This document shows, one piece after another, positions 1 through 55,028 of a stretch of DNA of 55,028 nt. Origin of the DNA: Vallitaleaceae bacterium (GTDB taxonomy: Bacteria > Bacillota > Clostridia > Lachnospirales > Vallitaleaceae); assembly GCA_029935405.1 (NCBI GenBank), contig JAOZKH010000001.1:1-55028 (forward strand). The letters are read 5' to 3'. Each line of letters starts with the position of its first letter. The first letter of the stretch is position 1. Under the pieces are notes generated by a model, which was not told where the DNA came from, did not search any database, and saw only the letters and a list, made by a program, of their open reading frames with translations. The position numbers and the translations under genes were made by a program.

Positions 1-1031
1 CTTACAAGGCCTTTTTCTTTGGCTAAAGTATAGGTGCCAGAGTTCATAAGGTCTTTATAGGCTACGATTTCAGCACGAATAAATCCACGTTCAAAGTCTG
101 AATGGATTTTACCAGCTGCACCAGGAGCTTTAGTTCCTCTAGTGATTGTCCAAGCTCTAGTTTCTTTTTCACCTGCAGTAAGATAACTGATTAAACCTAA
201 CAATTTGTAAGAAGCAGCTATTAGTTTTTCAAGACCGGATTCTGAAATACCCATATCCTCAAGGAATTCTTGCTTTTCATCGTCCTCTAAAGTGGAAAGT
301 TCTTCTTCGATTTTAGCACAAATAACAAAGGCTTCAGAACCTTCTTCAATAGCAAAGTTTTTTACAATAATAACGTTTTCGTTTGATGCACCATCATCAG
401 CTAAATCATCTTCTTCAACATTAGATGCATAGATGATCGGTTTTGAAGTTAAAAGGTTTAGAGTGGTAACGATTTCATGTTCTTCATCAGTGAAATCAAT
501 GACTCTAGCTGATTTGCCTTCTTCTAAGGTGGATTTTATCTTAGTAATAACATCTATTTCCTTTTGAAGCGTTTTGTCTGCTTTTAGAGATTTGAGTAAT
601 TTAGATAAACGACGATCAAGTATATCAAGATCAGAGAAAATTAATTCTAAGTTAATTGTTTCAATATCTCGAAGTGGTCCAATTTCTCCATCTACATGAA
701 TTATATTAGGATCGTGGAAACATCGTACTACATGAACGATGGCGTCAACTTCTCTAATATTAGACAAAAACTTATTACCTAAGCCTTCCCCTTTGCTAGC
801 CCCTTTTACTAGTCCAGCAATATCAACAAATTCAATAACAGCAGGGATTGTTTTCTTTGAATTATAAAGATTTGTTAATTCATCAAGCCTTGTATCTGGT
901 ACATATACGACACCTATGTTAGGGTCGATTGTACAAAATGGGTAGTTGGCTGATTCTGCACCAGCTTTTGTTAATGAATTGAATAAGGTACTCTTACCTA
1001 CATTTGGTAAACCAACGATTCCTAATTTCAT
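1..1031 (-). CDS. ychF: Redox-regulated ATPase/GTPase YchF (OLA1 family), 3'-truncated
   Basis: P-loop NTPase of the Obg/YchF family, an ATP-preferring ribosome-associated protein with a stress-related role. Read on the minus strand, the ATG is at 1031-1029 and the protein opens [17 protein letters not shown], with the G1 P-loop at once after the start. It then shows [16 protein letters not shown] (G3), a coiled-coil middle and the conserved C-terminal TGS-like stretch [16 protein letters not shown] followed by [13 protein letters not shown]. About 343 codons are present. The family is about 365 residues, so only the last ~20 residues lie beyond the window edge. A GGAAGG ribosome site lies just upstream of the start. 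It is transcribed divergently from lgt. Identity is very secure. Confidence 0.97.
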
Positions 1032-1129
1032 TTATTTTCCTTCCATTTCCTATGATTTATAAAGGTTTATATGATATATAAAGTAAATTACTTTGACAAG
1101 CCTATCAAATAGACTTGTAATCATTTTAC

Positions 1130-1157
1130 ATTATAACATAAGTTTGCAAAAAGTAAA
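1130..1157 (-). promoter_or_regulatory. Putative sigma-A promoter of ychF
   Basis: On the minus strand TTTACT (1157-1152) and a perfect TATAAT (1135-1130) are 16 nt apart. The -10 is preceded by TG plus one base (extended -10). Predicted by eye only. Confidence 0.55.
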
Positions 1158-1168
1158 TAAAGCTGTAC

Positions 1169-1197
1169 TTGCAATTTGCTTTATTTCGTAATATGAT
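1169..1197 (+). promoter_or_regulatory. Putative sigma-A promoter of lgt
   Basis: TTGCAA (1169-1174), a 17-nt spacer and TATGAT (1192-1197). The predicted start is near 1204, four bases before the palindromic element that begins at 1208. The lgt leader would be about 150 nt long and would contain the whole element. Confidence 0.6.
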
Positions 1198-1207
1198 GAT
1201 GAAGACA

Positions 1208-1328
1208 TGGTTAAGGTGTCAAAACTAAGTTTCTCTAATTCTACCACCATATGTAGTACTCGGTTGAAGCCTCCAAGCATACATATAGTGGTAAAAAGTT
1301 CAACTATGTAGTTTTGACACCTTAACCA
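1208..1328. repeat. Nested palindromic element, copy 1 (lgt leader)
   Basis: A perfect 20-bp inverted repeat: TGGTTAAGGTGTCAAAACTA at 1208-1227 and its reverse complement at 1309-1328. Inside is a second, 13-bp inverted repeat with one mismatch (1242-1254 against 1281-1293), leaving a 26-nt apical loop. The outer arm shares the core GTTAAGGTGTCAAAAC with the palindromes at 20044-20090 and 26260-26298. The lgt transcript is predicted to begin just before the left arm, so the element would fold as a two-tier stem in the 5' leader. No U-run follows, so it is not an intrinsic terminator. It may be an operator, an mRNA-stabilising structure or a mobile REP/MITE-like repeat; the sequence does not decide. 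Confidence 0.8.
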
Positions 1329-1354
1329 GACATTAAAAAGAAAGAGGTGCTTTT

Positions 1355-2221
1355 ATGAGAGAACCAGATATAATTTTCCCGAATTTGGGTATAGAGTTTC
1401 AGAATATAGATCCTGTTGCATTTAGTATTTTTGGTATTGAAGTGTATTGGTATGGATTAATTATTGTTACAGGAGTTATTGCAGGTTTATTAATTGCAAG
1501 ATACCGTGGAAAGCAATCAGGACAAGATCCAGAAATATACTCGGATTTTTTGATATATGCGTTGGTTTCAGCAATTATTGGTGCTAGATTATATTATGTA
1601 ATATTTTCCTGGGATAGTTATAAAGATAACTTAATGGGAATATTAGCTTTTAGAGAAGGTGGACTTGCCATCTATGGAGGCGTTATTGGTGCAGTTATAG
1701 CTCTTGCTATTTATACAAAAATCAAGAAATTGAATTTTTGGCAAATGGCAGATACTGCGGCACCGGGGCTAGCCTTAGGACAGTTCATTGGTAGATTTGG
1801 AAACTTTATTAATATGGAAGCTTTTGGTGGACCGACAGATTCTGTTTTTGCTATGGCACTTAAAGCTTCAAAAGCAAAAATTCCAAGTAGTATGTTACAG
1901 TATGTGGGTAAGATAAGCGGATATGAAGGAAGCTATCTTGTGGTACAGCCTACCTTTTTATATGAAGCTTCCTGGAACTTTGTATTAGTTATATTATTAC
2001 AGTTATACACTAAACACAAGAAGTTTGAAGGTGAAATAGTTGCCCTTTATTTATTTGGTTACGGTCTCGGAAGGAGTTGGATTGAGGGACTTAGAACAGA
2101 TCAATTGTTTATAGGTTCTACTAATATTCCAGTTTCACAGTTATTGGCTGTAATATTGGTGTTTGCAAGTCTAGCTTTTATAATTATAAGAAGAAGACAA
2201 ATCTCGAAAATCGATGAATAG
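1355..2221 (+). CDS. lgt: Phosphatidylglycerol-prolipoprotein diacylglyceryl transferase
   Basis: Integral membrane enzyme that moves a diacylglyceryl group from phosphatidylglycerol to the lipobox cysteine of prolipoproteins, the first step of lipoprotein maturation. The 288 residues are largely hydrophobic with about seven membrane segments. Family signatures are REGGLAIYGGVIGA (about residue 101-114), the Lgt signature GRFGNFINMEAFG (about 149-161) and a C-terminal GYGLGRSWIEGLRTDQL. The HGG histidine of the E. coli enzyme is a tyrosine here (IYGG), as I recall for many Firmicutes. The start is fixed by AGAGGTG at 1343-1349, 5 nt from the ATG. It stands alone between its own promoter and a terminator. 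Confidence 0.96.
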   Translation: MREPDIIFPNLGIEFQNIDPVAFSIFGIEVYWYGLIIVTGVIAGLLIARYRGKQSGQDPEIYSDFLIYALVSAIIGARLYYVIFSWDSYKDNLMGILAFREGGLAIYGGVIGAVIALAIYTKIKKLNFWQMADTAAPGLALGQFIGRFGNFINMEAFGGPTDSVFAMALKASKAKIPSSMLQYVGKISGYEGSYLVVQPTFLYEASWNFVLVILLQLYTKHKKFEGEIVALYLFGYGLGRSWIEGLRTDQLFIGSTNIPVSQLLAVILVFASLAFIIIRRRQISKIDE

Positions 2222-2259
2222 GTCTTTAGTAGTATTTTAATGACTTTATAATATTTATT

Positions 2260-2314
2260 AACACTATATATAGAATGAGTAATTGACAACCATTCTATAT
2301 ATAGTGTTTTTTTA
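2260..2314 (+). terminator. Intrinsic terminator after lgt
   Basis: A perfect 18-bp stem, 2260-2277 against 2291-2308, with a 13-nt loop, running into a T tract. The stem is mostly A/T. It separates lgt from the mraZ promoter. Confidence 0.88.
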
Positions 2315-2376
2315 TTGTATGTTAATAATTATGAAAGTAGCATCGTTCAAAAAATGAAAATGACTTGTATAAATCC

Positions 2377-2405
2377 TTGAAAAATCAATGGAAATAGTAT
2401 ATTAT
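2377..2405 (+). promoter_or_regulatory. Putative promoter of the mraZ/dcw cluster
   Basis: TTGAAA (2377-2382), 17 nt, TATTAT (2400-2405). The predicted start is near 2412, at the sequence TAAGGTGTCAAAA, and the MraZ-box ladder begins within about 10 nt of it. Confidence 0.6.
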
Positions 2406-2410
2406 ATATA

Positions 2411-2480
2411 TAAGGTGTCAAAAAGTGTGTGATATTGGGTCAAAGTGGAGCGAAGTGGAGTAGTTTAGTGGGTAGGTGAG
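2411..2480 (+). promoter_or_regulatory. MraZ operator: 10-bp-phased GTGGAG/TGGG boxes, plus half copy of the palindrome motif
   Basis: Between the promoter and the mraZ start lie phased near-repeats: AAAAGTGTGT (2421), GATATTGGGT (2431), CAAAGTGGAG (2441) and CGAAGTGGAG (2451), with one more AGTGGG at 2467-2472. The first four share a 10-bp period, one helical turn. MraZ is known to bind direct repeats of this type (TGGGN in E. coli, AAAGTG[T/G] in Mycoplasma) upstream of its own gene, so autoregulation is the natural reading. The ladder is preceded by TAAGGTGTCAAAA (2411-2423), one arm of the palindrome family found at lgt, codY and fliI. Confidence 0.75.
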
Positions 2481-2483
2481 ACA

Positions 2484-2933
2484 ATGCAATCATTAACAAG
2501 CAAATTCAAACATACAGTTGATGTAAAAGGTAGAATGACAATGCCTTCAAAATTCAGAGCTTCGCTTGGTGAAGTTTGTTATGTTACAAGAGGCCTTGAT
2601 GGATGCTTAGCAGTATATTCGGATGTAGGATTTGAAGAATACACCAATAAAATACTTGCAACTAAAAAACATAGCAAAGAAGCGAGAATGGTTAAAAGAC
2701 AATTGTTTTCAAATGTAGACCAACTTACATACGATAAACAAGGAAGAATATTACTATCAGCCGAATTTCGCGAATTAGCTGCAATTGAAAAAGAAGTTTT
2801 AGTAATGGGCATAGGAGACCATATTGAAATATGGGATAGAGCAAGATATGAAAAACTCTCATATATGGATGATGAAACATATTCAGACACGATTGAAGAT
2901 TTACTTAATGATATGAACTCATTCGAAGAATAA
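2484..2933 (+). CDS. mraZ: Transcriptional regulator MraZ
   Basis: DNA-binding regulator at the head of the dcw cluster, acting in many bacteria on its own promoter. The 149 residues hold two AbrB-like SpoVT/MraZ half-domains with the hallmark DxxGR motifs DVKGRMTMPSKFR (near residue 13) and DKQGRILLSAEFR (near residue 84). Length is typical (about 143). The ATG follows AGGTGA by 4 nt. The C-terminus is acidic. The phased boxes at 2421-2472 are the likely autoregulatory sites. rsmH follows, as in most bacteria. Confidence 0.96.
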   Translation: MQSLTSKFKHTVDVKGRMTMPSKFRASLGEVCYVTRGLDGCLAVYSDVGFEEYTNKILATKKHSKEARMVKRQLFSNVDQLTYDKQGRILLSAEFRELAAIEKEVLVMGIGDHIEIWDRARYEKLSYMDDETYSDTIEDLLNDMNSFEE

Positions 2934-3025
2934 CCTTAAATAGACAGATAAATATATAAATGATAAATAGAAAAGGGACATATAATTATAGAGACTTGAT
3001 TTTTAACCAAGGATGGAGTGAGAGT

Positions 3026-3976
3026 ATGAGTTTCAAACATATTTCAGTAATGCTAAATGAATGTATTGAGGGATTAAAAATCAAAGCAGATGGTATTTAT
3101 GTTGATGGTACGTTAGGAGGGGCAGGCCATTCAATGGAAATTTGCAAATATCTTTCAAAAGAAGGTATGTTGATTGGAATAGATCAGGACCTAGTTGCCC
3201 TTAATACCGCAAGAGAAAGATTAGATGACTTTAAGTGTCAAGTTAACTTGATTCACAGTAATTATGAAGAATTTAAAGATATTATTGCAGATTTAAATAT
3301 AGAAGTTATTGATGGTATATTACTTGATTTAGGAGTGTCATCTTACCAGCTTGATACTGCAGATAGAGGGTTTTCTTATATGAAAGATGCACCCCTAGAT
3401 ATGAGAATGGATCAGACACAAGAAAAAACGGCTAAGGATATTATTAATGATTATAGCGAAAAAGAATTGGCAAAAATATTAAAAATATATGGAGAAGAAA
3501 AATTTGCCAATAGAATTGCTCGTAAAATTGTTGAAGTTAGAAAAGATAAAGAGATAGAGACTACGCTAGAATTGGTTAAAATCATTGATGGGTGTATACC
3601 AACAAAGAATAAAATTAAATATGGACATCCTGCTAAGAGAACTTTTCAAGCTGTGAGAATAGAGTTAAATAGAGAGTTAGAAGTACTTACAAACACATTA
3701 CAAGACATGATTAATGCTCTTAAGCCAGAGGGAAGGCTTTGTGTCATTACTTTTCATTCTTTAGAAGATAGAATAGTTAAACATCTCTTTAAAGATAATG
3801 AAAATCCATGTACTTGTCCTACAGATTTTCCAATATGTGTTTGTGGTAAAGTACCAATGGGGAAGATGAAACCTAGAAAGCCAATTTTGCCAACTGAAAA
3901 AGAACTTGAAGTAAATTCAAGATCTAGAAGTGCAAAACTTCGTGTTTTTGAAAAAGTAGGTGACGTAGATGAGTGA
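3026..3976 (+). CDS. rsmH: 16S rRNA (cytosine-1402 N4)-methyltransferase RsmH
   Basis: SAM-dependent enzyme that methylates N4 of C1402 in 16S rRNA. The SAM-binding motif [11 protein letters not shown] lies near residue 27, followed by [25 protein letters not shown] and the C-terminal [12 protein letters not shown]; all are diagnostic. The start at 3026 ([17 protein letters not shown], 316 aa) is preferred over an in-frame ATG at 2960. It matches the usual N-terminus and has GGAGTG 5 nt upstream, whereas the 22-residue extension resembles nothing in the family. The end overlaps ftsL by 8 nt. Confidence 0.96.
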
Positions 3977-4517
3977 GAGAAGAAAAGTTTATACTAATCA
4001 TGTGATTGGAAATAATGCACTTGATTTGAGTCGTGGATACGCACAACCGCTAAGACAACCGGAGCAAATACCAGAAAATCCGGTTATTGTAAGAGGAGGG
4101 GAAAGTGTATACCGTGATGAGTCGAAAATTGACACAAATTATGTTGAAATAAATCAACTATGTACAATTGTTCTGGCATTTGTTATAATTGCTACGTTAG
4201 GCGTATGTGTTGTGTTTCTAAAGTCACAGTTTGCTTATAGTGAACTAAATTCTGAAATCGAAAGCATAAAACGTGAATTAAATTCTATTAAGAGAGAAAA
4301 TATTCAGTTAGAAGAAGATCTTGATAATATGGTTGATTTAGAGACGATTTATGTAGTAGCTACAACAAGATTAGATATGCGTCTTCCAGGACCTAATGAT
4401 GTTTATTATATTAATAGTGGACCTGTTACATATACGACTAAGTATGCACCTGTTAAAGTGAATAAAGAAGAAAACTCGATAGGAAGTGTTCTTGGAAATA
4501 TTACTAGAGGTTGGTGA
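3969..4517 (+). CDS. ftsL: Cell-division protein FtsL-like
   Basis: Bitopic divisome protein that forms a coiled-coil complex with FtsQ/DivIB and FtsB/DivIC. The call rests on position (between rsmH and the class B PBP) and architecture. There is a hydrophilic cytoplasmic N-terminus of about 58 residues, one membrane segment (about 60-80: [20 protein letters not shown]) and then a leucine/isoleucine coiled coil ([20 protein letters not shown]). At 182 residues it is longer than the usual ~110, mainly through the two tails. The ATG overlaps the rsmH stop region and follows AGGTGA. Sequence identity to FtsL is always weak, so the symbol is partly positional. Confidence 0.85.
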
Positions 4518-4522
4518 AAGTA

Positions 4523-6346
4523 ATGATTATTAAAAGCGAAAAGGTAATGAAAAGGAAAGGCCAATTCCTTTTCATTGTTTTTATATTAGGATTTATTTTT
4601 TTGATTGGAAAGCTTACATACATAGTAATGGTAGAAGGTAAAAACTATGATTTGGCTGTTTTACAAAACGCTGCAAAAAAAGAAGGCAGTGTTACATTAA
4701 ATGATAAACGTGGGAGAATTATTGACCGAAATGGAATTGTATTAGCTGATTCGATTTCAACCTATGGCTTAATATTTGACGCAAAATTATTAGCAAGCTT
4801 AGATGAAGATATACAAAACAATACTAAACAATTTTTGTACGAAACACTAGGTATTAGTACGGATAAGCTTGATGAAATTCTTGCTACTGAAAGAAATAAT
4901 AACTATAAAATAATTGGAAATGGTTATAGTTACAGTGAATTTAAAGAAGTTAAAGAAAAAATAGATAATTATCAAGTAAAAGGTATTTTTTATTTAGAAG
5001 ATTATGAGAGAAAATATAATTATCCTGAATTAGCATCTGATATAATAGGTTTTGTTAATAATGAATTTGTTGGATCTAATGGTATTGAAGCTTATTATGA
5101 TAATTACTTATCAGGTACCATTGGTAGAATTTATGGAACCATTAATGAAGATAAAATGATGGAAGTACAAGAAGTTGAGGCTGTTGATGGAGCGGATGTA
5201 ATGTTAACGCTTGATTTTACAATTCAAAGATATGTTAATGAAGCGATTGATAATTATTTGGCTGAATATGAAGCAACAAAACTTCATGTAATAGTTATGG
5301 ATCCAAATAATGGCGAAATTTTAGGAATGGCTAATTGGCCAGATTATAGTCTTGATAATCCAAGGGATGTTATTTCGTATGTATCTGACGAAGAGTATGC
5401 ACAGATGACAGAAAAGGATAGAGTTGATTTTCTATATGGAATGTGGAAAAATGAAAATGTTACGGATGGTTTTGAACCAGGTAGTACATTTAAACCATTT
5501 GTATATGCGACTGCTTTAGAAGAAAATAAAGTTTCTATCAATACGATTTATACGTGTTATGGACAAAAACAGGTTGCAGATTATAGCATTAGTTGTTGGA
5601 AGCCTGAAGGACATGGGGAACAAACACTTCTTGAGGGTTTGCAAAATTCATGTAATGTAATGTTTATGGAAGTGGGAGAATCAATAGGAAGACACACATT
5701 TCATCAGTATCAAACATTATTTGGTTTTGGAGCTTTAACAGGAATTGATATTGAAGGTGAAGAATCTTTAAGGGGGCAATTACATACTGAAGCAGGGTTG
5801 AATCCTGTTGAATTAGCAACTAACTCTTTTGGCCAAACCTTTGAAGTAACACCTATACAGCTGATATCAGGATTTTCTTCGTTAATAAATGGGGGACATT
5901 TATATGAACCACATTTAATGAAAAAAATATATACAGATAATCAAATAATCATTTCAGATAATGTTCAAAAACTAAGACAAGTAATTAGTGAGGAAGTTTC
6001 TAAGATGACGAGAGAAGCACTTGGTGGTGTTGTTAATGAAGGAACAGGTAAAAAGGCAAAAATTGCAGGATATGAAATTGGTGGTAAGACTGGAACAGCA
6101 GAAAAAGATGATAGAGATGATGTTCACTATATTGTATCATTTATAGGATTTGCTCCTATAGAAAATCCTGAAATTGTAACTTTAGTTGTAGTTGATGAAC
6201 CTGTGAGTAAACCAGCAGGAGAACGAATTAATTCAAAATATGCAGCAAGTATTTTTGTTGATGTTATGGAAGATGTTATGCCTTATCTTCGTATTTTCAA
6301 AGATGAATTAGAAGATGAATCAGACGTATCTGATGAAAGTGAATAA
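4523..6346 (+). CDS. Class B penicillin-binding protein, division or sporulation transpeptidase (FtsI/SpoVD type)
   Basis: D,D-transpeptidase cross-linking septal or spore-cortex peptidoglycan. One N-terminal membrane anchor (FLFIVFILGFIFLIGKLTYI) is followed by a dimerisation domain and the penicillin-binding domain with all three motifs: STFK (catalytic Ser321), SCN (from Ser376) and KTG (Lys522). It ends in an acidic tail and has no PASTA domain, unlike B. subtilis PbpB and SpoVD. The chosen ATG (607 aa) has GGTGA 5 nt upstream and lies 5 nt after the ftsL stop; TTG 4511 or GTG 4514 would add four or three residues. Position in dcw favours FtsI, but only one such gene is present here, so FtsI and SpoVD cannot be told apart. 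Confidence 0.93.
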   Translation: MIIKSEKVMKRKGQFLFIVFILGFIFLIGKLTYIVMVEGKNYDLAVLQNAAKKEGSVTLNDKRGRIIDRNGIVLADSISTYGLIFDAKLLASLDEDIQNNTKQFLYETLGISTDKLDEILATERNNNYKIIGNGYSYSEFKEVKEKIDNYQVKGIFYLEDYERKYNYPELASDIIGFVNNEFVGSNGIEAYYDNYLSGTIGRIYGTINEDKMMEVQEVEAVDGADVMLTLDFTIQRYVNEAIDNYLAEYEATKLHVIVMDPNNGEILGMANWPDYSLDNPRDVISYVSDEEYAQMTEKDRVDFLYGMWKNENVTDGFEPGSTFKPFVYATALEENKVSINTIYTCYGQKQVADYSISCWKPEGHGEQTLLEGLQNSCNVMFMEVGESIGRHTFHQYQTLFGFGALTGIDIEGEESLRGQLHTEAGLNPVELATNSFGQTFEVTPIQLISGFSSLINGGHLYEPHLMKKIYTDNQIIISDNVQKLRQVISEEVSKMTREALGGVVNEGTGKKAKIAGYEIGGKTGTAEKDDRDDVHYIVSFIGFAPIENPEIVTLVVVDEPVSKPAGERINSKYAASIFVDVMEDVMPYLRIFKDELEDESDVSDESE

Positions 6347-6410
6347 TCCAGCGTATAAAAAAAATAGAATATATTACGATAAATATAGATGAGATAAATG
6401 GAGGTACTTA

Positions 6411-7883
6411 ATGAAACTAGAAGGAATATTACTCGGACAAGAATACAAATTACAACAAGGCGACTTAGATATTAATATATTAGGAATTGCAAATGACTCA
6501 AGAAAAGTACAAAAAGGAACAGCTTTTGTTGCGATAAAAGGTTTTGAGGAAGATGGGCATATATATATAGGGCAGAGTATTCAAAATGGAGCGATTGCAA
6601 TTGTACTTGAATCAAGAGAATGCTATAAAGGTGTTATTCCTAAAAACATTACAGTAGTTGAAGTAGAAAATCCTCGTAAGGTTATGGCGGCAATGGCTAA
6701 TCATTTTTATAATAATGCATCTTCACAGTTTAAACTAGTAGGTGTTACAGGAACGAATGGTAAAACATCAACTGTATTTTTGATAAATAATGTGTTAGAA
6801 TTTTTAGGAAGAAAAACAGGATTAATTGGTACGATTTCCAATAAAGTGGATAAAAAAATAGTTGAGTCAAGTAGAACAACACCTGAATCTATTGAAGTGC
6901 AAAAATTGTTTAAAGAAATGGCTAAGGCCAATGTGAATGATGTGATTATGGAAGTCTCGTCTCATGCTCTTGATTTATATAGAGTTGCATATACCCAGTT
7001 TGATGTAGCTGTGTTTACTAATCTATCTCTTGATCATTTAGATTATCACAAAACAATGGATAACTATAAAGCGGCAAAAGCTAAATTGTTTGATATGTGC
7101 GACGTGGGTGTTGTTAATTTAGATGATAAAGTGTCAGAATATATTATGAACAACGGTTCTTGTTTAAAGTATGTGACTTGTAGTACTAAAAGTCCTACAG
7201 CTACACTTTATGCACATGACATAAGGAATAAATTATCTGGAGTAGAGTACACAGTGACCTATGAAGGTCATGAATATGAAATAGTTATGCAAACACCGGG
7301 TGAGTTTAGTGTCTACAATAGCTTATCAGCAATGGGAACTTTATTAACATTGCGTATACCTATGATAGACATTATAAGAGCCTTTAAAGAAGTCAGCCAA
7401 ATAAAAGGAAGATTTCAAGCAATAGAAAGCAGTAAAGGATATACAGCAATTGTGGATTATGCTCATGCTCCTGATGGATTGTTAAATGTTTTAAAAACAA
7501 TGAATGGATTCAAAACAGGAAAGATTATTACTGTATTTGGTTGCGGCGGCGATAGAGATAAAAGTAAACGTCCTATAATGGGTGAAATTGCAGGGAAGTA
7601 CTCAGATTATTGTGTTATAACATCGGATAATCCAAGAACAGAAAACCCAGAAACTATTATTAGAGAAGTTGAAGAAGGTATGAAAAAAACTAGTTGTGAG
7701 TATACAAAAATAACAGACCGAAAAGCTGGCATTTTAAAAGCATTAAAGATGGCTAGAAAAGGTGACTTAGTTATGGTAGCAGGGAAAGGTCATGAAGATT
7801 ATCAAATTGTTGGTATTACAAAACATCATTTTGATGATGCAGAAATAATTGAGAATCACTTTGAAGGAGAGATTAATGATTAA
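6411..7883 (+). CDS. murE: UDP-N-acetylmuramoyl-L-alanyl-D-glutamate-2,6-diaminopimelate ligase
   Basis: Cytoplasmic ATP-dependent Mur ligase adding the third stem-peptide residue. It has the ATP loop GVTGTNGKTSTVFLI (about residue 108), the KAAKAKLFDM helix with the lysine expected to be carbamylated, DYAHAPDGLLNVL and GCGGDRDKSKRP. The specificity motif is DNPR (406-409), which marks meso-diaminopimelate enzymes; lysine-adding MurE lacks it. The cell wall is therefore predicted to be of the meso-DAP type. Length 490 is normal. Strong GGAGG upstream. It overlaps mraY by 8 nt. Confidence 0.96.
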   Translation: MKLEGILLGQEYKLQQGDLDINILGIANDSRKVQKGTAFVAIKGFEEDGHIYIGQSIQNGAIAIVLESRECYKGVIPKNITVVEVENPRKVMAAMANHFYNNASSQFKLVGVTGTNGKTSTVFLINNVLEFLGRKTGLIGTISNKVDKKIVESSRTTPESIEVQKLFKEMAKANVNDVIMEVSSHALDLYRVAYTQFDVAVFTNLSLDHLDYHKTMDNYKAAKAKLFDMCDVGVVNLDDKVSEYIMNNGSCLKYVTCSTKSPTATLYAHDIRNKLSGVEYTVTYEGHEYEIVMQTPGEFSVYNSLSAMGTLLTLRIPMIDIIRAFKEVSQIKGRFQAIESSKGYTAIVDYAHAPDGLLNVLKTMNGFKTGKIITVFGCGGDRDKSKRPIMGEIAGKYSDYCVITSDNPRTENPETIIREVEEGMKKTSCEYTKITDRKAGILKALKMARKGDLVMVAGKGHEDYQIVGITKHHFDDAEIIENHFEGEIND

Positions 7884-8829
7884 ACAGTTAATATTAGCTA
7901 TTATAGTTAGCTTTTGTATTTCTGTAGTGCTTGGAAAAAGAATGCTACCGCTTCTTACAAAATTAAAATTTGGCCAATTTGTTAGAGATGATGGCCCAAA
8001 AAGTCATCTTACAAAACAAGGGACACCAACAATGGGTGGCTTGATATTTATTATTGCTATAATACTTTCTTCCCTTGTGTTTGGTGGAAGTGATGACACA
8101 GTATTTTCATTATTAGCAGTAACATTAGGATTTGGAAGTATTGGATTTATTGACGATTATTTGAAAGTTGTCAAAAAACAATCAGAAGGATTGAAGGCGC
8201 TTCAAAAAATATTACTTCAGGTTTTTGTAGCAGGTGGTTTTTTAAGTTATATGATATTATTTAAGGAATTAGGTACAGAGATTATTATTCCTTTTACAAA
8301 AGGGTATATGCTAGATTTATCAATTGCATATATACCAGTTATGTTAATAGTATTACTAGGTACAGTAAATGGTGTTAATCTTACAGATGGACTAGATGGA
8401 CTTGCAACAAGTGTAACAAGTGCTGTGGCAATGTTTTTTGTTATCATATCAGCTGTGTATGCTTTTACAGGTGGATTGTTTGCAGCTATTGTATTAGGTA
8501 GTTTATTAGGATTTTTATTAATCAATACATATCCTGCTAAAGTTTTCATGGGTGATACCGGCTCATTAGCATTAGGTGGATTTGTAGCAGGAATTGCAAT
8601 TATTTCAGGTCTTCCATTATTTATATTACTATTTGGAATTATATATTTAATTGAAACACTTTCAGTTATAATTCAAGTTGGATATTATAAGAAAACAAAA
8701 AAACGTATTTTTAAAATGGCACCTATACATCATCATTTTGAATTAACTGGAATTTCAGAAACCCGTATTGTTGTCTACTTTACGGCAATTACAATTATTA
8801 TGAGTTTAATGGCTGTATTGGCTATTTAG
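7876..8829 (+). CDS. mraY: Phospho-N-acetylmuramoyl-pentapeptide transferase
   Basis: Polytopic membrane enzyme that makes lipid I from UDP-MurNAc-pentapeptide and undecaprenyl phosphate. Signatures in order: GPKSHLTKQGTPTMGG (near residue 38), FIDDYLK (catalytic aspartates), NLTDGLDGLA, FMGDTGSLALGG and the HHH motif MAPIHHHFE. About ten membrane segments in 317 residues. The start is ATG 7876, with GGAGAG 5 nt upstream; an in-frame TTG at 7849 would extend it further into murE and is not credible. murD, expected next in most dcw clusters, is absent. Confidence 0.96.
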   Translation: MIKQLILAIIVSFCISVVLGKRMLPLLTKLKFGQFVRDDGPKSHLTKQGTPTMGGLIFIIAIILSSLVFGGSDDTVFSLLAVTLGFGSIGFIDDYLKVVKKQSEGLKALQKILLQVFVAGGFLSYMILFKELGTEIIIPFTKGYMLDLSIAYIPVMLIVLLGTVNGVNLTDGLDGLATSVTSAVAMFFVIISAVYAFTGGLFAAIVLGSLLGFLLINTYPAKVFMGDTGSLALGGFVAGIAIISGLPLFILLFGIIYLIETLSVIIQVGYYKKTKKRIFKMAPIHHHFELTGISETRIVVYFTAITIIMSLMAVLAI

Positions 8830-8848
8830 ATAGAGATAAAGGTAGAGT

Positions 8849-10009
8849 ATGATTGAAGATATAACGCCAAAAAAGAAAAAAAAACAATATAACAGATTTT
8901 TTATGAATGTTCCAACGGACTTTACAGTGGTTTTTATTGTTATGTTTCTTATTGCTTTTGGAATTATAATGGTTTATTCATCAAGCTTCTATACAACTAG
9001 AGGTGAGGGATTAGCTGAACCATATAGAAAGCAAATTTTATTTGCAGTCCTTGGATTTGTTATTATGTGGATACTTTCAAAGATACAACTAGCAGTTATT
9101 GTTAAATTCACTCCGATTATATATATAATTACAGTAGCTTTATTAATAGTTGTTCTCATTGTTGCTGAAGATATTAACGGTGCGAAAAGATGGATACCGA
9201 TTGGGAACTTTAACATACAACCATCGGAAGTTACCAAAGTAGCTTTAATTATTGTAGTTGCAGCATTATTATCAAAATTCAAAAAACGGTTGACAGAAAT
9301 TTCGGTTATACTCTTTATTATAGGTATTATTTTAGTGCCTGTTGTACTTGTTGCGATTGAAGATTTTAGTGCAGCTATTGTACTTCTTATCATTTGTTTA
9401 GCTATGATTTTTGTGGCATATAATAATGTGATAAAAATGGTGCTATTAACACTATTTTTAGGTGTTATTGGCTATGTGTCTACAATGTTAACAAATTATA
9501 GATCCCAGAGAATAAAAACATATTTAGATGGTCCTTGGTCAGATCCTGAAGGAGCTGGAAGGCAGATAATTCAATCCTTATATGCTATAGGATCAGGTGG
9601 TATTACAGGTATTGGATTAGGTCAAAGTATGCAAAAAATGGGTTATATATCTGAAGCACATAACGATATTATTTTTGCTATTATATGTGAGGAACTTGGA
9701 CTATTAGGTGGAATAGCAATTATTGCCATATATGTATTGTTGATACATAGAATTGCTCAAATTGCTTTTAAGGCAAAATCAATGATTCATTTTTTAATAG
9801 GTGTAGGAGTTTTCACACATATTGGCATTCAAGCATTTATAAATGTCGGAGTTGCTACAAATCTTATACCGACAACAGGAATTTCATTACCCTTTATAAG
9901 TTATGGAGGATCTTCACTTATAATATTTTTAATAGAAATTGGATTAGTTTTAAATATTAGTAGGCATAATAATGTGGAAAAACATTTAGGAGGCGATGCC
10001 TATGAATAA
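8849..10009 (+). CDS. ftsW: SEDS peptidoglycan glycosyltransferase FtsW
   Basis: Polytopic SEDS-family glycan polymerase that works with a class B PBP at the septum. The 386 residues have about ten membrane segments after a basic cytoplasmic N-terminus (KKKKKQY). It carries the SEDS signatures GAKRWIPIGNFNIQPSE (extracellular, conserved), SEAHNDIIFAIICEELG and the C-terminal GISLPFISYGGSSLI. FtsW is preferred over RodA because of its place between mraY and ftsQ. The last codons overlap the ftsQ start. Confidence 0.93.
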   Translation: MIEDITPKKKKKQYNRFFMNVPTDFTVVFIVMFLIAFGIIMVYSSSFYTTRGEGLAEPYRKQILFAVLGFVIMWILSKIQLAVIVKFTPIIYIITVALLIVVLIVAEDINGAKRWIPIGNFNIQPSEVTKVALIIVVAALLSKFKKRLTEISVILFIIGIILVPVVLVAIEDFSAAIVLLIICLAMIFVAYNNVIKMVLLTLFLGVIGYVSTMLTNYRSQRIKTYLDGPWSDPEGAGRQIIQSLYAIGSGGITGIGLGQSMQKMGYISEAHNDIIFAIICEELGLLGGIAIIAIYVLLIHRIAQIAFKAKSMIHFLIGVGVFTHIGIQAFINVGVATNLIPTTGISLPFISYGGSSLIIFLIEIGLVLNISRHNNVEKHLGGDAYE

Positions 10010-10709
10010 AATAAGTAAAATTATTATAGGAATTATAATGATTATTTTTATTTTTGCAGCAGTAGTATTTTTCATGAGTACAACAATTATTGATTCAGTA
10101 AAGGTGATAGGTAATGAGCATAATACTAGAAATGAAGTTTTAGATATGGTAGGAATATATGATACATCATCTGTTCTTGATGTAATAATGAATAGAACTA
10201 AAAATATAGAAGATGTTAAGTATGTGAATCGATTAGAGGTAGACAAGAGTGATTATAAAAATATTATAATTACAGTTATTGAAAAAGAAATAATTGGTTA
10301 TGTTGAATACATGGGTAAATATATATGCCTTGATTATAGAGGTTATATTGTGGATTACACAGATTCGCCAGATGAAAGCAAACCAAAAATAAGGGGTATT
10401 GATTTGACGACATTTACTGTTGATGAACCATTAGATGTTTCGAATACTATTATTTCATCAATTGATGGGGTATATCGAAATGCAGTGGCGTTTGATGTTC
10501 CTATAGAATGGATAGATTTTCAATATGGACAAGGAAGTCGTATAGTGGTATATTCAGGAGGTATTGAAATACGTATTGGTGATATTTCAAAAATAGAAGA
10601 AAAATTTAAAGCTATTAATGAAGTGATGGAGGTATTGCCAAAAGACAAAAAAGGAATACTTTATGTGGAAAACATGGAGGATGATATAATATTTAAAAGT
10701 AATGAATAG
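10002..10709 (+). CDS. ftsQ: Cell-division protein FtsQ/DivIB
   Basis: Bitopic divisome protein. It has a short cytoplasmic N-terminus, one membrane segment (about 5-25, rich in Ile) and a POTRA domain beginning IIDSVKVIGNEHNTRNEVLD, then the FtsQ beta domain with IIITVIEKEIIGYVEYMG and YICLDYRGYIVD. At 235 residues it is of typical size. Start ATG 10002 has AGGAGG 8 nt upstream; ATG 9996 is only 2 nt from it. It overlaps ftsW by 8 nt. Confidence 0.9.
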   Translation: MNKISKIIIGIIMIIFIFAAVVFFMSTTIIDSVKVIGNEHNTRNEVLDMVGIYDTSSVLDVIMNRTKNIEDVKYVNRLEVDKSDYKNIIITVIEKEIIGYVEYMGKYICLDYRGYIVDYTDSPDESKPKIRGIDLTTFTVDEPLDVSNTIISSIDGVYRNAVAFDVPIEWIDFQYGQGSRIVVYSGGIEIRIGDISKIEEKFKAINEVMEVLPKDKKGILYVENMEDDIIFKSNE

Positions 10710-10776
10710 ACTTATTACAAAAACACAACATATTGGGCACAAAATATTTAAAAATGGCATATATTGTATATAGTGC

Positions 10777-10805
10777 TTGCAAAAACTTGATAAAATATTT
10801 ATACT
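10777..10805 (+). promoter_or_regulatory. Putative sigma-A promoter of ftsZ
   Basis: TTGCAA (10777-10782), 17 nt, TATACT (10800-10805), in the 200-bp gap between ftsQ and ftsZ. It would let ftsZ be made independently of the upstream dcw genes. Leader length is about 98 nt. Confidence 0.6.
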
Positions 10806-10862
10806 ATGACTAGGGAATATAAAAATACACATATATAAAAGGCTATTGGAGCTTTATGTGTT

Positions 10863-10880
10863 GGAAAGTTATCACTTTCC
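10863..10880 (+). other. Small hairpin in the ftsZ leader
   Basis: GGAAAG (10863-10868) and CTTTCC (10875-10880) form a 6-bp stem with a 6-nt loop, 16 nt before the ftsZ Shine-Dalgarno site. No T run follows, so it is not a terminator. Function unknown. Confidence 0.4.
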
Positions 10881-10909
10881 TAGAACAATTATCGTGAGGA
10901 GGATACACA

Positions 10910-12076
10910 TTGTTGGAAATTAAAGTGAATGAACAAAATACATCGGCAAAAATATTAGTAGTTGGTGTTGGTGGCGGAGGGAATAACGCCGTTAACAGAA
11001 TGATTGATGGACAGTTAGAAGGCGTAGAATTTGTTGCAGTTAATACTGATGCACAAGCATTACAATATTCAAAAGCGTCAACTAAAATTCAAATAGGAGA
11101 AAAGTTAACAAGAGGACTTGGAGCAGGTGCTAAACCTGAAGTCGGACTTAAGGCAGCAGAAGAAAGTCGTGATGATTTAACTCAAATGATAAAAGGAGCC
11201 GACATGGTATTTATTACTGCTGGTATGGGTGGTGGAACTGGTACAGGAGCTGCTCCTGTAATAGCTGCATTAGCTAGAGAAATGGATATTCTTACGGTAG
11301 GTGTTGTGACAAAACCTTTTGATTTTGAAGGAAAAGCAAGAATGACTAATGCTATGTCAGGAATTGAGGAATTACAAAAATATGTAGATACATTAATTGT
11401 AATTCCAAATCAAAAATTGTTAAGTGTTATAGATAGAAGAACAACAATGAGAGATGCGTTTAAAAAAGCTGATGAAATATTACAACAAGGAGTACAAGGT
11501 ATTTCAGACCTTATCTATACACCTGGTATTATTAATCTTGACTTTGCTGATGTTGCTACAGTTATGAGCAACAAGGGTGTAGCGCATATAGGTGTGGGAA
11601 TTGCTTCAGGAGATACAAAAGCTGAAGAAGCGGCTAGACTTGCAATTTCAAGTCCGTTACTTGAAACAACAATTGATGGCGCAAGACATATGCTTATTAA
11701 TATTAGCGGAGATTCTAATATGTCAATGTTTGATGCTAATGATGCGATTGAGCTAATTCAAAAAGCAGCAGGTAATAATGCTAATGTTATTTATGGACAA
11801 TCTATTGATGATTCACTAGAAGATCAGATTATCGTTACTGTTATTGCAACTGGATTTGAAGAAGCTGATGATTATATTGTACCTGGTTTAGAACTAAAAA
11901 AAACAACTACTGAAACGGTTCAACAAACAGCAAATGAAACACCAGAGAGAAAAGAAAATCAGAAAACAGTAGCAATAGGTAAAGAACCTGTACAAGAAAA
12001 AATAAATAGTGATGAAAGCTCAAGTTTTGGAAAGATAGAAATACCTGAATTTTTACAACAAAGAAAGAAACTCTAG
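10910..12076 (+). CDS. ftsZ: Cell-division GTPase FtsZ
   Basis: Tubulin homologue that polymerises into the Z ring at the division site. N-terminal GTPase domain with [13 protein letters not shown], the tubulin signature [13 protein letters not shown] (about residue 105) and NTDAQAL. A variable linker (about 320-370) rich in T/E/K follows. The conserved C-terminal tail peptide [12 protein letters not shown] binds FtsA/SepF-type partners. The start is TTG, set by GAGGAGG 7 nt upstream; no ATG fits the conserved N-terminus. It has its own promoter at 10777-10805. ftsA is not adjacent. Confidence 0.98.
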
Positions 12077-12085
12077 GAGGTTTAT

Positions 12086-12541
12086 ATGAAGTGTCCTTAT
12101 TGTAGTAGTGATGTTATAAAGGTTATAGATTCTAGACCTTCTGAAGAACAAAATGCAATTAGAAGGCGTAGACAGTGTGAATCTTGTAATAGACGTTTTA
12201 CTACTTATGAAACTATAGAAAGTGCACCACTTATTGTAATTAAAAAGGATCATTCAAGAGAACCATATTCAAGAGATAAATTATCATCAGGTGTTATCAG
12301 GTCTTGTCATAAACGACCTATTTCAATGGATAAAATCGATAGTGTTATAGATTTTATTGAAAATAATCTTTACAATACATTAAAAAAAGAAATAGATAGT
12401 ACATACATAGGTGGATTAGTTATGGAGCAACTTAAAAATTTAGATGAAGTTGCCTATGTAAGGTTTGCTTCAGTTTATCGTGAGTTTAAAGATGTTAATA
12501 CTTTTATGGATGAATTAAAAAAAATGTTAAAAGAAGATTAG
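12086..12541 (+). CDS. nrdR: Transcriptional repressor NrdR
   Basis: Nucleotide-sensing repressor of ribonucleotide reductase genes. The N-terminal zinc ribbon has CPYC (3-6) and CESC (about 31-34), followed by RRFTTYE; the rest is the ATP-cone domain (VIKKDHSREPYSRDKLSSGV). 151 residues, the usual length. An AGGAGG site precedes the ATG, and it follows ftsZ by only 9 nt, so it is probably co-transcribed. Confidence 0.96.
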   Translation: MKCPYCSSDVIKVIDSRPSEEQNAIRRRRQCESCNRRFTTYETIESAPLIVIKKDHSREPYSRDKLSSGVIRSCHKRPISMDKIDSVIDFIENNLYNTLKKEIDSTYIGGLVMEQLKNLDEVAYVRFASVYREFKDVNTFMDELKKMLKED

Positions 12542-12623
12542 TTGTTACATATATAACGTGTAACAGGCTTGTTATATGAAATGCACATCGATTTCAAAAA
12601 TGAATAGTACTTATTACACCTTG

Positions 12624-12666
12624 TTCACCTCTCTAATGGCAGATATAATGCCACTTAGGAGGTGAA
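12624..12666 (+). promoter_or_regulatory. Hairpin covering the comM ribosome binding site
   Basis: TTCACCTC (12624-12631) is the exact complement of GAGGTGAA (12659-12666), which contains the comM Shine-Dalgarno. An inner stem TGGCA/TGCCA (12637-12641, 12649-12653) continues it with a small offset in the middle. The mRNA would fold so that the ribosome site is buried. A small inverted repeat TGTTACA/TGTAACA (12543-12565) precedes it in the 127-bp gap. Confidence 0.7.
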
Positions 12667-12668
12667 TT

Positions 12669-14222
12669 GTGTATTGTAAATTAATTTGTGGAACATTGAT
12701 TGGTATTAAAGGTACCATGATTGAAGTAGAAGTGGATATTAGCGAAGGATTTCCTAAACTTGATATAGTAGGAATGGCAGGTAGTACTATTAAAGAAGCG
12801 AAGGAAAGAGTAAGAACAGGTATTAAAAATGCAGGTTATAGATTTCCCTATAAAAGAATTACCATTAATCTTGCACCAGCACACATACGTAAGGAAGGAG
12901 TGGCATTTGATTTACCAATTGCTCTGGGAATATTGTGTTGTGAAGGCGTATTTCATAAGAGAAAACTTGAAAGATGTTTATTTATTGGAGAGTTAGCATT
13001 AAACGGAGATATAAGACCTGTTAAAGGGGTGTTATCTCTTGTGGATGAAGCTAAGAAAAACGGTATTAGTAGATGTATAGTTCCTTATGATAATTTAAGA
13101 GAGGCATTAATGATTGAGAATATGGAAGTTGTAGCAATTTCAAATCTTAATGAAGCAGTGCTATTTCTCAAAAATGATAAGAAGACTATGGAGTACTTAC
13201 AAAGATTAACTCGAAATGTGCCTGAGATAATAAGTATAAAGAATGATAGTGACAAATATTTAGATTTTAATCAGGTTGTAGGACAGAAAAAAGCTAAAAG
13301 AGGATTAGAAATTGCTGTAAGTGGGATGCATCATGCTATGTTAATTGGTCCTCCTGGCATTGGTAAAACAATGATTACTAAACGAGTCAAGACAATATTA
13401 CCCCCATTATCTAGAGAAAATATTGTTGAATTAACCAAGATATATAGTGCAGCAGAAAAGCTAATATCAAGTAATAAAATCATAGGAGAAAGACCTTTTA
13501 GAAACCCACATCATTCAATTACTAGAGCAAGTTTTATTGGAGGTTCTAGTACTGGAAAACCAGGAGAAATAAGCTTGGCTCATAATGGAGTGTTAATGTT
13601 AGATGAGTTTCCAGAGTTCAAAAGAGAAGTAATTGAGTCGTTGAGAGAACCATTAGAACAGGGGATGATAATATTGTCTAGAAGTCAGAATGTATTTACA
13701 TTTCCTGCAAGGTTTATTTTAATAGCTGCAATGAATCCGTGTCCATGTGGGTTTTATCCGAATTTGAATAAATGTCAATGTCTACCTAGTGAACTCGCTA
13801 GATATCAGAACAAAATCTCTGGTCCAATACTAGACCGTATTGATCTCCATATTGAAATGACTCCAATAAGTTATGAAAAGATATCTAGTGACAGCTTAGA
13901 AGAAAGTTCATGTGATGTATTAAGTCGTGTGTTAGTGGCTCGTGAAATTCAAAAACAAAGATATAAAGATGAGAAAATAAGTTATAATAGTGAGTTAACG
14001 GCTAGTACTATAAGTAATTATTGTATTACATCAGACTCGGCGAAAACCCTTCTAGAAAATGCATATAAATCACTAGGCTTAAGTTCTAGAAGCTATCATA
14101 GATTATTAAAGGTATCAAGAACTATTGCAGATCTTGACAGTGAGGAAGTGATTAATAGCATACATGTAGCTGAAGCAGTAACATTTAGATCAGATAAGAG
14201 TGGAGCAAGCAATAAGTTATAG
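12669..14222 (+). CDS. comM: YifB/ComM family Mg-chelatase-like AAA+ ATPase
   Basis: AAA+ helicase of the ComM family; in Vibrio and Haemophilus ComM drives branch migration during natural transformation. It has an N-terminal Lon-protease-like domain (about residues 20-170), then the AAA+ core with Walker A GPPGIGKTMITKR (about 225), NPHHSITRASFIGG, Walker B LMLDEFPEF and the AAMNPCPCGFYP motif. The C-terminal Mg-chelatase-associated helical domain has SSRSYHRLLKVSRTIADL. 517 residues, full length. GTG start with AGGAGGTG upstream, which is buried in the hairpin at 12624-12666. dprA, another transformation gene, lies two genes downstream. Confidence 0.94.
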   Translation: MYCKLICGTLIGIKGTMIEVEVDISEGFPKLDIVGMAGSTIKEAKERVRTGIKNAGYRFPYKRITINLAPAHIRKEGVAFDLPIALGILCCEGVFHKRKLERCLFIGELALNGDIRPVKGVLSLVDEAKKNGISRCIVPYDNLREALMIENMEVVAISNLNEAVLFLKNDKKTMEYLQRLTRNVPEIISIKNDSDKYLDFNQVVGQKKAKRGLEIAVSGMHHAMLIGPPGIGKTMITKRVKTILPPLSRENIVELTKIYSAAEKLISSNKIIGERPFRNPHHSITRASFIGGSSTGKPGEISLAHNGVLMLDEFPEFKREVIESLREPLEQGMIILSRSQNVFTFPARFILIAAMNPCPCGFYPNLNKCQCLPSELARYQNKISGPILDRIDLHIEMTPISYEKISSDSLEESSCDVLSRVLVAREIQKQRYKDEKISYNSELTASTISNYCITSDSAKTLLENAYKSLGLSSRSYHRLLKVSRTIADLDSEEVINSIHVAEAVTFRSDKSGASNKL

Positions 14223-14241
14223 ACAACAAGTTATAGACAAC
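14214..14241. repeat. 14-bp tandem duplication across the comM stop codon
   Basis: AAGTTATAGACAAC occurs twice head to tail (14214-14227, 14228-14241). The first copy contains the comM stop codon TAG (14220-14222). It looks like a slippage or replication duplication. Confidence 0.8.
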
Positions 14242-14281
14242 GGGCAATGGAAAAATCCTTTATAAAATTGTAGCCAATATG

Positions 14282-14309
14282 TTGAAAAAAATCTATAAAA
14301 TGGTATAAT
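14282..14309 (+). promoter_or_regulatory. Putative sigma-A promoter of the alr-like/femX/dprA/topA run
   Basis: TTGAAA (14282-14287), 16 nt, perfect TATAAT (14304-14309) with an extended -10 (TGG before it). Predicted start near 14316, at GTTAGTGTCTCGAA, which distantly resembles the palindrome-family core. Confidence 0.7.
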
Positions 14310-14354
14310 AGCATAGTTAGTGTCTCGAATTAATTGTGGAATGCGAGGGTAAAT

Positions 14355-15488
14355 ATGTTAGAACCTAAGATTGAAATAGATCATATAAAATTATTAAATA
14401 ATGTAAACAAGATAAAAAATCGTTTAGATAATAATGTGAAGATGATGGCAGTTGTTAAGAGTAATGCATATGGGCACGGTATGAATAAGGTTTCTTGTAC
14501 ACTTGAAAAGCATGTAGATATGTTTGGAGTTGGTTATTTAGAAGAAGCTTTAGTGCTTTGTAAGACTATTAAGAAAGATATTCTTATTATGGGACCGGTT
14601 TATGATTTTGATATTGTTATGAAACATAACTTTGTTATATCTCTAGAAAGCGTTTATCAATTCAATGCGCTTATACATTTTTATGGAAGTAATCTAAAAG
14701 GTACAGATAAAAAGCTTCGAGTTCATATAAACATTGATACAGGAATGCATAGATTTGGCGTTAGTTTAGCTGAACTTTCAGAAATACTTAATATTCTTGA
14801 TAATAAATACTGTCATAATAACATTATAATTGAAGGAGCTTTTTCACATTTTGCGTCAACGGTTAATCAACATATCAAATTAGTTGATGGACAATATAAA
14901 ATTTTTAAAAAGGCAAAAACTTATCTTAAAAACCATTATGATGGAAAGTTAATTTACCATATTGCTAATTCCGAAAATGCACTTGATACTCATAAATATA
15001 ATGAAAATATGGTGCGAATTGGTAATGGATTATATGGAGGAATGTTCCTTAAAAACCCTGTTAAAACTGAACGCATCGGCAAGATATTTCTACCGATTAT
15101 GAGTATACACGTGGTAAAGGAAAAGTCAGGGTTTGGATATGGATTTAAGTCAAAGGCAAAAGCTGGCACTAGACTTGGTACGGTGAAAACAGGATTTTAT
15201 GAAGGTATGGGTATGTATAAATTGCCAATTGGTGTTGGTACTACTGCAAAGATTAAATCTATAATTAAGAGAGTACTTAAATTATTTATACGTAAGGAAA
15301 AAGTATTATACAATTCAATGAGCCTTCCAATTGTAGGTATGGTTAATATGCAGTTTTTTCAAATTGATTTAACAGGAACTGACATAATGGTAGGTGACTT
15401 TGTTGAACTGACAAAAGAACCATTATTTTATGATGATTCAGTGAAACGAGTACACTTATTGGAGGGTAAAGATGAAGTTAATTATTAA
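14355..15488 (+). CDS. Alanine racemase-like fold-type III PLP enzyme (divergent)
   Basis: PLP enzyme of the alanine racemase fold. The N-terminal barrel keeps the Schiff-base lysine (Lys35 in AVVKSNAYGHG), DTGMHRFGV with the arginine, SHFAST, IANSENAL and VRIGNGLYG with the pyridine-binding arginine. The catalytic tyrosine region of the C-terminal domain appears as GFGYGFKSKA. Differences from canonical Alr: the K of LKxDTGM is N (INIDTGM), and the usual GRxCMDQ block is GMVNMQF, so the Cys and Asp are replaced. ATG 14355 follows GAGGGT; an upstream in-frame TTG at 14334 is less likely. It overlaps femX by 17 nt. It may be an alanine racemase with another substrate, or a specialised second copy. 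Confidence 0.82.
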   Translation: MLEPKIEIDHIKLLNNVNKIKNRLDNNVKMMAVVKSNAYGHGMNKVSCTLEKHVDMFGVGYLEEALVLCKTIKKDILIMGPVYDFDIVMKHNFVISLESVYQFNALIHFYGSNLKGTDKKLRVHINIDTGMHRFGVSLAELSEILNILDNKYCHNNIIIEGAFSHFASTVNQHIKLVDGQYKIFKKAKTYLKNHYDGKLIYHIANSENALDTHKYNENMVRIGNGLYGGMFLKNPVKTERIGKIFLPIMSIHVVKEKSGFGYGFKSKAKAGTRLGTVKTGFYEGMGMYKLPIGVGTTAKIKSIIKRVLKLFIRKEKVLYNSMSLPIVGMVNMQFFQIDLTGTDIMVGDFVELTKEPLFYDDSVKRVHLLEGKDEVNY

Positions 15489-16710
15489 CTTAGATAAAGA
15501 AAGATTTAGAGATTTCAATGAATCTCATAAATATGGTCAAATACTTCAATCAGAAGAATGGGGAGCCTTTAAAGCAAAAGGTGAATGGACATATGAACTT
15601 ATAGGACTTGAAAATGAAGTCAATGACAAAGATGAGAAATCACTTGTTGGGGCGACAATGTTATTGAAACGTAAAATGCCTCTAGTTAATAAATATATGT
15701 TTTATGCTTCAAGAGGCTTTATATGTGACTATAGTGATAAGAATATTGTAAGAGAGTTTACTAAATTATTAACTGAATATGTTAAGAAGAATAAAGGAAT
15801 GATGTTGAAAATTGATCCTTGTGTAATATATCAACAACGTGATGTAAATGGAGATATTGTTGAAGGCGGCTATGACAATAAAGTCCTTGTAGAACAATTA
15901 ATATCACTTGGTTATCAGCATAAGGGAATAACTATGGATTTTAATGGTGCGCAACCAAGATTTGTATATAAGTTGCCTCTTGATAGATCTTTAGAGGAAT
16001 TACTAAAGAATTTCCATCACAAAACTAGGTATAATATTAAACTTGCAGATAAAAAAGGAATTGAAATATATGAAGGTTCCAGAGATGATCTTAAAGAATT
16101 TGCAAGAATTATGAAAATAACCGGTGAAAGAGATGGCTTTATTACAAGACCTTTAAGCTACTTTGAAGATATGTATGATGTACTTAAATCAAAGGGTAAG
16201 TTCAAACTATATATGGCAAAGTATAATATAGTAAAAGCACTTAAAACATGTAAACAATCATTAGAAGCGGAACTTAAGAAGAAAAAGCAAGATGAAAATA
16301 GAATACAGAAACTTACTAAAGAGCAAGAAGAACTAACAGTTTTGATTGATAATAATCCAGATGGAATTATAGTTTCAGGTACAATCATGTTGATAAATGG
16401 AAAAACAGCATGTTACTTATATGGCGCAAGTGATAATCTATACAGAAATGTAATGCCTAATTATTTAATTCAATGGCAGATGATTCAAGATGCGTATAAT
16501 ATGGGGTGTACCATATATGATTTTAGGGGGATTTCAGGTAATAGAAGTCCTGAACATCATCTCTACGGTTTGTACCGTTTTAAACGGGGTTTTACAGGTG
16601 AATTTGTTGAATATATTGGTGAATTTGACTATATTGTTAACAAGGCAGCTTATTGGATGTATGAATTAGGAACTAATAGGTTTAAAAAACTCTTAGGTAA
16701 GATTAGATAG
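15472..16710 (+). CDS. FemABX-family peptidyltransferase (lipid II interpeptide bridge)
   Basis: Aminoacyl-tRNA-dependent transferase of the FemX/FemA/MurM type, expected to add an amino acid to the stem peptide of lipid II. Two GNAT-like domains are present; the first contains KYGQILQSEEWGAFK and the second DFRGISGNRSPEHHLYGLYR followed by FKRGF. A helical antiparallel coiled-coil arm (about 245-295, dense in K/E/L) is inserted, as in Fem proteins. 412 residues, normal for the family. GGAGGG 5 nt before the ATG. The 17-nt overlap with the alr-like gene suggests coupled expression and possibly a shared substrate, perhaps a D-amino acid. Confidence 0.9.
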   Translation: MKLIINLDKERFRDFNESHKYGQILQSEEWGAFKAKGEWTYELIGLENEVNDKDEKSLVGATMLLKRKMPLVNKYMFYASRGFICDYSDKNIVREFTKLLTEYVKKNKGMMLKIDPCVIYQQRDVNGDIVEGGYDNKVLVEQLISLGYQHKGITMDFNGAQPRFVYKLPLDRSLEELLKNFHHKTRYNIKLADKKGIEIYEGSRDDLKEFARIMKITGERDGFITRPLSYFEDMYDVLKSKGKFKLYMAKYNIVKALKTCKQSLEAELKKKKQDENRIQKLTKEQEELTVLIDNNPDGIIVSGTIMLINGKTACYLYGASDNLYRNVMPNYLIQWQMIQDAYNMGCTIYDFRGISGNRSPEHHLYGLYRFKRGFTGEFVEYIGEFDYIVNKAAYWMYELGTNRFKKLLGKIR

Positions 16711-16717
16711 GAGTTGT

Positions 16718-17923
16718 ATGAAAGAAGTTATATATGCCATGTGGCTAAGTGAGTTACAAGGTATGACACCATATAAGTGTTATACCTTGTTTGATTTTTA
16801 TAGAAGTTTTACAAAAATTTTTGATGCAAGTGCTACTGAATTAAATCATGCAATATACCATTATAGTAAAGCAAAAAATATCGGATTTATAAGTAAAAAT
16901 GAGTATAAAAAACATAAAGAGAAAATTTTTGATTATGAAATAAAGTATAATAATTTACCAAAAGGATATGAAGTTCTTACGCCTTTAGATGATAGATTTC
17001 CAAAAAAACTTTTAGAAATTGATGATTGTCCTATAACTTTATATATTAGAAGTGATAGATTTAATAATAATAAATTTATTATTCCAGAGTTTGCAATAGG
17101 TATTGTTGGTGCTAGAAGATGTTCGTTATATGGGAAGGATATTAGTAGAAAGTTAGCGAAAGATTTGGCTAAAGAAGGTGTTAATATTGTTAGTGGATTA
17201 GCCTATGGAATTGATGTTGCTGCTCATGAAGGAGCAATGGAAGCTGGAGGATATACAACTGCTGTTCTTGGAGGAGGAGTAGCCACCTGTTATCCAACTA
17301 AACATAATCACATCTTCAACAATATTATTAAAACTGGCTGCGTATTATCGGAAGAACCATTTGATAAAGCTGTAGAACCTTATATGTTTCCAAAAAGAAA
17401 TCGAATAATAAGTGGACTTAGCTATGGAATATTAGTTGTGGAAGCGGCTAAGAAAAGTGGTTCATTAATAACGGCAGATTTTGCACTTGAACAAGGAAGA
17501 GAAGTTTTTGCAGTACCTGGTAGAGTATTAGATCCAAAATCTTTTGGATCTAATCATTTGATAAAACAAGGTGCAAAACCTGTATTTGATTATGATGATA
17601 TTCTTGAAGAATATGTGAATATTTATAGAAAAACAATTAATAAATCATGTAAAATTGAAAAAAAACTTGAAGAAAAGGAAAAAATAGTATATTCTTGTAT
17701 AAGTTACGAGCCTGTACACGCAGAAATTTTGAATAAATTGATTTTTAGTGAAATTGCTAAGTGTATAGGAAGTGCTGATTATGCGTCCATGTATAATAAA
17801 GATGAATTGAAAATATTGACTACTATGAATGAATCAGATATTATTTTGAGTTTATTAATATTGGAGCTAAAAGGTCTTATCGTAAAAAAATCAGGTTGCT
17901 ATTACGCACGTTCGGAGGTTTAA
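16718..17923 (+). CDS. dprA: DNA-processing protein DprA (Smf)
   Basis: Binds incoming single-stranded DNA and loads RecA during transformation. It has an N-terminal helical region, then the Rossmann-like core: IVGARRCSLYGKDISRKLA, IVSGLAYGIDVAAHEGAM, FPKRNRIISGLSYGILVVEA, KSGSLITADFALEQGREVFA and PGRVLDPKSFGSNHLIKQGA. A C-terminal winged-helix-like segment follows. 401 residues. Follows femX by 7 nt and abuts topA by 1 nt. dprA-topA adjacency is the classical Firmicutes order. Confidence 0.96.
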   Translation: MKEVIYAMWLSELQGMTPYKCYTLFDFYRSFTKIFDASATELNHAIYHYSKAKNIGFISKNEYKKHKEKIFDYEIKYNNLPKGYEVLTPLDDRFPKKLLEIDDCPITLYIRSDRFNNNKFIIPEFAIGIVGARRCSLYGKDISRKLAKDLAKEGVNIVSGLAYGIDVAAHEGAMEAGGYTTAVLGGGVATCYPTKHNHIFNNIIKTGCVLSEEPFDKAVEPYMFPKRNRIISGLSYGILVVEAAKKSGSLITADFALEQGREVFAVPGRVLDPKSFGSNHLIKQGAKPVFDYDDILEEYVNIYRKTINKSCKIEKKLEEKEKIVYSCISYEPVHAEILNKLIFSEIAKCIGSADYASMYNKDELKILTTMNESDIILSLLILELKGLIVKKSGCYYARSEV

Positions 17924-17924
17924 T

Positions 17925-20006
17925 ATGGCAAAAAACTTAGTTATTGTTGAGTCCCCAGCCAAGGCAAAAACAATTAAAAAGTTTTTAGGTTCAAATTATA
18001 AAATTGAAGCATCAATGGGTCACGTAAAAGATTTGCCAAAAAGTAAATTAGGTGTTGATTGTGAGAATGATTATGAGCCCAAATATATTACTATTAGAGG
18101 CAAAGGTCAGCTTTTAGCAAAACTTAAAAAAGAAGCAAAAAAAGCTAATAAAATATTTCTTGCAACTGACCCTGACCGTGAAGGTGAAGCGATTTCGTGG
18201 CACCTTTATCATGCACTTAAGTCAGATACTAATAAAGTGCTTCGTATTTCTTTTAATGAAATCACAAAGGAAGCGGTTAAAGGCTCAATAAAAGCCGCAA
18301 GAGAAATAGATATGGATCTTGTTGATGCGCAACAGGCAAGAAGAGTGTTAGACAGAATCGTAGGATATAAGATTAGTCCATTATTATGGAAAAAGGTTAA
18401 AAAAGGTTTAAGTGCCGGTCGTGTACAATCTGTTGCACTTAAGCTTATTTGTCAACGTGAAAAAGAAATTGAAAGTTTTATTCCAGAGGAATACTGGTCA
18501 CTTGATGCAAAACTTAATGCAGAAGGATTAAAAGAACCTTTTGTCGCAAACTTCTATGGGAAAGACTCTAAGAAATTACCACTCAACAATAAAAAAGAGA
18601 TAGACACTGTTATAAAAGTGATCAAAGAGGGTAAGTTCTCAGTTATAGATGTTAAAACGACTGATAGATTAAGAAATCCAGCAGCACCATTTACAACGAG
18701 TACACTTCAACAAGAAGCATCAAAAAAACTCAACTTTACTACAGCAAAAACAATGAGAATAGCTCAGCAATTATATGAAGGCGTAGATATTAAAGGTCGT
18801 GGAACAACAGGTTTGATTACGTATCTTCGTACAGATTCTACAAGAATTTCAGATGAAGCTCATAGTGGGGTTCTTGAATTTATTGGCGAAAAGTATGGCG
18901 ATGAATATAAAAATGCAAATGGAGCAAAAGCCAAAGTTAATAGTAAGAATAAAACTCAGGATGCTCATGAAGCTATTCGACCTACGTATACAGAGCTAGA
19001 ACCTATTACGATTAAGGACGCATTATCAAGAGATCAGTATAGATTGTATCAACTGATATGGAGTAGATTTGTTGCATCTAGAATGCAACCGGCTGTATAT
19101 GACAATCAAAAAATAAAAATAGATAACAATGGGTATGAGTTTAGAACTAATGTACAAGTTCAAAAATTTAATGGATTTTTAAAAGTATATAAAGCGGAAG
19201 AAGATACAGAAATTTCTAAGAAGCAACTAAAAATCTCTACAAAATCAATTTTATCTTTAAATGAAGTGTTGGATATTCAGCACTTTACTCAACCACCTGC
19301 AAGATTTACTGAAGCAGCATTAGTAAAAATATTAGAAGAAAATGGCGTTGGAAGACCGAGTACATACGCTCCTACTATCTCAACTATTTTGGCAAGAGGT
19401 TATGTTGGAAAAGAACAAAAAAAGTTATTTCCAACTGAATTAGGTGAAATTGTTTATTCTATCCTTGAGGGCTATTTTGAAAATATTATAAGTGTTACAT
19501 TTACAGCTAATCTTGAAGAAAGACTAGATAGTGTGGAAATTGGTGAATTACATTGGAAAGATGTGATTAGAGATTTCTATCCTGAATTTGAAAAACTTGT
19601 TGCAACTGCTGAAGAAGAAATAAGTAAAATTGAAATAAAAGATGAAGAAACTGACATTAAGTGTGATCTTTGTGGAAAAAACTTGGTAATTAAACTTGGT
19701 AGATATGGAAAGTTTTTGGCATGTCCTGGATTTCCAGAGTGTAGAAATACAAAAGCTATAAGAGAAAAAGTAGAAGATGTGCTATGTCCTAAATGTGGTA
19801 AAGAAGTTTTAGTTAAAAAAACAAAAAAAGGTCGTCGCTATTATGGATGTGAAGATAATCCAGAATGTGATTTTATGTCATGGAATAAACCTTCAACAGT
19901 GATTTGTGAAAAATGTGGTTTTATGACAGTGGAAAAAGGTAAAAAATTGATGTGTATTAATGAAAATTGTAAGAATATTCAAGAAAACAACCAAGATAAC
20001 AATTAA
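17925..20006 (+). CDS. topA: DNA topoisomerase I (type IA)
   Basis: Relaxes negative supercoils. TOPRIM domain with LVIVESPAKAKTIKKFLG at the N-terminus and ATDPDREGEAISWHL. The active-site tyrosine is Tyr300 in TGLITYLRTDSTR. Three C-terminal four-cysteine zinc motifs are visible (CDLCGK...CPGFPEC, CPKCGK...CEDNPEC, CEKCG...CINENC). 693 residues, full length. In B. subtilis trmFO, xerC and hslVU follow before codY; here codY comes directly. Confidence 0.98.
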   Translation: MAKNLVIVESPAKAKTIKKFLGSNYKIEASMGHVKDLPKSKLGVDCENDYEPKYITIRGKGQLLAKLKKEAKKANKIFLATDPDREGEAISWHLYHALKSDTNKVLRISFNEITKEAVKGSIKAAREIDMDLVDAQQARRVLDRIVGYKISPLLWKKVKKGLSAGRVQSVALKLICQREKEIESFIPEEYWSLDAKLNAEGLKEPFVANFYGKDSKKLPLNNKKEIDTVIKVIKEGKFSVIDVKTTDRLRNPAAPFTTSTLQQEASKKLNFTTAKTMRIAQQLYEGVDIKGRGTTGLITYLRTDSTRISDEAHSGVLEFIGEKYGDEYKNANGAKAKVNSKNKTQDAHEAIRPTYTELEPITIKDALSRDQYRLYQLIWSRFVASRMQPAVYDNQKIKIDNNGYEFRTNVQVQKFNGFLKVYKAEEDTEISKKQLKISTKSILSLNEVLDIQHFTQPPARFTEAALVKILEENGVGRPSTYAPTISTILARGYVGKEQKKLFPTELGEIVYSILEGYFENIISVTFTANLEERLDSVEIGELHWKDVIRDFYPEFEKLVATAEEEISKIEIKDEETDIKCDLCGKNLVIKLGRYGKFLACPGFPECRNTKAIREKVEDVLCPKCGKEVLVKKTKKGRRYYGCEDNPECDFMSWNKPSTVICEKCGFMTVEKGKKLMCINENCKNIQENNQDNN

Positions 20007-20010
20007 GTGT

Positions 20011-20039
20011 TTGAAATTTGTATACAATTAGTTTATAAT
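20011..20039 (+). promoter_or_regulatory. Sigma-A promoter of codY
   Basis: TTGAAA (20011-20016), 17 nt, perfect TATAAT (20034-20039). Predicted start near 20046, inside the first bases of the palindrome at 20044-20090, so the mRNA would begin with that hairpin. Confidence 0.8.
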
Positions 20040-20043
20040 TAAA

Positions 20044-20090
20044 TATATAGTTAAGGTGTCAAAACTTAGGTTTGACACCTTAACTATATA
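20044..20090. repeat. Palindromic element, copy 2 (codY leader)
   Basis: A perfect 20-bp inverted repeat, TATATAGTTAAGGTGTCAAA (20044-20063) and its complement (20071-20090), with a 7-nt loop. It shares the core GTTAAGGTGTCAAAAC with copy 1. It is followed by GGTGTTTTCA, a weak T run, so termination for topA is conceivable. However, the element lies downstream of the codY promoter at its predicted transcription start, which fits a 5'-end hairpin or an operator better. Confidence 0.8.
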
Positions 20091-20128
20091 GGTGTTTTCA
20101 CATACTTACTTTATTAGGAGGTTGCACT

Positions 20129-20896
20129 GTGAGTGTAGAACTTTTAGATCGTACGAGGAAGATAAATAAACTTCTTCAAAAAACAGGTGCAGAACGTGTA
20201 ATATTTAAAGATATTTGTGAAGTGATGAGCGATATTTTAGAATCAACTGTTCTTGTACTTAGTAAAAAAGGTAAATTATTAGCTAAATTCACTAGGGGAA
20301 CTATTGATTCGAATGATGAATTATTCGTTGCCGAGTATAGAGAATTTATTAATAAACAATTAAATGAAAGATTGTTAAACATACTATCTACTAAAGAAAA
20401 TATTAATTTAGTTACATTAGGGTTTGACAAAGAGTACACAGACAGAGGATATATTGGTATGGTTTCTCCAATTGATATTGCAGGTGAAAGACTTGGAACA
20501 TTGGTTATGTATCGTACTAATAAGCCTTATGATATAGAAGATATTATTCTTGGAGAATATGGAGCAACTGTTGTTGGTCTTGAAATCATGAGATCTGTTA
20601 ATGAAGAAAACTCAGAAGAGGTGAGAAAATACTCAATTGTAAAATCTGCAATTAGTACCTTATCGTTTTCAGAACAGGAAGCAATTAAACATATTTTTAA
20701 TGAGCTAAGCGGTAGTGAAGGAATATTAGTTGCATCAAAAGTTGCAGATAGAGTTGGCATAACAAGAAGTGTTATTGTTAACGCATTAAGGAAGTTTGAA
20801 AGTGCAGGAGTAATTGAATCTCGTTCTTTAGGAATGAAAGGTACGTATATAAAAATTCTTAATGATATTTTGAAGGATGAAGTTGATAAGATATAG
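20129..20896 (+). CDS. codY: GTP- and branched-chain-amino-acid-sensing global repressor CodY
   Basis: Global nutritional repressor of low-GC Firmicutes. N-terminal GAF ligand domain (LLDRTRKINKLLQKTGAERV and onward, to about residue 165) and C-terminal winged helix with VASKVADRVGITRSVIVNAL followed by RKFESAGVIESRSLGMKGTY, the highly conserved DNA-reading helix. 255 residues, standard. GTG start, AGGAGG 7 nt upstream. Own promoter and terminator. It lies just upstream of fla/che, as in B. subtilis, where CodY represses that operon. Confidence 0.97.
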   Translation: MSVELLDRTRKINKLLQKTGAERVIFKDICEVMSDILESTVLVLSKKGKLLAKFTRGTIDSNDELFVAEYREFINKQLNERLLNILSTKENINLVTLGFDKEYTDRGYIGMVSPIDIAGERLGTLVMYRTNKPYDIEDIILGEYGATVVGLEIMRSVNEENSEEVRKYSIVKSAISTLSFSEQEAIKHIFNELSGSEGILVASKVADRVGITRSVIVNALRKFESAGVIESRSLGMKGTYIKILNDILKDEVDKI

Positions 20897-20943
20897 TAAT
20901 GCTTAGAACATAAAATTTGTTTAATAAAAAAAATAATATAGAA

Positions 20944-20977
20944 GGTAGAGGCTAAATATATGGTCTCTACCATTTTT
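20944..20977 (+). terminator. Intrinsic terminator after codY
   Basis: GGTAGAGGC (20944-20952) pairs with GGTCTCTACC (20962-20971) through seven Watson-Crick pairs plus a G-T and a C-G pair, with about a 10-nt loop, then CATTTTT. Confidence 0.75.
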
Positions 20978-20998
20978 GTGTAAAAATTAGTTGAAAGT

Positions 20999-21195
20999 TG
21001 GTATTTGTGGGATGTCGTTATAAGGCAGGAAAGTGTATGCATATGACGCTTGTGGGAGTGCTAATCCCAATTGCTTCAAGGACTAATATACTAAACCTTC
21101 GGTTTAAGAATATTAATCCTAGAATCAATCCGGATCAGAGTCCCATTACGCATCACATGCATACACTTTCTTCTTACGATTGATTACAAATATCA
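20999..21195. repeat. ~197-bp near-palindrome (single long imperfect hairpin)
   Basis: The whole stretch folds back on itself about the apex AAACC-TTC-GGTTT (21093-21105). Best-matched parts of the stem: GAAAGTGTATGCAT (21029-21042) with ATGCATACACTTTC (21157-21170); TAATAT (21084-21089) with ATATTA (21110-21115); CCTA/TAGG-like blocks in between; TCGT (21015) with ACGA (21176); TATTTGT (21002-21008) with ACAAATA (21186-21192). Most mispairs are A-C or C-A, which would be G-U wobbles if the minus strand were transcribed. It may be a MITE-like relic or a structured RNA. Confidence 0.75.
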
Positions 21196-21571
21196 CGGTT
21201 TTTAATATTAATAAAAAGTAGGTATAAACTTGGGATTTAGGGTAAAACTTTGATATGTTTAATAAACAAATATTGTTGACGATACTGGTTATGAAAGTAA
21301 ATAAACTTAAAACTTCGTGGATAAAAACAATTAACTTTATTTTAAACAATCATATTTAAATATCAAGTGAATGTAAAAATCAAAGTATTATGAACAGCTG
21401 CTTTAATTTTTTGCTGATTATGACGATAATATACTTGAGAATATAAAATGAGGACTTGTAATGTTGATGATAATTGAATCTGAATATAAAATATCATCAT
21501 GTAATATTGGTAATAATGAAATGTAAAAATAAATATAATTAACAGGTAAATATTGGCATTATAAATAGATG

Positions 21572-21600
21572 TTGTGTATTTGCGATTTAGCTGATACAAT
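21572..21600 (+). promoter_or_regulatory. Candidate fla/che operon promoter
   Basis: TTGTGT (21572-21577), 17 nt, TACAAT (21595-21600) with an extended -10 TG. An alternative reading is TTGCGA (21580) and TATAGT (21602), spacing 16. The start would lie about 30 nt before flgB. The -35 match is weak. Confidence 0.45.
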
Positions 21601-21635
21601 ATATAGTAGTAGGATTATGAAGGAATGGTGATTTT

Positions 21636-22013
21636 ATGATTCAAAATAGTAGGTCAATGTTTGGTCAATCAGATTTAATAGGACTTGCACTTGACGCCAC
21701 ATGGAAACGTAATAAAGTTATTACCGAAAATATTGCTAATGTTGACACACCAGGATACAAGCGGCAAGAAGTTAGTTTTGAAAGTTATCTTGAAAAGGCA
21801 TTAAAAACTAATGACCCTAGTGATATTATGAAATTAAATAGAGTTGAACCAAGAGTGTATACTGAGAATAGTGGACTTAGTTATAGAAAAGATGGAAATA
21901 ATGTAGATGTAGATACAGAAATGGTATATTTGGCAGAAAATCAGTTGAGATATAACACGCTTATTAGTCAGCTTAATTATGATTTTAAGAGACTTAAGTC
22001 TGTTATCAAATAA
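21636..22013 (+). CDS. flgB: Flagellar basal-body rod protein FlgB
   Basis: Proximal rod subunit exported by the flagellar type III system. The N-terminal rod signature ITENIANVDTPGYKRQEVSF (about residues 29-48) and a C-terminal amphipathic helix with VDVDTEMVYLAENQLRYN are typical. 125 residues. First gene of the fla/che operon, followed by flgC after 13 nt. Confidence 0.96.
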   Translation: MIQNSRSMFGQSDLIGLALDATWKRNKVITENIANVDTPGYKRQEVSFESYLEKALKTNDPSDIMKLNRVEPRVYTENSGLSYRKDGNNVDVDTEMVYLAENQLRYNTLISQLNYDFKRLKSVIK

Positions 22014-22026
22014 GGAGGCGATATAA

Positions 22027-22488
22027 ATGTCATTTTTTGATTCTTTTAAGATAAGTGCAAGTGGAATGACTGCACAGCGACTTCGTATGGATACCATATC
22101 ACAGAACTTAGCTAATATTAATACAACAAGAACAGAAGGCGGTGGACCTTATCGCCGTAAAACTGTTATTTTTGAAGAAATAAATAATGGTAGAAATTTT
22201 AGAAGTCATTTAGATAAATACATTGATGGTAATCGAAATTCAAGTGTAGGAATTACTAGTGGTGGTGTTAAGGTGAGTCAGATAATTGCTGATCAGTCAC
22301 CGTTTATTGAAGTTTATGATCCAACACATCCAGATGCTAATGAAGAAGGTTACCTATTAATGCCAAATGTGAACTCAGTAGAAGAAATGACTAATTTAAT
22401 ATCTGCAAACAGATCATATGAAGCGAATATAACTGCTTTTAATGCAACAAAAGGAATGATGGGTAAAGCACTTGACATAGGCAGATAG
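22027..22488 (+). CDS. flgC: Flagellar basal-body rod protein FlgC
   Basis: Proximal rod subunit. Opens MSFFDSFKISASGMTAQRLR, followed by the rod motif SQNLANINTTRTEGGGPYRR, and ends with VNSVEEMTNLISANRSYEAN and a short tail, all characteristic of FlgC. 153 residues. AAGGAGGCGA ribosome site. Confidence 0.96.
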   Translation: MSFFDSFKISASGMTAQRLRMDTISQNLANINTTRTEGGGPYRRKTVIFEEINNGRNFRSHLDKYIDGNRNSSVGITSGGVKVSQIIADQSPFIEVYDPTHPDANEEGYLLMPNVNSVEEMTNLISANRSYEANITAFNATKGMMGKALDIGR

Positions 22489-22512
22489 TATATTATAATA
22501 GAGGTGAATTAA

Positions 22513-22815
22513 ATGGACGTTGCAAAAATTGGTTTGGTAACAAAAATGCCATCCATTGGAATTAATAATGACAATCAAGAATCAGGTTCTGTATTTTCTA
22601 AGTTTTATCAGTCAGCTGTTGATATGCTTGATGAAACCAATACGTTACAAAAGGATGCTGATCAGATGAGTTTAGACTTTGCTGTCGGTAAGATTGATAG
22701 TGTCCATGACGTAATGATTGCACAAGAAAAGGCATCAATTGCTCTTCAATACACTGTACAACTCAGAGATTCTTTGCTTGATGCTTATAATGAAATTATG
22801 CGTATGCAAGTATAA
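22513..22815 (+). CDS. fliE: Flagellar hook-basal body complex protein FliE
   Basis: Adaptor joining the MS ring to the rod. 100 residues; the C-terminal half has the FliE signature DQMSLDFAVGKIDSVHDVM, then AQEKASIALQYTVQLRDSLL and a final YNEIMRMQV. GAGGTGAA upstream of the ATG. Lies between flgC and fliF as expected. Confidence 0.95.
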   Translation: MDVAKIGLVTKMPSIGINNDNQESGSVFSKFYQSAVDMLDETNTLQKDADQMSLDFAVGKIDSVHDVMIAQEKASIALQYTVQLRDSLLDAYNEIMRMQV

Positions 22816-22841
22816 TAAATATATAATAAGAGGTGTAGAGA

Positions 22842-24455
22842 ATGCCGGAACTATTTAATAGAATTTCAGCTCAATTAACAGAGTGGTGGAATAAATTTTC
22901 AAATAAACAAAAAATAGCCATTATTACAACGGTTGCAGTAGCCATTGTAGCATTGGCTGTTCTTGTTGCTATTTTAAATCAGCCTAATTATGTTCTTCTT
23001 GAAGATGAACTCGATGTTGCAGGTGTGAATGAAAGGATAGCTTTACTTGATGGAGCGACAATTACTTACAAAGTAGGTGATGACGCTTCAAGTATTTTGG
23101 TTGAAGCATCAAGTAAAACAGCAGCAACTTTAGCATTGGCGGAAGTGGGAATAGTATCTTCTTCTGATATGACGTATAAGGACGCTTTCAATAATGGAAT
23201 TACAACTAGTAATAGAGAAGCATTAGCTAAATATCAATTGTTTTTTCAAGCTGAAATTGGAAGAAAATTAGAGATGATTAGTGCAGTTAATGATGCAAGT
23301 GTTACTATTGTTGTGCCTGATATGGACAGAGCATTGTTCGAGGAACAAACTGAATCAAAAGCAAGTATTATACTGACGCTTAGTGATAAGATTAGTGATA
23401 GTATGGTAGAAGCTATTGCTAAAAACGTGGCAGCAATGGTGACTAATCTTGAGACTAATAATATTACAATTATTGATTCAGATGCAAAACTATTATATGA
23501 CGGTGAAACTAGAAATGGAAGTATTAGTGGTGGTATATCAGGAGCAGATTATGAATTGCAGCAGGAACTAATTGTAAAGGATAAAGTCCGTACTATCTTG
23601 TTATCTGGTGGAGAATATGATGATGCTATGGTTACGGTTGATTTGGTTATTGACTTTGATCAACTTGAAAGAACAATTGAAGAACATACAACTCAAGATG
23701 GTAGCAGTACAGGTATTGTTAATAATGAATCCACATATACAGAAACAAGTGAGAATACAGATTCTCAAGGAGCCCCAGGAACAGATAGTAATGGAGCGAC
23801 TGATACATTACTATCTGATGGTGGAAGTTCTACATCTGAAATAGAAGAAATTCAAAGAAATTATGTTTATGATACGACTATTACAAAATCAATAAAAGCT
23901 ATTGGTGGAGCTAATTATGATGAATCGACGGTAACAGTTAATCTTAATAAATATATTATTTATGATGAAGTTATTTTAACGGCTCAAGAAAATGGACCTT
24001 TAACTGATTTATCTTGGGATGAATATAAACTTCAACTACGTAATCAAGGAAATGTTAAGATAGAAAATATTGATCCTGATATCGAACGTATGGTTAAAAA
24101 TGCAAGTAATATAGATAATGTTGTTGTATTGGCATATGAAGTCCCAAGGTTTGTTGATAAAAAAGTAGTAGAAAGTGCAATAAGTGATTATATATTAATA
24201 GGTATAATTGTATTTATGATATTACTTCTTGGTTATGCAGTTTATAAAGGTACAGAGCCAGTTGAAATCACAGAAATTGAACCAGAACTTTCTGTTGAAG
24301 ATATGTTGACATCAACAAAAGATGGAGCAGATCTTGAAACTATTGAATTTGATGGTAAAAGTGATACAAGAGTTCAAATAGAAGAATTTGTTGAAAACAA
24401 TCCTGATGCGGCAGCGTTATTGCTTCGCAACTGGCTAAACGAAGATTGGGAGTAG
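22842..24455 (+). CDS. fliF: Flagellar MS-ring protein FliF
   Basis: Forms the MS ring in the membrane, the platform for rod and C ring. Two membrane segments flank a large periplasm-side region: about 23-45 (IAIITTVAVAIVALAVLVAI) and about 447-467 (ILIGIIVFMILLLGYAVY). The ring-building motifs include NREALAKYQLFFQAEIGRKL. An acidic, Ser/Thr/Gly-rich insert (about 285-330) precedes the second half. The C-terminal cytoplasmic peptide DAAALLLRNWLNED is the FliG-binding tail. 537 residues. Confidence 0.96.
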   Translation: MPELFNRISAQLTEWWNKFSNKQKIAIITTVAVAIVALAVLVAILNQPNYVLLEDELDVAGVNERIALLDGATITYKVGDDASSILVEASSKTAATLALAEVGIVSSSDMTYKDAFNNGITTSNREALAKYQLFFQAEIGRKLEMISAVNDASVTIVVPDMDRALFEEQTESKASIILTLSDKISDSMVEAIAKNVAAMVTNLETNNITIIDSDAKLLYDGETRNGSISGGISGADYELQQELIVKDKVRTILLSGGEYDDAMVTVDLVIDFDQLERTIEEHTTQDGSSTGIVNNESTYTETSENTDSQGAPGTDSNGATDTLLSDGGSSTSEIEEIQRNYVYDTTITKSIKAIGGANYDESTVTVNLNKYIIYDEVILTAQENGPLTDLSWDEYKLQLRNQGNVKIENIDPDIERMVKNASNIDNVVVLAYEVPRFVDKKVVESAISDYILIGIIVFMILLLGYAVYKGTEPVEITEIEPELSVEDMLTSTKDGADLETIEFDGKSDTRVQIEEFVENNPDAAALLLRNWLNEDWE

Positions 24456-24459
24456 GGAT

Positions 24460-25461
24460 ATGCAAGATTTTAGGGGAATTCAAAAAGTAGCCATTTTATT
24501 AATTGCATTAGGTCCGGAAAAATCAGCAATGATTTTTAAACATCTAAAAGAAGAAGAAATAGAGCAGTTGACTCTTGAAATAGCTAATACTAGGAGTGTA
24601 TCACCAGAAGATAAAGAAGAGGTGATTAGTGAGTTCTATGAAATATGTATTGCACAACAATATATTGCTGAAGGTGGTATAGGATATGCAAAGGACTTAC
24701 TTGAAAAAGCTCTTGGTTCAGACAAAGCTATGGAAGTTATTGGTAGATTAACTTCTAGTCTTCAAGTTAGACCATTTGAGTTTATAAGAAAAACTGAACC
24801 AGGACAATTACTAAACTTTATACAGGATGAACATAATCAGACAATAGCGCTTATATTGTCCTATTTAAGCCCTGCTCAGGCATCCATGGTACTTGCGGCT
24901 CTGCCACAAGAAAAACAGGCTGATGTAGCTAGAAGAATCGCTCAGATGGATAGAACAAGTCCAGATGTCATTAAAGATGTAGAAGATATTCTTGAACGAA
25001 AACTATCGTCATTAGTGACTCAAGACTTTACTATTGTTGGTGGTGTTGATGCAATTGTACAAATATTAAATTCTGTTGACAGAAGTACAGAAAAACATAT
25101 TATGGAAACATTAGAAATTGAAGATGCTGAACTCGCTGAAGAAATTCGTAATAAAATGTTTATATTTGAAGATATTTTATCTCTTGATGATAAATCCATT
25201 CAACGCTTACTTAGAGAAGTTGATAATAATGATTTGGGTATTGCCCTTAAAGGCTCTGGAGAAGAAGTTCAAAATGTTATCTTTAATAACCTTTCAAAAC
25301 GTCTTGCTACAATGATAAAAGAAGAAATGGAATATATGGGACCATTGCGTCTTAAAGATGTTGAAGAAGCTCAACAAAAAATCGTTAATATTATACGGAA
25401 GTTAGAAGACAGCGGTGAGATTATAATTAGCCGTGGTGGAGGTGACGAGATCATTGTCTGA
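24460..25461 (+). CDS. fliG: Flagellar motor switch protein FliG
   Basis: C-ring switch and torque protein. N-terminal FRGIQKVAILLIALGPEKSA, the middle EHNQTIALILSYLSPAQAS (EHPQ-like motif) and the C-terminal torque helix with FEDILSLDDKSIQRLLREVD are all clear. 333 residues, standard. Its 3' end overlaps the start of fliH by 8 nt, and the fliH ribosome site lies inside its coding sequence. Confidence 0.97.
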   Translation: MQDFRGIQKVAILLIALGPEKSAMIFKHLKEEEIEQLTLEIANTRSVSPEDKEEVISEFYEICIAQQYIAEGGIGYAKDLLEKALGSDKAMEVIGRLTSSLQVRPFEFIRKTEPGQLLNFIQDEHNQTIALILSYLSPAQASMVLAALPQEKQADVARRIAQMDRTSPDVIKDVEDILERKLSSLVTQDFTIVGGVDAIVQILNSVDRSTEKHIMETLEIEDAELAEEIRNKMFIFEDILSLDDKSIQRLLREVDNNDLGIALKGSGEEVQNVIFNNLSKRLATMIKEEMEYMGPLRLKDVEEAQQKIVNIIRKLEDSGEIIISRGGGDEIIV

Positions 25462-26266
25462 TATAATAAAATCACACTTTGTTTCCTTTTCTGACCAAAA
25501 AAAACCAATTAACATTATTGATAATAAGGATCCAAGTATTTTAAAAAGCACAGGAAAGTCAATGATTAAAGAACACGAAGCTGGTTCGGAGTCAAGTGTA
25601 GAAGGGTTAAGTCTTAATGACTTGAATTTAAATCCATCTCTTGACTCTTTTCGCAATGAAGAACAACAACAACTTGTTGAAAAGCAGAAAACAATAGCTA
25701 AAAAAAATGGCTACGATGAAGGGTTTAAAATAGGCAAGGATGAAGGCTACAACGAAGGACATAATGAAGGTTATAACGAAGGCATAAAAAAGGCAGAAAC
25801 TGAAATTAGCATTCAATTGTCAAAACTTGATGATGATAGCCAGATTAGGGTTAAAGAACTTAAAGAACAATTAATAAATGAATATAGTGATTACAAAGCT
25901 ACGCTTGAACCTAAAATGTTAACTATTATTGAGGATTTGGTTATGAAACTTATTGGTGAACAGTCGATTAGCAAAGGTGTAATTGTGCATTTGATTAAAT
26001 GCGGTCTTGATGAATTAGAAATCCATGGGGACTTAGTTATCAAAGTATCACAAGAAGATCTTGATTATGTAATCGAAAGAAAAGCAGAACTTACAGAAGA
26101 GCTTAGTGAAAAAATCACAGTAGAAATTCTCAAAGATCAGCAACTTAGTAAAAATGAATGTGTTATTGAAACAGAGATGGGAACTATTGAAAGTAGTCTT
26201 GGAGTACAACTTTCTGGACTTTTAAGAGAACTTAGATTAATTAAAGAAAGTTTAATAGATGGTTAA
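25454..26266 (+). CDS. fliH: Flagellar export ATPase regulator FliH
   Basis: Peripheral-stalk protein that binds the ATPase FliI and docks it to the export gate. It has a disordered N-terminus, then a glycine-every-fourth-residue helix (Gly 86, 90, 94, 98, 102, 106, 110), the GxxxG repeat typical of FliH. The C-terminal E2-like domain ends in ECVIETEMGTIESSLGVQL. Start taken as TTG 25454 (270 aa) because GGAGGTGA ends 8 nt before it; GTG 25433 (277 aa) has no ribosome site. Its stop codon (26264-26266) lies inside the palindrome at 26260-26298. Confidence 0.87.
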   Translation: MSDIIKSHFVSFSDQKKPINIIDNKDPSILKSTGKSMIKEHEAGSESSVEGLSLNDLNLNPSLDSFRNEEQQQLVEKQKTIAKKNGYDEGFKIGKDEGYNEGHNEGYNEGIKKAETEISIQLSKLDDDSQIRVKELKEQLINEYSDYKATLEPKMLTIIEDLVMKLIGEQSISKGVIVHLIKCGLDELEIHGDLVIKVSQEDLDYVIERKAELTEELSEKITVEILKDQQLSKNECVIETEMGTIESSLGVQLSGLLRELRLIKESLIDG

Positions 26267-26298
26267 AGTGTCAAAACTTAGTTTTGACACTTTAACCA
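26260..26298. repeat. Palindromic element, copy 3 (fliH/fliI junction)
   Basis: A perfect 19-bp inverted repeat, TGGTTAAAGTGTCAAAACT (26260-26278) and its complement (26280-26298), with one base at the centre. Compared with copies 1 and 2, G is A in the left arm and C is T in the right arm, so pairing is kept. No T run follows. It supplies the fliH stop codon. Confidence 0.85.
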
Positions 26299-26320
26299 CA
26301 GCTGAATAGAAGGTGGTTAT

Positions 26321-27643
26321 ATGATACTTGATTATTCTATTGATTTAAGTAAGTATGACAAAATGGTTGATAAATCATATATCAAACATATGGGCAGAGT
26401 AGCCAAAATTGTTGGTCTTACTATTGAATCTATTGGTCCTCACGTAACAGTTGGTGAGGCTTGTTTAATTTCATCAGCAGATAAAACAAAACATGTATTG
26501 GCTGAAGTGGTTGGGTTTAAAGACAACCGTATTTTGTTGATGCCGTTAGATGATATGGGAGGAATTGGACCTGGAAGCCATGTTGAATCAATAGGGCATC
26601 AGCTTCAGGTATCTGTTAGTGATAAGTTATTAGGTAGAGTGTTAGATGGGTTAGGAAAACCGATTGATGAGCTAGGTCCGTTATATACAACTGAATTATA
26701 TAATATTGAAAATGAGGCGCCTGATCCACTTAAACGAAATAGAATTGAAAAAATATTACCTATGGGAGTTAAAGCTATAGATGGAATATTAACAGTAGGT
26801 CAAGGTCAGAGAATAGGAATATTTGCAGGTAGTGGAGTTGGAAAATCAACACTTCTTGGTATGATAGCAAAAAACACAAGGGCAGATATTAATGTTATCG
26901 CTTTAATAGGTGAACGTGGACGTGAGGTTAGGGAATTTCTTGAAAGAGATTTAGGGGAAGAAGGACTTAAACGTTCAGTAGTTGTGGTGTCAACTTCGGA
27001 TAAACCAGCAATGGTAAGACAAAAGGCTGCAAAAACAGCAACAGCAATTGCAGAGTATTTTAGAGATAAAGGGAAAAATGTATTGTTAATGATGGATTCT
27101 TTGACTCGTTTTTCAATGGCTCAAAGAGAAATTGGATTAGCAATTGGTGAACCACCTGTAAGTAGGGGGTATACACCGTCTGTGTTTGCAGTTATGCCTA
27201 AACTTCTTGAAAGGGCAGGAAACTCTGACAAAGGTTCGATTACAGCCTTGTACGCCGTATTAGTTGATGGTGATGATATGAATGAACCGATAACAGATGC
27301 TGCAAGAGGAATTTTAGATGGTCATATTGTTTTATCGAGAAAGCTTGCCAATAAAAACAATTATCCCGCAATTGATATTTTGCAAAGTGTGTCAAGGGTT
27401 ATGAATGAAGTGGTAACAAAAGATCACAAAAACAATGCTAATTATTTACGATCGATTGTTGCTACATATAGGGACTCTGAAGATTTGATAAATATTGGAG
27501 CATATTCTAAAGGTAGTAATGAAGAAATTGATGAAGCTATCGCTAAAATGAAAGATGTTAATACATTTCTAACTCAAGAGGTTGATGAAGTGTTTGATAT
27601 GAATGAAGTTGAAAATAGCTTGTCTAGAATTCGTGGAGTATAG
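26321..27643 (+). CDS. fliI: Flagellum-specific ATPase FliI
   Basis: Hexameric ATPase energising flagellar type III export, homologous to F1 beta. Walker A AGSGVGKSTLLGMIA (about residue 168), ALIGERGREVREFLERDLG, Walker B NVLLMMDSLTRFSMAQREI, GEPPVSRGYTPSVFA and YPAIDILQSVSRVM. 440 residues. ATG with AAGGTGG upstream. Separated from fliH only by the palindrome. Confidence 0.97.
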   Translation: MILDYSIDLSKYDKMVDKSYIKHMGRVAKIVGLTIESIGPHVTVGEACLISSADKTKHVLAEVVGFKDNRILLMPLDDMGGIGPGSHVESIGHQLQVSVSDKLLGRVLDGLGKPIDELGPLYTTELYNIENEAPDPLKRNRIEKILPMGVKAIDGILTVGQGQRIGIFAGSGVGKSTLLGMIAKNTRADINVIALIGERGREVREFLERDLGEEGLKRSVVVVSTSDKPAMVRQKAAKTATAIAEYFRDKGKNVLLMMDSLTRFSMAQREIGLAIGEPPVSRGYTPSVFAVMPKLLERAGNSDKGSITALYAVLVDGDDMNEPITDAARGILDGHIVLSRKLANKNNYPAIDILQSVSRVMNEVVTKDHKNNANYLRSIVATYRDSEDLINIGAYSKGSNEEIDEAIAKMKDVNTFLTQEVDEVFDMNEVENSLSRIRGV

Positions 27644-27645
27644 TT

Positions 27646-28092
27646 ATGGCGAAATTCATATATAATTTTGAACAGATACTTAATATTAAGAGAAAACTAG
27701 AAAAACAAGAGCAAATGAAATTAGCTAAGGCTACAAAAAAGTTAAGTGCATCAATGCAGCGGTTAGAAGTTACAAAATATCAATATAAGGATTCGTTAAA
27801 AGATTTCCAGGAAATACTAAGCTCTGGTCGGATTGAACAGGTAAAGATTAAAACTTCAAATGAAAATATTGCTTATTATCATAATCAGGCACAAGAACAA
27901 AAAAAAATAGTAACGCATAATGAAAAACTTGTTAATGAGGCCAAGGAAAAACTTAAAGAAGCCCTTAGAGAACGTAAAACTTATGAAATACTAAAAGATC
28001 AGGCGTATGAAGAGTATATTAAAGAAGAACAAGCTAAGGAAGCTAAACAAATTGATGAAATTGTCAGTTTTAAATATAAAGATGAAAGGTAG
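27646..28092 (+). CDS. fliJ: Flagellar export chaperone FliJ
   Basis: Central-stalk coiled-coil protein of the export ATPase. Starts MAKFIYNFEQILNIKRKLE, the typical FliJ opening, and is almost wholly a two-helix coiled coil rich in K/E/Q/L. 148 residues, normal. Lies 2 nt after fliI. Confidence 0.93.
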   Translation: MAKFIYNFEQILNIKRKLEKQEQMKLAKATKKLSASMQRLEVTKYQYKDSLKDFQEILSSGRIEQVKIKTSNENIAYYHNQAQEQKKIVTHNEKLVNEAKEKLKEALRERKTYEILKDQAYEEYIKEEQAKEAKQIDEIVSFKYKDER

Positions 28093-28104
28093 TGGCAAAT
28101 TCTA

Positions 28105-28854
28105 ATGGCAGAAGAAAACGAAGATAAGAAAAAGGACAAAGATAAGAAAAAAGGCGGAATTGTTCGCATAATTATAATTTTCCTGATAATACTAGTTGTA
28201 CTAATAGGAGGTTTTATAGCATTGCTAAAGCTTGATGTGGCCGGTCTTGGTACAAAGATAATTGGACCTTCAATTAAAGACATTCCTGGGGCTAGTTTGA
28301 TATTGCCTGAAATGCCAGAGGAAGAAATTATTGAAGGAGAAGAGTCAAATACATATGAAACATTAGACCAGGCAGTAGAAATTTTGAAAGTTACTGAAAA
28401 TTTACTAAAGGAAAAGGAAGAAGAAGCCGAAAAACTTAATGAGCAAATTGTAAAACTGCAATTGGAGATTGAGAGACTTAAAGAGTTTGAAACAAGTTAT
28501 CTTCAGTTTGAAACGGATAAAGCAAATTTTGATCAAATGATTGTAGTTGGTACAGACTCAAATGCTTTTTCTAAGTGGTACGAAACCATGAATCCTGATA
28601 ATGCAGCAAAAATCTACGCAGATGTTATTGGACAACAATCATTAGCGGAAGAATTAAAAGATCAGATTGATACTTTTTCAGAAATGAAACCTGATGAAGC
28701 TGCTGCAATTTTATCGGAAACGGCTGTTACTAGATTAGAGATGGTGGCAACTATTATTAAGCACCTAGAAGCTGGAGATGCTGCAAAAATACTTGGTGCT
28801 ATGGATTCGAAATTAGCGTCGCGTATAACAGTTTATTTACATCCAGAAGAATAA
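28105..28854 (+). CDS. YlxF/MotE-like flagellar-operon protein with MgtE N-like domain
   Basis: Equivalent by position to B. subtilis ylxF. It has a Lys/Asp/Glu-rich N-terminus (residues 1-16), a single membrane segment (about 20-42, IIIIFLIILVVLIGGFIALL), then a Glu/Leu coiled coil (about 95-130). The C-terminal helical domain resembles the MgtE intracellular N domain (YETMNPDNAAKIYADVIG, EMKPDEAAAILSETAV, GDAAKILGAMDSKLASRITV). Such proteins are thought to help stator or export assembly; the exact role is not established. 249 residues. Confidence 0.85.
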   Translation: MAEENEDKKKDKDKKKGGIVRIIIIFLIILVVLIGGFIALLKLDVAGLGTKIIGPSIKDIPGASLILPEMPEEEIIEGEESNTYETLDQAVEILKVTENLLKEKEEEAEKLNEQIVKLQLEIERLKEFETSYLQFETDKANFDQMIVVGTDSNAFSKWYETMNPDNAAKIYADVIGQQSLAEELKDQIDTFSEMKPDEAAAILSETAVTRLEMVATIIKHLEAGDAAKILGAMDSKLASRITVYLHPEE

Positions 28855-28865
28855 GGAGGTAGACA

Positions 28866-30218
28866 ATGGGAAATGTTGCTATGAATTTAGTGGCAACGAT
28901 GATGCAAAAAAACTTTAGCAATAATAGCTACTTAAGCCCTAGTCACGGGGCGAAAACAAACAGTTTTACTCAAGTTCTTGATAATGTTAAAAAAAGTCCG
29001 TATGAGACTTTAAAACATTATGAACCTAAGGATTTTAATAACAGAAATAATATTAAGTCTAAAAGAGATATTAGAGAAGTTACGAAACGTCCAGAGAAAG
29101 CTGTTAAGAATCAATTTAAAGAGAACCTTGAACAATTGAATGAGATTAGAAAGAACAAAGTGAAAACGACGGATAATACAGCTAATGAAGCAATTGATGA
29201 AACCAAGATGGTTGACAATAAAATTGTGGATGAATTAGCTAATACGTTAAACATGACAACAGATGAGATTATAAATCTTCTAAATGAATTAGGATTAACA
29301 GTAATGGATCTGTTTGATACAGATAACTTAAAAATGTTTATTACTGAATCTATGGATCTTAACAATCCGTTAGAACTATTAACAACAGAAGATGGTATGT
29401 CAAAGTTGTCAGAGTCGATGGAAGCCTTAGACAAAATCTTAAGAGCAAATCCTGAGATGATTAATGAATTAGCACAATTATCTAGTAAGAGTCAAGGAGA
29501 TGTTCAATCTTCTAAGCAAAATGAATTCCTTGAAATACTAAATAATCTTCAAGATTCTACAGGTGGCAATCAAACCGGTTCAGGAACTTCCGGACAAGGT
29601 GCATCGGCAGAAACTGAAATGGGCCAATCAGCTCAAGTAAGACCTGCCGCTAACTCAGGGAATATAACAACAGGTTTTGAAGGTATTCTAAATCAAGTCG
29701 TTACACAAAAAACAGAAACAATTATTATGAATGGTCAAGTTCAAACTATTCAAACAGAAGTGACTGCTAAAGATATTTTTGATCAAATCGTTACAGGAAT
29801 GAAAGTTAAAGTCACAGAATCAAAGTCAAATGTATTACTACAACTAAATCCGCAACATTTAGGAAAAATTGGAGTGAATCTAATGAATGACAATGGTGTG
29901 GTAACAGGACATTTTGTTGCTGAATCAGAAGCTGTTAAAGAAGTAATTGAAGCAAATCTTTCGTCCCTTAAAAATCAACTACAAAACCAAGGTATTGATG
30001 TTTCTGAGATTAAAGTTACTGTAGGAAACGCATCAGAGTTTTTGGCAGGAGAGCAGGATAGAGGAAAATCTTCAATGAATCAAAACAAAAGTAAAAGAAA
30101 CAAAAGACATGTAGTGGGTAATATTAGTCGAAAATTTGCCGATAAAGTTAGTGAAGAAATATTAGAAGAAGAAAATTCGATTATTCACGAAAACAGTTCA
30201 ATTGAACTACATGCATAA
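28866..30218 (+). CDS. fliK: Flagellar hook-length control protein FliK
   Basis: Secreted molecular ruler that sets hook length and switches export specificity. Long, low-complexity N-terminal part rich in N/K/T/S/Q (about 1-270). The conserved C-terminal FliK domain has LQLNPQHLGKIGVNLMNDNG and KNQLQNQGIDVSEIKVTVG (about 320-395), then a basic and acidic tail. 450 residues. AAGGAGG before the ATG. The domain is clear; the N-terminus is diverse, as usual. Confidence 0.92.
   Translation: MGNVAMNLVATMMQKNFSNNSYLSPSHGAKTNSFTQVLDNVKKSPYETLKHYEPKDFNNRNNIKSKRDIREVTKRPEKAVKNQFKENLEQLNEIRKNKVKTTDNTANEAIDETKMVDNKIVDELANTLNMTTDEIINLLNELGLTVMDLFDTDNLKMFITESMDLNNPLELLTTEDGMSKLSESMEALDKILRANPEMINELAQLSSKSQGDVQSSKQNEFLEILNNLQDSTGGNQTGSGTSGQGASAETEMGQSAQVRPAANSGNITTGFEGILNQVVTQKTETIIMNGQVQTIQTEVTAKDIFDQIVTGMKVKVTESKSNVLLQLNPQHLGKIGVNLMNDNGVVTGHFVAESEAVKEVIEANLSSLKNQLQNQGIDVSEIKVTVGNASEFLAGEQDRGKSSMNQNKSKRNKRHVVGNISRKFADKVSEEILEEENSIIHENSSIELHA
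30119..30145 (+). promoter_or_regulatory. Candidate sigma-D (sigma-28) promoter inside the fliK 3' end
   Basis: TAAT (30119-30122), 15 nt, GCCGATAA (30138-30145), against the B. subtilis consensus TAAA-N15-GCCGATAT. It lies about 95 bp before flgD and within coding sequence, so it may be chance. Confidence 0.3.
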
Positions 30219-30236
30219 ACAAAGTGGAGGTGTAAA

Positions 30237-30812
30237 ATGTCAACAGTTGATACAGTACATAGTTTATTAGATCAATACGGCGTTAAAGAAACACAAGCGT
30301 CTACCAGTGGAAACGACATGGGTAAAGATGCATTTCTTAATTTACTAGTAACACAACTTCAATATCAAGATCCGTTAGAACCAACTAACGACAAAGAATT
30401 CTTAGCACAAATGGCTCAATTTTCAGCTTTAGAACAAATGCAAAACTTAAATTCTAGTTTTACAATGTCTCAGGCAAGTGGATTGATTGATAAGTATATT
30501 AAAGGAACCGCTCATAACAAAACGTCAGGAGAGATAACTGAAATAGTAGGAATTGTAGATGCTGTTAATATGAAAGATGGAACTCCTTATCTTCTTGTAG
30601 ATGATAAAGAAATCGCCTTATCAGATGTTGAAACAGTTATCAGTGATTTTGGTAGTGAAACGGTTGCAATGATTGAAGCCTTAACCAAAATGGAAGATAA
30701 AATCGGGGCAATTGAAGAATTGTTAGCAACTTTAATTGGTGTACCGGGAGAAGAAACTAGCGATGAAGCGACCAGTGATGAAGCAACGGATGGTGAAATA
30801 ATTACAGAATAA
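30237..30812 (+). CDS. flgD: Flagellar hook-capping/scaffold protein FlgD
   Basis: Scaffold needed for hook polymerisation. The N-terminal signature KDAFLNLLVTQLQYQDPLEP, then NDKEFLAQMAQFSALEQM, is diagnostic. A beta-type C-terminal region follows (GTAHNKTSGEITEIVGIVDA). The final residues contain a short acidic repeat (two TSDEA units). 191 residues. GGAGGTG before the ATG. Confidence 0.94.
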   Translation: MSTVDTVHSLLDQYGVKETQASTSGNDMGKDAFLNLLVTQLQYQDPLEPTNDKEFLAQMAQFSALEQMQNLNSSFTMSQASGLIDKYIKGTAHNKTSGEITEIVGIVDAVNMKDGTPYLLVDDKEIALSDVETVISDFGSETVAMIEALTKMEDKIGAIEELLATLIGVPGEETSDEATSDEATDGEIITE

Positions 30813-30854
30813 GTAACTAAAACATAGTAGCGAAAAGCAGTAGGAGATGATGTT

Positions 30855-31244
30855 ATGATTATTAATAGTCAAATAGCTCAATCTATACAACAAATCGGAA
30901 ATGTGACGAAATCCCCTACAAAATCTAATCAAATCATTAAACCAGGGAATAGTTTTCAGAGTGTTTTAAACAAAGAATTGGAGCAATCACAGGAACTGAA
31001 ATTCTCTAAACATGCAAATGATAGATTGGTTTCTAGAGATATTACACTTGATACAAAACAGATTGAAAGATTGCAAAAAGGTGTTAATAACGCGAGAGAC
31101 AAGGGAATTAAAGAATCACTTATGGTAATGGACAACATATCATTGATTGTGAATGTTGAAAATTCAACCGTAGTTACTGCGTTAGACAGTAATGAGTCAA
31201 GGGAACATGTTTTTACAAATATCGATGGAGCAGTTTTATTATAG
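30855..31244 (+). CDS. Flagellar operon protein, TIGR02530-type
   Basis: Small protein found in Firmicutes flagellar operons between flgD and flgE. Core block: FSKHANDRLVSRDITLDTKQ, then IERLQKGVNNARDKGIKESL and a C-terminal block ending NIDGAVLL. 129 residues with a disordered N-terminus of about 40. AGGAGATG precedes the ATG. Molecular function unknown; it is related to the small operon proteins that assist hook assembly. Confidence 0.85.
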   Translation: MIINSQIAQSIQQIGNVTKSPTKSNQIIKPGNSFQSVLNKELEQSQELKFSKHANDRLVSRDITLDTKQIERLQKGVNNARDKGIKESLMVMDNISLIVNVENSTVVTALDSNESREHVFTNIDGAVLL

Positions 31245-31332
31245 CTGGACCTCATGCAGGAAGCTATTTATCCATGACTGACTGATTGGATAAAATAAAA
31301 CTTACGACAATTACATAAGGAGGTCACACATT

Positions 31333-32637
31333 ATGATGCGTTCTATGTACTCTGGTGTTTCAGGTTTAAGAATTCACCAGAAAAAAATGGATGTAATAGG
31401 TAATAATATTGCAAATGTTAATACCGTAGGATTTAAATCAAGTCGTGTAACATTTAGTGAAGTGTTTTCTCAAACAATTAAAGGCGCTTCAGGTTCTAAT
31501 GAAAATACAGGTGGTACTAATCCTATGCAGATAGGTTTAGGTGCAGGAATTGCATCAATTGATATTGATATGGGTGAAGGTGCAGCACAAAGAACAGATA
31601 ATCCTCTTGACCTTAAGATTGAAGGAGATGGATTTTTCGTTGTATCAGATGTTACAGGAAATAAATTCACAAGAGCAGGAGCTTTTAGAATAGATGAAGC
31701 AGGTAACCTTGTAACCCCAGGTGGAATGAATGTTATGGGATGGTACCCAGATGCAAATACAGGTGCGATTGCTAAAACAGCTGTTACTAAACTTCAAATA
31801 TTAAGCCCTGATAACTTATATTCTGAACCAACGAATACAACAAATGTTACAATGAGTGGAAATATTAATAAAAACGATGCACAATTAGCACCTGCAAATG
31901 GAGGAGTTCCTTATCAGGTTAATATTTATGATTCGTTAGGTTATCCTTATTCAGTTGAAATGACAATTGAAGATTCAGGAGTAGCTAACACATATAACGT
32001 AGTTCTATTAGCTGACTCTGTTACAGATGAAAGTGGTAATACAATTAATAATGCAGGAATTGGTGCAGGAACTGTACAGATAACTTTTGACCCTGCTACA
32101 GGTAAAGTGACTAGTGTTCCTTCAACATTTGCTATAACTGGACTTAATACAGGTTTTTCAACATTTCCTGCTTCAGGTGTAGAAGTGGATTTTAGTTCGG
32201 TAACTTTATTTTCAGGAAATACAACTGTTGAGTCATCTGCGGGAGACCATGAAGGACTTGGCGCTGGAACTAAAGCGGGAGCTATTTCAGGATATGAAAT
32301 TAGTGTGGATGGACAGATTCTTGGAAGATATACTAATGGTGAGACTAAGTTATTAGGTCAACTAGTTATTGCAACATTCCAAAATCCTGCAGGCCTTCAA
32401 AAAATTGGAAGTAATCTTTTTGAGTCAACTAATAACTCAGGAGATTTTGACGGAATTGGTCAAGATGTTACTGCAAGTGGAGGTAGCTTTAACTCTGGTG
32501 TGCTTGAAATGTCTAATGTAGACTTATCTAAAGAGTTTACAGAGATGATTACAACACAAAGAGGTTTCCAAGCTAATTCAAGAATTATCACATCTTCTGA
32601 CGAGATGTTACAAGAACTTGTAAACCTTAAGAGATAG
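31333..32637 (+). CDS. flgE: Flagellar hook protein FlgE
   Basis: Main subunit of the hook, the universal joint. N-terminal MRSMYSGVSGLRIHQKKMDV, then GNNIANVNTVGFKSSRVTF, and C-terminal VDLSKEFTEMITTQRGFQAN, the D0 helices, are diagnostic. The body is beta-rich and repeats T/N/G/S. 434 residues. AAGGAGG ribosome site. A small 8-bp hairpin (31267-31294) lies in the 88-bp gap before it. Confidence 0.96.
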   Translation: MMRSMYSGVSGLRIHQKKMDVIGNNIANVNTVGFKSSRVTFSEVFSQTIKGASGSNENTGGTNPMQIGLGAGIASIDIDMGEGAAQRTDNPLDLKIEGDGFFVVSDVTGNKFTRAGAFRIDEAGNLVTPGGMNVMGWYPDANTGAIAKTAVTKLQILSPDNLYSEPTNTTNVTMSGNINKNDAQLAPANGGVPYQVNIYDSLGYPYSVEMTIEDSGVANTYNVVLLADSVTDESGNTINNAGIGAGTVQITFDPATGKVTSVPSTFAITGLNTGFSTFPASGVEVDFSSVTLFSGNTTVESSAGDHEGLGAGTKAGAISGYEISVDGQILGRYTNGETKLLGQLVIATFQNPAGLQKIGSNLFESTNNSGDFDGIGQDVTASGGSFNSGVLEMSNVDLSKEFTEMITTQRGFQANSRIITSSDEMLQELVNLKR

Positions 32638-32649
32638 TGATAAAATAAG

Positions 32650-32705
32650 ATAGGTTATCAGAGATTTAAGAAAAATGTTACAATCTTAAATAACTGATAA
32701 CCTAT
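32650..32705 (+). other. Two-tier perfect hairpin between flgE and flbD
   Basis: ATAGGTTATCAG (32650-32661) pairs with CTGATAACCTAT (32694-32705). After a 2-by-2 internal loop, ATTTAAGA (32664-32671) pairs with TCTTAAAT (32684-32691), closing a 12-nt loop. No T tract follows, so a terminator is unlikely; RNA processing or mRNA protection fits better. Confidence 0.75.
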
Positions 32706-32738
32706 AAGTGTAACTATAAGTGTAATTATAAGTGACAC
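32703..32738 (+). repeat. Three 12-bp tandem repeats upstream of flbD
   Basis: TATAAGTGTAAC, TATAAGTGTAAT, TATAAGTGACAC in direct succession (32703, 32715, 32727). The array starts inside the right arm of the preceding hairpin and ends 20 bp before the flbD ATG. Confidence 0.8.
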
Positions 32739-32758
32739 TATATGAATGAAGGAGCAAC

Positions 32759-32959
32759 ATGATATACATAACTAAACTTAATCATGATAAAGTTCTTTTG
32801 AATAACGATTTAATAGAACGTATTGAAGAAACACCTAATACTGTCATTACTCTTACTACTGGCAAAAAAATGGTAGTTATTGAGTCAATGAGAGAGATTT
32901 ACACAAAAGTAATGGAGGCTAAGCAGATAGCAAGGCAGACAGGCTACATTACAGACTAA
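32759..32959 (+). CDS. flbD: Flagellar FlbD family protein (SwrD-like)
   Basis: Small protein (66 aa) of the FlbD family, homologue of B. subtilis SwrD (formerly YlzI), reported to raise flagellar motor power. Opens MIYITKLNHDKVLLNNDLIE and has the conserved ITLTTGKKMVVIESM. GGAG lies 8 nt before the ATG. It sits immediately before the stator genes motA and motB, in line with a stator-related role. Confidence 0.93.
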   Translation: MIYITKLNHDKVLLNNDLIERIEETPNTVITLTTGKKMVVIESMREIYTKVMEAKQIARQTGYITD

Positions 32960-32981
32960 AAACTTACGTGAGGTGGAAATT

Positions 32982-33794
32982 GTGGATTTAGCTACTATTA
33001 TAGGTTTAGCCCTAGGAATATTCTTCTTTTTAATGTCGATTATATTGGATAAAGGAATTGCAGGTGTCCTAGCCTTTTGGAACGCTCCTTCAATGATGGT
33101 TACTATTGGTGGTGCAGTTGCGTCTACGTTGATTAGTTTCCCATTGCCGAATTTTATTACGGGAATGAAAGCTGCAAGTATAGCTTTTAAAGTTGTTAAT
33201 ATGAACGAAGGAGAAGTTATTAAAAGCATTATTAATTTGTCAAATGTTGCTCGTAAAGAGGGATTGTTAGCACTTGAAGAAGCGGCGGAAGGAATTGAAG
33301 ATGTGTTTCTTAAAAAAGGTATATTGCTTATAGTAGATGGAACAGATCCTGAGTTAGTTAGAGAGATATTAGAAACAGAGATTAGCTTTGTAGAGTCAAG
33401 ACATAAAAGTGTTAAAGCAGTATGGGAGAAACTTGGTGAATTAGCACCTGCATGGGGAATGATTGGAACATTAATCGGTCTTATTAATATGTTAGGTAGT
33501 TTAGATGATCCAGCGGCAATTGGTCCTGCAATGGCAGTTGCATTACTTACAACAATGTATGGTTCTATGATGGCGAATATTGTATGTATTCCTTTTGCAA
33601 ACAAGTTGGCTATTCGTAGTTCAGAAGAATTATTAGTTAAAGAAGTTGTGATAGAAGGATTATTATCTATTCAAGCAGGTGAAAATCCACGAGTTATAGA
33701 AGAGAAGCTTAAAGCATTCTTATCACCAACATTAAGAGCTTCCTTATCGGATGCTTCAGAAGGTGAAGGAGAAGGAGAAGGCGCAGGTGAATAA
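32982..33794 (+). CDS. motA: Flagellar stator protein MotA
   Basis: Membrane stator subunit with four transmembrane segments, conducting ions with MotB. Opens MDLATIIGLALGIFFFLMSI; shows SFPLPNFITGMKAA, the cytoplasmic charge loop and the C-terminal segments WGMIGTLIGLINMLGSLDDP and AVALLTTMYGSMMANIVCIP. A Gly/Glu tail ends the protein (GEGEGEGAGE). GTG 32982 is preferred (270 aa), with AGGTGG 5 nt before it; GTG 32973 overlaps that site. In B. subtilis motAB is elsewhere, but in many Clostridia it is inserted here. Confidence 0.95.
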   Translation: MDLATIIGLALGIFFFLMSIILDKGIAGVLAFWNAPSMMVTIGGAVASTLISFPLPNFITGMKAASIAFKVVNMNEGEVIKSIINLSNVARKEGLLALEEAAEGIEDVFLKKGILLIVDGTDPELVREILETEISFVESRHKSVKAVWEKLGELAPAWGMIGTLIGLINMLGSLDDPAAIGPAMAVALLTTMYGSMMANIVCIPFANKLAIRSSEELLVKEVVIEGLLSIQAGENPRVIEEKLKAFLSPTLRASLSDASEGEGEGEGAGE

Positions 33795-33796
33795 TT

Positions 33797-34711
33797 ATGG
33801 CTAAAAAGAAAAAGGAAGAGTGCCCACCAGCAGGTGCTCCGGCTTGGATGGCTACATATGGTGATATGGTAACATTGTTATTATGTTTCTTTGTATTATT
33901 ATTCTCTATGTCAAGTGTTGATGTAGCTAAATTTAAAGCAGCTATGAGCTCTTTTGCTGATCAGATAGATGTTATGCCAGGTGGAGAAGCCTTAACTGAT
34001 GGTGATCTTTTAGATAATGGGATTTCTCAACTTAATGATATAGTAGTGGTATTTCAAGGCGCAATGGCTTGGGATACTGAAGGTGACGAAAGCATAACAC
34101 CTAATGAAAATGAAAACGAAGACGAAAGTTCGGCAGACAATGAAGATAATCAGGAGCAAGAAATAGATCCTTACGAGTTAGCAGGAAAAATTGCGGAAGA
34201 ATTTGAAGAAATAATTCAAGATGAAGGTGTTGAAGCAAGTGTTGCTATATCTTTTTCAGCTAATTATGTTAAATTCACTCTTCAAGGTGAATTTCTCTTT
34301 GACAGTGGGAGAGCCAATTTAAAGGATAAAGCTAAAGATGCTATCGCAGTTATAGCTGACATTGGAAAAGAGAGTAAATACGAGGGATATGACGTTGAAA
34401 TAGCAGGACATACAGATAATCTAAGTATTAATAGTGTGCAATTTCCTAATAACTGGATATTATCTAATTACAGGGCTTATGCGGTATTAGAAGAAATGAT
34501 AAATGTTCATGGTTATGATCCTGAGCGTATTGCAGCAACTGGATATGGAGAGTATAGACCTCTTGCAGATAATGATACAATTGAGGGAAGGGCAGCAAAT
34601 CGAAGAGTAGAAATAAAAGTACTTCTAAATACTGAAGAACTTACAACGGAAGAATATACAACAGAACAAATAGAGGACGGATTTATTGATGAACAGATAA
34701 AAGGAGACTAA
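33797..34711 (+). CDS. motB: Flagellar stator protein MotB
   Basis: Stator anchor. N-terminal membrane segment with the ion-carrying aspartate Asp23 in ATYGDMVTLLLCFFVLLFSM. A plug and linker rich in Glu/Asn/Asp follow (about 95-125). The C-terminal OmpA-like peptidoglycan-binding domain has FLFDSGRANLKD, IAGHTDNLSIN and a final AANRRVEIKVLL. 304 residues. Two nt after motA. The coupling ion cannot be told from the sequence with confidence. Confidence 0.95.
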   Translation: MAKKKKEECPPAGAPAWMATYGDMVTLLLCFFVLLFSMSSVDVAKFKAAMSSFADQIDVMPGGEALTDGDLLDNGISQLNDIVVVFQGAMAWDTEGDESITPNENENEDESSADNEDNQEQEIDPYELAGKIAEEFEEIIQDEGVEASVAISFSANYVKFTLQGEFLFDSGRANLKDKAKDAIAVIADIGKESKYEGYDVEIAGHTDNLSINSVQFPNNWILSNYRAYAVLEEMINVHGYDPERIAATGYGEYRPLADNDTIEGRAANRRVEIKVLLNTEELTTEEYTTEQIEDGFIDEQIKGD

Positions 34712-34713
34712 TA

Positions 34714-35220
34714 ATGGCAAAAATATTACCAATTGTAAATACTGCATTAGCTGCACTTGCACTAATTGTAGGGGTTATCGTATTACTACAGGTAGGCGGC
34801 ATTAAATCAAGTATGATAGAAGGACTTGAAGAAGCAGAATCAGCAGAACAAGAAGAAATTGATGTAACGACAATTCCAATAGCCGAGCTTGAAGAATTTA
34901 ACATGGATGAAAATTTTATATTAACTTATGATAGTTTGATAAATGAAGGAAAGAAGGTTAATGTTGTTCTTAAAATAGGATTTGCTATTCACAATATTGA
35001 TGAAGATACAAAAACTATTGCAATAACTGCATTAACTAGTCAGGGGAAGATTATTAGAGATAGAATTCGCCCAATATTGACAAGTAAAGATGCTAGTTAT
35101 TTTACTGACTTAACTAAAGAAGAAGAACTAAAAAAAGAAATTCTCGTTTTAGTACAAGGAATTATAGGGAATAAAGCAGTTATAGATATATACTTCGATC
35201 CAATTATTAGTGAAAGATAA
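34714..35220 (+). CDS. fliL: Flagellar basal-body-associated protein FliL
   Basis: Single-pass protein (membrane segment about 8-27, VNTALAALALIVGVIVLLQV) with an extracytoplasmic FliL domain (NVVLKIGFAIHNI, and a C-terminal LVQGIIGNKAVIDIYFD). FliL rings support the stator, which agrees with its place after motB. 168 residues. GGAGA before the ATG. Confidence 0.9.
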   Translation: MAKILPIVNTALAALALIVGVIVLLQVGGIKSSMIEGLEEAESAEQEEIDVTTIPIAELEEFNMDENFILTYDSLINEGKKVNVVLKIGFAIHNIDEDTKTIAITALTSQGKIIRDRIRPILTSKDASYFTDLTKEEELKKEILVLVQGIIGNKAVIDIYFDPIISER

Positions 35221-35227
35221 TTTTATA

Positions 35228-35261
35228 TAGAACATTATATCAACTAGAATATTATATTAAC
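35228..35261. repeat. 17-bp near-identical tandem duplication before fliM
   Basis: TAGAACATTATATCAAC (35228-35244) is followed directly by TAGAATATTATATTAAC (35245-35261), 15 of 17 identical, both differences C to T. It fills the fliL-fliM gap. Confidence 0.7.
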
Positions 35262-35277
35262 GATAGGAGGTGGGAAA

Positions 35278-36264
35278 ATGGGCGAGGTTTTAAGTCAAAA
35301 TGAAATAGATCAGCTACTTAATGCGTTAAATACAGGAGAGCTGGATGTTGAAGAATATAAATCTACGCAAAATGAAAAAGTTATTAAAGAATATGATTTT
35401 GCAAGACCAAGTAAATTTGCAAAAGAACATTTAAGAACTTTAGAAATAATTTATGAACATTATGCAAGATTACTATCCACTACTTTACCTGCTCATATGA
35501 GAAGCTCTTGTCAAGTTGATGTAATTAACTCGGAAGCAGTTGCTTTCTCAGAGTTTTCAAATGCCCTTTCTAATCCTATAATACTTGGGATAATTGATTT
35601 TTACCCACTAAAAGGTAACATTGTTTTGGATATGAGTGTTAATATTGGGTACGCAATTGTCGATAGATTACTTGGAGGGAAAGGTGAGCCCCTTGAAAAA
35701 GAACGAGATTTTTCTGAAATTGAATTAGCAATTATAGAAAAGCTAATGAATATTTTTGTAGAACAGATGATTGAGCCTTGGAAAAATGTTGCAGAAATTG
35801 ATCCAAGACTCGAGCAAATCGAAACAAATTCACAATTTGCTCAAATAATATCACCGAATGAAATAATCGCCTTAATTACTCTTAATGTTAGAATAGGAAA
35901 GGTTGAAGGTTTATTAAATGTATGTATTCCATATATTTGTATTGAATCCATAATGGATAAATTAAACACTAAATATTGGTATTCATCAATGCAAGAATCA
36001 GACCACGAAGAATATTCAGAATTTATTGAGAAGCAAATCGCCAATACCCATGTACCACTTAGTGCAATTCTAGGTAAAAGCACAATATCAGTTAATGATT
36101 TTGTTAATCTTCAAAAAGGCGATATTATAAAACTCAATACCAAGGTTTCAGATAAAATCGAAGTGTTAGTAGGTAATATTAAAAAGTTTGAAGGAAAACC
36201 AGGATTAGCAGAAAAAAATAATGCAGTTATGATTTCAAATATTATTTCGAAGGAGGATGAATAG
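35278..36264 (+). CDS. fliM: Flagellar motor switch protein FliM
   Basis: C-ring protein that binds phospho-CheY. N-terminal CheY-binding peptide EVLSQNEIDQLLNAL, then YDFARPSKFAKEHLRTLE and the CheC-like middle domain. The C-terminal SpoA domain has QKGDIIKLNTKVSDKIEVLV. 328 residues. AGGAGGTG before the ATG. Its 3' end carries the AAGGAGG ribosome site of fliY. Confidence 0.97.
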   Translation: MGEVLSQNEIDQLLNALNTGELDVEEYKSTQNEKVIKEYDFARPSKFAKEHLRTLEIIYEHYARLLSTTLPAHMRSSCQVDVINSEAVAFSEFSNALSNPIILGIIDFYPLKGNIVLDMSVNIGYAIVDRLLGGKGEPLEKERDFSEIELAIIEKLMNIFVEQMIEPWKNVAEIDPRLEQIETNSQFAQIISPNEIIALITLNVRIGKVEGLLNVCIPYICIESIMDKLNTKYWYSSMQESDHEEYSEFIEKQIANTHVPLSAILGKSTISVNDFVNLQKGDIIKLNTKVSDKIEVLVGNIKKFEGKPGLAEKNNAVMISNIISKEDE

Positions 36265-36265
36265 T

Positions 36266-37585
36266 ATGGATGATATGTTATCACAAGAGGAAATAAATGC
36301 TTTACTAAAAGGACTTGATACAGATGATGAACCATCGTCAACTGACGGTTTAACGGATGAAGAAAAAGATGCTATAGGTGAAGTGTCAAATATTAGTATG
36401 GGAACGGCAGCAACTACATTATTTTCTTTAGTTAACCAAAAAGTTCTTATTACGACTCCTACAGTTTCCGTTACAACATGGGATAATATTGTTGAACAAT
36501 ATAAGGAGCCATGTGTAGCTATTCAAATTGTATATAAAGAAGGATTAGATGGTACAAATCTTTTGATTCTAAAGGAAGAGGATGTCAAGATAATCGCAGA
36601 CTTAATGATGGGAAATGATGGAAGTAATCCTGACGAAGAGCTTAATGACTTACATTTAAGTGCGATTGGTGAGGCGATGAATCAAATGATTGGTTCAGCT
36701 GCAACATCAATGGCAACAATGTTCCATAAAAAAATAGATATAGCACCACCAATTTCATCGAAGATAAATTTAGAAGAAGCTTTTGATCCGGAAGATATTG
36801 CTGAATTTTTAACGGAAGACTTTATAAAAGTTGCTTTTAATCTTAAAATAGGAGATTTAGTTGACAGTGAAATGATGCAGTTGTATCCAAGAGAATTAGC
36901 TAATGAAATATGTAATGAATTTTTAAATAATCAAGAAGAAGATGTACCAGTAGAAGAAGCATCTGCAACAACCCCGGAAATGAATCAACAACCGATGAAT
37001 CAGAACATGGGAATGAATCAACAGCCGATGAATCAGAATATGGGAATGAATCAACAGCCGATGAATCAGAATATGGGAATGAATCAACAGCCGATGAATC
37101 AGAACATGGGAATGAATCAACAGCCGATGAATCAGAACATGGGAATGAATCAACAGCCAATGAATCAGAACATGGGAATGAATCAACAGCCAATGAATCA
37201 GAATATGGGAATGAATCAACAGCCAATGAATCAGAATATGGGAATGAATCAGAATGGCGCATATGGAATGAATAGTAATGTAGAAGTCCAACAAGCTCAA
37301 TTTCAGAATTTTGATGTTGGTGCGGTAATGCAGCAAAAAGAAAATATTGATTTGATTATGGATGTACAACTTGAAGTTACAGTTGAACTTGGAAGAACGC
37401 ATAAAGCAATCAAAGATATTTTAGAATTTGCCCCAGGAACGATAATTGAATTAAATAAACTATCAGGTGAACCTATTGATGTATTAGTAAATGGTAAAAT
37501 AGTTGCAAAAGGTGAAGTTGTTGTAATTGATGAAAATTTTAGTATTAGAGTAACTGAAATAATTAAACAAAAAAATATGGTATAG
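36266..37585 (+). CDS. fliY: Flagellar motor switch phosphatase FliY (FliN family) with repeat linker
   Basis: C-ring protein with CheY-P phosphatase activity in Bacillus. N-terminal peptide MLSQEEINALLKGL, then a CheC-like domain with two helices of the EVSNISMG and AIGEAMNQMIGSAATS type (E-x2-N centres). A linker (about residues 239-335) holds eight exact copies of the 11-residue unit MNQQPMNQNMG. The C-terminal FliN/SpoA domain has VTVELGRTHKAIKDILEFAP. ATG 36266 has AAGGAGG 9 nt upstream; ATG 36257 touches it. 439 residues. Overlaps nothing and ends at a terminator. Confidence 0.95.
   Translation: MDDMLSQEEINALLKGLDTDDEPSSTDGLTDEEKDAIGEVSNISMGTAATTLFSLVNQKVLITTPTVSVTTWDNIVEQYKEPCVAIQIVYKEGLDGTNLLILKEEDVKIIADLMMGNDGSNPDEELNDLHLSAIGEAMNQMIGSAATSMATMFHKKIDIAPPISSKINLEEAFDPEDIAEFLTEDFIKVAFNLKIGDLVDSEMMQLYPRELANEICNEFLNNQEEDVPVEEASATTPEMNQQPMNQNMGMNQQPMNQNMGMNQQPMNQNMGMNQQPMNQNMGMNQQPMNQNMGMNQQPMNQNMGMNQQPMNQNMGMNQQPMNQNMGMNQNGAYGMNSNVEVQQAQFQNFDVGAVMQQKENIDLIMDVQLEVTVELGRTHKAIKDILEFAPGTIIELNKLSGEPIDVLVNGKIVAKGEVVVIDENFSIRVTEIIKQKNMV
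36980..37243 (+). repeat. Eight 33-bp tandem repeats in the fliY linker
   Basis: Units begin at 36980 and repeat every 33 bp to 37243, with a partial ninth. Differences are only synonymous third-position changes (CCG/CCA, AAC/AAT, CAA/CAG), so the array is recently expanded or kept homogeneous. Confidence 0.95.
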
Positions 37586-37613
37586 AAAAAACCACCTTAT
37601 AGGTGGTTTTTTT
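37586..37613 (+). terminator. Intrinsic terminator between fliY and cheY
   Basis: AAAAAACCACCT (37586-37597) pairs perfectly with AGGTGGTTTTTT (37601-37612) round a 3-nt loop, with seven Ts in the trailing run. It begins at the base after the fliY stop codon. It could work in both directions. Confidence 0.88.
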
Positions 37614-37716
37614 GTAGCTAATATGGTAATAAAACATTGATGTGGCGAAAATATAGTAAAAACAATATGAATATATTCAATAATTTAAAAAAAGCTATGA
37701 TATTTCAAAAAAGGTA

Positions 37717-37725
37717 TGATATAAT
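37717..37725 (+). promoter_or_regulatory. Putative extended -10 promoter of the cheY-distal segment
   Basis: TGATATAAT (TG at 37717-37718, TATAAT at 37720-37725), about 60 bp before the cheY ATG. No good -35 is seen. Together with the terminator just upstream it would restart transcription. Confidence 0.6.
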
Positions 37726-37784
37726 AGTCTTATGTATGAAGACGATAGATGTCTATTTTACGAATAAAGATAAGGAGCGATAAA

Positions 37785-38150
37785 ATGGCTGGAAAGAATA
37801 TTTTAATTGTAGATGATGCGGCTTTTATGAGGATGATGATAAAAGACATTTTAAGCAAAAATGGATTTAATGTAATTGGTGAAGCTGAAAATGGAGTTAA
37901 AGCTGTAGAAAAATTTACAGAATTATCACCTGATTTAGTTATTATGGATATTACAATGCCAGAGATGGATGGGATTGAAGCTGTTAAAGCGATTAAAGGA
38001 ATTGATGCATCGGCTAATATTATTATGTGCTCAGCAATGGGACAACAATCAATGGTTATTGAATCAATTCAAGCTGGAGCTAAAGATTTTATAGTAAAAC
38101 CTTTTCAGGCAGAACGTGTAATCGAAGCCGTATCAAAAGCAATGGGTTGA
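37785..38150 (+). CDS. cheY: Chemotaxis response regulator CheY
   Basis: Single receiver domain (121 aa) carrying the signal from CheA to the motor switch. Asp10/Asp11 (LIVDDAAFM), phospho-acceptor Asp55 (VIMDITMPEMDG) and Lys105 (DFIVKPF) are present. ATG 37785 has AAGGAG 7 nt upstream; the longer in-frame ORF from 37749 only adds residues unrelated to the fold. First gene after the internal terminator. Confidence 0.96.
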   Translation: MAGKNILIVDDAAFMRMMIKDILSKNGFNVIGEAENGVKAVEKFTELSPDLVIMDITMPEMDGIEAVKAIKGIDASANIIMCSAMGQQSMVIESIQAGAKDFIVKPFQAERVIEAVSKAMG

Positions 38151-38154
38151 TAGG

Positions 38155-38562
38155 ATGAATATATTTGTTGCACTTGCAACTACTGGTATTAGTAGAGAGT
38201 TGCAAGTCATATTTATGTTAGTGATTTTTGCAGTGATTATTGTTGCCGCATACTTTGTTACAAATCTTGTGGCGAGAGTTCAAAAAGGAAGTTTTACCAA
38301 TAAAAATTTAGAAATTATTGAAGCGATTTCTGTTGGACAACAAAAAACAGTTCAATTAGTTAGAGTAGGTAAAGAATATATAATTATAGGTGTTTCTAAA
38401 AATGAGATTAATATACTACAAACTTTAGGCAAGGATGATATTACAATTAACAATGATAAAGATGGACAGAGTGTCATTCCTTTTAAACAGATTTTAAGCA
38501 GATATAATAAGGCAAAAGAAAAAGGGAATGTTGGAGACGATCATCATGAAACTAAAGATTAG
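38155..38562 (+). CDS. fliO: Flagellar biosynthesis protein FliO
   Basis: Small membrane protein that helps assemble the FliP/Q/R export gate. One membrane segment (about 17-40, QVIFMLVIFAVIIVAAYFVT), then a basic cytoplasmic domain with NKNLEIIEAISVGQQKTVQL and VRVGKEYIIIGVSKNEINIL. 135 residues. Lies between cheY and fliP, as fliZ/fliO does in B. subtilis. Overlaps fliP by 17 nt. Confidence 0.88.
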   Translation: MNIFVALATTGISRELQVIFMLVIFAVIIVAAYFVTNLVARVQKGSFTNKNLEIIEAISVGQQKTVQLVRVGKEYIIIGVSKNEINILQTLGKDDITINNDKDGQSVIPFKQILSRYNKAKEKGNVGDDHHETKD

Positions 38563-39334
38563 TAACGTAAGAATATTTATTGTTTTAATAGTATTTGCAC
38601 TTGTATGGTTCAATATGTCTGGCATAACAGTATTAGCTAGTGATGATGGAGCCGCAACGATACCATTTTCTTTTGACTTTAATGTGTCAGCAGCTGAAGA
38701 TGGATCTGACGTTGTAAGCAGTTTGCAAATACTTTTTATATTAACAATTATTTCTTTAGCGCCATCGATTCTAATAATGACGACGTCTTTTACAAGAATT
38801 ATAGTGGTGCTTCACTTTATCAGAAGTGCGCTAGGTACTCAACAAACACCGTCAAATCAGGTGTTGATAGGTCTTGCGCTGTTTTTGACGTTATTCATTA
38901 TGAGCCCAGTAATTACAGAAATTAATGAAGATTCATTACAACCTTATTCAGCAGGTGATATTAATCAAGAAGAAGCAATAGAGCGAGGATTAGCCCCACT
39001 TCGAGGGTTTATGTTTACACAAGCAAAAGATGAAGATATAAGGCTATTTATGGATATTGCTGATATCACATTTGTTGAAAGTAATGCTGAAATTCCTACT
39101 GAAGTTTTAATACCTGCTTTTATTATTGGAGAATTAAGAAGTGCGTTTTTAATTGGCTTTTTGATTTATATACCATTTATTGTTATTGATATGGTTGTTG
39201 CATCAACACTTATGTCAATGGGAATGATGATGTTGCCTCCAGTAATGATTTCACTACCATTTAAACTATTGTTATTTGTTGCAGCAGACGGATGGCGACT
39301 TGTTATAGGCGAACTTGTGGAAACTTTCTACTAA
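38546..39334 (+). CDS. fliP: Flagellar export-gate protein FliP
   Basis: Core of the export gate. It has an N-terminal signal-like segment (VRIFIVLIVFALVWFNMSGI), characteristic of FliP, then LTIISLAPSILIMTTSFTRI, LRSAFLIGFLIYIPFIVIDM and VVASTLMSMGMMMLPPVMIS, which are diagnostic. About four membrane segments in the mature part. ATG 38546 (262 aa) with GGAG 9 nt upstream is preferred to ATG 38528. Confidence 0.95.
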   Translation: MKLKISNVRIFIVLIVFALVWFNMSGITVLASDDGAATIPFSFDFNVSAAEDGSDVVSSLQILFILTIISLAPSILIMTTSFTRIIVVLHFIRSALGTQQTPSNQVLIGLALFLTLFIMSPVITEINEDSLQPYSAGDINQEEAIERGLAPLRGFMFTQAKDEDIRLFMDIADITFVESNAEIPTEVLIPAFIIGELRSAFLIGFLIYIPFIVIDMVVASTLMSMGMMMLPPVMISLPFKLLLFVAADGWRLVIGELVETFY

Positions 39335-39381
39335 TACTATATTACAAAGGAATAGCTTTGTTATAAAAGGGAGGATTACTA

Positions 39382-39651
39382 ATGGGCACACAATCTGTTG
39401 TGGACTTGTCACGAGAAGCATTGTTAACTGTTATTATATCGGCAGGACCGTTGTTAATGGTAGCTCTTTTGGTTGGTTTGATGGTTAGTATTTTTCAAAC
39501 AATTACATCTATACAGGATCAAACATTAACATTTGTTCCTAAAATAGTTGCAGTTTTTGTCGCTTTAATGGTTTTTGGATCATTTATTGGTAATAATTTA
39601 ATGGAATTTTTTGTATCCACAGTTCAGAGTATGAGCGAGTTTATTAAGTAA
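39382..39651 (+). CDS. fliQ: Flagellar export-gate protein FliQ
   Basis: Two-helix membrane protein of 89 residues with the FliQ signatures SREALLTVIISAGPLLMVAL and VSIFQTITSIQDQTLTFVPK. GGGAGGA lies before the ATG. Follows fliP and precedes fliR. Confidence 0.95.
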   Translation: MGTQSVVDLSREALLTVIISAGPLLMVALLVGLMVSIFQTITSIQDQTLTFVPKIVAVFVALMVFGSFIGNNLMEFFVSTVQSMSEFIK

Positions 39652-39662
39652 AGGTGAAGTAG

Positions 39663-40448
39663 ATGGAATTATTATTAAATGATCCTTATGCATATTTAGA
39701 TTCGTTTATGTTAGTCATGATTCGAATATTAGGCGTAATATTAATTATGCCTTTTATAAGTAATCGTGCAATACCGGCTATGTCTAGAGTTGCACTTAGC
39801 TTTTTTGTAACTGTCATTTTAATAAATGTTGTACCTTTAGAAGTTAGTTCTTCAAGTGCGTATCCTATTGATTTTGCAATTGTAGTTATCAAAGAGTTTT
39901 TAACAGGTTGGTTAATAGGATTTAGTGCATATTCGGTATTTGCCATATTAACCTTAACGGGACAATTTATTGATTATCAAATCGGATTTTCCATGGTAAA
40001 TGTTTTTGACCCTCTTAGTCAAACTAATATTACAATAACAGGTAATTTGTATTACTTTTTATTTATGATGGTATTTCTTGTAACGAGAAGCTATGGATAT
40101 ATATTTACTGCCTTAAAACAAAGTTATACTATTATTCCATTAGGGCAATTAACTTTAACTACGTATTTGTATAATTCATTTATAGAGTTTTTAAATAATT
40201 TTTTTCTAATAGCATTGCAATTAGCTGCACCAATATTTTTTGTTATGTTAATAACTAATGGTGTATTAGGTATTTTAGCAAGAACAGTGCCACAGTTAAA
40301 TATGTTTGTTATTGGATTTCCTATTAAAATTATGTTAGGACTGCTAGTTCTTTATCTGATTATGAATATATTTGTTAATTTATCAGAGATTATTACAGAG
40401 GAATTTCTACGAATGTTAGAAGTATTTATAAAAGGGATGGCGCCGTGA
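39663..40448 (+). CDS. fliR: Flagellar export-gate protein FliR
   Basis: Polytopic (about six helices) gate subunit, 261 residues. Typical stretches are RILGVILIMPFISNRAIPAM, then GQFIDYQIGFSMVNVFDP and VLGILARTVPQLNMFVIGFP followed by IKIMLGL. The stop overlaps the GTG of flhB by 4 nt. Confidence 0.95.
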   Translation: MELLLNDPYAYLDSFMLVMIRILGVILIMPFISNRAIPAMSRVALSFFVTVILINVVPLEVSSSSAYPIDFAIVVIKEFLTGWLIGFSAYSVFAILTLTGQFIDYQIGFSMVNVFDPLSQTNITITGNLYYFLFMMVFLVTRSYGYIFTALKQSYTIIPLGQLTLTTYLYNSFIEFLNNFFLIALQLAAPIFFVMLITNGVLGILARTVPQLNMFVIGFPIKIMLGLLVLYLIMNIFVNLSEIITEEFLRMLEVFIKGMAP

Positions 40449-41584
40449 GTGAAGAATTGAGAAATAATATAATAAAACAACCTCATAGGCTAGTTATGAA
40501 TCTACAATTCTTTGCCGATGGTGGATCAGGTGAAAAAACTGAAGCTGCTACTCCTAAGAAAAAAGAAAAGGCAAGGGAAGATGGCCAAGTTGCAAAAAGT
40601 GTTGAAGTTACTACAGCAATTATGTTAATAACATTGTTTGTAACTCTTAAAGTTTGGGCACCTGAAATGGGGAGTAGATTAATAAAGATTATTCAAAAGG
40701 CGTTTTCTTTAATATCAATTAAAGAAATGAATTTAAAAATTGCATTGGAAATATATACTGACTTTATGCTAGACGGAGCAATCATAGTATTACCGATTTT
40801 CGGTATGTCTATCATATCAGCTGTGATTGCAAATCTAATACAGGTAGGTTGGAAACCTACAGGGAAACCATTATTGCCTAAGTTAAACAGATTAAGTCCT
40901 ATACAAGGATTTAAGAGACTTTTTTCGATAAAAGTCTTAGTGGATTTGGTAAAATCGATTTTGAAAGTCTTGATTATATTATTGATTGTATATTTTGAAA
41001 TAAGAGATTATGAGAATCTTATAATTATGTTTTATGAACTACCGGTGTTTGAAGCTTATGGAATGATAGGCAACATTGTTCTTGATATCGGGATTCAAAT
41101 AGGTATATACTTCATTATTATAGCAGGATTAGACTTTGCATATACTAAGTTTAAACATGAAAAAGATTTAAAAATGACTAAACAGGAAGTTAAAGATGAA
41201 CGTAAAATGATAGACGGTAATCCCGAAATAAAAGCAAGGATTCGACAACGTATGCGCGAGGCAGCGATGCGAAGAATGATGCAGGATTTACCTAAAGCTG
41301 ATGTAATTATCACCAATCCTACTCATTTTGCAATCGGAATTGAATATAACGAGGAAAATGGTGCGGCACCAAAAGTAATAGCAAAAGGTGCAGACCTTAT
41401 GGCAGCAAGAATAAGAGAAAAAGCTAAGGAATATGAAATAGAACTAGTCGAGAATAAACCACTTGCAAGAACTTTGTATTATACAGTTGATATTGGTGAA
41501 GAAATACCGGCAGAATTATATCAGGCTGTTGCAGAAGTTTTGGCGTTTGTTTATTCCCTTAAAAATAGGAGCCAATTGACATGA
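40445..41584 (+). CDS. flhB: Flagellar export substrate-specificity switch protein FlhB
   Basis: Export-gate protein with four membrane segments and a self-cleaving cytoplasmic domain. Contains GEKTEAATPKKKEKAREDGQ near the N-terminus and the autocleavage motif NPTH (from Asn291), followed by FAIGIEYN. 379 residues with a longer N-terminal leader (LVMNLQFFADGGSG), which I recall as common in Clostridia. GTG start, translationally coupled to fliR; overlaps flhA by 4 nt (ATGA). Confidence 0.96.
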   Translation: MSEELRNNIIKQPHRLVMNLQFFADGGSGEKTEAATPKKKEKAREDGQVAKSVEVTTAIMLITLFVTLKVWAPEMGSRLIKIIQKAFSLISIKEMNLKIALEIYTDFMLDGAIIVLPIFGMSIISAVIANLIQVGWKPTGKPLLPKLNRLSPIQGFKRLFSIKVLVDLVKSILKVLIILLIVYFEIRDYENLIIMFYELPVFEAYGMIGNIVLDIGIQIGIYFIIIAGLDFAYTKFKHEKDLKMTKQEVKDERKMIDGNPEIKARIRQRMREAAMRRMMQDLPKADVIITNPTHFAIGIEYNEENGAAPKVIAKGADLMAARIREKAKEYEIELVENKPLARTLYYTVDIGEEIPAELYQAVAEVLAFVYSLKNRSQLT

Positions 41585-43617
41585 AATCAGAAGACATTAT
41601 TTTAGGATTATTTATTATAGTTGCAGTTGTTGTTATGATTATTCCAATTTCAGGAGGCATACTTAGTGTGCTCATAACTATAAATATCTTATTAGCTCTT
41701 GTTATATTATTCAACTCAATGTTTGCAAGAGAAGCTCTAAATATGTCAGCATTTCCAACGATTTTATTGTTTATGACTGTATATAGATTATCTCTAAATG
41801 TATCTTCAACAAGAGCGATTTTAACATCAGGGAAACAAGGTGCTGGTAATGTCATACAGACATTTGGTAGTTTTGTTGGTGGAGATGACCTTATAGTTGG
41901 GATAGTTGTTTTTTTTATATTGGTAATCATAAATTTTCTAGTAATTACTAAAGGTTCAGAACGCGTTGCGGAAGTATCAGCAAGATTTACATTAGATGCA
42001 ATGCCTGGTAAACAAATGGCTATTGATGCGGATTTGAATTCAGGACTTATTGATGAACTACAAGCAAGAGAAAGAAGACAGAAGATTCAAGATGAAGCTA
42101 GCTTTTATGGTTCTATGGATGGAGCTAGTAAGTTTGTAAAAAACGATGCTATTGCTGGGCTGATTATTACAGGAATTAATATTATATTTGGCATTGTATT
42201 AGGTGTAATATCAAGAGGTATGGAAATTGGTGATGCAGTTAATGAATATACAATACTAACTATTGGTGATGGATTAGTAAGTCAGATACCTGCTTTGTTG
42301 ATATCTTTAGCAACAGGAATGCTTGTTACAAAAGTTAATAAAGATGTTGACGTTAGTGAAACTATTATGAGTCAAATGTTTGGTATGCCACGTGTTTTAT
42401 ATATGTCTGGAGGTGTACTTATATTTCTCGGATTGTTCACACCACTAAATCCAATTATTGTGTCAGGTGCAGGTATTTTAACTGTTATTAGTGGTAGAAT
42501 TATGCATAATCAACTTCAAGTTCAGGCAGTGCAAGAAGAAATAGCTACTGAGGATGTTGAAGCAGAAGAAATAAGAAGACCAGAAAATGTGGTTAACTTA
42601 TTACAGGTTGATCCTATAGAGCTCGAGTTTGGATACGGAATTATTCCTTTAGCAGACGCTAGTCAAGGTGGAGATTTACTTGATCGTGTTGTTATGATTA
42701 GAAGACAAATTGCGCTAGAACTTGGAACAATAGTACCTATTATACGTTTGAGAGATAATATTCAATTAAACCCAAATCAATATATTATAAAAATAAAAGG
42801 AAATCAAATTGCAGATGGTGAAATATTATTTGATCATTATATGGCAATGAACCCTGGATTTATAGAAGATGAAATTGATGGCATAGAAGCAATTGAACCT
42901 GCATTTAAGTTGCCTGCATTATGGATAACTGAAGGACAAAGAGAACGTGCAGAAGCAATGGGATATACTGTTGTCGATCCACCATCAATTATTGCTACAC
43001 ACTTAACAGAAGTGATAAAAACCCATCTTGATGAGCTACTTACAAGACAAGATGTTAAAACACTTGTCAATAATGTTAGTGAGAACCATCCAACGCTTGT
43101 TGAAGAATTAGTACCAAAACTTATGTCTGTTGGTGATATTCAAAAAGTGTTAATGAACCTATTAAAAGAAGGTGTATCAATTCGTGATCTTGTTACTGTA
43201 TTTGAAACGTTGGCAGATTATGCACTTACGAATAAAGATCCAGATATTTTAACTGAGTACGTCAGACAGGCGCTTAAGAGAACGGTTAGCAAAAAGTTTT
43301 TTGATGAAGAAAGCAATCAAGTTTTAACACTTGATCCTAGTATAGAACAAGAGATTATGGACTCAGTCAAAAAAACTGAACAGGGTATGTTTTTATCTTT
43401 AGATCCTGCTTATGTGGAACAAATAATGCAAGCAACGGCTAAAGCGGCTGAGAAGTTAGAAAGTATGGGTAGAACTCCATTAATTCTTACATCACCAATT
43501 GTAAGAGTTTATTATAAAAAACTAATAGAGGAAAGATTCCCAAGTATTATAGTGATTTCTTATGGAGAGATTGATAATCAAGTAGAACTTCAATCTATAG
43601 GGATGGTGAGCATATAA
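41581..43617 (+). CDS. flhA: Flagellar export-gate protein FlhA
   Basis: Major export-gate subunit (678 aa). The N-terminal half has about eight membrane segments and the FHIPEP-type block SARFTLDAMPGKQMAIDADL, then NSGLIDELQARERR. The C-terminal cytoplasmic domain has LEFGYGIIPLADASQGGDLL and VKTLVNNVSENHPTLVEELV. Start ATG overlaps the flhB stop; the stop overlaps the flhF ATG by 1 nt. Confidence 0.97.
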   Translation: MKSEDIILGLFIIVAVVVMIIPISGGILSVLITINILLALVILFNSMFAREALNMSAFPTILLFMTVYRLSLNVSSTRAILTSGKQGAGNVIQTFGSFVGGDDLIVGIVVFFILVIINFLVITKGSERVAEVSARFTLDAMPGKQMAIDADLNSGLIDELQARERRQKIQDEASFYGSMDGASKFVKNDAIAGLIITGINIIFGIVLGVISRGMEIGDAVNEYTILTIGDGLVSQIPALLISLATGMLVTKVNKDVDVSETIMSQMFGMPRVLYMSGGVLIFLGLFTPLNPIIVSGAGILTVISGRIMHNQLQVQAVQEEIATEDVEAEEIRRPENVVNLLQVDPIELEFGYGIIPLADASQGGDLLDRVVMIRRQIALELGTIVPIIRLRDNIQLNPNQYIIKIKGNQIADGEILFDHYMAMNPGFIEDEIDGIEAIEPAFKLPALWITEGQRERAEAMGYTVVDPPSIIATHLTEVIKTHLDELLTRQDVKTLVNNVSENHPTLVEELVPKLMSVGDIQKVLMNLLKEGVSIRDLVTVFETLADYALTNKDPDILTEYVRQALKRTVSKKFFDEESNQVLTLDPSIEQEIMDSVKKTEQGMFLSLDPAYVEQIMQATAKAAEKLESMGRTPLILTSPIVRVYYKKLIEERFPSIIVISYGEIDNQVELQSIGMVSI

Positions 43618-44879
43618 TGGAAATTAGAAAGTATAAAGGAACAACTGAAGAAGAAGCAAGACGATTGGTTAAAGAAGAGCTTGGAATTGATGCTTTGATA
43701 GTAAGTGTTAAACAAATCAAACCTAAAGGTATATTTAGACTTTTTAGAAAAGCATATGTAGAAATAACGGCGGCTCGTGATGATAGAACTATATCTAAAG
43801 AATTGCCTAGAATCAACCTTAAGGCAGATGATTTGCTTAAAAATCAAGAGATAATTGAAGATACTGACTTTAATCATAAAGGAAATGAACTTGACGAATT
43901 CAAGCAATTCATTGCAAAATATTCTTCTAAGCAAAAGGAAAAGCAAATTCATTCTGCTGAAACTATAAATAGTATTAAAAAAAGTATTGATGAAGTTGAT
44001 GAAGATAAAGTTGTTGATGAAATAAAAAGTGATAAATTGATTAATAAAGATATTTTTATTGAAGAAGAATCAATTGAAGAAACACCTACACTAAAGCTGA
44101 TATACAATCAACTTTTAGATAATGAAGTTGATGAACCATATGCAAACGAACTAATGAATGGCATGGTAGAGTATTTTGTCAATAATAATCCAGGTATTGA
44201 TGAATTAGTTTCAATTGTATACAAAAGAGTCGTTAAGAATTTATCTGATTTTCAAGTAATTGATACACATATCAAAAGCAATCCTGTGTTTTTTATCGGA
44301 CCAACAGGTGTAGGTAAAACAACAACAATAGCTAAAATAGCATCGTTACATACGCTAATTCACAATAGAAATGTTGCACTTATTACAGCTGATACTTATA
44401 GAATTGCTGCAGTAGAACAATTAAGAACCTATGCAAATATATTAGGAATTCCTATAAAAGTTATATACACTAAAGAGGAAATGCTTGAAGCATTAGATTT
44501 CTTTAAAGATAAAGATTTAGTGTTAATTGATACTGCAGGACGTTCTCACAAAAACAAAGTACATCAAGAAGAACTTTGCGAATTGTTAGATAGTGTTCAA
44601 CAAAAAGATGTGTTTTTAACACTAAGTGTTGCAACTAAGTACCGAGATTTAATGAAAATAGTTAACGTATATAAGTCTTTATGTGATTTCAAAGTGATAT
44701 TTACAAAACTTGATGAAACATTAAGTTTTGGAAATATTCTTAATATTAAAATGGCAACAAAAGCAAAACTTTCATATATAACCTTTGGGCAAAATGTGCC
44801 GGATGACATAAGTGAGATAAATCCACATAAAATAGCTAGAAATTTGTTAGGGGGTGAAGACGATGGATCAAGCGAGTAA
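43617..44879 (+). CDS. flhF: Flagellar biosynthesis GTPase FlhF
   Basis: SRP-type GTPase directing the place of flagellum assembly. N-terminal basic B domain (MEIRKYKGTTEEEARRLVKE), an acidic linker (about 95-165), an N domain, and the G domain with GPTGVGKTTTIAKIA (about 228-242), TADTYRIAAVEQLRTYANI, LIDTAGRSHKN and FTKLDETLSFGNIL. 420 residues. Overlaps flhG by 17 nt; FlhF and FlhG act as an antagonistic pair. Confidence 0.96.
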   Translation: MEIRKYKGTTEEEARRLVKEELGIDALIVSVKQIKPKGIFRLFRKAYVEITAARDDRTISKELPRINLKADDLLKNQEIIEDTDFNHKGNELDEFKQFIAKYSSKQKEKQIHSAETINSIKKSIDEVDEDKVVDEIKSDKLINKDIFIEEESIEETPTLKLIYNQLLDNEVDEPYANELMNGMVEYFVNNNPGIDELVSIVYKRVVKNLSDFQVIDTHIKSNPVFFIGPTGVGKTTTIAKIASLHTLIHNRNVALITADTYRIAAVEQLRTYANILGIPIKVIYTKEEMLEALDFFKDKDLVLIDTAGRSHKNKVHQEELCELLDSVQQKDVFLTLSVATKYRDLMKIVNVYKSLCDFKVIFTKLDETLSFGNILNIKMATKAKLSYITFGQNVPDDISEINPHKIARNLLGGEDDGSSE

Positions 44880-45738
44880 TCTCCGAAATATAGTTAAGAA
44901 AAACCAAGTTATACCATCTAATAGAGCAAGAGTTATTACAGTAACATCAGGTAAAGGGGGAGTTGGTAAATCTAATATTTCAGTGAACTTAGCAATTCAA
45001 CTTCGCAAGATGGGCAAGAAAGTTATTATATTTGATGCAGACTTTGGACTTGCTAATGTCGAAGTGATATTTGGAATTGTACCTAAGTATAATTTATTTG
45101 ACATAATCTATAATAATATGTCTATCAATGAAGTGCTTCAAAATGGACCACTAGGTATTGAGTTTTTATCTGGTGGATCAGGAGTAAAAGAACTACTGAA
45201 ATTAGACCATGCACAAATCAGTTTTCTTGTTCAAAAACTTAATGAATTAGATAAATATGCCGATGTTATTATAATTGACACAGGTGCAGGTATTAGTGAT
45301 GTTGTTTTGAGTTTTATAAGTGCTTCTAGTGAGGTTATACTTGTAACTACGCCTGAACCGACATCGGTTACAGATGCATACGCAGTACTAAAGGCAATTA
45401 AGAATAATAAAATCGATGATAGTGGTAGAAATATAAATGTATTAATTAATAGGGTAACAAGTGATGCTGAAGGAATGGATATTTTTGAAAAATTAGATAA
45501 AGTAACTAGAAAATTCTTGGGATTAGAGATTAGAAATATAGGATTTCTTCCAGAAGATAAATCTTTACCAAAAGCAGTTATTGAGCAAAAGCCAGTGTCT
45601 ATTCTATATCCGAAATCACAGATTACAAGAGCGTTTGAGAAGTTAAGCAAAAATGTTATGGATTCAACATTGTATAAACAACCACAAAATAGTGGATTTT
45701 CAAATATATTTAGTAATGTATTAAGAAGAAAAAGATAG
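44863..45738 (+). CDS. flhG: MinD/ParA-like ATPase FlhG (YlxH)
   Basis: Deviant-Walker ATPase controlling flagellar number and C-ring assembly. N-terminal activation helix (NLRNIVKKNQ), Walker A TSGKGGVGKSNISVN, DADFGLANVEVIFG, DTGAGISD and TTPEPTSVTDAYAVLKAIK. The C-terminal part holds a membrane-targeting-type helix. ATG 44863 (291 aa) with AGGGGGTGA 5 nt upstream is preferred to GTG 44854, which lies in the ribosome site. Confidence 0.95.
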   Translation: MDQASNLRNIVKKNQVIPSNRARVITVTSGKGGVGKSNISVNLAIQLRKMGKKVIIFDADFGLANVEVIFGIVPKYNLFDIIYNNMSINEVLQNGPLGIEFLSGGSGVKELLKLDHAQISFLVQKLNELDKYADVIIIDTGAGISDVVLSFISASSEVILVTTPEPTSVTDAYAVLKAIKNNKIDDSGRNINVLINRVTSDAEGMDIFEKLDKVTRKFLGLEIRNIGFLPEDKSLPKAVIEQKPVSILYPKSQITRAFEKLSKNVMDSTLYKQPQNSGFSNIFSNVLRRKR

Positions 45739-45749
45739 GAGGTAGGTAT

Positions 45750-46415
45750 ATGCTTATTAAAGCTGTAACATTAGGAGATAAGATTGAACTAACCAAAAAA
45801 ACTGACATTGTTGAAACAGATACATATTATAGTATGGTTTACGAGATTGTGGATGACACACATATGTTAATACAAGCTCCTCTTGAAAGTGGTAGAATAA
45901 TTCCATTAGAAAAAGAAGTTATATATTATGCTTGTATTTATACGGATAGAGGCTTGTATCGAGGCGAAGTAGAAATGATAAAACGTCTAAAGGATAATAA
46001 GCTTCATTACTTAGAATTAGTATTTTTAACTCCGATGAAAAAGTATCAACGTAGGCAATTTTATAGAATGAACTGTATACTTAGCTTTCAATATACGTTT
46101 GAAGAAGAAGCTGATAATGTTTGGATGAAGGGAACCTTATTAGATATTAGTGGCGGAGGGATTAGATTTTCTACTGATAAACTTCTAGATATTGATGTAA
46201 ATGTTAAATGTAATTTAGAATTGATAGTGAAAGATTATGTGATTGAATTAAAAACAACAGGAATTGTATTACAATCTAAGCCTATAGAACCTGACCGAAT
46301 CAGTTTCCAAAACCGTATTATGTTTGATAGTCTTAACCTAGAAGATAGAGAAAAAATTATAAAATTCATCTTTGAAGAAGAAAGAAGACGTAGAAAAAAT
46401 ACAAAAGGAAGGTGA
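45750..46415 (+). CDS. PilZ-domain c-di-GMP receptor (YcgR/MotI-like flagellar brake)
   Basis: N-terminal YcgR-N (PilZN) domain (about 1-95) followed by a PilZ domain. Both c-di-GMP motifs are complete: RRQFYR (101-106, RxxxR) and DISGGG (132-137, D/NxSxxG). In Bacillus the homologue YpfA/MotI/DgrA binds MotA and stops the motor when c-di-GMP is high. Its place in the operon, with motA upstream, supports that role. 221 residues with a basic tail. AGGAGG before the ATG. Confidence 0.92.
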   Translation: MLIKAVTLGDKIELTKKTDIVETDTYYSMVYEIVDDTHMLIQAPLESGRIIPLEKEVIYYACIYTDRGLYRGEVEMIKRLKDNKLHYLELVFLTPMKKYQRRQFYRMNCILSFQYTFEEEADNVWMKGTLLDISGGGIRFSTDKLLDIDVNVKCNLELIVKDYVIELKTTGIVLQSKPIEPDRISFQNRIMFDSLNLEDREKIIKFIFEEERRRRKNTKGR

Positions 46416-46419
46416 TAAT

Positions 46420-47520
46420 ATGAGAAATAAGAAAAAAATACTAGTTGTTGACGACTCTGCATTCATGCGAAAGGTTATTTCTGATATAATTAACGCAGAC
46501 AGTCGATGTGAAGTAATTGATACTGCAACAAATGGTAAAGAAGCTCTAGAAAAACTTAAAAATTTAAAACCAGATGCTATAACTCTTGATATTCAAATGC
46601 CAATAATGGATGGACTTACTATGCTAAAAGAAGTAAACAAGTTATATGATATCCCAATTGTTATGATGAGTACTCTTACAAAAGATGGCGCAGTAGAAAC
46701 AATTAAGGCATTAGAGTTAGGTGCATTTGACTTTGTTGCAAAACCAGAAAATATATTCAAAGTTAATTCTGATGAAATTCAAGTTGAACTTATGGGAAAA
46801 TTATACGCAGCTGCAAGTACAGGTGAAAAGTCTATGACAAAGTATAAACCAAGAATACCTAAGGTTATGACATCGACTAATACCACTGCAGTTAGAAAAC
46901 AAAAACCAATAACTCGAAAATCAATTAAGTCATCAGAAAATATTACAAAATTAGTTGCCATAGGGACATCCACAGGTGGACCTAGAGCACTTCAATATCT
47001 ACTGCCTTATTTACCAGAAAATATTGATGCAGGAATAGTTGTCGTGCAACATATGCCTCCAGGATTTACTAAATCTTTAGCAGAACGCCTCAATCAACTT
47101 AGTGAGATTACAGTTAAAGAAGCTGAAGATGGTGAACTAATTCAAAAAGGTTGGGCATATATAGCTCCTGGTGATAGACATTTACTAGTCAAACAAAATG
47201 GAAGCAATTATTACATTGAACTTTCTGACGGACCTAAAAAAGGTGCACATAAACCAGCAGTTGATGTTATGATGACATCGATTACAGATATTAATATCCC
47301 ACACGTCGTTGGTGTGATTATGACTGGTATGGGTGCTGATGGTCGAGATGGATTTACTGACCTTAAAAAGTCAAGGGAGATACACATTATTGCTCAAGAT
47401 GAAGCTTCATGTGTTGTTTATGGAATGCCAAAATCTGTTGTTGAGGCAGGCTTAGCAGATGAGATAAAACCACTTGATCAAATATCAAAAGCAATAGTTA
47501 ATAAATTGGAGGTGCACTAA
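46420..47520 (+). CDS. cheB: Chemotaxis protein-glutamate methylesterase/deamidase CheB
   Basis: Receiver domain (Asp57 in TLDIQMPIMDG) joined by a Ser/Lys/Thr-rich linker to the CheB methylesterase domain: Ser184 in GTSTGGPRALQ, VVQHMPPGFT (His) and MTGMGADGRDG (Asp). Demethylates and deamidates chemoreceptors. ATG 46420 (366 aa) with AAGGAAGGTGA upstream; an upstream in-frame start inside the PilZ gene is rejected. cheR, its opponent, is not in the window. Confidence 0.96.
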   Translation: MRNKKKILVVDDSAFMRKVISDIINADSRCEVIDTATNGKEALEKLKNLKPDAITLDIQMPIMDGLTMLKEVNKLYDIPIVMMSTLTKDGAVETIKALELGAFDFVAKPENIFKVNSDEIQVELMGKLYAAASTGEKSMTKYKPRIPKVMTSTNTTAVRKQKPITRKSIKSSENITKLVAIGTSTGGPRALQYLLPYLPENIDAGIVVVQHMPPGFTKSLAERLNQLSEITVKEAEDGELIQKGWAYIAPGDRHLLVKQNGSNYYIELSDGPKKGAHKPAVDVMMTSITDINIPHVVGVIMTGMGADGRDGFTDLKKSREIHIIAQDEASCVVYGMPKSVVEAGLADEIKPLDQISKAIVNKLEVH

Positions 47521-49572
47521 ATGGATGTATCGCAATATCTGGAAATGTTTATTGAAGAATCAAAAGAACATTTACAAAGTCTAAATGTTACACTACTTGA
47601 AATGGAAAATACTCCTGATAATAAGGAGTATATTAATCAAATATTTCGTGTGGCTCATACATTAAAAGGTATGGCAGCAACAATGGGGTTTAAGAAAATG
47701 ACCAAGTTGACACATGATATGGAAAACGTTTTATCTGAAATCAGAAATGGTGAAATTGCCGTTTCGGCAGAACTTCTAGATGTTTTATTTCAATGTTTGG
47801 ATGCTTTAGAGTCTTATATAGACCTTATAGTTAATACAGCTAGTGAAGGTGATGAAGATAATAAACCTATCATTGATAGATTAGATGCAATTCTTGAGAG
47901 TAAAGGAAAAGGAAGTAAAGCAACTAAAGATACAAAAGTTGTAGTGAAACAGGTGGAAACTCCTGTGATAGGAGATTTGAAAACTGAACGTAAACATTTA
48001 ATGTTACCTTTTAATGATTATGAGAAAAATGCAATCATTAAATCTAAGGAAGAAGGATATATAACTTATGGAATAACAATTGTTATTGCAGAGACATGTG
48101 TTCTTAAATCAGCAAGAGCCTTTATTATATTTAGAACATTTGAGAGATTGGGTCAGATTATTAAATCATATCCAAGTGTTCAAGATATTGAAGATGAAAA
48201 ATTCGAATCTGATTTTTCAGTGTTTATTATTTCTAAAGATGCAGAAGCTACCTTTATGAAAGAGTTAGGTTCAATTTCAGAAGTAGAAGAAATACTTATC
48301 GATGAAATGAATGTTGAAGGTGAAGTTAAAGATTTTGTTAATAAGGAAGATATTAAAGAAGAAATAAATAGTGATATACAGAAAGTTCAAGATGAAAAAA
48401 CAAAAGCTAAACAACAGGTAATTAAGCCTAAGGCTAATCGTACAGTTAGAGTTGATATTGAACGACTTGATAATCTAATGAATCTTGTTTCTGAGTTAAT
48501 AATAGTTAAAAACGGACTTGAAACTGTAGAAAATAATAATCAAAATATGAATGAACAAATTGAATATCTTGAGAGAATTACAACGAACCTTCACGATGCA
48601 GTTATGAAAGTTAGAATGGTGCCTATTGAGCGAGTATTTAATAGATTTCCAAGACTTATTAGAGATTTATCAAGAAAACTTAATAAGAATATGGAATTAC
48701 ATATGTCAGGTGAGGAAACAGAACTTGACAGAACGGTTATTGATGAAATAGGGGATCCTTTAGTTCATTTGATTAGAAATTCAGGTGATCATGGGCTAGA
48801 AACACCTAAAGAAAGACAAAAGTCTAATAAACCAGAGATGGGTAAGGTATACTTAGATGCATATCAAGATGGCAATAATGTTGTAATTGAAGTGCGAGAT
48901 GATGGCCGTGGAATAGATATTCAAGGAGTTAAGAAAAAAGCTCTTAATAAAGGTACAATAACTAAAAATCAAGCAGATGCTATGACGGACAAAGATATTA
49001 TTGACTTGCTATTTAGACCAAGTTTTTCAACTGTCGACAAGATTTCAGATGTTTCTGGAAGAGGTGTTGGATTAGACGTTGTTAAGACTAAAATCGAAGC
49101 TCTAGGTGGAGATATTGAAGTGAAAACTGAACTTGGAAAAGGCTCTACATTTATTATTAGGTTACCACTAACCTTGGCTATTATACAAGCACTTATGGTA
49201 AATATTGCTGACGAGAAATATGCGATTCCTCTTAATACAATCCAAAACATAGAAGATGTTAAGATTGCAGATATTAAATATATCCAAAATCAAGAAGTCA
49301 TTAATTTGCGTGGACATGTTATTCCTATTGTTCATTTAGATGGTATGCTTGGAGTTATTAAAGAAGAAGAAGATAAAGAATCGATAACAGTTGTTATTGT
49401 GAATAAAGGAGATAAAAAAGCTGGCTTTATTGTTGATGGATTAATTGGTCAACAGGAAATTGTTATAAAAACATTAGGTAAGTTCTTAATAAATAGTCGT
49501 TTAATAGCAGGTGCAACAATTCTTGGTGATGGCGAAGTGGCATTAATACTAGATGTCAATTCATTAGTGTAG
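47521..49572 (+). CDS. cheA: Chemotaxis histidine kinase CheA
   Basis: Receptor-coupled kinase of 683 residues. P1 with phospho-acceptor His46 (VAHTLKGMAATMGF), a P2-like domain (about 155-265), the P3 dimerisation helices (VDIERLDNLMNLVSELIIVK), P4 with the N box (DPLVHLIRNSGDHGLE), G1 (VRDDGRGID) and G2 (DVSGRGVGLDVVKTK), and the P5 CheW-like domain. The ATG follows the cheB stop directly and has GGAGGTG upstream. Confidence 0.97.
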   Translation: MDVSQYLEMFIEESKEHLQSLNVTLLEMENTPDNKEYINQIFRVAHTLKGMAATMGFKKMTKLTHDMENVLSEIRNGEIAVSAELLDVLFQCLDALESYIDLIVNTASEGDEDNKPIIDRLDAILESKGKGSKATKDTKVVVKQVETPVIGDLKTERKHLMLPFNDYEKNAIIKSKEEGYITYGITIVIAETCVLKSARAFIIFRTFERLGQIIKSYPSVQDIEDEKFESDFSVFIISKDAEATFMKELGSISEVEEILIDEMNVEGEVKDFVNKEDIKEEINSDIQKVQDEKTKAKQQVIKPKANRTVRVDIERLDNLMNLVSELIIVKNGLETVENNNQNMNEQIEYLERITTNLHDAVMKVRMVPIERVFNRFPRLIRDLSRKLNKNMELHMSGEETELDRTVIDEIGDPLVHLIRNSGDHGLETPKERQKSNKPEMGKVYLDAYQDGNNVVIEVRDDGRGIDIQGVKKKALNKGTITKNQADAMTDKDIIDLLFRPSFSTVDKISDVSGRGVGLDVVKTKIEALGGDIEVKTELGKGSTFIIRLPLTLAIIQALMVNIADEKYAIPLNTIQNIEDVKIADIKYIQNQEVINLRGHVIPIVHLDGMLGVIKEEEDKESITVVIVNKGDKKAGFIVDGLIGQQEIVIKTLGKFLINSRLIAGATILGDGEVALILDVNSLV

Positions 49573-49583
49573 GAGGTGTAGAC

Positions 49584-50036
49584 ATGGAAAATATTCAAAC
49601 AAAATCAAATAACGCTACACAATTTATAGTTGTAAAATTTGATCGTGAGCAGTATGGTATTAATATTCAACACGTTCAAAATATTGTCAGAATGATGCGT
49701 ATTACAAGAGTTCCTAATGCACCTGATGATATTAAAGGAGTTGTTAACCTTCGTGGAGAAATTGTTCCAGTAATGAGCGTACGTAAAAAGTTTGGTTTAG
49801 ATAATGATGAATATACTAATTCAACACGGATTATAATTGTTAAAGTTGAAGGTAGTGCAATAGGATTCGTAGTTGATGAAGTATTAGAAGTCATAGAAAT
49901 TGAGGAAACACACATTGAAAAAATAGTTAGTGATTCTTCAGATGAAAATTCAAAATATGTGTATGCGGTAGGAAAAGTTGATGATGAACTTGTAACCCTA
50001 CTGAATATTGAAGCATTAATTGGAGTAGATGAGTAG
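49584..50036 (+). CDS. cheW: Chemotaxis coupling protein CheW
   Basis: Couples receptors to CheA. SH3-like CheW fold: FIVVKFDREQYGINIQHVQN, then GVVNLRGEIVPVMSVRKKFG, GFVVDEVLEVIEI and LVTLLNIEALI. 150 residues. AGGAGGTG before the ATG. Confidence 0.96.
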   Translation: MENIQTKSNNATQFIVVKFDREQYGINIQHVQNIVRMMRITRVPNAPDDIKGVVNLRGEIVPVMSVRKKFGLDNDEYTNSTRIIIVKVEGSAIGFVVDEVLEVIEIEETHIEKIVSDSSDENSKYVYAVGKVDDELVTLLNIEALIGVDE

Positions 50037-50050
50037 GAAAGGTGAATTAC

Positions 50051-50671
50051 ATGAGTGAATTAGATTTTAATAATATTGATGGAATGCACCTTGATGTACT
50101 TCGTGAACTAGGCAACATAGGTGCAGGGAATGCTACAACAGCATTATCACAAATGATAAATAAGAAAATAGATATGGGAGTGCCTAAAGTCAACTTACTT
50201 GAATTTAAGGAATTGGCTGAAATATTAGGTGGAGCAGAAAACCCCATTGTTGGAATATTATTTGGAGTTGAGGGAGAAGTAACTGGGATGATGATGTTCA
50301 TTTTAGAACAAAAATCAGCTCATAACCTTGTTAATATGTTAATGGGAAGAGAAATAAGTACATTTGAAGAATTTAGCGATATGGATCTATCTGCACTTAA
50401 TGAAATCGGTAATATAATTGCAGGTGCATATCTTTCATCTTTATCTTCGCTAACAAATCTTAAAATCATTGCTTCAGTTCCACATATGGCGATAGATATG
50501 GCAGGCGCAATATTAAGTGTTCCTGCAATTGAATTTGGTAAAGTAGGTGACAAAGCGTTACTGATACAAACAGGTTTTGGAGGGGAACTTGAGCGAGTTT
50601 TCGGCTTCTTTATATTAATACCTGATTTGGCGTCATATACTACGATTCTAAAAAGTATTGGAATGATGTAA
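50051..50671 (+). CDS. cheC: CheY-P phosphatase CheC
   Basis: Chemotaxis adaptation protein that dephosphorylates CheY-P and is stimulated by CheD. Two phosphatase centres are visible: LRELGNIGAGNATTALSQ (Glu and Asn of the first) and LNEIGNIIAGAYLSSLSS (second). 206 residues from ATG 50051, with AAAGGTGA 5 nt upstream; the GTG 50042 lies in the ribosome site. Follows cheW by 14 nt. Confidence 0.96.
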   Translation: MSELDFNNIDGMHLDVLRELGNIGAGNATTALSQMINKKIDMGVPKVNLLEFKELAEILGGAENPIVGILFGVEGEVTGMMMFILEQKSAHNLVNMLMGREISTFEEFSDMDLSALNEIGNIIAGAYLSSLSSLTNLKIIASVPHMAIDMAGAILSVPAIEFGKVGDKALLIQTGFGGELERVFGFFILIPDLASYTTILKSIGMM

Positions 50672-50673
50672 TA

Positions 50674-51156
50674 ATGGCATTGATAAAAGTAGGTATGGCA
50701 GACCTTAATTCTTGCAAAGCTCCAAATGCCCTAACAACGCTCGGTTTAGGGTCTTGTATTGGAATCGTATTATATGATCCAAAAACTAAAGTTAGTGGAC
50801 TTGCACATATTATGTTGCCAGACAGCACTCAAATTAAAAATAATAAAAATGTTGCTAAGTTTGCAGATACTGCAGTTGAAAAGCTTATTAATGATATGGA
50901 AAAACTTGGTGCTAATAAGAGAAGACTAGTATCAAAAATTGCTGGTGGTGCTCAAATGTTTTCATTTGGAAGTACTAATGACTTAATGCGAATAGGTGAA
51001 AGAAATGCTATTGCTTCAAGAAAAAAGCTTAAAGAATTAGGTATACCCTTACTTGCAGAAGATTGTGGTAAAAATTATGGAAGAACTATTGAATTTAATT
51101 CAGAGACTGGTATATTGCAAATAAAGACAATAGGTAAAGATTTAAAATATATATAG
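50674..51156 (+). CDS. cheD: Chemoreceptor glutamine deamidase CheD
   Basis: Deamidates receptor glutamines and activates CheC. Catalytic Cys28 in TTLGLGSCIGIVLYDP, His45 in GLAHIMLPD and the Thr/Ser block KIAGGAQMF-type. 160 residues. Located directly after cheC, its partner, with 2 nt between. Confidence 0.96.
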   Translation: MALIKVGMADLNSCKAPNALTTLGLGSCIGIVLYDPKTKVSGLAHIMLPDSTQIKNNKNVAKFADTAVEKLINDMEKLGANKRRLVSKIAGGAQMFSFGSTNDLMRIGERNAIASRKKLKELGIPLLAEDCGKNYGRTIEFNSETGILQIKTIGKDLKYI

Positions 51157-51167
51157 GTGGTATGATT

Positions 51168-51428
51168 ATGCATATAAGAAATATCAATACGATTCTAATG
51201 TTAACTGCTGGAATTATAGTAGGCTTATATAGCTTGATTACAAAATACTCATTAGAACGTACTGCATATACCTTGATTATCGTATTGGTCGTTTTTTTTG
51301 TAATCGGTTCAGTTCTTCAAGGAGTACTTAATAGAGTGTTGCAAAATGCTGAGAATGTACAACAGGAAACTATCAAAAAAGAGCTTGATGAAACTGTTAA
51401 GAACCTAGAAGATGAAACTCCTGAATAA
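51168..51428 (+). CDS. Small two-helix membrane protein of the che-sigD junction
   Basis: 86 residues: two hydrophobic segments (about 7-23 INTILMLTAGIIVGLYSLI, and about 33-52 YTLIIVLVVFFVIGSVLQGV), then an acidic amphipathic tail. ATG 51168 has AGGTGG 7 nt upstream; ATG 51162 is only 1 nt from it. I do not recognise a family name. Its place between cheD and sigD and its good ribosome site argue that it is real and made with the operon. Confidence 0.8.
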   Translation: MHIRNINTILMLTAGIIVGLYSLITKYSLERTAYTLIIVLVVFFVIGSVLQGVLNRVLQNAENVQQETIKKELDETVKNLEDETPE

Positions 51429-51461
51429 AAATACTAGAATATAACTTATTAAGGAGAGCTT

Positions 51462-52226
51462 ATGGATGAAAAAAATAAGAAAAAGCTATGGGAAAAATAC
51501 GAAAATACTAAAGACCCTGCTATAAAGGAACAGTTGATTATTGAGTATGCTCAGTTAGTTAAGTTTGTAGCTGGGCGATTAAGTATGTATTTAGGTAATA
51601 ATGTTGAATTTGATGATTTAACAGGATATGGAGTTTTTGGCTTAATTGATGCTATTGATAAATTTGATATTTATAAGGGAATTAAATTTGAAACTTATGC
51701 ATCATTAAGAATTCGTGGTGCTATATTAGATAGTATTCGTAAGATGGATTGGATACCAAGATCAGTACGTAAGAAACAAAAACAAATTGATACAGCAACG
51801 AATAAAATCGAAGCTATATATGGTATTAATACTACGGATGAATTAATAGCTGCTGAACTTGAGATTCCAATTAATGAGTATCATAAGTGGATGGACCAAA
51901 CAAGCTCATTAAATATTTCTAGTTTAGAAGAATTTGTAGAACAAGGTGGGGAAGTTAAATCCGAAAGAATTCAACAAGAAAGATTTGAACAACCTGAAAG
52001 TGCTTTAGAACAAGAAGAGATGAAACAAATGTTAGTAAAAGCAATTCAAGGATTAACAGAAAAAGAACAAAGAGTAATAACTTTATATTATTATGAAGAA
52101 CTAACACTTAAAGAAATTTCATTGATAATGGAAGTTTCAGAGTCACGAATTAGTCAATTACATACCAAATCGCTTCGTAAAATGAAGGGTGTCATGGGCG
52201 AATATATTGGTATTTTGAAAGCATAA
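51462..52226 (+). CDS. sigD: RNA polymerase sigma factor for flagellar genes (sigma-28/SigD, FliA/WhiG family)
   Basis: Directs transcription of late flagellar and chemotaxis genes. Region 2 has FDDLTGYGVFGLIDAIDKFD and FETYASLRIRGAILDSIRKM, followed by DWIPRSVRKK (typical of the FliA/WhiG group). Region 4 has LTEKEQRVITLYYYEELTLK and ISLIMEVSESRISQLHTKSL. 254 residues. Placed near the distal end of fla/che, as in B. subtilis, where distance makes its level limiting. Confidence 0.97.
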   Translation: MDEKNKKKLWEKYENTKDPAIKEQLIIEYAQLVKFVAGRLSMYLGNNVEFDDLTGYGVFGLIDAIDKFDIYKGIKFETYASLRIRGAILDSIRKMDWIPRSVRKKQKQIDTATNKIEAIYGINTTDELIAAELEIPINEYHKWMDQTSSLNISSLEEFVEQGGEVKSERIQQERFEQPESALEQEEMKQMLVKAIQGLTEKEQRVITLYYYEELTLKEISLIMEVSESRISQLHTKSLRKMKGVMGEYIGILKA

Positions 52227-52244
52227 ATATTGGAGGGAGTTCAT

Positions 52245-53864
52245 ATGCCAGGTAATGAATATGATGGAAGCTTTAAAATCGATGAGCGTGGTGATGGATA
52301 TTATTTGACAATATCTTTACCAGGTGAAGGCGGAAAGCGAGTTAACGCTGATGAAATAATTGAAGATATGGTTCGAAAAGGCGTCAGTGATTATAATATT
52401 GATGTTATTGATATTGCGGTAAAATCTCTTGAAAATAATAATATTGTTAAAATTGCCGATAAATATATTGATAATAAGTTTTCAGGCGAACAACAGTACA
52501 AAATAGAAGTCTCTGAAGATCGAATGAAAGCTGATATAACTTTCTATTCGGTAGAAGGTGATACTCAATATGAAGTAAACATAGATACAATCAAAGAAGA
52601 ATTAAATTCTAGAAATGTAATATTTGGAATTGATATAAAGTTACTTGAACAGATTTCTAAAAAAAGAGATTTTAACGAACCTTATAGAATTGCTAAAGGA
52701 CAAGCGGCGATTGACCCGATTAAGGGTTCTGTTGAATATAAGTTCAAAACATCTAAAGATTTTAAACCTGAAGTCGATGAACAGGGAAATGTTAACTTTC
52801 GCAAGTTAAGTGTTATCAGTAATGTAAAAGAAGGAGAATTACTTGCTGTCTTGAAACAAACGACTGCTGGTCAAGCGGGAACGAACATTAGTGGTGTTGA
52901 ACTAGCTTCTAAAAAGGGGAAACCTGTTCGAATCAGATATGGCAAAAACACAAAGCCAAGTTTAGATAAGACAGAACTTTTTGCTGATAAAAGCGGACTA
53001 GTTAGAATCATTGACGGTAAGATTATAGTAAATAACGTATATGAAATTCCTAATAATGTAGGTACTTCAACAGGGGATATTGACTTTGATGGTTCAGTTA
53101 TTGTACACGGCAATATTATTACCGGATTTAGTGTTAAAGCTAAAGGGGATATAGAAGTTATGGGTGTCGTAGAAGGCGCATCAGTTATTGCAAGAGGAGA
53201 TATTGTCCTTCATAGTGGTATTCAAGGAATGGGAAAAAGTCATATTGAAGCTGGTGGAAATATACAGACTAAGTTTATTGAACAAGCTAATGTGGTATGT
53301 GGTGGTGATATTCATAGTGAAGCAATTCTACATAGTGAAGTTTCATGTAAAGGAGATATTACGGTAGAAGGAAAAAAAGGTATGATATCAGGTGGTACTG
53401 TTAGAGCCGGTAGTAGTGTTAGTAGTCGTATACTAGGTTCACATATGGGAACTGCTACTGAAGTTGAAGTAGGAATTGATCCGATTGTTTTAGAAGAATA
53501 TAATAAATTACGAAAAGGTTTACCAAAAATCATAGAAGAAGCTGATAAACTTGAAAAAGTAATTTTGCTCTTAAATAAACGTAAAGAATTAGAAGGTGAT
53601 TTAGCACCTGAAAAAGCAGAAATGTATAAATCGGCCATAAGAAACAAGGTGGTTCTAGCTAATAAAATTTCGGTGGATCAAAAAAGAGTTAAGGAATTAC
53701 AAGATGAAGTCGATAATCGCCATGCAGGAACTGTAAAAGTATTAGGATCAATCTATCCAGGTGTTAAGATTGGAATAGGAAATATATATCACTTTGTTAG
53801 AGATGAGATTAAATTTGTTGAATTTTATAAAAATGGTGCAGATATTAAAATGACTGCATTATAG
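52245..53864 (+). CDS. FapA-family (DUF342) protein
   Basis: Predominantly beta-helical protein of the FapA family. The central part repeats GDI-type turns (AKGDIEVMGVVEGASVIARG, ARGDIVLHSGIQGMGKSHIE, CGGDIHSEAILHSEVSCKGD), then a coiled coil (about 420-490) and a short C-terminal domain. 539 residues from ATG 52245, with GGAGGG 7 nt upstream; TTG 52230 lies in that site. FapA in Vibrio has been linked to flagellar control; here the role is unknown but the place after sigD is a common one. Confidence 0.9.
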   Translation: MPGNEYDGSFKIDERGDGYYLTISLPGEGGKRVNADEIIEDMVRKGVSDYNIDVIDIAVKSLENNNIVKIADKYIDNKFSGEQQYKIEVSEDRMKADITFYSVEGDTQYEVNIDTIKEELNSRNVIFGIDIKLLEQISKKRDFNEPYRIAKGQAAIDPIKGSVEYKFKTSKDFKPEVDEQGNVNFRKLSVISNVKEGELLAVLKQTTAGQAGTNISGVELASKKGKPVRIRYGKNTKPSLDKTELFADKSGLVRIIDGKIIVNNVYEIPNNVGTSTGDIDFDGSVIVHGNIITGFSVKAKGDIEVMGVVEGASVIARGDIVLHSGIQGMGKSHIEAGGNIQTKFIEQANVVCGGDIHSEAILHSEVSCKGDITVEGKKGMISGGTVRAGSSVSSRILGSHMGTATEVEVGIDPIVLEEYNKLRKGLPKIIEEADKLEKVILLLNKRKELEGDLAPEKAEMYKSAIRNKVVLANKISVDQKRVKELQDEVDNRHAGTVKVLGSIYPGVKIGIGNIYHFVRDEIKFVEFYKNGADIKMTAL

Positions 53865-53889
53865 GTTAAAAATCCAAGGAGGGATTTAT

Positions 53890-54198
53890 ATGCCAATTAG
53901 ACCACTTGACATGCAGGTTATGGTTCCAAAACTTCAAAATGTAGCTCAGATGAAACACACTGAAAATCAAAGAGCAGGAGTTAACCATAGTAACATGGCA
54001 GCTACAACTAACAAACAAAATACTCATAATCAACAATCTGTTATGCAATCTCACAAGGATCAGGAAATGGACCATCAGACAGATGCAAAAGATGAAGGAA
54101 AAAATAAGTATGCGTATAAACGTCCTACAGGAAAGAAAAAGGAAGAAAAAGAATCACTTAAAGAAGGTAGTTACAATAAGATAGATATAAAAGTATAG
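53890..54198 (+). CDS. Small hydrophilic, disordered protein of the flagellar operon tail
   Basis: 102 residues, no membrane segment. It opens MPIRPLDMQVMVPKLQNVAQ, a start I recall in proteins downstream of DUF342 genes in Clostridia. It is then rich in Asn/Gln/His/Met and, in the last third, Lys/Glu. Strong ribosome site AAGGAGGGA. Function unknown; the conserved-looking amphipathic N-terminus may bind a partner. Confidence 0.75.
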   Translation: MPIRPLDMQVMVPKLQNVAQMKHTENQRAGVNHSNMAATTNKQNTHNQQSVMQSHKDQEMDHQTDAKDEGKNKYAYKRPTGKKKEEKESLKEGSYNKIDIKV

Positions 54199-54223
54199 AG
54201 CAATAACGGTTTAGGAGTTTATT

Positions 54224-54730
54224 ATGACTATGTATGATGGTGTAATACTCACATTTATTTTGGTTGGTATAATCATAATTATTGTGAGTTTTGTTTTAAC
54301 TAAATATGAAAGATTTATTATAGAAGAAGAGAACAAGAAATTAGAAAAGCGTCAAGATGATCAGATTGACTATGATGAAGTTCGTAATAAAATATTAGAA
54401 CTTAATGAGTACGGTGAATATCTTAAGGCTGAACTTGATAAAAAACATAAGGAATTGTTATTTCTATACCAAATGATTATTGAAAAACAAAAAGAAATAC
54501 AGATTGATAAATTAGAACAACAAGTGGGTATATCAAATGCCGATAATAATTATTCAAATAAAAAAACATATAAAGATGAAATAGCAAAGAATGAAGTTAA
54601 ATCTCGAAAAATAAATTACAATAAAGAGATACTAGACATGTCTTTAGCTGGATATAGTTCAGAAGAAGTTGCTAGAAAATTAAAAATTGGTAAAGGACAA
54701 GTTGAATTGGTACTTAATTTATACAAGTAA
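54224..54730 (+). CDS. SwrB-like membrane-anchored coiled-coil protein (DUF6115 type)
   Basis: N-terminal membrane segment (about 7-26, ILTFILVGIIIIIVSFVLTK), a Glu/Lys-rich coiled coil (about 30-105) and a C-terminal helix-turn-helix-like block LDMSLAGYSSEEVARKLKIG, then KGQVELVLNLYK. Plan and place (after sigD) match B. subtilis SwrB, which promotes type III export gate maturation. 168 residues. TTAGGAG 6 nt before the ATG. Confidence 0.8.
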   Translation: MTMYDGVILTFILVGIIIIIVSFVLTKYERFIIEEENKKLEKRQDDQIDYDEVRNKILELNEYGEYLKAELDKKHKELLFLYQMIIEKQKEIQIDKLEQQVGISNADNNYSNKKTYKDEIAKNEVKSRKINYNKEILDMSLAGYSSEEVARKLKIGKGQVELVLNLYK

Positions 54731-54743
54731 AAGGAATGTTGAT

Positions 54744-54986
54744 ATGAATAATAAGAAAATATATATTTTAAGAGGAATTGGAATTGGATTTATACTTGCA
54801 TCTATTGTTTTTTTTATGTTACAAAATACCTTGGTCGAGGAGACTACTATTGAACTTACAAAAGATGAGTTGATTGAACAAGCGTATGAACTTGGTATGG
54901 TGGAAATTGGTAGAATTGATGAAGTGTATTTGACAGAGGATGAGGTTATTGCAAAAGCTAAGGAACTTGGCATGGAATTCAAATAA
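54744..54986 (+). CDS. Small membrane-anchored protein with duplicated helical motif (MltG N-terminus-like)
   Basis: 80 residues: a membrane segment (about 7-28, ILRGIGIGFILASIVFFMLQ) and two related helices, LTKDELIEQAYELGM and LTEDEVIAKAKELGM. Similar short proteins in Clostridia are sometimes annotated as YceG/MltG-like because the anchor and motif resemble that N-terminus, but no catalytic transglycosylase domain is present. ATG 54744 with AAAGGA upstream; a longer in-frame ORF from 54687 overlaps the previous gene and is rejected. The last 42 bases of the window hold no further feature. Confidence 0.72.
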   Translation: MNNKKIYILRGIGIGFILASIVFFMLQNTLVEETTIELTKDELIEQAYELGMVEIGRIDEVYLTEDEVIAKAKELGMEFK

Positions 54987-55028
54987 TTAAATGATAGATA
55001 GTTAGCACTAAATCAACTGTTGTAAAAC

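Follow-up and report, generated by a model that had tools for sequence, protein, structure and literature searches.

A long hairpin between codY and flgB belongs to a multicopy, covarying and probably mobile repeat family found at gene 3' ends

Introduction

Between codY and flgB, the 55,028-nt stretch of clostridial DNA analyzed here (the window) contains a near-palindrome of 197 nt, raising the question of whether such a long hairpin is a transcribed RNA, a mobile element or a terminator for the gene in front of it. A preliminary description made from the sequence of the window offered two readings, a structured antisense-oriented RNA or the decayed copy of a perfect palindrome such as a MITE. 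We use gene names (codY, flgB and others) that are readings of translations and not annotations. The codY side of the element is called its A side and the flgB side its B side; for the window copy, B to A is the minus strand.

Results

A single long hairpin that folds best on the minus strand

The interval 20999-21195 folds as one hairpin around a 3-nt apex, confirming the near-palindrome noted in the preliminary description (Table 1). As minus-strand RNA it has a predicted energy of -85.0 kcal/mol (z -12.0, with none of 200 shuffles equal or better), and as plus-strand RNA -80.1 kcal/mol (z -9.8). It ranks first in stability among 5484 windows of 200 nt folded at a step of 20 on both strands (mean -30.9, sd 8.4). 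It is also the top ungapped 67-nt inverted repeat of the whole window, with 49/67 positions matched compared to 37/67 for the runner-up elsewhere. Comparison with other members of the family described below showed that the repeat reaches slightly past these ends into AT-rich terminal repeats. The element lies between the codY terminator and flgB (21636) and starts within or right after the T-run of that terminator.

Table 1. Features of the window copy and its site.
Feature	Position	Strand	Basis or remark
codY intrinsic terminator hairpin, then ATTTTTGTGT	20944..20971	+	sole terminator-like site found in 20850-21700
A-side terminal region: T-run, AAAATTAGTTGAAAG, TATTTGTG	20972..21009		decayed form of the TTTTTTGATATTGAAAAAATAGTCAAAAGATGATGTTTGTGAC end of other copies; outer boundary inferred
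A-side segment TCGTTATAAGGC	21015..21026	+	decayed TCGCYATAA.., which most own-genome copies have on their A side
Core matching covariance model R2, 126 bits	21025..21172	-	window copy is one of the 19 training sequences of R2
Hairpin A arm	21029..21095		folding, inverted-repeat search
Mid-stem motif, 3' half; minus strand GCACUCCCAC	21052..21061	-	conserved across alignment
Apex, 3 nt	21098..21100		folding of both strands
Hairpin B arm	21104..21170		folding, inverted-repeat search
Mid-stem motif, 5' half; minus strand AUGGGACUCU	21137..21146	-	conserved across alignment
B-side terminal region GATTACAAATATC...	21173..21230		decayed form of GTCACAAATATAATCTTTTTC; outer boundary inferred

Other repeats were seen in and around this site. 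Near-identical terminator hairpins (GGTAGAGRCTAAATA...GTCTCTACC) occur at codY (20944-20971) and at the gene before C15:10459 (L066), and element end sequence follows both. An 18-nt direct repeat (16/18) at 20915-20932 and 21253-21270 brackets the terminator and the element; it is possibly a target duplication and possibly chance in AT-rich DNA. Elsewhere in the window, another inverted-repeat family with ends TGGTTAAGGTGTCAAAACT... and the reverse complement forms a 120-bp hairpin (1208-1327) and a 39-bp near-perfect palindrome (26258-26296), and L162 and L066 show similar ends.

The proposal that mispairs of the window copy become G-U wobbles if the minus strand is read was borne out, with five G-U against two A-C mispairs on that strand. 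Mispairs were counted by a strand-neutral alignment of the two arms. Across all 26 elements examined, the B to A strand has 141 G-U against 61 A-C mispairs, and G-U outnumber A-C in 23 of them; with one element per near-identical group the counts are 102 and 49 (p=2e-5). Scored against a consensus structure that was derived from the B to A strand itself, the excess is confined to the upper stem (42 v 3), the lower stem showing none (14 v 13). A few shared upper-stem columns carry much of this bias and thus there are fewer independent events than cell counts. All nine elements folded both ways are more stable on the B to A strand, and the RNAalifold consensus is -71.1 on this strand versus -35.3 for the opposite strand of the same alignment. 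As modeled, this better folding is consistent with either a minus-strand RNA or a hairpin of minus-strand single-stranded DNA. Around the window copy, 11 sigma-70-like matches compare with a mean of 7.2 (sd 2.2) in shuffled DNA, which is not clearly above chance.

Further copies within the genome

A BLAST search of the own genome (G000; 2.92 Mb, 250 contigs) returned 14 matches on eleven contigs, so the hairpin is multicopy and the single-copy occurrence that would have spoken against the preliminary reading was not found. In all, the genome contains at least 11 further such elements besides the window copy, plus end remnants. With opposite-strand self matches and split matches counted once, those found by BLAST are the window copy, C124, C79, C236 and C75, a copy cut by a contig end (C93), two opposite halves each cut by a contig end and possibly from one copy (C239 and C111), a copy with its centre deleted (C141), and two short hairpins (C179 and C96). 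The elements share ends of approximately 20 bp on both sides, and this end pattern led to a second subfamily (C140 and C123) that has the same ends and a different core. End remnants occur at C15, C136, C133 and perhaps C215. Among the loci read, terminal-pattern searches yielded only elements and remnants, none of them an autonomous insertion sequence. Five aligned copies of subfamily I are 86-96% identical over the core, indicating recent spread.

Two further observations concern these loci. A different repeat is inserted within an arm of the C75 hairpin (L006, G000:C75:6956-7067) and represents a second repeat family, flanked by a direct GCAGGCA repeat; it has 31 genome matches at E 0.1 or better, some of them in tandem arrays with a period of approximately 95-125 bp. 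Identical inverted terminator hairpins GGGCTGTTGCATATTGCACAGCCC flank both element halves at the two contig ends (L007/L008, C239/C111).

Distribution in other genomes

By its CodY relatives in named genomes, the own genome falls close to Vallitaleaceae and Anaerotalea. The window element used as a DNA query matched none of 58 relatives. A query from the second subfamily revealed diverged elements in G001, a member of the same genus; its weak BLAST matches in G006, G033, G035, G039, G051 and G058 were not counted, and inspection of G033 and G058 showed no element there. The preliminary description had suggested searching for homologues with a covariance model. Model R1, built from eight elements, was searched against 22 genomes of the taxonomic family. 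With a cutoff of E 0.01 it matched five of them, namely the four genus members (G000, G001, G002 and G003) and, with one element, G014 from another genus. The three other species of the genus searched carry 12, 2 and 2 elements. Model R2, built from 19 elements, matched the four genus members and gave a weak 66-nt match (model positions 42-107) in G044 among 392 genomes of the order, and matched only the own genome among 391 genomes of the class; these scans used stricter filters that drop weak matches, and the G014 match found by R1 was lost in the scan of the order. A second R2 match in the window (37014-37132, 17.8 bits, E 0.055) was rejected as a tandem repeat inside a long ORF.

The window copy had no match in Rfam at the gathering score. 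When five loci were compared with Rfam at E up to 5, all matches were below the gathering score and most were to microRNA hairpin models. No match to the window element was found in phages, nor to a G001 element in plasmids. Exact pattern scans of reference genomes and viral contigs, including a scan of viral contigs for the mid-stem motif, found nothing; such strict patterns would miss most members.

Stems covary around a fixed motif

We aligned 19 elements (alignment A2). The elements left out were one cut by a contig end (C93), two halves (C239 and C111), and those that are short or centre-deleted (C141, C179, C96, G1C18a, G1C10, G2C29, G3b and G14). Two imperfect rows were kept: C75 includes the edge of the nested insertion, leaving part of its lower stem scored as unpaired, and G1C62, with 11 'other' and 5 A-C cells, looks misaligned in the lower part of the stem. 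Pairing was found in 91.3% of 1042 cells versus 67.7% in shuffles, and it dropped to 37-47% when the partner arm was slid. Cells changed on both sides numbered 252 versus 74.1 in shuffles, with none of 500 shuffles as high. Compensatory changes, the lack of which in relatives would have counted against the preliminary reading, are thus abundant, with 47 of 55 pairs changing on both sides. Between subfamilies the stem sequence is replaced almost wholly and pairing is retained.

One part of the stem does not follow this turnover. In RNA orientation, an asymmetric mid-stem motif, in which AUGGGA-N-N-UC (5' side) faces GCRCUCCCAC (3' side), is invariant or nearly so in the 19 rows. It is kept in the G001 elements, in which the ends differ. 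Stems that change around a constant internal motif are not the product of random decay of a palindrome. The preliminary reading therefore stands in part: multicopy occurrence, compensatory changes and minus-strand folding agree with it, and the idea of decay from a perfect palindrome fails in that form because copies share mispairs and the motif is conserved across species. The unpaired places in copies are largely inherited and not random decay. A peptide-coding role was dropped since the gaps of the alignment do not come in multiples of three.

Some decay does occur, as shown by one-sided changes among near-identical copies of subfamily I, of which 11 broke a pair and 5 kept it; three double changes kept the pair. 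Between the closest orthologues, in G002 and G003, 14 pairs changed; eight are unpaired in one or both and only two are double changes that kept pairing, which points to only weak short-term selection for pairing. Per pair of sequences, double changes that kept pairing rise from 0.3 above 90% identity to 21 below 50%, and unpaired places over the same range rise from 2.7 to 7-10. Judging from these comparisons, it appears that single copies decay a little and that lineages that last retain pairing. Template switching at quasi-palindromes could, in the absence of selection, yield some double changes; the fixed mid-stem motif is not explained by it.

Elements lie at gene 3' ends

The genomic context of 26 elements was taken from an uncurated simple ORF call in which some neighbors are short and doubtful (for example at C124 and G1C66). 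For the window copy the B-side call was spurious, and a hand reading as the 5' end of flgB was used in the counts; C93 has no B side, leaving 25 elements for gene-pair orientation. The A side faces a gene 3' end in 24/26 elements, and 14/26 are within 30 nt of that end, leaving little room for a separate dyad symmetry after the stop codon. Convergent genes flank 16/25 elements and divergent genes none, compared to 0 of 15 convergent pairs among the intergenic gaps of at least 50 bp in the window, a small sample. In another seven, A faces a 3' end and B a 5' end; two show the reverse. This A-side preference in co-directional gaps (7 v 2, with orthologues among the seven) is not significant on its own.

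Some sites are shared between species. An element is found behind rpoC at the same site in G002, G003 and G001, within 14 nt of rpoC in the first two. Another orthologous site has an aminopeptidase gene on one side and an ABC-permease gene on the other, and the interval before pyrG has elements in G000 and G001. By contrast, the interval between codY and the flg genes has no element in the three congeners G001, G002 and G003; this empty site could instead reflect loss.

Terminator features were seen in part of the family. Read from A to B, 11/25 elements have a T-run of five or more after the stem, and the longest post-stem T-run is longer than that in the B to A direction in 13/25, equal in 8 and shorter in 4. 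Reading by eye, a hairpin with a T-run precedes C236 and C239 and sits on the B side of C111 and C123. The window copy is not needed as a terminator since that of codY is already in front of it. The preliminary description had also suggested inspection for target-site duplications; no exact direct repeat of at least 8 bp recurs at the ends of the 26 elements, the boundaries of which are uncertain.

Discussion

We propose that the palindrome is probably a copy of a non-autonomous, MITE-like mobile hairpin that is recognized as a folded strand and that serves as a 3'-end hairpin or terminator once resident. The minus strand (B to A), once folded, would be recognized by a putative trans-acting enzyme, most likely via the nearly invariant mid-stem motif, and this enzyme would insert new copies at the 3' ends of genes, in many cases right after a terminator hairpin. 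The resident copy would then add to, or stand in for, the hairpin at the 3' end of the gene: read from A to B, it often places a long stem and then a T-run only a few bases behind a stop codon, an arrangement that should stop transcription and protect the mRNA end. Against mobility of this kind are the lack of target-site duplications of at least 8 bp and of a transposase gene flanked by hairpins among the seven Y1-transposase loci of the four genomes, and against use as a terminator is that the strand bias favors the strand opposite to the proposed terminator transcript. More tentatively, and with a good chance of being wrong, mobility may depend on a folded single strand, either RNA or single-stranded DNA, in which a mid-stem recognition loop is conserved and the rest of the stem is free to change; a putative enzyme acting in trans would copy this element to gene 3' ends and terminators, and the new copy would take over as the terminator of that gene.

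It is unlikely, though worth weighing, that the family consists primarily of small structured RNAs made from the minus strand and acting in trans or antisense to the neighboring 3' end, with mobility secondary. The 9/9 preference for minus-strand folding, the consensus energies, the 102 to 49 excess of G-U and the conservation of the motif across species all agree with this, but no promoter stands clearly above chance around the window copy, T-runs are weaker in the B to A direction, the copies are scattered behind unrelated genes, the lower stem lacks the bias and Rfam has no match.

Equally unlikely is a DNA MITE of a classical insertion sequence in which the terminal inverted repeats are recognized as duplex, the hairpin is a by-product and compensation arises by template switching in quasi-palindromes and not by selection. 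Such an origin would explain the ends of approximately 20 bp common to both sides, the centre-deleted copies (C141, C179 and C96), the end remnants (C15, C136 and C133) and the one-sided pair-breaking changes in recent copies. It fits poorly with G001, where the ends differ while the mid-stem motif is kept, and with the lack of duplications of at least 8 bp at 26 elements; moreover, template switching would neither spare an asymmetric internal motif nor favor one strand.

A REP-like element mobilized by a RAYT-type tyrosine transposase present in all four species is quite improbable. Proteins of the Y1-transposase type are encoded in 4/4 genomes of the genus, including one of 263-264 aa in G000 and G003, and many G001 stems begin with GTAG, given in the part of PMC3733652 compared as the tag of one REP superfamily. 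However, the GTAG is paired and varies (GTAG, GCAG, ACAG, ATAG), the length is 150-200 nt and not 20-40, and none of the seven Y1-transposase loci in the four genomes has a hairpin element, leaving a link between these enzymes and the hairpins unsupported. The RAYT-like protein of 263-264 aa is encoded near a phosphoribosyltransferase-like gene in both G003 and G000 (L262, L265), as if long resident. A giant terminator that works in both directions, selected where gene ends converge and devoid of mobility, as the 16/25 convergent settings and the element within 14 nt of rpoC in G002 and G003 might suggest, is very improbable as the sole explanation given the near-identical copies at unrelated loci and the sites that are empty in congeners.

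Our preferred reading of a mobile, strand-recognized hairpin matters beyond this locus. Bacterial repeats that form long hairpins are commonly classed as decaying MITEs. In this family, stems that covary across species around a fixed asymmetric motif suggest that the folded strand is, or was, read by something. Recognition and the effect on 3' ends can also be probed with the covariance model of the family and with its filled and empty sites.

As judged by titles and abstract openings, the family was not found described in the literature searched. General traits of a MITE of a classical insertion sequence (multicopy, small, non-coding, mobile) were found in it. With REP/BIME sequences it shares a palindromic form and a genome that encodes Y1 transposases, but REPs are 20-40 bp and no RAYT gene is flanked by the clostridial hairpins; size, GTAG tag and flanking RAYT gene all speak against membership. 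Recognition of single-stranded REP DNA by a RAYT protein is reported in the portion of PMC3733652 compared. In the passages compared, ERIC (IRU, RU-1) is an intergenic long stem-loop of around 127 bp (PMC2229807), a form shared by the clostridial family; ERIC differs in its TA termini and target duplications and in its hosts, enterobacteria and vibrios. A systematic survey of 40 genomes, those of C. perfringens and C. tetani among them, described repeated stem-loop families (Cozzuto et al. 2008; PMC2267715). Those families are likewise repeated hairpins; the portion compared contains no genome of this group.

The closest in behavior is YPAL (RU-2) of Yersinia, which the passages compared describe as a multicopy, intergenic long hairpin of approximately 168 bp that targets sites beside or across dyad symmetries, has filled and empty sites, and is linked to upstream transcripts (PMC2229807, PMC2267715). 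The clostridial family is likewise a long single hairpin (approximately 170 nt) that is multicopy and intergenic. It differs from YPAL, to which we liken it by description, in belonging to another phylum and in showing no target duplication of at least 8 bp, where those of YPAL are 3-26 bp. We know of no mobilizing enzyme for YPAL either. Near-complete turnover of the stem around a fixed mid-stem motif characterizes the clostridial family and is not mentioned for YPAL in the passages compared. By analogy, the family appears to be a bacterial long-hairpin, MITE-like repeat that can be set beside YPAL as its clostridial counterpart.
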